38,557 bases of DNA from Candidatus Lambdaproteobacteria bacterium RIFOXYD2_FULL_56_26. GTDB lineage: Bacteria; SAR324; XYD2-FULL-50-16. A program made the translations under genes and the position numbers. Below the pieces are notes generated by a model. It was not told the origin of the DNA and made no database searches. It saw only the letters and a list, made by a program, of their open reading frames with translations. Shown piece after piece: positions 1 through 38,557 of this stretch; position 1 is the first letter of the stretch, and each line of letters opens with the position of its first letter. Where the stretch lies: positions 1 through 38,557 of the forward strand of contig MFNF01000016.1 in the NCBI GenBank assembly GCA_001783715.1, written 5' to 3'.

Positions 1-83
1 AGTGCGAATTTCGCTATAACAATCGGAAGGTTGATGTTAACAAAATCCTTCTAAAACTGATCAGAGAAAACCCGCTGTTCTAG
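1..83 (+). pseudogene. C-terminal end of an IS1595/ISXO2-like transposase, cut by the window edge
   Basis: Frame 3 is open from the window edge to a TAG at 81-83 and reads a basic, aromatic peptide containing EFRYNNRK followed by ILLKLIRENPLF. An EF-x-RxNxR stretch followed by a leucine-rich helix is the usual C-terminus of ISXO2/IS1595-type DDE transposases. The catalytic part lies outside the window, so it is impossible to say whether the element is intact. Bases 84-216 downstream are AT-rich and show no gene. They probably hold the element's end, but I could not define a terminal repeat. Confidence 0.45.
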
Positions 84-216
84 TCTTGACCCTAAGAAAA
101 TTATTGAATTAAATGAGGGGGTTTTTGAAATTTTAAGCGATAACTCAATTTGCGTTGAAACGGATCGCATCCCTTTCTGTAAAAATACATTCAAAATAAC
201 TTTTAAAAAACCACCT

Positions 217-1662
217 TTATGGCCTAATAGTTGAGTGCCCCTTGTGTTTGGTGGTGAAGCGGAGGATTTCTCGGCGGGACTTGGGCATGACCACTTCTTC
301 GAGCCAGACCTCTTCAGCGATGGCGGTGTCGCTGGTCAGGACCTTGACCACCATGCCGTCTTCTAGGACCTTGCCCCTGGGGTAACGGACATTGTTGATG
401 ATGCCGCCAGTGGTTTTGATCCCTAGGCCGGAATGGACCATAAAGGCGAAGTCCAGGATGGTGGCACCGTAGCGCAGTTCGATGATGTCTCCGCCGGGGG
501 TCATACACTGGATGATCCGGGCCTTGCTGGATTTAAAGACATCGTCCACCCGGACATTGTCGTCTGAAGCTACATCCAGGTACAGCTCAAAAAACTGCTT
601 GTAGTTTTCCGACTGGTACACCCCTTCCTGCATCAAGGTGATCAATCCCTTGCGATTTTTGACCTGGAATTCGGAGGTGACGATCTGCAGGCTCACCTGT
701 TCGCCCAGCACCATGACCTTGGTGGTCAAGCCCCGCCAGCCGTTAGCCCGAGGGTTGGAGATAAAGTCCCGGATGGAAAGGGGGATGCTGCGCAACCTAG
801 TGTGTATCTGACCCAGGAGGTTGTAGCAACTCAAAGGGTCGTGGGTTTCCAGGACCAAATGGTTGAGCAGCCGCTCGATCTCATGGTTGGTGAACAAAAA
901 ACCGTGGGGCTTGTACTTGACCGGGATCACCCGGACCAACAGGTTGGGGTCCACACAGGCGGAGATTTCCTCGATGATCTTGCCGATCGCTTTGCCTCGC
1001 TCGGCCTCCAACTCCGCTAGCCGCCGTTTGATCTTTTGGTACCGGATAGCGTACAGCTGCCGAAAAATCGAATCCCGCATCTCCTCTTCAATCTCGATCA
1101 GCCCCAGGCCGTGGGCCACTTCGGCGTAAATGGCCAGACTTTCCTGGCAGATCTGCCGCTGTTTGTACCTGGGCAGGGCGGTCAAGTCCGAGAGGTTGTC
1201 CAGCCGGTCCAAAAGCTTGATCAGGATCACCCGAAAGTCCAGGTTGCCCAGCTGGAAAATCTTGTACAAGGTCAGGCTCTTGGAAGTCTTGACCTTGGTC
1301 AGGGCCTCGACGATCTGGGCCAAGCTTTGGCCAAAAAGGGTGGCAATGTTGGGGCCGGTGAAGTGGGTGTCTTCGATCACATCGTGCAGCAGCGCCCCGA
1401 TCACGGTTTTGGTGTCCAGGTCGTAGTCGATCGCCCGAATGGCGACCCGTAAGGGGTGCACAAAATAAGGCTGTCCGTTTTTTCGCTTCTGCCCCTGGTG
1501 GGCCGCTTGGCCGAACTCTATGGCCTTGAGCACCAGCTCCAGGTCGATCCTGGGGTTGGCCCCGATCTTGTCGACCAAAACCGCTTTTTCCCGCTCCAGG
1601 TCCGGGTCCGGCTGGGCGGTAAGGGCAACCACAGTTTGGGGGTCAAGGTGCTGGGACGACAT
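217..1662 (-). CDS. RelA/SpoT-family protein: HD hydrolase domain, degenerate synthetase domain, TGS domain
   Basis: RelA/SpoT homologues make and break the alarmone (p)ppGpp. This 481-residue protein keeps the HD hydrolase site: H55, H69 in YFVHP, H93-D94 with E97-D98 in LLHDVIEDT, and D152 in LLDRLDN. The following synthetase-like region (about 245-335) keeps only scaffold residues (CYNLLGQIH, SNPRANG). The normal NGYQSLHT reads NGWRGLTT, the catalytic Glu of the EIQIRT strand is Ser in SLQIVT, and the DLxAIR aspartate is missing. A TGS domain follows (about 384-445), but no ACT/RRM domain, so it is much shorter than the usual 700-plus residues. I infer a (p)ppGpp hydrolase without synthetase activity. 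ATG 1662 touches the stop of the upstream gene in a TGATG overlap; a TTG three bases earlier is the alternative start. It is the last gene of a minus-strand run and an IS tail lies just beyond it. Confidence 0.85.
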   Translation of the reverse strand: MSSQHLDPQTVVALTAQPDPDLEREKAVLVDKIGANPRIDLELVLKAIEFGQAAHQGQKRKNGQPYFVHPLRVAIRAIDYDLDTKTVIGALLHDVIEDTHFTGPNIATLFGQSLAQIVEALTKVKTSKSLTLYKIFQLGNLDFRVILIKLLDRLDNLSDLTALPRYKQRQICQESLAIYAEVAHGLGLIEIEEEMRDSIFRQLYAIRYQKIKRRLAELEAERGKAIGKIIEEISACVDPNLLVRVIPVKYKPHGFLFTNHEIERLLNHLVLETHDPLSCYNLLGQIHTRLRSIPLSIRDFISNPRANGWRGLTTKVMVLGEQVSLQIVTSEFQVKNRKGLITLMQEGVYQSENYKQFFELYLDVASDDNVRVDDVFKSSKARIIQCMTPGGDIIELRYGATILDFAFMVHSGLGIKTTGGIINNVRYPRGKVLEDGMVVKVLTSDTAIAEEVWLEEVVMPKSRREILRFTTKHKGHSTIRP

Positions 1663-2177
1663 CAAAAGGAACAGTAAGCGCCGGGAGGATCGGCCAAGTA
1701 TTGGTTGGACTCGAAGGAAAACGAGGCTTCCCTGAGGGCTTGGTAAAAATCACAGGCATAGACCCGTTGGTTCCGGGTCTGGTAATAAAACCGCTCGGTC
1801 CGCTTTAAGGTGCCCTGGGTTTGGTAGAGGATCTGGATCGACCGCAGGCAGTAGTCCCCGCCCAACTTCAGGTACCGGTACTCTTTGCTTCGTTTGTAGC
1901 TTTCAAAATAAACCTTGGCCCAGCCCAATGCGGTCTGGGCTTGGTAGATCCGTTCCGAATAAGGCAGCGGTGGCGGCAAAGGCTGGCCATCGGGGCCCAG
2001 CTCCGCCGGTGGGGCTCCCTGCTCCGGGGCCGCCGTGCCGCCCGCTTTGGGGGCAGGTGTGGCCGCCTCTTGGGACCAAGCCGGGGCGGCCCAAAACAAA
2101 CTGAGGCCCAAAAGGACCAGGAGGAATGATTTCACCAAATTGAGGGGCTCAGGCACCTTCTTCTTTTTTGGCTCCAT
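1662..2177 (-). CDS. Secreted protein of unknown function
   Basis: No family recognised. The 171-residue product starts with a charged N-region (MEPKKKK), then a hydrophobic core (FLLVLLGLSLFWAAPAWS) and a plausible AWS-Q signal peptidase I site near residue 36, so export is likely. A Pro/Ala/Gly-rich linker covers about residues 37-75. The mature C-terminal part (about 75-171) looks helical, is rich in Tyr, Arg and Gln, and has three cysteines (DYCLRS, YACDF, AYCSF). A GGTGG-like ribosome-binding sequence precedes ATG 2177, which lies inside the end of the upstream CNB gene (29-base overlap). Its stop touches the RSH start, so the three genes look co-translated. Confidence 0.6.
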   Translation of the reverse strand: MEPKKKKVPEPLNLVKSFLLVLLGLSLFWAAPAWSQEAATPAPKAGGTAAPEQGAPPAELGPDGQPLPPPLPYSERIYQAQTALGWAKVYFESYKRSKEYRYLKLGGDYCLRSIQILYQTQGTLKRTERFYYQTRNQRVYACDFYQALREASFSFESNQYLADPPGAYCSF

Positions 2178-2997
2178 CCACCACCGAAGCCAAGGAACTC
2201 GAAAGATCCGCCCCGGAGAGGTTGGTGCCGGAAAAGGTGCAATTGTTGAATTTGCAGTCCTTCATCACCGAAGCCGAAAGGTCCACATTGGCAAACTTGA
2301 CTTCGTTGAATTCCAGATTTTGCAAGGTGGCACCGGACATCTTCGCCCCGGTGAAGTTGGTTTCCTTCAGTTTGGCATCAGAAAGCTTGGCCCGGATCAG
2401 GTTGGCATCCTTGAAGTTGGCGTTGTTCAAAAAACAGCCCGAAAGGTCCGCCCCCGAAAGGTCCGCCCCGGCCAAGCTGGAGTCGGACTCCAGTTTCTTT
2501 TTGACCAGTTCCTTCATCTTCGCCGAGCTGTTGCGGTCCCGCTCCGAGCTGCCCTGGAGCTTTTCGTTGGTTTCCCGGAGCCTTCCGGCCAAGGTGATCG
2601 AAAAGTTACGAAACAGCTTAAAGGCAATCAAGGTATTGGACTGGGAGAGCAGACTTTCCTTGATCGAAAGCAGGACCGTTGTTCCTCCGTCAGCGGTGGC
2701 CCTGGCGGACCGGGGGCTTTGGTCGATGATCCCCATTTCCCCAAAACAAGCGCCGCCGGTCAATTTGACCAGCACCTCTTCCTTGCCGCCGCCGATGGGC
2801 CGACTGATCCTGACGGTGCCGCTGAGGATGATGTACATCTTGTCCCCACGGGTCCCTTCCTTAAAAACGATCTGGTCCGCCTCAAAGACCTCGGTCGAGG
2901 CCAGCTTGAGCAGGGCCAGCAACTCACCGTTGGTGAAGGACTTAAAAAAATCCACCGAGGACTGGAGTTTGGTAAAAATCTCTTTGGTCAGCTGCAT
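2149..2997 (-). CDS. Cyclic nucleotide-binding domain protein with C-terminal pentapeptide repeats
   Basis: Residues about 15-130 form a cNMP-binding (CRP-like) beta roll: the GDKMYIILSG strand turn and the phosphate-binding cassette FGEMGIIDQSPRSARATA, with the Glu and Arg that contact the cyclic nucleotide. A short charged helix follows (about 150-180). Then come A(D/N)LxX-type pentapeptide repeats to the end (for example LAGADLSGADLSG and ANLIRAKLSDAKL), which fold into a right-handed quadrilateral beta helix. No helix-turn-helix follows the beta roll, so it is not a classic CRP transcription factor. I infer a cytoplasmic protein in which ligand binding is coupled to a pentapeptide-repeat interaction surface. 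It overlaps the secreted-protein gene and shares a transcription unit with the RSH protein. Confidence 0.85.
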   Translation of the reverse strand: MQLTKEIFTKLQSSVDFFKSFTNGELLALLKLASTEVFEADQIVFKEGTRGDKMYIILSGTVRISRPIGGGKEEVLVKLTGGACFGEMGIIDQSPRSARATADGGTTVLLSIKESLLSQSNTLIAFKLFRNFSITLAGRLRETNEKLQGSSERDRNSSAKMKELVKKKLESDSSLAGADLSGADLSGCFLNNANFKDANLIRAKLSDAKLKETNFTGAKMSGATLQNLEFNEVKFANVDLSASVMKDCKFNNCTFSGTNLSGADLSSSLASVVDGAKKEEGA

Positions 2998-3031
2998 CGC
3001 TTTGTGGGCTAAAAAATTGGAGTCTAGGGCT

Positions 3032-3358
3032 CTAATTCAAGTCGATGTTGGTCTTTTGGCGCACCAATTCCAGTTCCTCTTCACTCAAGATCACCCGCCG
3101 GTTGTACTTGAGCACCGGGTTGTACAAAAAAACCTCTACATGGTTGCTGGCCCGGTTGGTGCCGATCTCGTTGCCGGGAACCAAAACTGTGCGTTCCAAG
3201 TCCTCGACCAAGGAAAGCAACAACTTTGCCCGTTTAAAACAATTGTATTCCTGTGCCCTGGCCAAGGTGTAGAAATTCTTGTTTCTTGAGACCCGGCCTT
3301 CCCGGATGTCAAGCATCAAGTGGTCCAATTTTGCAATGTCCCCCTTTGTTTCGTACAC
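3032..3358 (-). CDS. Small soluble protein of unknown function
   Basis: No family recognised. The product is about 108 residues, charged, without membrane segments. A mixed helical N-terminal half (LDHLMLDIREGRVSRNK, AKLLLSLVEDLE) is followed by a short beta-like part (VEVFLYNPVLKYNRRVIL) and a final helix (SEEELELVRQKTNIDLN). I chose GTG 3358 because AAGGAG lies a few bases upstream; the reading frame stays open to a TTG at 3376, a possible earlier start. It sits 93 bases after pyrB and 34 bases before the CNB gene on the same strand, so it probably belongs to that operon. Confidence 0.5.
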   Translation of the reverse strand: MYETKGDIAKLDHLMLDIREGRVSRNKNFYTLARAQEYNCFKRAKLLLSLVEDLERTVLVPGNEIGTNRASNHVEVFLYNPVLKYNRRVILSEEELELVRQKTNIDLN

Positions 3359-3451
3359 GGCGCTCCTTAAAGCCAAAAGATTCCCAAACCAGCCCGGACC
3401 CCCAATTATCCGCCCCTCAAGGCGGGTTGTCCAGATTTTTGCCCCTGCCTC

Positions 3452-4375
3452 TTAGCCCTGACCTTGAGTCAGAAGACTGTAGATCAAGGCCATTCTTACC
3501 CAAAGCCCGTTTCCGGCCTGCTCAAAAAAGACCATCCTGGGGTCCGAATCGGTCTCCACATCAATCTCGCTCAACCGGGGCAGCGGGTGCATCACAATGG
3601 CGTTGGTCTTGGCTTTGGTCATCAGCGCCCCGTCGATCCGGTACTTCTCCGCCGCCTCCTGGTAGGCCCCCATGTCCAAAAACCGCTCCTTCTGCACCCG
3701 AGTCATGTAGATACAGTCGGCCTGGGCTGCGGCCACCTCTAGATCGGTTTCCTCTGCCCAAGAGACTTGGTGTTCGTCCAAAAAACTCAAGATGTCCCCG
3801 GCCATCTTACAGATCGGCGGGGCCACAAAAACCAGCTTAACCTTGTAAAACCGGCCCAGGAGGTAACAAAGGCTCCGGGTGGTCCGCCCGTAGAGCAGGT
3901 CCCCAACCATGGCGATGGTCAAACCATCGATCTCCCCAAACTTGCGTTTGATCGTGTAAAGGTCAAGCAACGCTTGGGTCGGATGTTGGCCTGCTCCGTC
4001 TCCAGCGTTGATCAAAGGCACTTTGGAAGCCAAGGCCGCCCGTTTGGCCGCCCCGATTTCATAGTGCCGCAAGGCGATCACATCGGCATAATTGGACACC
4101 ACCTTGATGGTGTCTTCCAGGGTTTCGCCTTTGGAATGACTGGAAAACTCCCGGGCCATTTCGGTGCTGATCACCGCTCCACCCAACCGCAACATCGCCG
4201 CTTCAAAGGAAAGGCGGGTACGGGTCGAGGCTTCGTAAAACAAAGTAGCCAACACCTTACCCGGCAGCTGGTAGGGCCCCGGGTCCACCCGCATCGCATC
4301 GGCCAGGGCAAAGACCTTTTCTAAGAACGGCTGGGTAAACTGTTGAGATTCATAGACATGGGCCAAATGAGTCAC
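3452..4375 (-). CDS. pyrB: Aspartate carbamoyltransferase catalytic subunit
   Basis: This enzyme joins carbamoyl phosphate and L-aspartate to give N-carbamoyl-aspartate, the committed step of pyrimidine synthesis. The 307-residue length is normal. The carbamoyl-phosphate site STRTR is at residues 50-54, the SHSKGET loop at about 79-85, GDGAGQHPTQ at about 125-134 and HPLPR at 263-267, all with expected residues. The start is a GTG at 4373-4375 with no clear Shine-Dalgarno; no in-frame ATG lies nearby. No pyrI regulatory-subunit gene is adjacent. It is divergent from prmA across about 160 bases that must hold both promoters. It heads the minus-strand run ending with the RSH gene, although the 93-base gap downstream leaves co-transcription uncertain. 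Confidence 0.96.
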   Translation of the reverse strand: MTHLAHVYESQQFTQPFLEKVFALADAMRVDPGPYQLPGKVLATLFYEASTRTRLSFEAAMLRLGGAVISTEMAREFSSHSKGETLEDTIKVVSNYADVIALRHYEIGAAKRAALASKVPLINAGDGAGQHPTQALLDLYTIKRKFGEIDGLTIAMVGDLLYGRTTRSLCYLLGRFYKVKLVFVAPPICKMAGDILSFLDEHQVSWAEETDLEVAAAQADCIYMTRVQKERFLDMGAYQEAAEKYRIDGALMTKAKTNAIVMHPLPRLSEIDVETDSDPRMVFFEQAGNGLWVRMALIYSLLTQGQG

Positions 4376-4538
4376 GGTAAATCTAACGGCTAAAAGGGTT
4401 GCCCACCAGGTGCCACTCGTTTAAGCTGCTTTTGAGGCTGAGCGGTTGGTGGTATTTTTAGAGATGACGCTTGGGCTGCCTTGGAGCCTATCTTAGCCTG
4501 ATGGTTTGATCAATCTTTTTTCCCCTGAGAGCCAACGC

Positions 4539-5384
4539 ATGTTAGATTCTTATCGAGAAGTTCGGGTCCTGGTCTCCAAAAGTGAGGCGGAAATGGCCGG
4601 TTGGTTGTTCGGGGAGGAAGGTGCCTTGGGCCTGGAGGAGGTCGGCGAGGTGGGCGACCGTCTGGAACTCAAGATCTATTTCCCGGACCAGGAAGACTTG
4701 GTGGTCCGGGCTTTGGAACGGGCCCAACGGTCCTTGGGCGACCGACTGACCGTGGGCGAACAGGCCCACCGACCGGCGGAAAACTGGCAGGCTTACTGGA
4801 AAGTGCACTTTAAACCCCTGCCCATCGGCAAACGGTTTTTGGTCCGCCCCCCCTGGGAGACCAACCCGGAGCCGGGGCGGCTGGAGATCGTGATCAACCC
4901 GGCCCAGGGGTTTGGCACCGGATACCACGAAACCACCAGGCTCACCCTCTTGGGGCTCGAATCCATCGCCGAGCAGGTTAACCAGCCCTTCATCGACGTG
5001 GGCACCGGCTCGGGGATCCTGGCCATCGGCGCACTCAAACTGGGAGCTCCTCATGGGGTGGGGCTGGACATCGAGGCCGAGGCCATTGCCGAACTACCCA
5101 TGAACCTGGAGCTTTCAGGCCTGGACCCCCGGCGGTTGGTCGGAGTCCTTGCCCGGCCTGACCAGTGGGACCACCCGGCCCCCTTGGTGCTGGCCAACAT
5201 CACCGGAGACGTAATCCTCCACTTTGCCGCCGACCTCAAGCGGCTTTGCACCGGGCACCTGATCCTTTCGGGGATCATGGTTCCCTACCTGGACCCGCTC
5301 AAACGGGCCTTTTGCGACTGGGACCTGACCTTTGAGGCCCAAGAGGGCGAATGGTACGGTCTGGTTTACCGGAGGCCCTTATGA
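4539..5384 (+). CDS. prmA: Ribosomal protein L11 methyltransferase
   Basis: PrmA uses S-adenosylmethionine to trimethylate ribosomal protein L11. The N-terminal third is the small substrate-recognition domain. The Rossmann methyltransferase domain follows with FGTGYHETTRLTLLGLE, the SAM loop DVGTGSGILAIGALKLGA, the acidic end of strand 2 (GLDIEAEAI) and the VLANI motif after strand 4. About 281 residues from ATG 4539 is usual for the family. The frame also allows a TTG at 4506, but ATG 4539 has a GAGAG-like site upstream. The stop overlaps the glgX start as ATGA, so the two genes are translationally coupled although functionally unrelated. Confidence 0.92.
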   Translation: MLDSYREVRVLVSKSEAEMAGWLFGEEGALGLEEVGEVGDRLELKIYFPDQEDLVVRALERAQRSLGDRLTVGEQAHRPAENWQAYWKVHFKPLPIGKRFLVRPPWETNPEPGRLEIVINPAQGFGTGYHETTRLTLLGLESIAEQVNQPFIDVGTGSGILAIGALKLGAPHGVGLDIEAEAIAELPMNLELSGLDPRRLVGVLARPDQWDHPAPLVLANITGDVILHFAADLKRLCTGHLILSGIMVPYLDPLKRAFCDWDLTFEAQEGEWYGLVYRRPL

Positions 5385-7429
5385 ACCTCCAAGCCTTTGC
5401 CGGCAGCCCACTGCGCCTTGGGGTCACCCAAACAGCCAAGGGGCTCAACTTCGCTTTGTTTTCCGACCAAGCGCTGGGCCTGAGCCTCAATATCTTTACC
5501 CTCACAGGGGAACCTTTGGTCGAACTCCCCCTGGGTCCCCAGGTCAACCGCACCGGAGTGGTTTGGCACATCGAGTTGACCGGCCTGCCGGAGCGATTTT
5601 GTTATTCCTATCTGGTCACCTCCTCCACCCAGGGGCACCTCAATTTTGACCCGGCCACCGAGTTGATCGACCCCTACGCCCTTTGCCTCTCGGGTATGGA
5701 AACCTGGGGGGTACGGGGAAACCAACCGGTACGGGCGATTTATGGCCCCACCGAGTTTGACTGGCAAGGGGACCGACCTTTGGGCAAACCGCTCAAAGAC
5801 TCGGTGATCTACGAACTGCACGTCCGGGGATTTACCCAAGATCCCAGTTCCCAAGTGGCCCATCCGGGGACCTACCTGGGGATCATCGAAAAAATCCCCT
5901 ACCTCAAATCTTTGGGGGTCACGGCGGTCGAGTTGATGCCGGTCAACGAATTCGATGAAACCGACTGCCCCTTTTTGGACCCGGAGAGCGGAGAACGGCT
6001 CAAGAACTACTGGGGTTATTCAAGCCTCAACTTCTTTTCGGTCAAGGCCGCTTATGGGGCAAAAAACAATGCCTTGGAGGCCCTGGCGGAGTTCAAGGCC
6101 TTGGTCAAGGCTCTACACCAAGCGGGGATTGAGGTCATCTTGGACGTGGTCTTCAACCACACCGCCGAAGGGGGATTTGGCGGCCGGATCTACAACTTCA
6201 AAGGCCTTTCCAACGAAAGCTATTATATCCTAGACAGCGCCGGAGAATACGCCAACTACTCGGGTTGCGGCAACACCCTCAACTGCAACCACCCGGTGGT
6301 CCGGTCAATGATCCTAGATGCATTACGCTACTTTGTCGCCGAATGCCATGTGGATGGTTTCCGCTTTGACCTAGCCTCGATCCTGAGCCGAGACAAGGAC
6401 GGGGCGGTGCTCACCAATCCGCCGGTCTTAGACGGCATCGCCAAGGACCCGATCCTAGCCAACACCAAGATCATCGCCGAAGCTTGGGACGCAATGGGGC
6501 TCTACCAAGTCGGCAGTTTTCCCGCTTCGGGCCGCTGGGCCGAGTGGAACGGCCGGTACCGGGACTGTCTGCGAGCCTTTTTGCAGGGAGAAAAGTTCCG
6601 ATCCGCCGAATTGGCCACCCGGATCGCCGGCAGTGAAGACCTCTACAAACACAGCCAGCGCAACCCCTACCACAGCATCAACTTCGTCAACAGCCACGAT
6701 GGCTTCACCTTGATGGACCTGGTGTCCTACGACAAAAAGCACAACCGGGCCAACGGAGAACAAGGCAAGGACGGAGACAACCACAACCTGAGCCAAAACT
6801 TTGGGATCGAAGGCCCCACCCAGTCCAAGGAGATTTTGGAGCTGCGGTACCGGCAGATCAAGAACTTTTTGACCTTGCTTTTGGTCAGCCAAGGCACCCC
6901 GATGCTGCCCGCCGGGGACGAATGTGGCCGGACCCAAAGGGGCAACAACAATGCCTGGTGCCAAGACAACCCCACCAGTTGGTTTGACTGGACCTTGCCC
7001 CAAAAGAACCAGGAGCTGCTGCGGTTCCTCCAATCCCTGATCCGGTTTCGCAAAGCCCACCCCAACCTGCGGCGGGAAAGTTTTTTCAGCGGCCTGCCCA
7101 ACCCCAAAAGCGGCCTGCCCGACCTTTCCTGGCACGGCCAGCGGGCCTGGGAGCCGGAGTTCGACCACGGCAACAACAAGCTGGCCTTTTTGATCGATGC
7201 CTACCAAGAGTCCAAGCGGGTGGACGGCTACCTTTACGTGGCCTTTAACTTTGAACGGGAACCCAAGTTCTTTGAACTGCCCCGGATCGGCCCCAAGGCC
7301 AATTGGGAGGTGGTTTTGGATAGCTTCAACCCCACTAGCTTTATGGACGGCTTGCCCAGCCCCTTCACCGGCGACCCGAGACAGATGCGCCTTGAGCCTC
7401 TGTCGGTGCGGGTGATGATTTGCAATTAA
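5381..7429 (+). CDS. glgX: Glycogen debranching enzyme (GlgX/isoamylase type, GH13)
   Basis: GlgX hydrolyses alpha-1,6 branches of (phosphorylase-trimmed) glycogen. The 682-residue protein has an N-terminal CBM48-like beta domain (about 1-130), a GH13 catalytic barrel and a C-terminal beta domain. Catalytic residues are visible: nucleophile D330 in DGFRFDLAS, acid/base E367 in IAEAWDA and D440 in NSHDGFTL. Other isoamylase marks are DVVFNHTAEG, the NYSGCGNTLNCNHP loop and GDECGRTQRGNNNAWCQD. ATG 5381 is chosen because GGAGG lies 5 bases upstream and it overlaps the prmA stop; an in-frame start 30 bases earlier has no such support. No other glycogen gene is in the window. Bases 7430-7650 between this gene and the convergent rhodanese gene show only short GC-rich hairpins and no gene. 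Confidence 0.94.
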   Translation: MNLQAFAGSPLRLGVTQTAKGLNFALFSDQALGLSLNIFTLTGEPLVELPLGPQVNRTGVVWHIELTGLPERFCYSYLVTSSTQGHLNFDPATELIDPYALCLSGMETWGVRGNQPVRAIYGPTEFDWQGDRPLGKPLKDSVIYELHVRGFTQDPSSQVAHPGTYLGIIEKIPYLKSLGVTAVELMPVNEFDETDCPFLDPESGERLKNYWGYSSLNFFSVKAAYGAKNNALEALAEFKALVKALHQAGIEVILDVVFNHTAEGGFGGRIYNFKGLSNESYYILDSAGEYANYSGCGNTLNCNHPVVRSMILDALRYFVAECHVDGFRFDLASILSRDKDGAVLTNPPVLDGIAKDPILANTKIIAEAWDAMGLYQVGSFPASGRWAEWNGRYRDCLRAFLQGEKFRSAELATRIAGSEDLYKHSQRNPYHSINFVNSHDGFTLMDLVSYDKKHNRANGEQGKDGDNHNLSQNFGIEGPTQSKEILELRYRQIKNFLTLLLVSQGTPMLPAGDECGRTQRGNNNAWCQDNPTSWFDWTLPQKNQELLRFLQSLIRFRKAHPNLRRESFFSGLPNPKSGLPDLSWHGQRAWEPEFDHGNNKLAFLIDAYQESKRVDGYLYVAFNFEREPKFFELPRIGPKANWEVVLDSFNPTSFMDGLPSPFTGDPRQMRLEPLSVRVMICN

Positions 7430-7650
7430 ACACCGGGCCAAAAAGGCAGTCAAAAAAGCCTGCTCCGCTGTAAACTGGGGAAGACTTTGATGATAGAGGG
7501 GAACCGGGCCAAGTGGCCACTGGAGGACCCAACCGCCAGGGCGGGCAAAGCGCCCGGTCCAGGGGAAGGACAAAGGGGGTTACCCCAAAATCGGGCCCAA
7601 AAAACTTCCAAACCAAACTCCACCGGCAAGGCCCTGTGGTTGCGGTTGGC

Positions 7651-7986
7651 TCAGAGGCCGATCACCGCTGCCCAGTCCTTCAACCCGCCACGGATGACCC
7701 AGGCTTGGTAACCGCAGGCTTCAAGCAGCTGGCGGGCTTGGTGGCTTTTGGTGCCGTCTTCGTCGATCAACAGGGTCCGCTTGCGGCTGTCAAAGTCCCC
7801 CAGTTCCGCTGAAAGGTCCGGCAAGGGAATGTTGGTAAAACCGGGGACCGAAACCTTCCCGAAGTCGATCGGCTCCCGAAGGTCCCAAAGCTGGAGGTCG
7901 GTTTTTTGCTGCATCAGCTCATAGGCCTCAATCACCGTAATTTCGTAGTCGATCTGCGGCTTGGGCTTTAACGATTCGTTGTCCAT
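7651..7986 (-). CDS. Single-domain rhodanese-like protein lacking the catalytic cysteine
   Basis: The 111-residue product follows the rhodanese fold: a short N-terminal strand and helix (ITVIEAYELMQ), the LWDLREPIDFGKVSVPGFTNIPL segment (canonical DVRE..E...GHIPGA.NIPL) and the C-terminal QARQLLEACGYQAWVIRGGLKDW. The active-site loop that normally reads CxxGxRS reads DEDGTKS, putting D75 where the persulfide-forming Cys should be, so sulfurtransferase or phosphatase chemistry is not expected. The only other Cys is in LEACGY. It starts 13 bases after the stop of the CheA-like ATPase gene, so both are probably one operon and the domain may serve as a binding module. Confidence 0.8.
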   Translation of the reverse strand: MDNESLKPKPQIDYEITVIEAYELMQQKTDLQLWDLREPIDFGKVSVPGFTNIPLPDLSAELGDFDSRKRTLLIDEDGTKSHQARQLLEACGYQAWVIRGGLKDWAAVIGL

Positions 7987-7999
7987 CGGCGGTTGGGTT

Positions 8000-10156
8000 T
8001 TATCGGGTTAAAGGGAGTTCAATTTCAATTCTGGTGCCTTTTTCCAGTTCGGAAAAGACCCGCAAATGGCCGCCCAGTTGTTTGACTCGGAAGTAAACCG
8101 TCTCCAACCCGACCCCTCGGGCGGTATTGCCTTCGTTTTCCGTGTCAAACAGCAGGTTCAAGGCATCCTGGTCGCTCAGGGATTGGGCGGCGGTGGAGGT
8201 CAGAGTGCCACGGGCAACCGCATCTTCTCTGATCTTTTGGGGGTCCAGCCCCCGTCCATCGTCTTCAAAAACCAACAGGAGATTGGAGCCGACCTTCTCG
8301 GCACCGATCTTCATTTGTCCTTCCAAGTCCTTGCCCAGAAAGACCCGTTCTTCCATCTTTTCGATCCCATGTTCCACGGCGTTACGGACCAAATGGACCA
8401 TCGCCGAGAACAAGTCCTGCATCCGGTGCAGGGGGACATCGATCTCCGCTCCGGTGAGGGTGATGGCCACCTGTTTGTTTTGTTTTTTGCAGAGGTTTTC
8501 GGCCATAATGCCGTATTTTTTTAAGACCAGCCCAATCGGCTGCATCTTGAGCTCTTCAAACCCTTGGTCCAAAGCGGCAATCGCCTGGGGGGAAACCTGG
8601 GACCAAAGGAAGTTCTTGAGCGAAGCCAACCGTTTGTGGGTGATTTCGGACAAACCGGGCAGCTGGGTGAAAGGCCGGTAGTTTTTGTCGAAAATCTGGT
8701 CCAACTGCTCCAAGGTCTTTTGGATGACTTCCGTTTGGATCTTCTGGTGCACCATATCCACCCGGGCTTCGGTGATCTTGAACAGGCTGTTGGCCACCAA
8801 CCCTTGGTCGGAGACCAAGTCTTCCAGATGGTCACTTTGGACCCGGTCAAAACAATCCTTGACCTCACTGGCCATCATCATCAGCTGCACGATCGAATCT
8901 GCGTCAAATTCGTGACCAGACTGGGCGGCCTCGCTGACCGCATCTTCAAACTCTTGGGTGACCTGGGCGATTTCTTGGATCTCAAAAATCTCGGCCCCAG
9001 ATTGCAGGGTTTTGATCAGCCCCAGAATTGAGTTGGCCCGAATCTCCTCACTGGGCTTTTCCAATTCCACCATGATCGACCGGAGGATCTCGTCGCTCGC
9101 CTTGCGGTACTGGTCGTACCCTTCCAGATCCATGGCGATTTTGACGATCATCTCGGCCTTGGCCTTTTCTTCGGCGATCTTGCGTTCCAGCGCGGCTTCT
9201 CCAGAAGCATCGGTCAGCAGCACCAAAATCAGGTCCTCGTCCACCGAAACCGGGGACTGGAGGTACCGGTAGTCCAGCCGCAGGACCATGTCGCCCCGGC
9301 GCAGCTCGTTGGGCAGCATTTCCTTGAGCACGTCGAGGCTGGTGATCCGCAAAAACACCGTTTCCATCAGGTCCCGCAACATTGAGACATCCGGGGCGCT
9401 TTGGTTGAAGCTGGCCGAATCCCGGTTGTAGGGGGTCCAATTGTTGAGCAGGATGTCCAAGGCATCGGTGTCCTTGTCCAGCTGGCCAAAGTAGGGATGT
9501 TGGCCCTTGGGGTACAGCGGAACCACCCGGCCATCCTTGGCAAAGCACAGGAACCCGGCGTTGGGGTGTTCCAAAAAGAAGGCGCTGAATTGGGAGAAGA
9601 CTCCCCCTGGGGCCGCCTGGGCGGGTGTAGCCGCCGGGGCCTGGGCGAGGGTGCCGATCACCGCTTCCAGCTCTTGGGTATCGGTAACGTCTGCGCCCAG
9701 TTCCTCACCCGAGAGGGCAGGTTGGGCCTTTGCCGCTCCGCCTCTGGCCGGGCGGATGGTCCAGCGCAACATCAGTTCACTGACCATCACCCCCATCGAG
9801 CTGGCCAAAGGCAAAGCTCCCAGGGCTTCCTTGGCCCAAAAGACCAGGACCAGTTCCGCCGAAACCTTGACCCCCAAACGGCTCCAGCCACTCAAGCCCA
9901 CTTCCTTGTCCACCGGCACCTGAGACATACCCGAACCGCCGATCAGAGCCCAAGTGTTGTAGTCCAAGGTGGTGGCCAGATTGGCCGGGGCTCCGGGGCG
10001 AATCACCTGACCCAAAATCTCCACTTCCCCCGGTCCTTCGCTGGGGCCTCCGTAGAGCCCTGCCGCCGCCAAGGTATAGACCCCCTCGAAGGCGTGGGCA
10101 GCCAGGGCCAAGAGTTCCTGGGCGAGGGCTGGTTCCAATCGGGGGGTTGCGGCCAT
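8000..10156 (-). CDS. CheA-like ATPase with an Hpt-like domain that lacks the phospho-histidine
   Basis: The 718-residue protein has an N-terminal domain I do not recognise (about 1-140), an Ala/Pro-rich linker (about 140-190), a second unrecognised domain (about 190-310), a charged helix (about 320-350) and an Hpt/P1-like helical segment around 370-410. There the canonical aHxxKGxA reads IKTLQSGA with K382 in the histidine position. A long helical region then leads to a CheA-type ATPase domain (about 550-718): N-box LVRNAVEHGIE, G1 FEDDGRGLD, and G2 RGVGLETVYFRVKQLGGHLRV ending GTRIEIELPL. No CheW-like P5 domain is present. The ATP-binding motifs look intact. A soluble sensor or scaffold ATPase is likely; whether it phosphorylates a separate protein cannot be told from sequence. 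It starts at ATG 10156 and precedes the rhodanese gene. Confidence 0.8.
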   Translation of the reverse strand: MAATPRLEPALAQELLALAAHAFEGVYTLAAAGLYGGPSEGPGEVEILGQVIRPGAPANLATTLDYNTWALIGGSGMSQVPVDKEVGLSGWSRLGVKVSAELVLVFWAKEALGALPLASSMGVMVSELMLRWTIRPARGGAAKAQPALSGEELGADVTDTQELEAVIGTLAQAPAATPAQAAPGGVFSQFSAFFLEHPNAGFLCFAKDGRVVPLYPKGQHPYFGQLDKDTDALDILLNNWTPYNRDSASFNQSAPDVSMLRDLMETVFLRITSLDVLKEMLPNELRRGDMVLRLDYRYLQSPVSVDEDLILVLLTDASGEAALERKIAEEKAKAEMIVKIAMDLEGYDQYRKASDEILRSIMVELEKPSEEIRANSILGLIKTLQSGAEIFEIQEIAQVTQEFEDAVSEAAQSGHEFDADSIVQLMMMASEVKDCFDRVQSDHLEDLVSDQGLVANSLFKITEARVDMVHQKIQTEVIQKTLEQLDQIFDKNYRPFTQLPGLSEITHKRLASLKNFLWSQVSPQAIAALDQGFEELKMQPIGLVLKKYGIMAENLCKKQNKQVAITLTGAEIDVPLHRMQDLFSAMVHLVRNAVEHGIEKMEERVFLGKDLEGQMKIGAEKVGSNLLLVFEDDGRGLDPQKIREDAVARGTLTSTAAQSLSDQDALNLLFDTENEGNTARGVGLETVYFRVKQLGGHLRVFSELEKGTRIEIELPLTR

Positions 10157-10277
10157 GGGATCGTTTCTCTAAGGTGAGGTACGGCTTAGGGTCGGGGTTT
10201 TGTTGCTGGCTCGGTTATACCTTCTACGCCGTTTTGAGTCAAACTCTTGTTTGAATCGGATTTCAAGGGCTAGGTTC

Positions 10278-11222
10278 CTACCACCTCCCTTGGGTTAGAT
10301 CGGCCAGCCGCTTGAGTCCAAGCTGGATCACCCCTTTGGGTCCCTTGGCTGATTCGAGTCTAAGCAGGTCTTCAAACTCCGGTCCAACATAAACTTCGGG
10401 CCAACGGCGCAGCTTCTTGGCCACCTCCAAGTGCCCCAGCCGAAGGGCGGTGCTGTAGGTGAGGTAATGGACCCAGGCCCGGGGGAACACCGCCCGAGCC
10501 TGTCCCAGCCCCAGGTGTTTGAGCCCGTGCCTTTGGCACAGTTCCAAGGCGGCCATCTGTCCGCACAAAACCGGCACGAACCAGGGGGCAGGCAAACCGG
10601 GCAGGACATAGATCTTTTGGTCCAGGTGGTAGGCTGGGTAGGCCCAGTGGACATATTCGTCCAAAAAGTTCACCGGGAAGCGGGGCGGGTCTTCCTTCTG
10701 CATCCCCAAAACGATTCGCCAGTCCAAAAAGACCAGCTGTTTGGGCAAGGTGACTGGGTGACCAAAGGCAGCCAAAAAGGGGACCAACGGCCCCAACAGG
10801 CCCGCCAGATCGGACCCTTTGCCGATCAACCTGGGTTTACAAAATTCGCACACCCCCCCTTGCCCCTCCAACTTGCTGACCGTCTTGGGGAATCGGCAGG
10901 TAAAGCAACGGGATTTGGCGGTGTTAAAGCAGTTCAGGCAAACCTTGACCCCATGCTCCGCATATTCCCGTTCCCCCTCCTTGATCTCCCGTTGGCAGAG
11001 GTGGCACTGGCCTTGGGTTTGGGGGGGCCGTTCGGCCAAACAAAAGTCACAAACCTTGCCCAGCTTGGGGTGGTTTTTCAGTTCCTTGGCCGGGAAGCCG
11101 CAGTGGGTGCAGGCCTTGGCCCCCCGGAAGCAGTTGAGGCAAACCTTGACCCCTCTGCCTTCATAAAAGGATTGGCCCGAAGGGATTGGTCCCTGGCAGT
11201 AATAACAATGTTCAGCTTCCAT
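10278..11222 (-). CDS. Protein with two LIM-like zinc modules and a possible degenerate DA1-type peptidase domain
   Basis: The N-terminal 140 residues contain eight CxxC pairs in two repeats of the same layout: CYYC, CLNCF, CTHC, CDFC, then CHLC, CLNCF, CFTC, CEFC. Each repeat could bind two zinc ions, like a LIM domain. The C-terminal part (about 150-315) has no cysteine clusters. The order of its segments (KIYVLPGLP, then a helix GQMAALELCQRHGLKHLG, then the helix RAWVHYLTYSTALRLG) resembles the DA1-like peptidase domain that follows LIM modules in plant and bacterial proteins. In DA1 that first helix carries HEMMH; here the corresponding residues read GQMAA, so any peptidase site would be lost. 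The DA1 link is my inference from pattern only. ATG 11222 is preferred to the TTG three bases upstream. Confidence 0.7.
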   Translation of the reverse strand: MEAEHCYYCQGPIPSGQSFYEGRGVKVCLNCFRGAKACTHCGFPAKELKNHPKLGKVCDFCLAERPPQTQGQCHLCQREIKEGEREYAEHGVKVCLNCFNTAKSRCFTCRFPKTVSKLEGQGGVCEFCKPRLIGKGSDLAGLLGPLVPFLAAFGHPVTLPKQLVFLDWRIVLGMQKEDPPRFPVNFLDEYVHWAYPAYHLDQKIYVLPGLPAPWFVPVLCGQMAALELCQRHGLKHLGLGQARAVFPRAWVHYLTYSTALRLGHLEVAKKLRRWPEVYVGPEFEDLLRLESAKGPKGVIQLGLKRLADLTQGRW

Positions 11223-11296
11223 CAAAGGACCCGAGGTTGGGTGGGGAACCGGTTGCCAACTCTGCCGTGAAGCGGTAAGGTAAAAGCCCTTGGGAA

Positions 11297-11686
11297 ATGG
11301 TTTTTCGGCCTTTAACCTTCATTACGGTGTTTACCTTGCCTAGCGACCTCATCAAAGTCATCTCCCAGTCTTCGGAGCTGGAGCTTGCCAACGACCCGGA
11401 ACGGCTGGCCAGGGAAGCGATCCCCTTCGAGGGCCAGCTGCAACAACACAAAACCGACCCGAACAAGGTCTTTTTGCTGATGGGGCCCTTGACCGCCGCC
11501 AACCTGTTGGTGGAGTTCAAGATCAAAGACATCCTTTATGCCCAGAACACCACCACCCTGACCGGCCCCAAGGGGGACTCGGTCCAGATGGTCAAGCTTT
11601 GGGTCCGCACCGGGGCCGTTGGTGTGCGACTGACCCCCTTTGTGGTAGCCGATTTCAGCAGCTTTTACCAGCAACACTTGGACTGA
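11297..11686 (+). CDS. Small protein of unknown function
   Basis: No family recognised. The 129-residue product looks like a compact alpha/beta cytoplasmic protein: ITVFTLPSDLIKVISQSSEL, then VFLLMGPLTAANLLVEFKIKDIL and a final beta-rich part (VQMVKLWVRTGAVGVRLTPFVVADFSSFYQ). It has no signal peptide or transmembrane helix. It is divergent from the zinc-module gene, with only about 75 bases between the two starts. Its last 32 bases overlap the end of rsmA on the opposite strand. Codon usage matches the neighbours, which supports a real gene, but the start is not well marked by a ribosome-binding site. Confidence 0.6.
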   Translation: MVFRPLTFITVFTLPSDLIKVISQSSELELANDPERLAREAIPFEGQLQQHKTDPNKVFLLMGPLTAANLLVEFKIKDILYAQNTTTLTGPKGDSVQMVKLWVRTGAVGVRLTPFVVADFSSFYQQHLD

Positions 11687-12467
11687 CCTGCCGGTAAAGC
11701 TCCAGCCATTCCAAGGGCTTCAGGTTTTCCGGCCGCAAGCCTTCCAACGCTTGCACCCCCGCAGGCTCCAGCCGTTCTGCCAGTTCGGGCCGCTCTCGTT
11801 TGAGGCGGCTCAACAGCAGCTTACGCCGCTGCTCAAACCCCCAACGGACAAAACCAAACAGTTCGGCTTCGGGCACCGCCAGTGCGGGCTTGGGGGTCAG
11901 GTGTAAGACCACCGAATCCACCTTGGGCGGCGGGACGAAGGCACCCGGCGGTACGGCACAAACTTTTTTGACTTGAAAACAAAGCCCGGCGATCACCGAA
12001 AGAATGCCATAGTCCTTGAGCCCCTTGCCGGTCCCTAGGTCCACCAGCCGGTCCCCCACTTCCTTTTGCAACATCAAGGTCAGGGAGGCAAACCGCTGCC
12101 TTTGCTCGACAAACTTAAAAAACAAAGGGGTCGAAACATTGTAGGGCAGGTTGGCCACCAACTTCCAGCCTTCCTGTTCACCTAAAATCTCGGTCCAAGG
12201 CAGCTTGAGGGCATCCCCTTCGAGCAGCCGGAAGTTGGGCGCTTGGCCAAACCTTCGGTCCAACTCTCGGCACAAGTCCCGGTCGATCTCCACCGCCTGG
12301 ACCCGGACCTGGGCCTGGAGCAGCGCCTCGGTCAACACCCCGGCCCCCGGACCGATCTCCAGCACCGGTTCGCCGGGGGCCAGTTTGGCCGCTCCGACGA
12401 TCTGCTGCAAAATCCCGGCATCCTTTAAAAAATGCTGGCCAAACCGTTTTTTATGTTGGTGACTCAT
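11655..12467 (-). CDS. rsmA: 16S rRNA dimethyladenosine transferase
   Basis: RsmA (KsgA) dimethylates two adjacent adenosines near the 3' end of 16S rRNA late in small-subunit assembly. The 270-residue protein shows the family signature in order: KKRFGQHFLKD, the SAM loop LEIGPGAGVLTEALL, the acidic VEIDRDL, GDALKLPW, the catalytic NLPYNVSTP, and the C-terminal VPPGAFVPPPKVDSVVLHL. The length is standard. Its ATG overlaps the dciA stop as ATGA, so it is the third gene of the dnaB-dciA-rsmA unit. Its 3' end overlaps a convergent small gene by 32 bases. Confidence 0.95.
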   Translation of the reverse strand: MSHQHKKRFGQHFLKDAGILQQIVGAAKLAPGEPVLEIGPGAGVLTEALLQAQVRVQAVEIDRDLCRELDRRFGQAPNFRLLEGDALKLPWTEILGEQEGWKLVANLPYNVSTPLFFKFVEQRQRFASLTLMLQKEVGDRLVDLGTGKGLKDYGILSVIAGLCFQVKKVCAVPPGAFVPPPKVDSVVLHLTPKPALAVPEAELFGFVRWGFEQRRKLLLSRLKRERPELAERLEPAGVQALEGLRPENLKPLEWLELYRQVSPSVAGKSC

Positions 12468-13147
12468 GGGGTTGTCTTTTTGCCAATGGACCGAGCCAAT
12501 GCCCGCTCAAAAGCCTTGCGCAGACGAGGTTCGGTGATGTTTTGGGAACGCCTTTGGGCCTCGGACAGAGCGGCCGGTTCCAGGGGCGGTAGGGCGGTGG
12601 GGGGAGCCAAAAAAAGATCGTCCTTGTGCCTCCTGACCTCAGTGCCATTGGGCAGAACCAAGTCCACATAGTCTTCCTGGGTGGCATAAAAAAAGTCCAC
12701 CAGCTCTTCGGGCAGCAGTTGGGTTCTAGGAGCCGCTTCGGAGGTGTGGGACTGCCGCCACTGTTCCAGAGCCTTCAGGTAGTCGGCCCACCGGCGGTTG
12801 CGGTCCTTGGCGGTTTCCCATTTTCGGTTTTTTACCGGCCCCACCTCAAAGCGCAGGTCTTTGAGGAATATCTTGGGGTCCAGGGCCTTGATCTTTTCGA
12901 TCATCTTTTTTTTTGCCCAACGGAAGGCGGCGGCGTAGGCGGCATCTTCAACCCGCAAGGTCAAAACCCCCTGGTCCAGCCGGTAGGGCCGAACCTTGTC
13001 GGCGGTGGGGGCTTCCAAAATCAAAAACCAGTATTTATGGATCTTCGCCAAATGCCAGACCGACTCCAGGCCGTGGGAGGCAAGGTAGGCTTCCAGCAGG
13101 CCTTCTAGGGGCTCCAGCCCTTCGGTCTCCAAACTAGCTTGGGACAT
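12464..13147 (-). CDS. dciA: DUF721-type protein, probable DciA-like replicative helicase loader
   Basis: Residues about 20-110 match the DUF721/DciA layout: an N-terminal helix (LEPLEGLLEAYLASHGLES), an amphipathic helix containing KIHKYW, then YRLDQGVLTLRVEDAAYAAAFRWAKKKMIEKI and a closing strand (FLKDLRFEVGP). In DciA this KH-like domain and the tail bind DNA and DnaB and help load the helicase. The 227-residue length exceeds minimal DciA; the extra C-terminal part (110-227) is charged and ends in a basic helix. The gene overlaps dnaB by 14 bases and rsmA by 4, placing it directly between them. The domain match alone would be moderate; adjacency to dnaB raises confidence in the role. Confidence 0.72.
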   Translation of the reverse strand: MSQASLETEGLEPLEGLLEAYLASHGLESVWHLAKIHKYWFLILEAPTADKVRPYRLDQGVLTLRVEDAAYAAAFRWAKKKMIEKIKALDPKIFLKDLRFEVGPVKNRKWETAKDRNRRWADYLKALEQWRQSHTSEAAPRTQLLPEELVDFFYATQEDYVDLVLPNGTEVRRHKDDLFLAPPTALPPLEPAALSEAQRRSQNITEPRLRKAFERALARSIGKKTTP

Positions 13148-14495
13148 CGGCTTCCCGCAAACTCAGGTTCGAGAAGGTGGTGTACCTACCGGTGAACACC
13201 AGTTTCAAGGTTCCGGTGGAACCGTTTCGGTGTTTGCCGATGATGATCTCGGCAATCCCCTTGTCCTTGGAGTCTTCGTCGTACACCTCGTCCCGGTAGA
13301 TGAACATGATCAGGTCTGCGTCCTGCTCGATCGCCCCCGATTCCCGTAGGTCGGAGAGCTGGGGCCGTTTGTTGGTGCGGCTTTCCAAGGCCCGGTTGAG
13401 CTGGGAAAGGGCAATCACCGGGACCTGTAATTCTTTGGCCAGCCCCTTGAGGCTCCGGGAGATCTCCGAAATTTCCTGTTCCCTCGGCTGGTTGGGCCTA
13501 GAGCCTTTCATCAACTGGAGGTAGTCCACGATCACCAAAGAGACCCCTTGGGGGAATTCTTTGTGCAGCTGTTTGGAAACCGTGGCCACTTCGTAGCAGC
13601 TCATCGCCGGGGTGTCGTTGATGTAGATGTTGCGGCCACTCAAAAGATCGGTGGCCATGGCCAGCTTGTCCCAGTCCTCGGCCTCCAAGTTGCCGGAGCG
13701 GAGCTTTTCGCTGTCCACCTTGGCCTCGGCGGAAAGCAGCCTAGTCACCAACTGTTCCTTGGACATCTCCAGGCTGAAGACCAAGGTGGCTCCGGGGGCC
13801 TCGGAGCGGGTGGCCACGTACTTGGCGATGTTCAGTGCAAAGGCGGTTTTGCCCATAGCCGGACGGGCCGCTACGATGATCAGGTCCGAAGGCTGCAACC
13901 CGCTGGTCTTGTGGTCCAGGTCGGCAAAGCCGGTGGGCAGACCGGTCACGTCCTTGTCGTGGGCCGAATTCCGCTCTAGGGTTTCAAAGGTTTTGGGCAG
14001 AATGTCCCGGATGTGGGCGTAACTTTTGTCCGAGCTACGGGTCGCTATCTCGGCGATTTTTGCTTCCGCCTCGGCCAGCAGTTCCCCGATCTTCTGGTCC
14101 GGGGCCCTCGACTTTTTGGCGATTTCGGTGGTGGTGGTGATCAGCTCCCTAAGCAGGGACATCTCTTGGACGATCTTGCCGTAACTCTGCACGTTGGCGG
14201 TGGAAAACCGCATCAACGCCAGTTCGGCCAAGTAGGCGTACCCCCCGGCGGAATCCAGCTGGCTTTTGGACTTGAGCTGGTTGCCCAAGGTGTATTCGTC
14301 GATCGCCCGGTCCGCTTCGAGCATCTCCATCATCGCCCCAAAGATGTGCTGGTGGGCAATGGAAAAAAAGGACAGCGGGGTCAAGAGAGCGGCCACTTCG
14401 GTCAGACAGCCGTTGTCGGCCAAAATCGCTCCCAGGACCGCTTGTTCGGCCTCGAAGTCTTGGGGAATGGTGGTCTGGGTCAGTTGGCTTTCCAT
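13134..14495 (-). CDS. dnaB: Replicative DNA helicase
   Basis: DnaB is the hexameric 5'-3' helicase that unwinds DNA at the replication fork. The 453-residue protein has the N-terminal helical domain (QDFEAEQAVLGAIL, residues about 11-115), a linker (about 150-175) and a RecA-fold ATPase with Walker A ARPAMGKTAFALNIA, Walker B (SLVIVDYLQLM), and the sensor and arginine-finger region (VIALSQLNRALESR, QLSDLRESGAIEQDAD). The C-terminal IIGKHRNGSTGTLKLVF strand block is typical. No intein is present. It is the first gene of the unit with dciA and rsmA. Upstream lie 281 non-coding bases shared with the divergent chemoreceptor gene. Confidence 0.96.
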   Translation of the reverse strand: MESQLTQTTIPQDFEAEQAVLGAILADNGCLTEVAALLTPLSFFSIAHQHIFGAMMEMLEADRAIDEYTLGNQLKSKSQLDSAGGYAYLAELALMRFSTANVQSYGKIVQEMSLLRELITTTTEIAKKSRAPDQKIGELLAEAEAKIAEIATRSSDKSYAHIRDILPKTFETLERNSAHDKDVTGLPTGFADLDHKTSGLQPSDLIIVAARPAMGKTAFALNIAKYVATRSEAPGATLVFSLEMSKEQLVTRLLSAEAKVDSEKLRSGNLEAEDWDKLAMATDLLSGRNIYINDTPAMSCYEVATVSKQLHKEFPQGVSLVIVDYLQLMKGSRPNQPREQEISEISRSLKGLAKELQVPVIALSQLNRALESRTNKRPQLSDLRESGAIEQDADLIMFIYRDEVYDEDSKDKGIAEIIIGKHRNGSTGTLKLVFTGRYTTFSNLSLREADVPS

Positions 14496-14641
14496 GGTCG
14501 CTCGAAGGGGTAAGAACCTTCAGGCTACCCACTTTTGGGGGCCGGGGCAAGGACCAGGGTTCAGTTCTTTGTTTGTGTTTGATTTTAATCCCCTAGTCCC
14601 CAGGAGATTTGTCCTGCCCTTAAAACAAACGGCGCAGCAAT

Positions 14642-14663
14642 ATTTGCATTCTGGAATGCAAAT
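14642..14663. promoter_or_regulatory. Perfect 10-bp inverted repeat between dnaB and the chemoreceptor gene
   Basis: ATTTGCATTC is followed by TG and then its exact reverse complement GAATGCAAAT. The site lies 147 bases upstream of the dnaB start and 114 bases upstream of the chemoreceptor start. A two-base loop is too short for a good RNA hairpin, so a dimeric-regulator operator is the more natural reading. I do not recognise the binding protein. Confidence 0.5.
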
Positions 14664-14689
14664 TTTCTGGCCTTTATGCCTAGACAGTT

Positions 14690-14722
14690 GTTAAATTCGG
14701 TCTGTTAAATCTTTGGTTAAAT
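14690..14722 (+). repeat. Three direct copies of GTTAAAT upstream of the chemoreceptor gene
   Basis: GTTAAAT occurs at 14690-14696, 14704-14710 and 14716-14722, starting 14 and 12 bases apart. That is close to one helical turn, in an otherwise AT-rich stretch directly before the chemoreceptor leader. They could be regulator half-sites or part of the promoter; chance in AT-rich DNA cannot be excluded. Confidence 0.35.
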
Positions 14723-14776
14723 ATTTTTTGACCTTAGGTTTGGAACCCCAAACGTCCCAACATTGAGAGCCGGGCC

Positions 14777-16363
14777 ATGAAAAACCTGAAAATCCGCAAC
14801 AAAATTCTGCTGGGCTTTGTGGCCGTCATCCTGCTGTTTGTCGTTGGGGTGGTTGAAGGGGTCCGGGCCATTTCCGAGGTTGACCGGTCGGCCAATGAAA
14901 TGGAACTCCGGCTCTCCCAGGTCCGCACCTTGGAGCACCTCAAGCTCAAAAGCACCGAGATGAACCTCCTGTTCATGGACATCATCATCGACAAGGACGA
15001 GGCGATTTCCGCCGAACGGATGGCGGAAATGCAGGCGCTCAAAGACTACATCACCAAGGCACAGACCGAGCTGGAGGAAGCGGCGGACACGGACTTCGAG
15101 AGGCAGACCGTGGCTACGGTAGTCCAGAACTACAAAGCCTTGTCGGAGGTGGGAGAAAAACAGTTGATCGCCCGGATCAACCAAAAGACCGCCGATGAGG
15201 CCTTTTTGAGCCAAATGGACGACGACATCGACCGCTTGGGCGGAGAAAACCGCAAGGCGATCCAAGAGACCATCACCAGTATCGAAGAGGAAATCAAAGA
15301 AGCGAGGGCCGAGCGGCAGAGCAGCGTCTCGTGGGCCAAAAACCTCTTGTACCTGACCTTGGTCTTCGGGGTCCTGGTCGCCTTTGGGGCCTCTTTTGTG
15401 ATCATCCGGCTGATCACCCAGCCGGTCAACCAAACGGTTTTGTTGATCAAAGATTTGGCCGAAGGGGAGGGTGACCTGACCAAACGCCTGACCGCAGACC
15501 GCCAGGACGAATTGGGCGACATGGCCCGTTGGCTCAATCGGTTTTTGGAAAACATCGCCGGGATCATCAAACAGGTGCAACGAGGGGTCGCCGACATCTC
15601 CGCCGCCGGGGAGGAACTCAGCTCCACGGCCACCCAAATCGCCCATACCGCCGAACGGATCGCCGGGGACTCGGAGCGGGAGTCCGCCGCCTTGACCCAA
15701 GCCTCCAGTTCGATCACCGAAATCGCCTCCACCTTTGAGTCCACCGCCACCCAAATGGGGGACCTCAAAAACCTAGCCCAAGAGGCCCAAGGGGCGGCCA
15801 ACCGGGCCAATTCCTCCTTGAACGAATCCCAACGTTCGATGGACGAGATCGGCACCTCGGCCAAACAGATCGTGGGGATCGTCAACGTGATCACCGAAAT
15901 CGCCAACCAAACCAACCTGCTGTCCTTAAACGCCGCCATCGAGGCCGCCAAGGCCGGGGAGTTTGGCAAAGGCTTTGCCGTGGTTGCCGACGAGGTAAGG
16001 CTCTTGGCCGACCGGAGCAATACCCAGGTCACCCAGATCAGGGACCTCATTTCCGCCTCCTCCCAGGCAGTGGACAAAGGGCGGGAGATTTCCCAAAACC
16101 AAGTCCAGGTGCTGGGCAAGATCACCGGACTGGTGGACCAGATGTCGGTGCCCATCACCAACACCGCCTCGGGGATGCTCGAACAACAGGCAGCGGTACG
16201 GGAATTGGCCCTGACCGCTGAAGAGATCACCAAGGTCAGCGAAAACAACTCCGATGCCGCCAAACAGCTTTCGGCGGCCACCCAACAGATTGCCCAAACC
16301 TCGGGCAGCTTGGCCCAGATGGTGGACAGTCTTAAGTCTATGACCGACCGTTTCAAGACATAA
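14777..16363 (+). CDS. Methyl-accepting chemotaxis protein
   Basis: This membrane receptor passes periplasmic stimuli to CheA/CheW. The 528-residue protein has one transmembrane helix at about residues 9-31, a periplasmic helical domain (about 32-195), a second membrane helix (about 196-218), a HAMP domain (about 215-270) and a long cytoplasmic helical hairpin. The conserved tip, [18 protein letters not shown] followed by [12 protein letters not shown], lies at about residues 374-408 and binds CheW/CheA. No C-terminal CheR-tethering pentapeptide is seen (it ends DRFKT). The sensory domain looks like a four-helix bundle without obvious ligand residues. No che genes are adjacent, although the CheA-like ATPase lies 4.6 kb away on the other strand. 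Confidence 0.95.
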
Positions 16364-16391
16364 CGGGAATTGGTCGGGGGCTTGCCTTCGG

Positions 16392-16425
16392 TTCACCTTG
16401 GGGCTAGACTGGCCCCCAAGGTGAA
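16392..16425 (+). terminator. Strong hairpin after the chemoreceptor gene, no U-tract
   Basis: TTCACCTTGGGG (16392-16403) pairs perfectly with CCCCAAGGTGAA (16414-16425) over 12 bp with a 10-base loop. It begins 28 bases after the stop codon. No run of T follows, so classical intrinsic termination is unproven; a 3'-end stabiliser or U-less terminator is possible. The rest of the gap to 16611 shows no gene. Confidence 0.45.
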
Positions 16426-16611
16426 GCCAAAAGGACCAACCCGGAGGAGCCCAAGGGCGGTTCCGACCGGACCTATGGGCAGCCCAAGGCCGGGTTCCCT
16501 TGCCTGCCTGGCCGGGCTCCCTCTTCTTTCGTTTGGGAAATCTGTTGTTTGGGGGTTGGCCCTGGGACCGGGGCAACCCTTTTTTGGCCCCACCCTTTTT
16601 CTCTGAAAAAA

Positions 16612-17322
16612 ATGAAACTTCTTCTGACCCTACCTCTGTTTTCCCTGTTGCTGGCTCCTTCACTTTGGGCAGAGGAATTCAGGAGCAAAAATCCGGTCCA
16701 GATCCAATGGATCGCCCCCCAGTCGAGCGCCAAGGGGACCACTCAATACGGATTCGGTGCCGAACTGGGCTACCATTTGAACCCCAGTTTTTACCTCGGG
16801 GTCTTAGGGGTCCAAGCAACCGCCGGGACCAACACCTTGGGTTCGGGCATGGTCTTGGGCATTCCAATCACCGGCCAGCCCAACCTGGAAAGCAACCGGT
16901 TTACCTATGACCCTTCCCAGGCGGTAGAGCTTCGGTACAGCCCGGTTGATCCGGGGGTGTATCTTTCGGTGGGCTATCTCTCTCTGGGAGCCCAGGAAGA
17001 AAACTATGTTTACAAAAAACAATCCCGTGTGGTCGGAAACGGCACCTACGCCACCGACCTGACCACCCAAATCAAACGGGACTCAATGCAAGCGCCCGGG
17101 CTGGGGGTGGGGTTTACCCATGTCTTTGCCAACGGATTCAGCTTCACCATCGGCGGTTTGGTGGCAGTAGGGAAACGAACCAAAACCATCGTTGTTGCGG
17201 CTCCCAACCCCGATAGCCCGGTCAGCGATGCCGACATGGCGCTGCTGAAAAACGATATCCAGCAAACTGAGGACTTCACCCCCAACTTGCTGTACCACGC
17301 CGGGTTGGGCTGGAATTTTTAG
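16612..17322 (+). CDS. Secreted, probable outer-membrane beta-barrel protein (tandem paralogue 1)
   Basis: No named family recognised. From ATG 16612 the 236-residue product has a clear signal peptide (MKLLLTLPLFSLLLAPSLWA, cleavage before EEF). The mature part has alternating hydrophobic/polar strands rich in Tyr, Gly and Val, and ends GLGWNF; a terminal Phe is the usual BAM-recognition mark of outer-membrane barrels. It is clearly related to the next gene: both share RSKxPVQ, SQAVELR, GAQEENY, TDLT, NGFSF, VAAPN and the C-terminus. The frame is open about 60 bases further upstream, but only ATG 16612 yields a signal peptide. No good Shine-Dalgarno precedes it. Function is unknown; a small barrel of eight or so strands is my guess. 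Confidence 0.75.
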   Translation: MKLLLTLPLFSLLLAPSLWAEEFRSKNPVQIQWIAPQSSAKGTTQYGFGAELGYHLNPSFYLGVLGVQATAGTNTLGSGMVLGIPITGQPNLESNRFTYDPSQAVELRYSPVDPGVYLSVGYLSLGAQEENYVYKKQSRVVGNGTYATDLTTQIKRDSMQAPGLGVGFTHVFANGFSFTIGGLVAVGKRTKTIVVAAPNPDSPVSDADMALLKNDIQQTEDFTPNLLYHAGLGWNF

Positions 17323-17356
17323 CCTCCCCCCACTGCCTGTCTTTCCCCCAGCCGCT

Positions 17357-17393
17357 CCTTTGGCCTTTCCTGGGCCAGAGGAACTAAGTTTTT
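17357..17393 (+). terminator. Possible intrinsic terminator between the tandem paralogues
   Basis: CCTTTGGCC (17357-17365) pairs with GGCCAGAGG (17373-17381), 8 of 9 positions, with a 7-base loop. A T5 run occurs at 17389-17393, slightly separated from the stem. It lies 35 bases after the first paralogue stop, so the two paralogues may be partly separate transcripts. Confidence 0.35.
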
Positions 17394-17459
17394 GCGGTTT
17401 CTTGCCAGATACCCCGGTGGGGCAGTAGAATGTCTCCAAGATACCTCAAAGGAGACCCC

Positions 17460-18176
17460 ATGAAACGATTCCTGGTCTTAAGTTTGGTTGGCTTGCTGCT
17501 GTTGCCCCTTTGGGTCCGGGCCGAAGAGGGCCGGAGCAAACATCCGGTCCAACTGCAACTGTTGGCCCCGACCACCTACTGGAGCGGGACTACTCAGTAC
17601 GATAACGGGTTCGAGTTGGGGCTGCACCTGGGCTCCGCCGTTTATTTGGGCGTAATGAGCCGCCGGGAAGGGGCGGGGACCAAGGTGATGGGGATGGGAT
17701 CGATGATGGGCGAGTCCATGGCCTTCATGCAAGAAGACTTGGAGACCAGCAACTACCGCTACCAAGCCTCCCAGGCAGTGGAACTGCGGATCAGCCCCTT
17801 GGATCCGGGCCTGTATTTTTCTTTTGGCCAACTGAAGCTTGGAGCCCAAGAGGAAAACTACCTGTACCAGAAAAAAGCCCGAGCCCTAGGGGACGGAGCC
17901 TACGTCACCGACCTGACCGTCAAGATCGAGCGGGAAGCCTACAACGGACCGGCGGTGGGCCTGGGGTTCGTCCAGGTGTTTGACAACGGCTTCAGCTTCA
18001 GTCTCGGGGTCTTGGCCGCCACCGGTTCCAGGGCCAAAACCGTCACCGTGGCGGCCCCCAACTCGGATGTCCCGGTTGCCGCCGCCGACCTCCAGTCCTT
18101 CAAGTACGATGTAAACCGCTGGGAATCGGTGCGGCCTGCTTGGTTTGCCCATGTAGGTTTGGGCTGGAATTTTTAG
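17460..18176 (+). CDS. Secreted, probable outer-membrane beta-barrel protein (tandem paralogue 2)
   Basis: This is the paralogue of the preceding gene and similar in length (238 residues). Signal peptide MKRFLVLSLVGLLLLPLWVRA precedes EEGRSKHPVQ. Shared blocks run to the C-terminus, which is again GLGWNF. The main difference is a Met-rich loop (GMGSMMGESMAFM, about residues 79-91) where paralogue 1 has GSGMVLGIPITG. ATG 17460 is supported by AAAGGAG four bases upstream, a stronger site than that of paralogue 1, and by the signal peptide. Tandem duplication with divergence in one extracellular-loop-like segment suggests surface-exposed variation. No function can be assigned. Confidence 0.75.
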   Translation: MKRFLVLSLVGLLLLPLWVRAEEGRSKHPVQLQLLAPTTYWSGTTQYDNGFELGLHLGSAVYLGVMSRREGAGTKVMGMGSMMGESMAFMQEDLETSNYRYQASQAVELRISPLDPGLYFSFGQLKLGAQEENYLYQKKARALGDGAYVTDLTVKIEREAYNGPAVGLGFVQVFDNGFSFSLGVLAATGSRAKTVTVAAPNSDVPVAAADLQSFKYDVNRWESVRPAWFAHVGLGWNF

Positions 18177-18203
18177 CCCCCTCCCACAGGAACACCCAAC
18201 TCC

Positions 18204-21152
18204 CTACAAAGCCCGCCGTTCCAAGGGGGCACCCGCCAGGGCCTTCTGGTCCTTGTCCAACAGATCACCGCTGGAGACGACCGCCACCGAGGCCGCCCCG
18301 GTCAGACACCGCTGCCCCACTTCAATCAAGTCTGCCTTGGTTGTCTCCAACACCGCCTTACGGAAGGCCAGTCGGTGCGCAACGGTTTTGCCTTTTTTGA
18401 GGTTCCCGTACTCGCTCAATGCCTTCCCAAAAGGACTTTGGGGAGTGTCCATGCTACCGATACATTGCAGGATCGCTTCGTCCACCTGGGGTTTACCGAA
18501 GTCCCCTTTTTTGAGCCAACCCAAGGCCTGCTCATAAACCTCCAGGGTCCGAGCCAATTGGGGGTCTCGGTAGCTGAGCAGGGTCAAGATACCTTCATGG
18601 GCGTTGTACCCGGCCATGCCGCCATAAGCGCCGCCCTTTTCCCGAATCTCGGCGTGCAAAAATTCGGACTTCAAAAGGTAAGAAAGCACCAACAGTTTGG
18701 GTGCCTCCGAGGAGAGATAGGCTGGGGTCTTAAAGGCCTTGGCCACATAAGAGACCGGGGTGGTGGTCAACCAAGCTTCCCGGACGTATTGGGGGGTAAG
18801 GGCAGGCGGTTCGGGTTGCCCCGACCGGCCCTTTTGCGCCGGCAAGGAACCATAAAAACCCAGGATTTGTTCTTCCAGCGCCGTCCGTTGGCCCGGCTCG
18901 GTCAACCCAAAGACCGAAAGCCGCTCCGACACAAACAGCTTTTCCAAGAGTGCCAAAAAGGGGGTCAGCCTCCCCAACAAGGGGGCCGGCTCGGCTTTGG
19001 CCAACTCTTTCATCAACAACACCTGGGACAGGCCGTCGTAGAGTTCCTCGATCCTAGTGGTGCCCGAAAATCCCCGGCTTGCCTGGGTAGAGGCATACTG
19101 GTGTCCAGCCTGGATCACAGAATTGCTTAGGCTATTTGCTCTCTGCCCCACCAGGGTATGGATCCGTTCGGTCTCCTGGAACCGGCTTTCCAAGAGAATC
19201 TTTTTGAGCAGCTCAAACAACCGGGGCAGGTTTTTGTGCAAACACTTGGAGCCGATGGTAAAAAACTCCTCAAACCGGCTTTGGTCCAAAGCGAGCCTCA
19301 AGCTAGGCCCGGCGGAAAAGCCACCGGTGGAAAGGGAGATCCGGTTGGCCATTTCCTCATAACCCAGGTCCCCTTTGCCGGTTTGGGTCAAAAGGGTCCC
19401 CAGGAGTGGCAGGTAGGACCGCTCCAGGTCGCTCAACCCGGCCAGGGCAAAGCCGCATTGCAGGTAGGTGATGCCGTTGGTGGCCCCTTCAAAGAGCATG
19501 ACATCCCGGCCTTCCAGTTCCAGCCGCACCGGCACCTCAAAGGGCACTTCCAGGGGGATGTCGGAGATGCCCAAGGTGGGCAGAACCGAGAGGTCCTCCT
19601 TGGCCTCCTGGAGGTCCGAAAGCGCCTTGGTTTGCTCCAATATCTTCGCCGTTTCCTCTTGGGTCAGCTGGGCCTTGATCCGGGCCAAGGTGGCTTGCCG
19701 TTTTTCCTGCTGTTCCTTTTCCAGCCCCGCTTCGGGTTTGAGCGTAACCCGCACCTGGTGGGGGTTGTCCAGCAGCTGGGTCTTGATCTTGGATTCCAGG
19801 TACCCCGGTTGCTGGAGTTTTTGGTGCAACCGTTCCATCGCACCGTCAAAGTCCAAGGCCAAGACCGGATCGCCGCCATGGACCCAGGCTCCAAAAAACC
19901 GGAACAACAGGTTGAGGGGGTAGGGGTAATGGCCGCCGGTGATCTCTCGGGTCTCCATTTCCATTTGGTGCAAGGCAGATTCGATCGCCAAGGGTTTGAT
20001 CCCCTCCAGAACAATATTATTGAGAGTCGAACGGACCAGGGCCTCGACCTGGGGCAAGTCCGTTTCGCCAACCCCTTGGAGTCCGGCGCTAAAAAAGGTC
20101 TCGGAGATTTCGTTTTCAAAACCGGTCCCATCGGAAAGGGCCTTGCCCAGCTTCGATTCCAACAGCGCCTTACGTAGCGGTGCCCCCGAATGGCCCAGCA
20201 GGACCCGGCTCATCAGGTTCAAAGCCAACACCTCGTCCGAATCGGTTACCCCCGCAGTCAGCCAGCACAAGGCGAGCTGGCATTTTTTCCCATCGTCCTC
20301 CCCGGCCTCCAGGGGATAGGTAAACTCAAAGGACTGGGGAGCTGAAAATCGTTTTTCCTTGGGCAATCGAGTGTGGACTTCGATCTTTTGGAACTGGGCT
20401 AGCACCTGGGCTTCGATCTGGGCCAAATGCTCCTCCAGGGGCAGATTGCCGTAGGTGAAAAAGTAGGCGTTCGAGGGGTGGTAATGTTGCTTGTGGAAGT
20501 CCAGCAGTTGCTGGTGGCTCAGTTTGACGATCTCGTCCGGGTCGCCGCCCGAGTTGTAGTGGTAGGTCAGGGTAGGGAACAGCGCTCGGGTCAGGTTGCG
20601 GTGCATGATCTGGGAAGGCTGGCTCATAGCCCCCAACATTTCGTTGTACACCACTCCTTTGTAAACCAACGGCGAATCGGGATTTTGGGGCTCCTCAAAC
20701 TCCAACCGGTGGCCTTCTTGCAAAAAGTTCAACTCCCCTAACAGCGGGAAGAAGGCGGCATCCAGGTACACCCCGAGCAGGTTGTAAAAGTCCTTTTGGT
20801 TTTGGGTGGAAAAGGGGTACATGGTCCAGTCCGAAGCGGTAAAGGCATTCATGAAGGTCTTCAGGCTTCGTTTGACCATCGAAAAGAAGGGGTCCCGCAC
20901 CGGATAGGACTTGCCCCCACAAAGTGCGGTGTGCTCCAGGATGTGGGCCACGCCGGTCGAGTCCTGGGGGTTGGTGGGGAAGGCCACGGCAAACAGGTTG
21001 TTGGGGTCTGCCGATTCCAGGTGGATCATCTTCGCCCCGGTGGCCTCGTGGGTCAGTTGGACCAAACGGTTTTGCAGCTTGGGCAACTCTTCGATCCGGG
21101 TGACTACAAACCCATGGTGCTTGGACCCAACAGGGAAGGACTTCTGATTCAT
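18204..21152 (-). CDS. M16C-family zinc metalloprotease (presequence protease PreP-like)
   Basis: PreP-type proteases enclose and degrade unstructured peptides such as targeting presequences. The 982-residue length is typical of the M16C fused two-half architecture. The inverted zinc motif HxxEH is H70-I-L-E-H74, with distal ligand E171 in VVYNEM. The C-terminal half carries REKGGAYGGMAGYN, the Arg/Tyr-type element that completes the active site. The central helical linker region (about 430-560) is the M16C-associated domain. There is no signal peptide, so it is probably cytoplasmic, where it could clear signal peptides or other short peptides. It is convergent with the secreted paralogues (27-base gap) and stands alone on its strand. 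Confidence 0.93.
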   Translation of the reverse strand: MNQKSFPVGSKHHGFVVTRIEELPKLQNRLVQLTHEATGAKMIHLESADPNNLFAVAFPTNPQDSTGVAHILEHTALCGGKSYPVRDPFFSMVKRSLKTFMNAFTASDWTMYPFSTQNQKDFYNLLGVYLDAAFFPLLGELNFLQEGHRLEFEEPQNPDSPLVYKGVVYNEMLGAMSQPSQIMHRNLTRALFPTLTYHYNSGGDPDEIVKLSHQQLLDFHKQHYHPSNAYFFTYGNLPLEEHLAQIEAQVLAQFQKIEVHTRLPKEKRFSAPQSFEFTYPLEAGEDDGKKCQLALCWLTAGVTDSDEVLALNLMSRVLLGHSGAPLRKALLESKLGKALSDGTGFENEISETFFSAGLQGVGETDLPQVEALVRSTLNNIVLEGIKPLAIESALHQMEMETREITGGHYPYPLNLLFRFFGAWVHGGDPVLALDFDGAMERLHQKLQQPGYLESKIKTQLLDNPHQVRVTLKPEAGLEKEQQEKRQATLARIKAQLTQEETAKILEQTKALSDLQEAKEDLSVLPTLGISDIPLEVPFEVPVRLELEGRDVMLFEGATNGITYLQCGFALAGLSDLERSYLPLLGTLLTQTGKGDLGYEEMANRISLSTGGFSAGPSLRLALDQSRFEEFFTIGSKCLHKNLPRLFELLKKILLESRFQETERIHTLVGQRANSLSNSVIQAGHQYASTQASRGFSGTTRIEELYDGLSQVLLMKELAKAEPAPLLGRLTPFLALLEKLFVSERLSVFGLTEPGQRTALEEQILGFYGSLPAQKGRSGQPEPPALTPQYVREAWLTTTPVSYVAKAFKTPAYLSSEAPKLLVLSYLLKSEFLHAEIREKGGAYGGMAGYNAHEGILTLLSYRDPQLARTLEVYEQALGWLKKGDFGKPQVDEAILQCIGSMDTPQSPFGKALSEYGNLKKGKTVAHRLAFRKAVLETTKADLIEVGQRCLTGAASVAVVSSGDLLDKDQKALAGAPLERRAL

Positions 21153-21244
21153 GACGTTTCTTCAAACAAGTTGAGGGACGGTCTCCGGTTTGGAGCCTTG
21201 ACCTGAGGTGCAGGTTACAAGACCGATGGGGAACCGTCATCCGA

Positions 21245-21427
21245 TTATTGAGGGGTTTCGACTGATTCGGCTCTTTTTCGACGTTTTGGTCGAGCCATTT
21301 TCAAGAGGGGACCCAGGGCCGATCCGCCGATCCAATGGCAGGTCCAAGCCGAACCGGAGGCCAGGGAACTCCCGGTGAGTTGGCCCCCTGGGGTGAGGGC
21401 CGAACAAAAAAGATACTGCTGAATCAT
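21245..21427 (-). CDS. Doubtful 60-residue ORF, possible small Gly/Ser-rich membrane protein
   Basis: The gap 21153-21623 has no clear gene. The best reading frame in it starts at ATG 21427 and encodes a Gly/Ser/Leu-rich segment (GGQLTGSSLASGSAW, WIGGSALGPLLKMA) followed by a strongly basic tail (RPKRRKRAES). One membrane hairpin with a basic cytoplasmic end is conceivable. There is no convincing ribosome-binding site, and a competing frame covers the same DNA. A TATATA sequence about 15 bases upstream could be a -10 box. Treat as tentative. Confidence 0.22.
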   Translation of the reverse strand: MIQQYLFCSALTPGGQLTGSSLASGSAWTCHWIGGSALGPLLKMARPKRRKRAESVETPQ

Positions 21428-21544
21428 TTATTAACTCAGTGGTATATAAACTTTTACGGGAAAGTTTTGCGGTTTGGCACAAGAAACGCAGCAGTAGGGG
21501 GTAACAGGTGACTTTGGGTCAAAACCAAAAACACCCTGCAACGG

Positions 21545-21591
21545 ATTCATGGGCGGGTAGGAATTGGAACCACCTTACCCCGCCCATGAAT
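21545..21591. promoter_or_regulatory. Long inverted repeat upstream of a 64-residue ORF
   Basis: ATTCATGGGCGGG (21545-21557) is repeated in inverted form as CCCGCCCATGAAT (21579-21591). Pairing continues imperfectly through TAGG/CCTTA around an 11- to 15-base loop. It lies 33 bases upstream of the start of the small gene, likely in its leader. No T-run follows. It could be an operator or a leader hairpin that controls translation or transcript stability. Confidence 0.45.
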
Positions 21592-21623
21592 TTCGTCCAT
21601 CAACCTTGTTTAGGAGCGACCCC

Positions 21624-21818
21624 ATGACCCGCAAAAGCCGCCGAGGGGAAAAACCCTTTGAGCCGAATTCGGACTTCATCCAAGATGCAGTCTCCCAGTT
21701 TTTGAAAACCGGCGGACGGATCACCCGGTATGCCGAGCAGGATGAAGAGTTTGAACATTTTGTCCGTGGCGGTGCCTACCGGCCCGGCCATTCGGCTTCA
21801 GGTCACCCTTTGTCGTAA
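21624..21818 (+). CDS. Small conserved-looking protein of unknown function
   Basis: The 64-residue product begins MTRKSRRGEKPF and contains DAVSQFLKTGGRITRYAEQ, a short helix-turn of the FLxxGGxI type seen in many uncharacterised small bacterial proteins, followed by an acidic helix and a Gly/His/Pro-rich tail. AGGAG lies 7 bases before ATG 21624, which decides the start over the longer open frame. It has no membrane segment. Its last 21 bases overlap the 3' end of the convergent UDG-like gene. A DNA- or RNA-associated role is conceivable from the basic N-terminus but is not supported further. Confidence 0.6.
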   Translation: MTRKSRRGEKPFEPNSDFIQDAVSQFLKTGGRITRYAEQDEEFEHFVRGGAYRPGHSASGHPLS

Positions 21819-22904
21819 CAGTTCTTGCCGGACCCTCCTGAGGTCGTCCCACAAACGGGGTACCAAGGTCTCCTTGTTGGCCAGGACCTGCTCGGGTGCG
21901 TCCAGGCCCATTACGCTCGCCCCTTGGTAGAAAAAAACCCTGGCCCTGGAGTTCTGCCAGTCCTTTGCCTCTGGGACCAAAGACAACAAGGTCGAGTGGC
22001 CCAAGGCCAAGATCAGCTTTGGTGCCGGTTTTTCCGGCTCCGGCCCTGCTTCCCCGTTTCCAGGGGTTTGGCCTAAGGTTGGCCAAAGCAATTCAAGTTG
22101 TTTGCCAAAAATTGCGGTACAGGCGGAAATCTCCTCCCGCTTGGCCGCCCGGTCCCCGTCGGGTCTGCATTTTACCAGATGGGTCAGGTAGGCCGAATCT
22201 TTGGTGAGCCCCAAGGCCAGCAACATCTTGGCCAGAAAATCCCCCCGTTCCCCCAAGAAGGTCAGCCCCCGTTGGTCTTCGTCACGGGTTGGCTGGTCGC
22301 CAACCACCACCAAAAATGCCCGTTGGTTGCCTTGCCCAAAAACCACCTGCCGCCGAGACTCGCAAAGGCCGCACCAGCTGCATTCCCGGACCCGAAAGTG
22401 CAGGCTGTCCAGGCTTTTGGCCGCCAGGGGCTCTGGCTTTGCGCCCCCAGGGACCAGGACCGGGGGGGCCGGTTTTCGCTCCACCACCGGTGCCGGGGCC
22501 GGAGAAAAGGTTTTGGCCAGAGGGAGGGGTTGATGGCCAGTTTGGGGGATGGGTTCCGGGCCCCGGACCGGGGGTCTTGGTTGGGGCCGATTCAGGGAAG
22601 GCGGGCTCAAGGAGGCCGAGCCCAAAGGCGGAGCGGCCAAGGGAGCTTTGTGCACCGGGACCCAGGGAGTCGAAGACGCAGGTTGGAAGCTGTCCTCCAG
22701 GTCCCACAACAAAGCCAGACGCTCCAAAAGCCCGGGGTCCGGCTCGTCGAGCATCAAGGTGCGGCTCTGGTGGCCCAACGGGGCAATGGCCCGGGCCAAT
22801 TCCTGAAAATCCAAACCTTCCAAAATGACCCCTTTTTTTTCGGCTGCCGGTGGGGGGCCTCGCCAGCCCCGGAGGGTCGAGCTCCAAGGCTTTGACGAAA
22901 CCAA
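21798..22904 (-). CDS. Uracil-DNA glycosylase superfamily protein (family 4-like) with degenerate motifs
   Basis: The C-terminal 200 residues follow the iron-sulfur family 4 UDG pattern: CSWCGLCESRRQVVFGQGN (about residues 170-190), VVGDQPTRDEDQRGLTFLGERGDFLAKML, the strand/loop AYLTHLVKCRPDGDR, CTAIFGKQLELLWP and LILALGHSTLL. Cluster cysteines appear present (CxxC, KC in VKCRP, SAC). The water-activating motif, normally GEAPGxxED, reads GDQPTRDED, and the late HPS-type motif is replaced by LDAPE, so glycosylase activity is doubtful. The N-terminal about 165 residues are Pro/Ala-rich and probably disordered, after a short helical segment. The start is uncertain: the frame opens with a TTG at 22904 just after a stop, and later TTG codons are possible. 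It is divergent from htpG. Confidence 0.75.
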   Translation of the reverse strand: MVSSKPWSSTLRGWRGPPPAAEKKGVILEGLDFQELARAIAPLGHQSRTLMLDEPDPGLLERLALLWDLEDSFQPASSTPWVPVHKAPLAAPPLGSASLSPPSLNRPQPRPPVRGPEPIPQTGHQPLPLAKTFSPAPAPVVERKPAPPVLVPGGAKPEPLAAKSLDSLHFRVRECSWCGLCESRRQVVFGQGNQRAFLVVVGDQPTRDEDQRGLTFLGERGDFLAKMLLALGLTKDSAYLTHLVKCRPDGDRAAKREEISACTAIFGKQLELLWPTLGQTPGNGEAGPEPEKPAPKLILALGHSTLLSLVPEAKDWQNSRARVFFYQGASVMGLDAPEQVLANKETLVPRLWDDLRRVRQELLRQRVT

Positions 22905-23034
22905 AAAAATGACTTAGATTCCAACTCTACTTGTGTTTCACCCAAAAGCCAACCGCCCAATCCGGCGCTGGCAAGGTTAAAGGCTGGCAGAAGTCCAGCC
23001 ATTTGTTCAACTCATTTTCGGCTTTGTCTATACC

Positions 23035-24924
23035 ATGACTCAATCCCAAAATCAGGGCCCGGTGGAATACGTCTTCCAGGCCGAGATGTCTCAACTGTTA
23101 CATCTGATCACCCACAGCCTCTATTCTCACCGGGAGATCTTTTTGCGGGAGCTGATCAGCAACGCTTCAGATGCACTCAGCAAGCTGCACTTTGAAGCTC
23201 TGACCAACCCGTCTCTGCTTGAACAGGACGGGAACCTAAAAATCGAAATCACCCTGGACGAGGAAACCAAAACCCTGACCTTGACCGACAACGGGATCGG
23301 CATGGACCAGGAGGAACTGATCCAAAACCTGGGGACCATCGCCAAAAGCGGCACCGCCGGTTTTGTCAGCCAACTGACCGGCGACAAAAAGAAGGACCTG
23401 GAATTGATCGGCCGTTTTGGGGTGGGTTTTTATTCGGTCTTTATGGTCGCCGAGGAGGTTTCGGTCACCACCAGGAGCTTCAAGGAAGCGGCCGACAAAG
23501 GGTACGTCTGGACCTCCAAGGGCACCGGCACCTACCAGATCAAGGAAGTGGAACGGAAGCAACGGGGCACCGAGATCCGCTTCCAGCTCAAGGAAGAGGC
23601 GGCAGAGTTTGCCTCCAGCTGGAAGGTCAAGGAGATCATCAAAAAATATTCCGACTTCGTCAGCTTCCCGATCTTTTTTAACTCCGAAGCGGCCAACCAG
23701 TCCCAAGCGCTCTGGGCCAAGCCCAAGGCCGAGGTAACCGAAGAACAGTACAAGGAGTTCTTCCAGTACCTGAGCCACAGCGAAGCGGAGCCCCTGGCGC
23801 ACCTGCACTTGGCCGCCGAAGCGCCGGTCCAGTTCAAGACCCTGCTGTTTGTCCCCACCGAGCCGCAAACCAGCTTCTTCCAGGCCGATGACCGGGACAG
23901 CAAAGTCAACCTGTACGTCAAAAAGGTCTTCATCCAGTCGGACTGCAAGGACCTCCTGCCCGGCTGGCTGCGCTTTGTGGTCGGGGTGGTGGACTCCGAA
24001 GACTTGAGCCTCAACGTTTCGAGGGAAGTGACCCAAAAAAGCGGGGTGATGGAGAAGATCAACAGCTATCTGACCAAAAAGATTTTGGGCCTCTTTTCCG
24101 ATTGGGCAACCAAAGAACCGGAAAAGTACGAAACCTTCTGGAAGGGTTTTGCCAATTACCTCAAGGAAGGTCTGCATACCGACTACGCCAACCGGGACAA
24201 ACTGCTGGAACTTTACCGTGCCGCCAGCAGCACCCAGCCCAAAGGGTTGGTCTCCCTGGCCGACTATGTGGGCCGGATGAAGCCCGACCAAACAGAGATC
24301 TACTATGTTTCCGGCAAGAACCAGGGGGCCATCGAAAACAGCCCCAACCTGGAGTATTTCAAAAAACACGAGATCGAAGTGCTCTACCTGTTTGAGGAGA
24401 TCGACGAGTTTGTATTGAGTGGGGTCGGGGTTTACCAGGAAAAGCCCCTGATGGGCATCGACAAGGCGGGGCTCAAGATCGAGACCAAAGACGAAGAGGC
24501 GAAACACCAGGAGCAAGACCTCAAAGGGGAGGACAAAGATCTGGTGCTCGACCTGTTCAAAAAGGTGCTCGGCGACCGTGTGGCAGACGTGATCCCCTCC
24601 AGCCGTTTGGTGGACAGCCCGGCGACCTTGGTTGCCCCCCAGTCGGCCATGAGCCCGCAGATCGAACGGATGATGAAGGCCTTCGACAAGGGCTTTTCCG
24701 GTTCCAAACGGGTCATGGAAATCAACCTTTCCAATCCGTTGATCCAAAACTTAGCCAAGATCGTGGCCAAGGCACCGGAGGATTCGATCCTGACCGACTG
24801 TGTGGAACAGTTGTTTGAAGGGGCGAGTCTCTTGGAAGGCAACCTGGAAGACCCAACCCAGATGGTTCCGCGGGCCAATCGGTTGATGAACACCGCAGTT
24901 TCACTGCACCTTCGGGCCCTTTAA
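23035..24924 (+). CDS. htpG: Chaperone HtpG (Hsp90 family)
   Basis: This ATP-dependent cytosolic chaperone remodels client proteins as a dimer. The 629-residue length is normal. The GHKL ATPase domain has LRELISNASDALSKL, LTDNGIGMDQEEL, LGTIAKSGT and LIGRFGVGFYSVFMVAEEV. The middle domain has the conserved Arg region DSEDLSLNVSREVTQ. The C-terminal dimerisation domain ends without a eukaryotic MEEVD tail. ATG 23035 gives the usual N-terminus (QAEMSQLLHLITHSLYSHREIFLREL), but no Shine-Dalgarno is visible. It is divergent from the UDG-like gene across 130 bases and lies 30 bases before lptD on the same strand. Confidence 0.97.
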   Translation: MTQSQNQGPVEYVFQAEMSQLLHLITHSLYSHREIFLRELISNASDALSKLHFEALTNPSLLEQDGNLKIEITLDEETKTLTLTDNGIGMDQEELIQNLGTIAKSGTAGFVSQLTGDKKKDLELIGRFGVGFYSVFMVAEEVSVTTRSFKEAADKGYVWTSKGTGTYQIKEVERKQRGTEIRFQLKEEAAEFASSWKVKEIIKKYSDFVSFPIFFNSEAANQSQALWAKPKAEVTEEQYKEFFQYLSHSEAEPLAHLHLAAEAPVQFKTLLFVPTEPQTSFFQADDRDSKVNLYVKKVFIQSDCKDLLPGWLRFVVGVVDSEDLSLNVSREVTQKSGVMEKINSYLTKKILGLFSDWATKEPEKYETFWKGFANYLKEGLHTDYANRDKLLELYRAASSTQPKGLVSLADYVGRMKPDQTEIYYVSGKNQGAIENSPNLEYFKKHEIEVLYLFEEIDEFVLSGVGVYQEKPLMGIDKAGLKIETKDEEAKHQEQDLKGEDKDLVLDLFKKVLGDRVADVIPSSRLVDSPATLVAPQSAMSPQIERMMKAFDKGFSGSKRVMEINLSNPLIQNLAKIVAKAPEDSILTDCVEQLFEGASLLEGNLEDPTQMVPRANRLMNTAVSLHLRAL

Positions 24925-24954
24925 AAGGCCCCCCTACCTCCCCAGGGAGCCGGC

Positions 24955-27396
24955 TTGAGCTGGAAAAAGCGGATTTTGTTCCTGGCTTTTTGCCTGATCC
25001 CTTGGGGCTCGAATCTTGAGGCACAGGTCGGCCTTTTGGGCACCACCGGCACAGGGGGCAAACCCTCCTCCCTGGTGCTCGAAGGGGACCTCTACGACTA
25101 CAACCGGGAGACCGAGATTTTGTCCTACCACAACCCCAAGGCTACCTTTGGGGATGCGGAGTTGATGGCCAAAAATCTAGTTTACGACAAAAAAAAGGGC
25201 ATCCTAGAGTTCACCGGCCAACTGGTGATCCGGGCCCAAAACTACCTGATCACCGCCCAAAGAGGCAGTTACGACCTCAACTTCAAGCTGCTTGAAGCCG
25301 ACTCAATCAGCCTGTACGACTATGTAAACCAAACCTACCTGAGCGCAAAAAGGCTGGTCCAAAAAGGCCCCCAGCGGTTTGACATCACCGATGCCACCTT
25401 GACCGTCTGCAACCCGGACCAACCGGCTTGGCAGTTCTACAGCTCCTTTATCGCCTACGACATAGACAATTACGCCTATTCGGTCCACACGGTGCTCACC
25501 TTTTACGAGCTGCCCATCCTCTACCTCCCAGCCACCGCTTGGCCGACCAAAAAAGGCCGGGCTTCGGGGTTTTTGGCCCCCCTGGTCAGCTCGAAGTTGG
25601 GCGACCCGGACCGGAACAAAAACTACGGCAGTCGGGTCCAGATTCCCTACTTTTGGGCGATCGACAAGGACCAGGACCTGACCTTCACCCCGGACCTGAT
25701 CCAACGCCGGGGCACCGGTCTGGGCCTGGACTACCGCTGGGCCTTTGTCCCCGGCATGGCGGGGGAAGCCAAGTTTTGGGGAGTGGACGAGAACTTACAA
25801 CAACGAAACCTCGACCGGGAGCCCCTGGGCGGCTTGACCAAAGACCAGGTGACCCCCTTCGGGCAAAGGTACGACTACAGCTTCGACCACCGGCAGAACC
25901 TCGGCCCCGGACAGCTCTTTTTGCACCAGGATGGCCGGAGTGACAACGAGGTGGAAAAGGAGTACCAAGACTTAAGGATCGGCACCCAAAACCGCTACAA
26001 CCGGGGGGCCAGTTGGGTTGCCCCTTGGTCGGGCGGGGGCCTCACCTTGGCCCATGAACAGTCCGATGCCTACCTCTACCCCTCGATCTTTGACCGATCG
26101 ACCGATGCAGACACCCACCTGAGCCGGGTGGGTTACGTAGCGGTCAACCAGCGGTTCAACACAATCGCCGGGAGCCCTCTGAGCCTGGGCAGCTTTGGCT
26201 CCTGGGCGGACTACCAAAGGCGCTACGGCTGGAAGGGCAACCTTTCTACCGCCGCCTTGGAGGCGGAATTCCCCTTCCACCTGGATTTTTTGAACCTGAT
26301 CCCTTCGGGGCGCAGGGACTTTTTCCAGCTGGACCCCACCTACAGCTACAACCGCACCGAGACCGAAGACCCGAGTTTTGTAACCCGAAATAACCGCAAA
26401 GCCTGGTCGGTGGACAAAAAGCGACTGGAGACCAACTTTGAGGTCTTCCAAGTCTTTACCGATGCCCAAGGCTGGGGCAAGAGCCGGGTGGGCTTTCGGC
26501 CCAGGGTAATCTATGAGGAGGTCTCGGACGTGGACCAAAGGGCCGGATTGGCCCAGAGCCCCTACAACCACAGCCTCACCCCCCTCGGCCAAGGGGAAGG
26601 CCCCGCCGGGGACTACCGCCGTTGGGGGGCGATGTTCGTGGCCCCCCTGTACAGCTACCAAACCCTGACCTACAAACTGGAGACCCGTTACCTGACCAAG
26701 GACCGGACCAGCAAGGCGGTCCGCAGCTTTTTTACCCTCGACTTCACCCAGCCCTACAACCTGGGCCGGAAAAAAACCTTGGAAGAAATCGCCGCCACCT
26801 ACCTGGGGCCGCAGGTGCCCGAAGGGTTGCAGGAAACCAAGCTGGGCAACCCCCAGATGCCCTTACGGGTCAACCTGGGCCTTTCCCCGACCGACGGGCT
26901 TACCTTGGGGCTGTTTTACCGGTATGACCACGAACTGGGCCGGATGGTGGAAAACCGGGTTTCCCTGGGCTCTAAAAGCTTTGAGGGCCACAGCCTGACC
27001 TTGGGCTACACCGACAACAACAAGGCCTACATGGAGCTGGACGGCACCAACCACGCCCAAGCCAAAACCTACAGCCTGGACCAGATTTTTGTCCTGACCG
27101 ACCGCCAAAGCCTGCACCTGATGGGTCAGTGGGACTTGAGCCGCAGCGATGCCGCCTACCTCTACTCCCGGGACAACGAAACCCAAAGGCTGGAACGGCA
27201 GTTGACCAAAGGTGTGGTCGAATGGAGTCTCGGTCATTCCTGTTTTGACTACAAAATTGCCTACCAGGAAGAGATCATCCTCGACCAACTGGGCAACCAA
27301 CCCTTGGAGGCCCTAGACCGGCGGATCACCTTCGCCATGGTGCTGGCCAAGTGGCCGAGCAGCTCCAACCCTTACCAACGGAACCTCCGGTACTGA
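24955..27396 (+). CDS. lptD: LPS-assembly protein LptD
   Basis: LptD is the outer-membrane barrel that, with lipoprotein LptE, inserts lipopolysaccharide into the outer leaflet. The 813-residue protein has a signal peptide ending near LEA-Q, a periplasmic OstA-like beta-jellyroll (about 45-190; LVYDKKKGILEFTGQLVIRA is a typical strand pair), the conserved LPATAWPTKKGRASGFLAP segment and a long barrel domain ending NLRY with a terminal aromatic residue. Mature Cys are only C152 (TLTVCNPD) and C763 (GHSCFDYK). The start is TTG 24955, backed by GGGAG five bases upstream. No LptE is obvious next door, although the lipoprotein gene two places downstream is in a suitable position. Confidence 0.92.
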   Translation: MSWKKRILFLAFCLIPWGSNLEAQVGLLGTTGTGGKPSSLVLEGDLYDYNRETEILSYHNPKATFGDAELMAKNLVYDKKKGILEFTGQLVIRAQNYLITAQRGSYDLNFKLLEADSISLYDYVNQTYLSAKRLVQKGPQRFDITDATLTVCNPDQPAWQFYSSFIAYDIDNYAYSVHTVLTFYELPILYLPATAWPTKKGRASGFLAPLVSSKLGDPDRNKNYGSRVQIPYFWAIDKDQDLTFTPDLIQRRGTGLGLDYRWAFVPGMAGEAKFWGVDENLQQRNLDREPLGGLTKDQVTPFGQRYDYSFDHRQNLGPGQLFLHQDGRSDNEVEKEYQDLRIGTQNRYNRGASWVAPWSGGGLTLAHEQSDAYLYPSIFDRSTDADTHLSRVGYVAVNQRFNTIAGSPLSLGSFGSWADYQRRYGWKGNLSTAALEAEFPFHLDFLNLIPSGRRDFFQLDPTYSYNRTETEDPSFVTRNNRKAWSVDKKRLETNFEVFQVFTDAQGWGKSRVGFRPRVIYEEVSDVDQRAGLAQSPYNHSLTPLGQGEGPAGDYRRWGAMFVAPLYSYQTLTYKLETRYLTKDRTSKAVRSFFTLDFTQPYNLGRKKTLEEIAATYLGPQVPEGLQETKLGNPQMPLRVNLGLSPTDGLTLGLFYRYDHELGRMVENRVSLGSKSFEGHSLTLGYTDNNKAYMELDGTNHAQAKTYSLDQIFVLTDRQSLHLMGQWDLSRSDAAYLYSRDNETQRLERQLTKGVVEWSLGHSCFDYKIAYQEEIILDQLGNQPLEALDRRITFAMVLAKWPSSSNPYQRNLRY

Positions 27397-27398
27397 CC

Positions 27399-28052
27399 AT
27401 GAAAGCCCTGACCCTTCTCTTGTTGAGCTTGGCTTTGGCGGTTTCGGTGCGGGCGGAATTGCTCCGTCCTTCCCAGCGACCTACCGAAGAGGGGATCTTG
27501 TTGGCCGAACGGGTTTGGGCCTGCCAAATCGGTTATGGCTTGGAAAACGACCAATTGCAACCCCAGCAGCAGTTGGTCTTGGACCCAAACACCCCCAACC
27601 CCTACAGCCCCGGCCAAAATCCGGGGCGGCCCGGCTACCTGGGGCTGGGCTGTTTGATGGAAGGGGCCTATTTCGACTACAGTTTTGTGGACAAAACCTT
27701 GGGTCTAGCTCCGGGGTTTGAGGCTTTCGGCAAACCTTGGAATTCCTTGAGCTACCGGTTGGACCTGCTTTCGGTGGGGGGCAGTTTGCGCCTCCTGGCC
27801 CACTGGACCTACCTGGACCTGGGGCTGACCGAGTACAACCTGAGTTACCGGCTGGGCTATTTCCCCACCGACCCGACCCAAAACGTAAGCTCCGAGATCC
27901 TCAAACAAACGGGCCAGCTGGTGCACCTGCGGCTCCGCCAGTCTTTAGGTGCCCATCTGTTTGCCAGTTACGAAAACTACCACAACCCGGATGCCAACGG
28001 CTTTGTCCGCTCGATCTCCAAGGGTGGGATCAACTTGATGATCAGGTTTTGA
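27399..28052 (+). CDS. Secreted, probable outer-membrane protein
   Basis: No named family recognised. From ATG 27399 the product is 217 residues: signal peptide MKALTLLLLSLALAVSVRA before ELLRP, then alternating Tyr/Leu/Gly-rich strands (FDYSFVDKTLGLAPG, SYRLDLLSVGGSLRLLAHWTY) and a terminal Phe (INLMIRF), as expected of a small beta barrel. Two mature cysteines (WACQIG, GLGCLM) may form a disulfide. The start lies 3 bases after the lptD stop and its own stop is 3 bases before the next ATG, so lptD, this gene and the lipoprotein are one tight unit. A longer open frame upstream overlaps lptD and loses the signal peptide. Confidence 0.7.
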   Translation: MKALTLLLLSLALAVSVRAELLRPSQRPTEEGILLAERVWACQIGYGLENDQLQPQQQLVLDPNTPNPYSPGQNPGRPGYLGLGCLMEGAYFDYSFVDKTLGLAPGFEAFGKPWNSLSYRLDLLSVGGSLRLLAHWTYLDLGLTEYNLSYRLGYFPTDPTQNVSSEILKQTGQLVHLRLRQSLGAHLFASYENYHNPDANGFVRSISKGGINLMIRF

Positions 28053-28054
28053 CC

Positions 28055-28978
28055 ATGAAAAGGCAGGGCCAAAGGATTACCCACCTCCGTTCCCTTTTTG
28101 TTGGGGTCTTGGGGCTGCTCTGGCTGGCCGGTTGCGGCCACAAGACCGCCCCCGAGCCCTACGGCACCGGCGATGCCGCCTTGCCCGCCCCCCAGAAGCT
28201 CTCAATTTGGTTTGAGCCAGAGGGGCTGGTGGTCCGGTTTTATCCCCCCGGCGGCTCGGTGGGTGAACGGCGGGACAACCGTTGGCAACAAACCTTGTAC
28301 CGGCTGCACTTCACCTACCCTGAAGCAGGTTGCAGTGCCTGCACCCCCACCCGGGAAGGCTGGCTTTCCACCACCGGAGAAGGCCCGGTCGAGGCAGGTG
28401 CGGTTTGGTCCGGGCCGGACCCAAAAGGGGCCCAAGCCACCACCCTGGAGGACTTGGCCATCGAGATGCGGTTGCCCAAAAGCCTCTTTGACCCCCAAAA
28501 ACGGTTGTTTGTGAACCTGGACTACCTCAACCCCAACGGTGACCCCAGCCGCAGCAGCCCTTCGTTGGAAGTCCATATCCCCACCCCGGTCCCGCTCCCC
28601 CGATTGGGCAAGGTCAGCCTGACCTGCGTCCAAACCTGGAAGCCGGAAGACACAACCCCGGCGACTGAAGCCGGAGCCGCCTCAACTCCGGCGGGAAAAG
28701 CCCCCAGCCCCACCAACCCCCCTTGCCTCCAACGGCTTTTGCACCTGACTTGGAAGTTGGTGCTAGCTCGGTCCCTGCAACGGATCGACCCCAACGGCGG
28801 GATCTACGAAGAACAGGAAAACTACGGCCTTCGGCTTTTCAACGAACCAGGCCAACCCCTGACCGACCTGCCCCTTTTGACCGGCGAAGCCGAACTGACC
28901 GTCCCCCCTGGCAAACTCTTCGCCCGCCACCAAGACCCCTTCGGGAATCTTTCGGAGAAGGTGGAGGTGGGGGAGTAG
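28055..28978 (+). CDS. Lipoprotein of unknown function in the lptD operon
   Basis: The 307-residue product has a type II signal peptide with lipobox LAGC; C27 is the lipidated residue. It is followed by GHKTAPEPYG, a short Pro-containing tether common in this class. The mature part is mostly beta-rich (LSIWFEPEGLVVRFYPPGG, TLYRLHFTYPEAGC) with a Thr/Pro/Ala linker at about residues 205-225 and a second beta segment to the end. Two repeated beta modules, perhaps fibronectin-like, are my reading. The residue after the lipidated Cys is Gly, not Asp, so outer-membrane targeting is plausible. By position it could assist LptD, but it does not resemble LptE closely enough to say so. Confidence 0.7.
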   Translation: MKRQGQRITHLRSLFVGVLGLLWLAGCGHKTAPEPYGTGDAALPAPQKLSIWFEPEGLVVRFYPPGGSVGERRDNRWQQTLYRLHFTYPEAGCSACTPTREGWLSTTGEGPVEAGAVWSGPDPKGAQATTLEDLAIEMRLPKSLFDPQKRLFVNLDYLNPNGDPSRSSPSLEVHIPTPVPLPRLGKVSLTCVQTWKPEDTTPATEAGAASTPAGKAPSPTNPPCLQRLLHLTWKLVLARSLQRIDPNGGIYEEQENYGLRLFNEPGQPLTDLPLLTGEAELTVPPGKLFARHQDPFGNLSEKVEVGE

Positions 28979-29010
28979 GGTTCTTTTTCCCCTGACGTTT
29001 TGATTTTTTA

Positions 29011-29024
29011 GGTCTAAAAAGACC
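29011..29024. other. Short hairpin in the gap after the lptD operon
   Basis: GGTCT and AGACC form a 5-bp stem with an AAAA loop, inside an AT-rich stretch (T6 before it, A5 after it) 33 bases past the lipoprotein stop. It overlaps an alternative palindrome TTTTTAG/CTAAAAA. It may be a weak terminator; the stem is short. Confidence 0.25.
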
Positions 29025-29075
29025 ATAAAAAGGTCTGTTCCAAACAAAATTCAACCTCTCTTCTGCTGCAACCAA

Positions 29076-30362
29076 ATGGAACCCAACCACCTCCCGAGCG
29101 ACCCAGGCCAAGAGAAAAGACAAACTTCAATGGGATTTGCCTTTGTTTGGGCCTTGTTCTCCCTCCTCTTCACCTGCCTTTTTCAATTTTTCTTAGACTG
29201 CCCCTCTGGCAAGGTTTACTCCCGCCCCTTACGTTTGCTCTTCTTGTTGGGCCTGTTTGGTTGGGGTGCACGGCCAGAGGGCTGGTTATTGCGTCTGCTA
29301 CAGTATTTACACAAACAACAGATTGAACCTAGGGATGTCCTTTTGGTCTTGGTTTCAGCCCCCTTTGTGGGTCTGGTCTGGTACTGGCGGAATCAGGACA
29401 AAATCAGAGAACTGGAGACCAAGGAAAGGGAAGTCAAAACCAAAGAAGACGAACTGGCTACCACCAAACTTCACCGGCAGATCGAACAACGGAAGCTGCA
29501 CCGAGAGGAATTGGGGACCTTGGCAGCGGAATTGGTTTCAGAGGATAAAAATGTGGCAGTACAGGCCTATTTGGATTTGGCCGAATATGCTGAAGGTCCC
29601 GAAGAGGACCGGGTTACCCGGAAGGCCCAGAATATAATTCTGGTAAATTTTTATGAAAAAATCCGTGAAAAGGACCAAAAAAACCGAGCGGATTTGCACG
29701 ATGCAATAGTTTCAATGGTATTTCCCGGGGTAAGCGAAAAATCAAAAGAGCCTGAGTATTCGAAGGAAGTGTTTGAAACCGCAAAAAAGATCGATGTAGC
29801 AGTGTTTAAAGCGATTACAACGGATTTCGCATTGTGGATAAAAGAATACTTGGGCTCCGATTTGTCTTTGAAATTAAAAAATGAAAAGCCTGCAAAATTG
29901 CAAATCTATTTCCAATATTTTGACCCAGATCGGCTGCCCAAGGACCGGTTGGAGGCCAAATTTCATTACTGTTCCTTTGCAGGGATCAAATTTGAGAATT
30001 CGCTTTTTTAAAATTGCATTATTTCTGGAAGTTATTTCAGGGATTGTACCTTTTCAGGTGACCTGGAGGATTTTGCAATTCATGAGTCAATCCTGGAGGA
30101 TTGTGCGTTCCAGCCCAACGACAAACAAAAAAGTGCTGGTATCAGAATTATTATGGGCAAGGTCATGAATTGCTCTTCAGAAAACCCAATGCTCGAACTT
30201 CATAACTGTTTGTTGCTTTCAGATCCCAAGGCTTTTAGCTGCAAAAACGAAGATTCTGAGATCGGTTGGCCAATTGTTACTAGTTACAAAAATTGGGAAC
30301 GCGATTTTATAGACAACCTAGTGATAGATGAGCACCTAAGGACCGATTCGGAACTCCCCTAA
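29076..30362 (+). pseudogene. Membrane / coiled-coil / pentapeptide protein interrupted by one in-frame TAA at 30009-30011
   Basis: The first 311 codons encode hydrophobic segments at about residues 20-40, 50-66 and 87-104, a charged coiled coil (about 105-155), an alpha-helical region, and then pentapeptide-like repeats (HYCSF AGIKF ENSLF). A TAA stops this frame, but the same frame continues open for another 116 codons (30012-30359). It resumes the five-residue register at once: NCII, SGSYF, RDCTF, SGDL, then a mixed tail ending DSELP. One base change (for example CAA or GAA to TAA) would explain it. The first half uses GC-rich codons like its neighbours; from about 29640 on it becomes AT-rich, so the gene is a compositional mosaic. 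Either the product is truncated to 311 residues or the stop is an error or is read through. An alternative start is ATG 29130. No function assigned. Confidence 0.65.
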
Positions 30363-30424
30363 CCTCTTCCCCCCTTGAGAAAATCCCCGGTTCCTTATAG
30401 GCTGCTTGGAACCACCGGAGGTCC

Positions 30425-32209
30425 ATGGGTTTTCGTTTTGTTGTTGTTCTGTCCTTGTTGCTTGCCTTGAGCCTGTCCGGCTGTAGTTGGATGGAGCCCG
30501 ACCCGGCCCAGGAACTGGCCCGGATCAAAGGCGGAGCCCCGGCCTATGTGGAGGCGTTACAAAAGCAGCTCGGTGAGGAAAACCAGGATGCCTTTTTGTA
30601 CTACCAACTCGCCTGGGCCTACCATTTCCAAGGGCAGAACCAAGAGGCCCTGACGGCGGTAAAAACGGCGCTGAACCTCAAGCCCCTTTCCCCCAAGTAC
30701 CGCCTTTTGGCCGGTCAAATCGAGCAGGACCTGGGGGACCATTTTGCGGCGGTGAGCCTTTTTTCCAGCGCCCTGAAGTTGGACAACCGGCTGCTGGAGG
30801 GGTACCTGGGGCTGGCCAAAAGCCTGGAGGCGACCGGAAAACCCCAGGATGCCTTGGTCCAACTGGAGTTGGCCCTCGCCATCGAGCCCTTGTATTTTGA
30901 GGCCCACCTGGCCTGGGTCCGGGTTTCCCTGCTGGACAAGGAACACCCCAAAGACCTGAGCCTTCTGGTCGAACGGATGGAAGAGGCCCTCAAGATCAAA
31001 CCCAATTCCCAAGAAGGCACCTTGCTGCTCGCCCAGCTGTACCAGTCCAGCGGAGCCGGGTTCCGTTCCCGGTTGCTGCTGGAAGACTGGCTGGCTCGGT
31101 TTGGGGAGGACGAACGGATGTTGGGAGAACTGGCCCGGGACTACGCCCAAAGCGGCGAAGAGGAAGAGGCGCTGCTAATCCTGGCCCGACAAAAAAATCC
31201 GGACCCCGGCTCCATGGACCTCAAGCTTCGGCTCCGGCAAGGCAAGGTTTCACCTGAACAGTTGCTCACCGAGCTACAAGAGGAACTGAAAAAAAATCCC
31301 GGCTCCATTTCCCTGATGCTCTTTGAAGCGGAGATGCTCTACAACCTGGGGCAATACGACCAAGCGGAGCGGAGCCTGCAAAAGGTTTTGCGGTTTGAGC
31401 CCAAAAACGCCAAGGCCTACCTGGGGCTGGCCAAGGTCTATGTGGGTCAATCGGACTACCGGGGAGAGGAGCAGGCCCTCGACCGGGCCTTGGCGCTCGC
31501 TCCCGGCAGCCTGGAAGTCCGGCTGAGCTACCTGGAAAGTTTGGTCCGCAGGGGCCTGTTTGCCGAGGCCTCGGCCCAGGTCAACCAGCTCAAACTGGAG
31601 GGGGAGAACCGCCGGTTGTTGCTGCTCAAAGGCTATCTGGCCCAACAAAGGGGAGACTACGCCGAGGCGGAAGAATGGATCAAAAAGGCCCAAAAACAGG
31701 GCACCGATCTGGCCTCCCAACTGGCGCTGGCCAAGCTTGAAATCGCCCGCGGCCAGGAGGAAACCGGTATCGCCCGAGCCAAGGAGGCCTTTAAGCTCCA
31801 GCCTGAAGACATGGAAACAAGGCTGGTTTTGGCCCAAGGGTACCTAGCGGCCGGACAGGACGAGGCGCTGGAGGAACTGCTCAAACCCCTGGTCTCAAGC
31901 CACCGGGGCGAAGGCCGGGCCCACCTGATCCTGGCCCGCTCTCGGCTCAACCGGGGCCAGCTTGCTTCCGCCGCCGGGTTCCTTGAAGACGGACTCAAAA
32001 CTTGGCCCCGCCAACCCGACATGGTCCAGCTTTACACCGCCGTGCTGGGCTTTTTGGGCCGGTACAAGGAAGCCATTCCGGTCTTGGAGGAAATGCAGCG
32101 ATTTAACCACCGGTACAGCGAACTGTTTGGCTACCGGTTGTGGGAGTTCTACCAAAAGGCGGGCATGACCCGTCAATTCAACCAATACCGCCTGCCTTCG
32201 GACCGCTGA
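30425..32209 (+). CDS. TPR-repeat lipoprotein
   Basis: The 594-residue product has a lipoprotein signal peptide (MGFRFVVVLSLLLALSLSGC, lipidated C20). It then consists almost wholly of tetratricopeptide-type helical repeats from about residue 40 to 590; clear examples are AFLYYQLAWAYHFQGQNQEAL, AYLGLAKVYVGQSDYRGEEQAL and a final AVLGFLGRYKEAIPVLEEM. Such proteins are membrane-anchored scaffolds; here it probably faces the periplasm. GGAGG lies three bases before ATG 30425. Its stop overlaps the lspA start by one base (TGATG), so it is co-translated with the peptidase that matures its own lipid-modified precursor. Codon usage returns to the GC-rich norm after the mosaic gene upstream. Confidence 0.88.
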   Translation: MGFRFVVVLSLLLALSLSGCSWMEPDPAQELARIKGGAPAYVEALQKQLGEENQDAFLYYQLAWAYHFQGQNQEALTAVKTALNLKPLSPKYRLLAGQIEQDLGDHFAAVSLFSSALKLDNRLLEGYLGLAKSLEATGKPQDALVQLELALAIEPLYFEAHLAWVRVSLLDKEHPKDLSLLVERMEEALKIKPNSQEGTLLLAQLYQSSGAGFRSRLLLEDWLARFGEDERMLGELARDYAQSGEEEEALLILARQKNPDPGSMDLKLRLRQGKVSPEQLLTELQEELKKNPGSISLMLFEAEMLYNLGQYDQAERSLQKVLRFEPKNAKAYLGLAKVYVGQSDYRGEEQALDRALALAPGSLEVRLSYLESLVRRGLFAEASAQVNQLKLEGENRRLLLLKGYLAQQRGDYAEAEEWIKKAQKQGTDLASQLALAKLEIARGQEETGIARAKEAFKLQPEDMETRLVLAQGYLAAGQDEALEELLKPLVSSHRGEGRAHLILARSRLNRGQLASAAGFLEDGLKTWPRQPDMVQLYTAVLGFLGRYKEAIPVLEEMQRFNHRYSELFGYRLWEFYQKAGMTRQFNQYRLPSDR

Positions 32210-32679
32210 TGGGCTATTTGCTGATGACCTTTGCCCTGGTGGGGCTCGACCAACTGCTCAAGGTTTGGGTCCGGGCCAGCCTGACCGCCAACGATCTGGT
32301 GGAGGTGATCCCCAACCTGATCCACCTGACCTACCAGGAAAACCGGGGGATCAGTTTTTCCCTGCTCTCCCAAATGCCCGAAAGCTTGCGGCAACCCAGC
32401 TTGGCGGGGATCTCGGCCTTGGTGATCATGGGGCTGTCCGGGTACTTGGCCAAACAATGGTCTCAACTCGACCCTTGGGAGAAGCTGGGCTACCACCTGA
32501 TCCTGGCCGGGGCGCTGGGCAACCTGATCGACCGGACCTTCCGGGGCTCGGTGACCGACTACATGTACTTCCATTTTTACCAAACCTCCTTTTTTGTCAA
32601 CAATCTGGCCGACGACCTGATCAGCATTGGTTTTGTAGTCGTCCTGCTGCACAGTTTCCGACAACGACATGGCCGATAA
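32209..32679 (+). CDS. lspA: Lipoprotein signal peptidase (signal peptidase II)
   Basis: LspA is the inner-membrane aspartic peptidase that removes signal peptides from diacylglyceryl-modified prolipoproteins. About 156 residues with four membrane helices is normal. Conserved boxes: DQLLKVWV near the N-terminus, NRGISFSLL, LAGALGNLIDR with catalytic D108, and FFVNNLADDLI with catalytic D135 (canonical FNxAD; here VNNLADD). ATG 32209 overlaps the TPR-lipoprotein stop. The open frame extends upstream but without the right N-terminus. The 3' end overlaps the UbiD-family gene by 11 bases. Confidence 0.93.
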   Translation: MGYLLMTFALVGLDQLLKVWVRASLTANDLVEVIPNLIHLTYQENRGISFSLLSQMPESLRQPSLAGISALVIMGLSGYLAKQWSQLDPWEKLGYHLILAGALGNLIDRTFRGSVTDYMYFHFYQTSFFVNNLADDLISIGFVVVLLHSFRQRHGR

Positions 32680-34447
32680 ACCGCTCACCTCGACCCGCGC
32701 CCTGGTGGAGCGGCTGGATGCAAACCAGGAGCTCTGGCGCTTTGAAGCAGAGATCGACCCCAACCTGGAGCTGGCCGAGGTGCAACGTCTGGTCAGCGCC
32801 AAAAAAGGCCCGGCGATTTTGTTCACCAAGGTCAAGGGCACCAAGTTCCCGGTGGCCACCAATCTGTACGGGTCCACCCGCCGGATGGACTTGGCCTTTG
32901 GAGACCGGCCCAAACGGTTCATCGAAGAACTGGCCCAAACGGCGCTCAACCTGATGCCCCCCACCCCCAAGAAGCTTTGGGCCGCCCGAGGCTTGGCCTT
33001 GGAAGGGATCAAGGTGGGCCTGAAAAACAAATCCACCGGGCCGGTCTTGGCCGGAAAAATCGAACCGGTGGACCTGACCCAACTGCCCCAGCTCAAAAGT
33101 TGGCCCGAAGACGGCGGACCCTTTGTCACCTTGCCTTTGGTTTATACCCAAAGCCCCAAGACCGGCAAAGGCAACCTGGGCATGTACCGGATTCAGCTTT
33201 TTGACCAAACCACCACGGGGATGCACATCCAAATCCACCGGGGCGGCGGTTATCATCTCCATGAAGCGGAGGGGCTGAACCAACCTCTGCCTGCCCGTAT
33301 CTTTGTTGGCGGCCCTCCGGCCCTGACCTTGGCGGCGGTGGCTCCTTTGCCCGAAGACATCCCCGAACTGGTTTTTGCCAGCCTGTTGATGGGCCAACGG
33401 CTGGAAGTGGGGACCTTGGATTCTCTCAAGATTCGTATGGCCTTGGAAGCGGACTTTATGATCTCAGGCCTTATCCCGCCGCACCAGCGCCGCCCTGAAG
33501 GTCCCTTTGGGGACCATTACGGCTACTACAGCCTCCAGCATGACTACCCCTTTTTGCAGGTCCAAAGCCTGCACCACCGCAAGGATGCCATCTGGCCCGC
33601 CACGGTGGTGGGCCGTCCTCCCCAGGAGGACCATTACATTGCCGAATACCTCCAAGAGCTTTTGGAGCCCCTTTTCCCCCTGGTGATGCACCAGATCAAA
33701 AAGGTGTGGGCCTTTGAGGAATCAGGGGTGCACAGCCTAGCCGGGGCGCTGGTCAAAAACCGCTACCCCAAGGAGGCCTTCACTGCCGCCCTGCGCATCC
33801 TCTCCGAAGGCCAGTTGTCCCTGACCAAGTTCCTGTTGGTCACCGACCAAGAAGTTAATGTCAAGGACTTCCGGGCCTTGATCACCAAGATTTTGGAACG
33901 GGCGGACCTCAGGACCGACCTGTTTGTGCTTTCCAACATCGCCCAAGACACCTTGGACTACACCGGCCCCAAGGTGAACGAAGGCAGCAAGGCGATCCTG
34001 ATGGGCCTGGGGGAAAAGAAGCGAGAGCTAGCCCCCCATTGGGAAGGCCCCTTTGTGGAGCCCCGGTTGTTGGCGGCCCACCTCTTTTGCCCCGGCGTGC
34101 TTTGTGTGGGCGGAGTGCCTTACGACCAAGCCCAGGACCTGGGGGCCAAGTTGGCCCTGGAACCTTCGATCCAAGGGTTCTCTTGGGTGGTGCTCTTAGA
34201 CGACCCAAAGGCCGCCGCCCAAAGCAACGAGGACTTTGTCTGGCACTGTTTCACCCGCTTCGAGCCCGCCGCCGACCTTTACGGAGCCCAGCGGGTCGAG
34301 CGTTTCCATGTAGGGATCGAAGGGCCACTGGTGATTGATGCCCGGATGAAGCCCTGGTACCCCAAAGCCCTGACCCCGGACCCGGAGGTAGCGGCCCGGG
34401 TGCAGGAAAAATGGGGCCAAGAGATCGACCGGGTTTGTAAGGGGTAA
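32669..34447 (+). CDS. UbiD-family decarboxylase
   Basis: UbiD-type enzymes use prenylated FMN to decarboxylate aromatic or unsaturated acids, for example in ubiquinone or menaquinone synthesis. The 592-residue protein shows the family core: GMYRIQLFDQTTTGMHIQIHR, the PARIFVGGPPALTLAA block, and HQRRPEGPFGDHYGYYS with catalytic E277 and D282, then the VVGRPPQEDHYI segment. About 600 residues is longer than E. coli UbiD (near 500) and nearer to the type seen with the futalosine menaquinone route, so a quinone role is likely but the substrate is open. No UbiX flavin prenyltransferase is in the window. It starts inside lspA (11-base overlap) and is the last gene before the IS3-bordered island. 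Confidence 0.9.
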   Translation: MADKPLTSTRALVERLDANQELWRFEAEIDPNLELAEVQRLVSAKKGPAILFTKVKGTKFPVATNLYGSTRRMDLAFGDRPKRFIEELAQTALNLMPPTPKKLWAARGLALEGIKVGLKNKSTGPVLAGKIEPVDLTQLPQLKSWPEDGGPFVTLPLVYTQSPKTGKGNLGMYRIQLFDQTTTGMHIQIHRGGGYHLHEAEGLNQPLPARIFVGGPPALTLAAVAPLPEDIPELVFASLLMGQRLEVGTLDSLKIRMALEADFMISGLIPPHQRRPEGPFGDHYGYYSLQHDYPFLQVQSLHHRKDAIWPATVVGRPPQEDHYIAEYLQELLEPLFPLVMHQIKKVWAFEESGVHSLAGALVKNRYPKEAFTAALRILSEGQLSLTKFLLVTDQEVNVKDFRALITKILERADLRTDLFVLSNIAQDTLDYTGPKVNEGSKAILMGLGEKKRELAPHWEGPFVEPRLLAAHLFCPGVLCVGGVPYDQAQDLGAKLALEPSIQGFSWVVLLDDPKAAAQSNEDFVWHCFTRFEPAADLYGAQRVERFHVGIEGPLVIDARMKPWYPKALTPDPEVAARVQEKWGQEIDRVCKG

Positions 34448-34453
34448 GGGGTT

Positions 34454-34474
34454 CCAAAGGCCAGCGGCCTTAGG
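34454..34474. terminator. Hairpin just after the UbiD-family gene, no U-tract
   Basis: CCAAAGGCC (34454-34462), loop AGC, then GGCCTTAGG (34466-34474): 8 of 9 pairs. It starts 7 bases after the stop codon. No T-run follows. A nearly identical stem (CCAAAGGCC, loop GTT, GGCCCTTGG) lies at 36827-36847 after the permease gene on the other strand. Confidence 0.4.
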
Positions 34475-34724
34475 CGGAAAGGCTTTAGAGAAGCCTGAAA
34501 ATACGAGGAAATTTACCTCCAGGGATACGACTCTGCCGAAGCCTTACGCAAGGGATTGAAGGGGTACTTTGATTTTTACAACTTCGAGCGACCTCACCAT
34601 TCGTTGGGCGGCAGAACCCCCGCAGAGGTTCACGTTGGTTCAGACCCAATCCAGGGTCTGGCCGCTTGAACCAAGCCGGATTCTATCTTGTTTTGGCCGG
34701 ATTCGTGTCTGGACAATGGGGTCC
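34474..34724 (+). pseudogene. Remnant of the 3' end of an IS3-family transposase (OrfB) with its terminal repeat
   Basis: From 34502 to a TGA at 34668-34670 the frame reads YEEIYLQGYDS, then KGYFDFYNFERPHHSLGGRTPAEVH, the standard end of the IS3-family integrase-type transposase. Just upstream the homology continues in another frame as AERL-stop-RSLK (34474-34500), where the family has ERLWRSLK. So a Trp codon has become TAG and one base has been inserted at about 34501. The remaining DNA to 34724 is the non-coding IS end, finishing GGACAATGGGGTCC. The upstream catalytic part is absent. Confidence 0.85.
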
Positions 34725-34961
34725 TCTTCAGAGTATGCACACAAAGAAGCTCTTGCGAAATCGTACCATAGCTACAAAAAGCAAATTGAAGCTCTTGGTG
34801 AAACCTCAGAAGATTTGAAACTAAAACTGATTGAGCAAGCGATTGAGGTAATCGGTTACAATACTTCTGACACTTTAGATAAAAAACACGGTGTTCAGGC
34901 TCCATCGCATGCCATGTTGGATAGAATTCTGCAGGCCGTTAACCCAGGGGCTTCTAGGTGA
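34716..34961 (+). CDS. Small helical protein of unknown function, first gene of the island
   Basis: No family recognised. From ATG 34716 the product has 81 residues, almost all predicted helix: EYAHKEALAKSYHSYKKQIEAL, then DLKLKLIEQAIEVIGYNTSDTL and HAMLDRILQAVNP. The ATG, GGG and TCC codons are the last bases of the IS3 terminal sequence, so the IS end supplies the start and the original N-terminus may be lost. It lies 39 bases upstream of the nuclease-like gene on the same strand. AT-rich codons match that gene and differ from the rest of the window. A partner or regulator of the nuclease is a reasonable inference from position only. Confidence 0.5.
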   Translation: MGSSSEYAHKEALAKSYHSYKKQIEALGETSEDLKLKLIEQAIEVIGYNTSDTLDKKHGVQAPSHAMLDRILQAVNPGASR

Positions 34962-35000
34962 ATTTGCGTGCATTTTTTATTTTTATAGAGAGGACGGATA

Positions 35001-36440
35001 ATGGGAAAAAGAATACAGGGAATTTCGCTATCTGGGCACCTAAAAGCAGCTTACCATGTTGACCGGAAAGCCTTTTCTTCAACGGGTTCATTTGATCCGA
35101 ACCTCGTTAAAGACTCACCTTTTTTTATTGATCCAACCCTATTAGACGGTTGCAAGGAACCTGAATTTCTTAATTCAAGACAAGCGGTCCATACACATTT
35201 CGATAAAATTCTGAATCTTATCGCACTAAGTGAGAAAGTAGGAGACCGGGCATGGCGAGAGGCCAAGAAAATGCTAATTTTTCCTGAAGTCGCCAGTATG
35301 GGGCTAGGGTACTCAAAATCAAGTACTAGAGGGCGAGGGCTCGGGGAAAAAATAGCGGATACCCTGTTAGAAACAATTTCCTTACTAGTAGATTCTGGAA
35401 TTCGAGACCCGAATGTTTTTGAGTTGTTGGGGCTTTTTGAGCCAGGGGTTGGGACGGATTTAATCAGCGATATGATCGGGAATATCTTGCTCCCGAATTT
35501 TGAAAAATATTCACACCGAGTGTTTAACACATTAAAAGTTCAGCTTGTCCCGCACAAAGGAAAGCTTATTTTTCCGCACCCTATGGATGAAAGAATCCCT
35601 CTTCTTTTAGTCCCAAGAGACATTCTCTCCGATTTGCCTATAGCCCATGATTTTTCAGATATCGAGCGTGTTGTTTTTGAAAATGAAGAATTACGCAGGA
35701 GGTTTAATGAAATTTTAGGGAAAAGATGGAAAGAGCTTTTTAATAATGCGCCAAAACGAGAAATCAAAAAAGTCCTCATAGAGCATCCCGGTATTTTGAA
35801 AGAACTTCTGGAGACTTATCATTCAAAATCGGGGACAAAATATGATTTCACGTCCGATCCAAAAGGACTGATAAATTGGCAAATTGCTGCAGAAGATATT
35901 ATTAGTCGGTTTCCTCTACAGCTTTCATTCAAAATCCTGCCTCACCTCACCCGAAAGAACGTTTATAAGCTAGTTTGCGAATTGGCCGAACACTTTAAAC
36001 AAATTATCGAGTCCAACGGTTTATGGCGGAACTTCTATGCAGATCGAGGTACTTTCGCTAATCCTCTACACGAGTCTTATGGCCAGAATTTGTTTTTTTC
36101 TACTGCCTACCTATACTGCCAGCAGAAGAATATCGACATTTCTCCAGAGACTGATGCGGGAACAGGCCCAATTGATTTCAAATTCTCTCGCGGTACTCGT
36201 GAAAAAGTACTTGTAGAGTTGAAGCTTTCCACTAATGCGAGACTTGCGCATGCGTACACCAAACAAGTTCCGATATATCAAAAATCAAATCGAACCACAG
36301 ACTCCATTATTGTAGTGGTGATTGTATCTCAAAAAGAATCCTACCTTGAAAAATTAGAAGAAGAAATGAAGCGTTCACCAAATGGCCCCAAGGTGATTTT
36401 TATTGATGCACTTCAAAAGAAGAGTGCAAGCACGGCCTAG
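35001..36440 (+). CDS. Uncharacterised protein with a C-terminal PD-(D/E)XK nuclease-like domain
   Basis: The 479-residue product has an N-terminal domain I do not recognise (about 1-330, including SPFFIDPTLLDG and GVGTDLISDMIGNILLPNF) and a C-terminal segment with the restriction-endonuclease-fold pattern. E358 lies on the preceding helix (LHESYGQNLFF), D392 in GTGPIDFKFS, and E406-x-K408 in KVLVELKLS, followed by a helix with KQVPIYQKS and a hydrophobic strand (SIIVVVIVS). These are the expected metal-binding and catalytic residues. There are no helicase or methyltransferase motifs. ATG 35001 has GAGG seven bases upstream. With its AT-rich codons, IS3 borders and small upstream partner, it looks like an anti-phage or other DNA-processing gene gained by transfer. 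The defence role is inference; the nuclease fold is supported by motif order only. Confidence 0.7.
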   Translation: MGKRIQGISLSGHLKAAYHVDRKAFSSTGSFDPNLVKDSPFFIDPTLLDGCKEPEFLNSRQAVHTHFDKILNLIALSEKVGDRAWREAKKMLIFPEVASMGLGYSKSSTRGRGLGEKIADTLLETISLLVDSGIRDPNVFELLGLFEPGVGTDLISDMIGNILLPNFEKYSHRVFNTLKVQLVPHKGKLIFPHPMDERIPLLLVPRDILSDLPIAHDFSDIERVVFENEELRRRFNEILGKRWKELFNNAPKREIKKVLIEHPGILKELLETYHSKSGTKYDFTSDPKGLINWQIAAEDIISRFPLQLSFKILPHLTRKNVYKLVCELAEHFKQIIESNGLWRNFYADRGTFANPLHESYGQNLFFSTAYLYCQQKNIDISPETDAGTGPIDFKFSRGTREKVLVELKLSTNARLAHAYTKQVPIYQKSNRTTDSIIVVVIVSQKESYLEKLEEEMKRSPNGPKVIFIDALQKKSASTA

Positions 36441-36598
36441 TGCCAAAAACATGCAACATCAGTATGTGGCTATGTTTTCATAGGGCAATGTATTCGTTTG
36501 GCTTTCACAAAGAAAACACAAAGCCACTCTAGAAACCGCAATGAATTTAACAAAAATGGCGCAGGCCTATCATGAAGCCTCCCCTTGTATTTTGAAGT

Positions 36599-36731
36599 GG
36601 ACCCCATTGTCCAAACATAAATCCGGTCAAAATAAAATAGAATCAGGCTTGGTTTAAGCGGCCAGACCCTGGATTGAGGCTGAACCAAAGTGAACCTTTG
36701 TGGGGGTTCTGCCGCCCTACGTAAGAATAGT
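36599..36731 (-). pseudogene. Second remnant of the same IS3-family 3' end, inverted
   Basis: Read on the minus strand, this segment gives GGRTP, KVHFG and IQGLAA followed by a TAA, then the IS end through TTTGGACAATGGGGTCC. It matches the left remnant at about 105 of 118 bases. Upstream of GGRTP the match fades by about 36731, and a TAG replaces the Leu codon of HSLGG. Only some 130 bases survive. The 158 bases between the nuclease gene and this end hold no gene; a weak stem TGGCTTT/AAAGCCA is present. Confidence 0.8.
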
Positions 36732-36798
36732 GCCGCCGGTCCTTTTGGACTGGGTTGGGCGGTTGCTTTTTTGGTTCCTCTTTAAACGGCTCTCCGCA

Positions 36799-36847
36799 TG
36801 AGGGGTGTTACCCCTCAAACTCCCCACCAAAGGCCGTTGGCCCTTGG
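36799..36847. terminator. Two adjacent hairpins between the island and the permease gene
   Basis: TGAGGGGT (36799-36806), loop GTT, ACCCCTCA (36810-36817) is a perfect 8-bp stem. CCAAAGGCC (36827-36835), loop GTT, GGCCCTTGG (36839-36847) pairs at 8 of 9 positions. They lie 20-68 bases beyond the stop of the minus-strand permease gene, so they probably mark its transcript end. No T-run follows in that direction. Confidence 0.4.
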
Positions 36848-36866
36848 GACCCCACTGTCTTTTTTT

Positions 36867-37679
36867 TTAAAGCAACGCTACCAAGCCGTTGATCAGGTTC
36901 ACCAGCCCCAAAGGCAAAATCACCAATCCCAAAGCCCGTTTGAGCATTGCCGGATTGATCTTGGCCGCCCAAAGCGCCCCCACCCGGTTAAACACAAAGG
37001 CCGTCGGCAACAGCGCAAAAAAACCGGGCAGGTAGAAGTTGTGCCAGATCCCCGGCAGGTCCGAATGGGTGATCGGCTGGAAGCTGTGAAACCCCAATCC
37101 CAAAAGGGTCGCAAAGATCATAAACACCGAAGCAGTCCCCACCGCTTTGGCAATCTTGTACCCTGCCAAAAAATGCATCAAAGGCATCACGACCAACCCA
37201 CCGCCAACCCCAAAAAAGGCGGAAACGCCACCACCACAAAAGCCGATCAATCCATAAACCCAAAAACCGGCATTGTGCTCCGGCGGCTCGGCCTTCTTGG
37301 AGGTATGGATCAACTGGGCGGCCACAAACAGCTCAAAGAGCCCCAACAAAATCTTAAAAGGCTTGGTCGGCAAACCGGCCAACCCCAAGGAAGCCAAAAG
37401 CGCTCCCACCGCTCCCCCCACCACCAAAGGCAGCAAAGGACTCAGGTCCAGGTTGCCCTTCTGCCAGTGGGTCAAAGCACTGCTCAAGATCGAAAAGGAG
37501 ATGACCAACAAGGAGGTGGAAACCGCCACCAAAGGCAGCTCCGACGGAGAGACCCGCCCTTCCAAGCTGTAAACCAAAACGGGGACATACAAAATCCCCC
37601 CACCTAACCCCATCAGCCCAGCCAAGGTTCCGGCCATAGCCCCTGCGGCAATAAAAACCGCAATCAACCACCATTCCAT
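36867..37679 (-). CDS. TSUP-family (TauE/SafE, DUF81) membrane permease
   Basis: TSUP proteins are inner-membrane carriers, usually for sulfur-containing or organic anions. From ATG 37679 the 270-residue protein has about eight membrane helices and the two family half-repeats: GTLAGLMGLGGGILYVPVLVY in the first helix region and CGGGVSAFFGVGGGLVVMPLM in the second half. The long open frame upstream (to 37982) lacks these features; AGGA five bases before ATG 37679 fixes the start. The substrate cannot be told. It lies 223 bases downstream of the HtrA-like gene on the same strand, and no gene is seen in that gap. Confidence 0.9.
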   Translation of the reverse strand: MEWWLIAVFIAAGAMAGTLAGLMGLGGGILYVPVLVYSLEGRVSPSELPLVAVSTSLLVISFSILSSALTHWQKGNLDLSPLLPLVVGGAVGALLASLGLAGLPTKPFKILLGLFELFVAAQLIHTSKKAEPPEHNAGFWVYGLIGFCGGGVSAFFGVGGGLVVMPLMHFLAGYKIAKAVGTASVFMIFATLLGLGFHSFQPITHSDLPGIWHNFYLPGFFALLPTAFVFNRVGALWAAKINPAMLKRALGLVILPLGLVNLINGLVALL

Positions 37680-37902
37680 CAAGTTCCTGTAGGTTCCAAG
37701 ACCGCCCGCCCCTGCCGCCGCTGTCTTGCGGGCCAAAGCCGTTCCGGTCTTGGTTTTTGCCGAAAGTTTAGGGAAGGTTAAGCAGGGATTGGGCCAATTG
37801 GAGAGGAGACTGGGGCCGGACCGGTCGCACTTCCACCGGTCCGCCAGCAGGGAAAGGGAACCCAAGGCGTTTCCCTGTCCCAAAACTTCAAACCTACACC
37901 TC

Positions 37903-38557
37903 TTAAGGAGGAGCAGCCAAGGTGAGGGTGAAGTTCCGTTCCTTGTTGTCCCGGGCGATGGTGAACCGGAGTTTTTCCCCAATCTTGTGTTTCTCCAGGA
38001 CCCCCAACAGGTCGTCTTGGGTCAAGACCGGCTGGCCTTCGATCCCGACGATCACATCGCCCAACAACAGCACCCCTTTGGGGTCCCGTTTGAGCCCTTC
38101 CAAACCCGCCACCGCCGCCGGTCCGCCGGGGACCACTTCGGCGACCACAACCCCCCGAATTCCGTACCGCTGGCTCACTGCGTCCGACAGGGTGTTGATC
38201 CCGATCACTGGGCGCATCAGCCGCCCAAACTGGATCAATTGGGGAATGACATCCTTGACCGTGTTGACCGGGATGGCAAAGCCAATGCCCGAGCTGGCCC
38301 CCGAAGGGCTGATGATCTGGGTATTGACCCCGATCAACCGGCCTTGGGAATCCAACAGCGGACCGCCGGAGTTGCCGGGGTTGATCGCCGCATCGGTCTG
38401 GATCACTCCACGGATGGTCCGGTTGTTGACGCTTTTGATCTCCCTTTCCAAGGCGCTGACCACCCCAGTGGTCAAGGTAGCGTCCAGCCCAAAGGGGTTG
38501 CCGATCGCCAAGACCTTGCGGCCCACTTGCAATCGGCTCGAATCGCCCCGTTCAATG
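37903..38557 (-). CDS. S1C serine protease with PDZ domain (DegP/HtrA family), 5' part beyond the window
   Basis: The frame is open to the window edge, entering as ERGDSSRLQVGRKVLAIGNPFG, the typical middle of a trypsin-like HtrA domain. The catalytic serine is in INPGNSGGPLLD. The strand after it (GRLIGVNTQII, GIGFAIPVNTV) is canonical, and one PDZ domain follows (VIGINTLSDAVSQRYGIRG, then VLLLGDVIVGIEGQPV) to the C-terminus. The catalytic His and Asp and any signal or membrane anchor lie outside. A single PDZ fits a DegS- or HhoB-like periplasmic quality-control protease that recognises exposed C-termini, but the exact type is open. Confidence 0.92.
   Translation of the reverse strand, partial: IERGDSSRLQVGRKVLAIGNPFGLDATLTTGVVSALEREIKSVNNRTIRGVIQTDAAINPGNSGGPLLDSQGRLIGVNTQIISPSGASSGIGFAIPVNTVKDVIPQLIQFGRLMRPVIGINTLSDAVSQRYGIRGVVVAEVVPGGPAAVAGLEGLKRDPKGVLLLGDVIVGIEGQPVLTQDDLLGVLEKHKIGEKLRFTIARDNKERNFTLTLAAPP

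Follow-up and report, generated by a model that had tools for sequence, protein, structure and literature searches.

The segment from 34731 to 36592 of the window (the whole stretch of 38,557 nucleotides analysed from Candidatus Lambdaproteobacteria bacterium RIFOXYD2_FULL_56_26) is probably a small, horizontally acquired island with a lone PD-(D/E)XK nuclease, most likely a single-gene protein directed against phages or other foreign DNA. The features of the region, in window coordinates, are the following:

34484..34730, forward strand: left relic, the 3'-terminal part of an element of the IS3 family, consisting of a decayed transposase C-terminus followed by the terminal sequence GGACAATGGGGTCCTCTTCA; its tip points towards the island

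34716..34961, forward strand: ORF of 81 aa, a gene remnant; the IS tip contributes residues 1-5, and residues 6-81 correspond to the C-terminal tail of a larger protein

34731..36592, no strand: AT-rich island enclosed by the IS tips, 1,862 bp, 40.9% GC

35001..36440, forward strand: intact gene for a 479-aa protein, with an N-terminal domain of ~340 aa and unrecognised fold, and a predicted C-terminal PD-(D/E)XK nuclease domain

36593..36721, reverse strand: right relic, the same IS3 3' end inverted (inverted arm with exact tip); its tip points towards the island

The preliminary description reported that an IS3-family 3' end of about 118 bases occurs at both borders in opposite orientation with the terminus inward, and this was borne out: the inverted arms (34602-34735 and 36588-36721) are 134 nt each, 87% complementary and spaced by 1,852 nt. 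The terminal 20-mer GGACAATGGGGTCCACTTCA is found at 34711-34730 on the forward strand with one mismatch, at the left IS tip, and exactly at 36593-36612 on the reverse strand, at the right one; thus both tips face inward, like the inner ends of a composite transposon, and from left to right the transposase 3' end and its tip are followed by the island, the second tip and the second 3' end. In the left copy the IS3 integrase domain rve_3 (PF13683) matches above the cut-off at 34484-34621, a region with one in-frame stop (TGA), and the right copy shares 88% identity with the left across 129 nt. The arrangement resembles IS3-family composite transposons in that foreign cargo lies between two inverted copies of one IS with intact inner ends. 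It differs from them in that just the 3'-terminal ~130-250 nt of each copy are present, without transposase, and in the 12-13% divergence between the copies; the element is not mobile today. A complete IS with transposase and outer ends, or a target duplication, was not found in the window, which holds only 3' fragments, and no full-length copy of the element was seen in the genome.

The island has the lowest GC content among all 1.86-kb stretches of the window (40.9%, against a mean of 56.5% and sd of 3.8%). The earlier statement that its composition differs from all neighbours is slightly too strong, because a second AT-rich stretch lies at ~29.1-30.4 kb. This other stretch (29076-30362) has 42-48% GC and contains an ORF of 311 aa with no family match above the cut-off. 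The island is preceded by a gene of the UbiD family (32669-34447) and followed, on the reverse strand, by a TauE/SafE gene (36867 onward), both confirmed with Pfam.

The island had been described as a two-gene module, a view that did not survive the analysis of the 81-aa ORF. Its start codon, ATG 34716, falls within the IS tip, which ends at 34730, and all its matches, by tblastn against plasmids and by blastp, begin at query residue 6 and cover the C-terminal parts of hypothetical proteins (residues 343-408 of 418, 323-379 of 401 and 353-427 of 431). These features show that an upstream gene was cut by the IS, with its tail left behind: the ORF is an IS-truncated C-terminal fragment of a larger coiled-coil/membrane protein, and the island has only one gene. 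A Pfam search of the ORF gave no match, and the full-length proteins of ~400-430 aa gave only sub-threshold Pfam matches, typical of coiled-coil and membrane proteins. Members of this coiled-coil/membrane family, the source of the truncated tail, were seen on Acinetobacter, Campylobacter and Vibrio plasmids (L021 4975-6231, L022 3035-4240, L023 3945-5240); they have no Pfam family and adjoin Tn7-like or AAA ATPase genes.

It is true that the two ORFs lie on the same strand, 39 nt apart, as would be expected of a true two-gene system with the helical 81-aa protein as adaptor or antitoxin. However, the ATG and the first five codons of the ORF are IS sequence, every relative of it is the C-terminal portion of a protein roughly five times its size, and no relative was found beside the nuclease at any of 90 homologue loci, which makes such a system extremely improbable. 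As a partner of the nuclease, the 81-aa ORF was ruled out by the exclusively C-terminal matches and its absence from these loci. No other conserved second gene was found either: no neighbour gene family occurs in more than ~10% of the 90 loci, and for this reason we regard the nuclease gene as standing alone. In the proposed course of events, two inverted IS3-family copies would have enclosed the island in the manner of a composite transposon, the left one would have cut off the upstream gene, and the outer parts of both would since have been lost.

The 479-residue ORF had been credited with a PD-(D/E)XK signature, and the predicted structure agrees. An AlphaFold model built from an alignment of 77 sequences (pLDDT 87.1, pTM 0.87) places a PD-(D/E)XK core at residues 358-469 with the alpha-beta-beta-beta-alpha-beta topology (helix 358-375, strands 379-382, 393-397 and 401-409, helix 415-429, strand 435-441). 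The active-site motif consists of E358, D392, E406-x-K408 and Q422xxxY426, that is, the helix Glu, the active-site D with E-x-K, and QxxxY; E358, D392, K394, E406, K408, Q422 and Y426 are invariant in 77/77 relatives and E383 is kept in 76. At the domain level, the top Foldseek match was SfsA (prob 1.0), followed at lower rank by PspGI, Ecl18kI, EndoMS and Can2, all of them PD-(D/E)XK proteins. The nuclease assignment rests on domain topology and motif, since the whole-chain Foldseek search returned no significant match (E > 0.04). A profile search of PDB sequences gave no match, and the PDDEXK_9 and Cas4 profiles match a few relatives. Taken as modelled, the C-terminus is a PD-(D/E)XK nuclease domain with predicted activity.

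The N-terminal 340 residues fold confidently alone (pLDDT 85.6), and a fold search against the PDB found no neighbour for them (best E 0.97, prob 0.06). They contain the invariant residues E96, G103, G111, D153 and D157, and the family carries the N-terminal motifs D..FIDP..L, LGYS..G.G.G and GxxRISD. At the very end of the protein there is a short, nearly invariant SAS motif (475-477).

A less favourable view is that the gene is silent in the source genome, where it would survive only as an unbroken frame with no promoter, left behind between defunct IS ends. The truncation of the upstream gene and the decay of the IS copies, now 12-13% diverged, fit this view, as does a promoter scan of the DNA from the IS end to the gene, limited to the sigma-70-like type, which gave no match. 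On the other hand, a GAGAGG-like ribosome-binding sequence lies directly 5' of ATG 35001, and the 479-codon frame is intact with all motif residues kept. As the decay of the IS suggests a long residence, a useless gene should have broken by now, and we consider silence rather unlikely.

The preliminary description did not recognise the family, and our searches agree: there is no Pfam or NCBIfam match to the 479-aa protein at E<=1, and no known family with a role other than defence was matched. The protein does match phrog_30194 over its full length (E 1e-93) and belongs to the same family, which carries no functional annotation; tblastn against 50,697 phage records revealed no relative. Among PADLOC profiles, a distant relation was found with PDC-M36A (PDLC04597), where "PDC" stands for phage defence candidate (PMC11514479). 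This profile is matched by 76 of the 77 relatives, the 479-aa protein included, and shares with the family the overall plan and a related N-terminal region; however, the match of our protein is weak, reaching 27 bits over residues 35-164 only, against 789 bits for the real member L012, so that there is no full-length profile match. PDC-M36A is itself only a candidate, multi-gene in PADLOC as read from its name, and a literature search for PDC-M36 by name found no paper.

Shedu (SduA) is a single-gene PD-(D/E)XK defence protein with an N-terminal regulatory part and a C-terminal nuclease. The likeness to the 479-aa protein is one of working plan only, one gene with an N-terminal part and a C-terminal PD-(D/E)XK nuclease; the family differs in having its own N-terminal motifs, and Shedu or DUF4263-type profiles in Pfam and PADLOC did not match the protein at E<=1. 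By the sequence tests made, the family appears to lie outside both Shedu and PDC-M36A, and by analogy it may work like Shedu.

No cognate methyltransferase was found in the island, nor a fixed methyltransferase neighbour in the 90 loci, which speaks against an ordinary type II enzyme. Lacking a methylase to protect the host, the nuclease would have to be conditionally active or modification-dependent. The latter option would make it a type IV restriction enzyme, whose N-terminal domain reads modified bases of phage DNA and whose C-terminal domain cuts. A stand-alone nuclease that is tolerated in its hosts without a fixed methylase partner would suit this role; moreover, the family often adjoins restriction-modification (R-M) genes, and a protein with an Mrr-type domain is among the weak viral fold matches. 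Nevertheless, neither Pfam nor the fold comparison revealed a known modified-base reader domain (e.g. SRA/PUA-like, EVE), and we give this option only about a one-in-five standing. In the broader reading that we prefer, a single-gene defence nuclease, the N-terminal domain would recognise an infection cue or a feature of foreign DNA and would license the C-terminal domain to cut either phage DNA or host DNA, the latter as abortive infection.

Single-sequence scans of genome contigs and viral contigs with the 479-aa protein found no relatives; when 84,980 species genomes were searched with an alignment-based, pattern-limited scan, 474 contigs proved to encode them. The best 80 of these 474 (L024-L103) have identities of ~28-42% and represent at least 13 phyla, among them Patescibacteria, Cyanobacteria, Bacillota and Pseudomonadota. 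Relatives also occur on 14 plasmids, nine of them predicted conjugative, and many homologues lie on long, apparently chromosomal contigs. The homologue tree clusters largely by phylum, which argues for old families and against recent rampant transfer.

Closer to the source genome, the distribution is patchy, as expected of mobile cargo and not of a gene kept in one housekeeping context across the lineage: the full-length gene is present in one of ten genomes of the bacterial family and in one of 52 of the phylum, in both cases the source genome itself. A second genome of the family, G046, has only a distant cousin (L012), a true PDC-M36A matching its profile end to end, which also ends in a PD-(D/E)XK domain and adjoins DUF5343 and DUF4145 genes. 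In L012 (113-2802) these form a three-gene array of DUF5343 (with a PDC-M34A match), DUF4145 and PDC-M36A with its PD-(D/E)XK end, likely a complete candidate defence operon. In the sister genus genome G051, which contains relics of the same IS, UbiD and TauE are each followed by another host gene with no island; because they are on separate contigs, this shows absence of the gene and not a clean empty site.

The genomic context of the homologues was compared with 60 control stretches from 20 of the same genomes, taken on the same contigs tens of kilobases or more away. The preliminary description had asked whether homologues sit in defence islands more often than chance, and they adjoin defence genes more often than control DNA does: R-M-related genes were detected within ~8 kb for 15 of the 79 homologues but in none of the 60 controls (p=1e-4), in a test where some search seeds came from the tested loci and a seed's own locus was not counted; the same test detected no R-M gene within ~8 kb of the other 64. 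Recombinases are near 24/79 homologues and 0/60 controls (p=2e-7). When only the 20 loci whose genomes gave controls are considered, the R-M signal is weaker (3/20 vs 0/60, p=0.014) and that of recombinases is 6/20 vs 0/60 (p=1e-4). Smaller R-M tests, underpowered, gave 9/80 vs 0/20 (p=0.12) and 16/79 vs 0/20 (p=0.019).

With PADLOC, the nearest six genes at the same 20 loci included type I, IIG and III R-M, a CBASS cyclase and 2TM effector, DrmMI and SoFic, as well as several PDC candidates; controls gave only a handful of generic matches. The corresponding count, 124 families beside homologues vs 7 in controls, overstates the enrichment because one methyltransferase matches dozens of families, and for this reason we relied on the R-M and recombinase test against 60 controls. 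Individual plasmid loci have SIR2, GIY-YIG, AbiE, methyltransferase and helicase neighbours. In three Bacillota loci (L080, L086, L103) the homologue belongs to a shared, conserved array whose helicase-like genes are very large (a ~950-aa helicase, a ~1,600-aa protein, the nuclease, a ~2,100-aa DEAD-like helicase and a ~530-aa protein), which looks like a DISARM-like or unnamed multi-gene system. Thus the earlier view of mobile, defence-like cargo finds support in the patchy occurrence, the location on plasmids or beside recombinases and the R-M association above controls, and a defence role of the 479-aa family is plausible, with statistical support.

The same location on plasmids, mostly conjugative by prediction, the recombinases near homologues, and the toxin-antitoxin genes and integrases beside plasmid copies could also mean that the protein serves the mobile element, by interference with competing plasmids or as a toxin-like stabiliser, rather than in phage defence. 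Such service seems unlikely, somewhat more so than silence or modification-dependent restriction: the 90 loci show no conserved antitoxin-like neighbour and many copies are apparently chromosomal.

The IS tip (<=3 mismatches) has 11 copies in the source genome, against none for a reversed control pattern, and besides the pair in the window two more inward-facing pairs enclose AT-rich DNA, on contigs C62 and C45. By our own estimate, ~0.02 chance inward pairs within 2.5 kb are expected for 11 tips in 3.08 Mb, a figure to be read with the fact that the second C62 tip has 4 mismatches and that, if as many are allowed, there are somewhat more than 11 tips. On C62 the arms (94 nt, 84%) are 2,448 nt apart and the island (L155 433-3068) holds a type II R-M pair, a methyltransferase of 535 aa (614 bits) and an endonuclease of 247 aa (398 bits) by PADLOC; the IS tip itself supplies the stop codon of the endonuclease. 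This pair is followed by a tyrosine recombinase and a Fic-like gene. On C45 the arms (30 nt, 87%) enclose a low-GC DUF4238 gene (L153 3363-4606), adjoined by a MazE/MazF-like gene pair, identified by eye at 4774-5336, and a further inward tip.

Near the end of contig C9, a type I R-M operon (HsdR, HsdS, HsdM; L177 14-5623) ends 39 bp from an IS tip. The end of this contig carries an AT-rich ORF of 123 aa that is found again where contig C11 begins. The IS does not specialise in carrying defence genes, since beside the tips of its copies on C11, C15, C52 and C55 there is no AT-rich island. We propose, tentatively and at somewhat less than even confidence, that the conserved N-terminal domain represents a new sensor fold in a widespread family of single-gene immune nucleases, and that IS3-bounded composite elements in this lineage repeatedly carry single defence modules: the nuclease in the window (contig C16), the R-M pair on C62, DUF4238 on C45 and possibly the type I R-M on C9.

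The 479-aa family is widespread (474 contigs) and has no annotation in Pfam or NCBIfam; as it is also compact and consists of a single gene, laboratory hosts should allow it to be assayed easily. If it proves protective against phage, it would add a restriction-fold nuclease joined to a new sensor domain, and the cue to which a nuclease with no partner responds would become directly testable. Moreover, the presence of three IS3-bounded islands in a single genome suggests a way in which individual defence genes can move and later be fixed.
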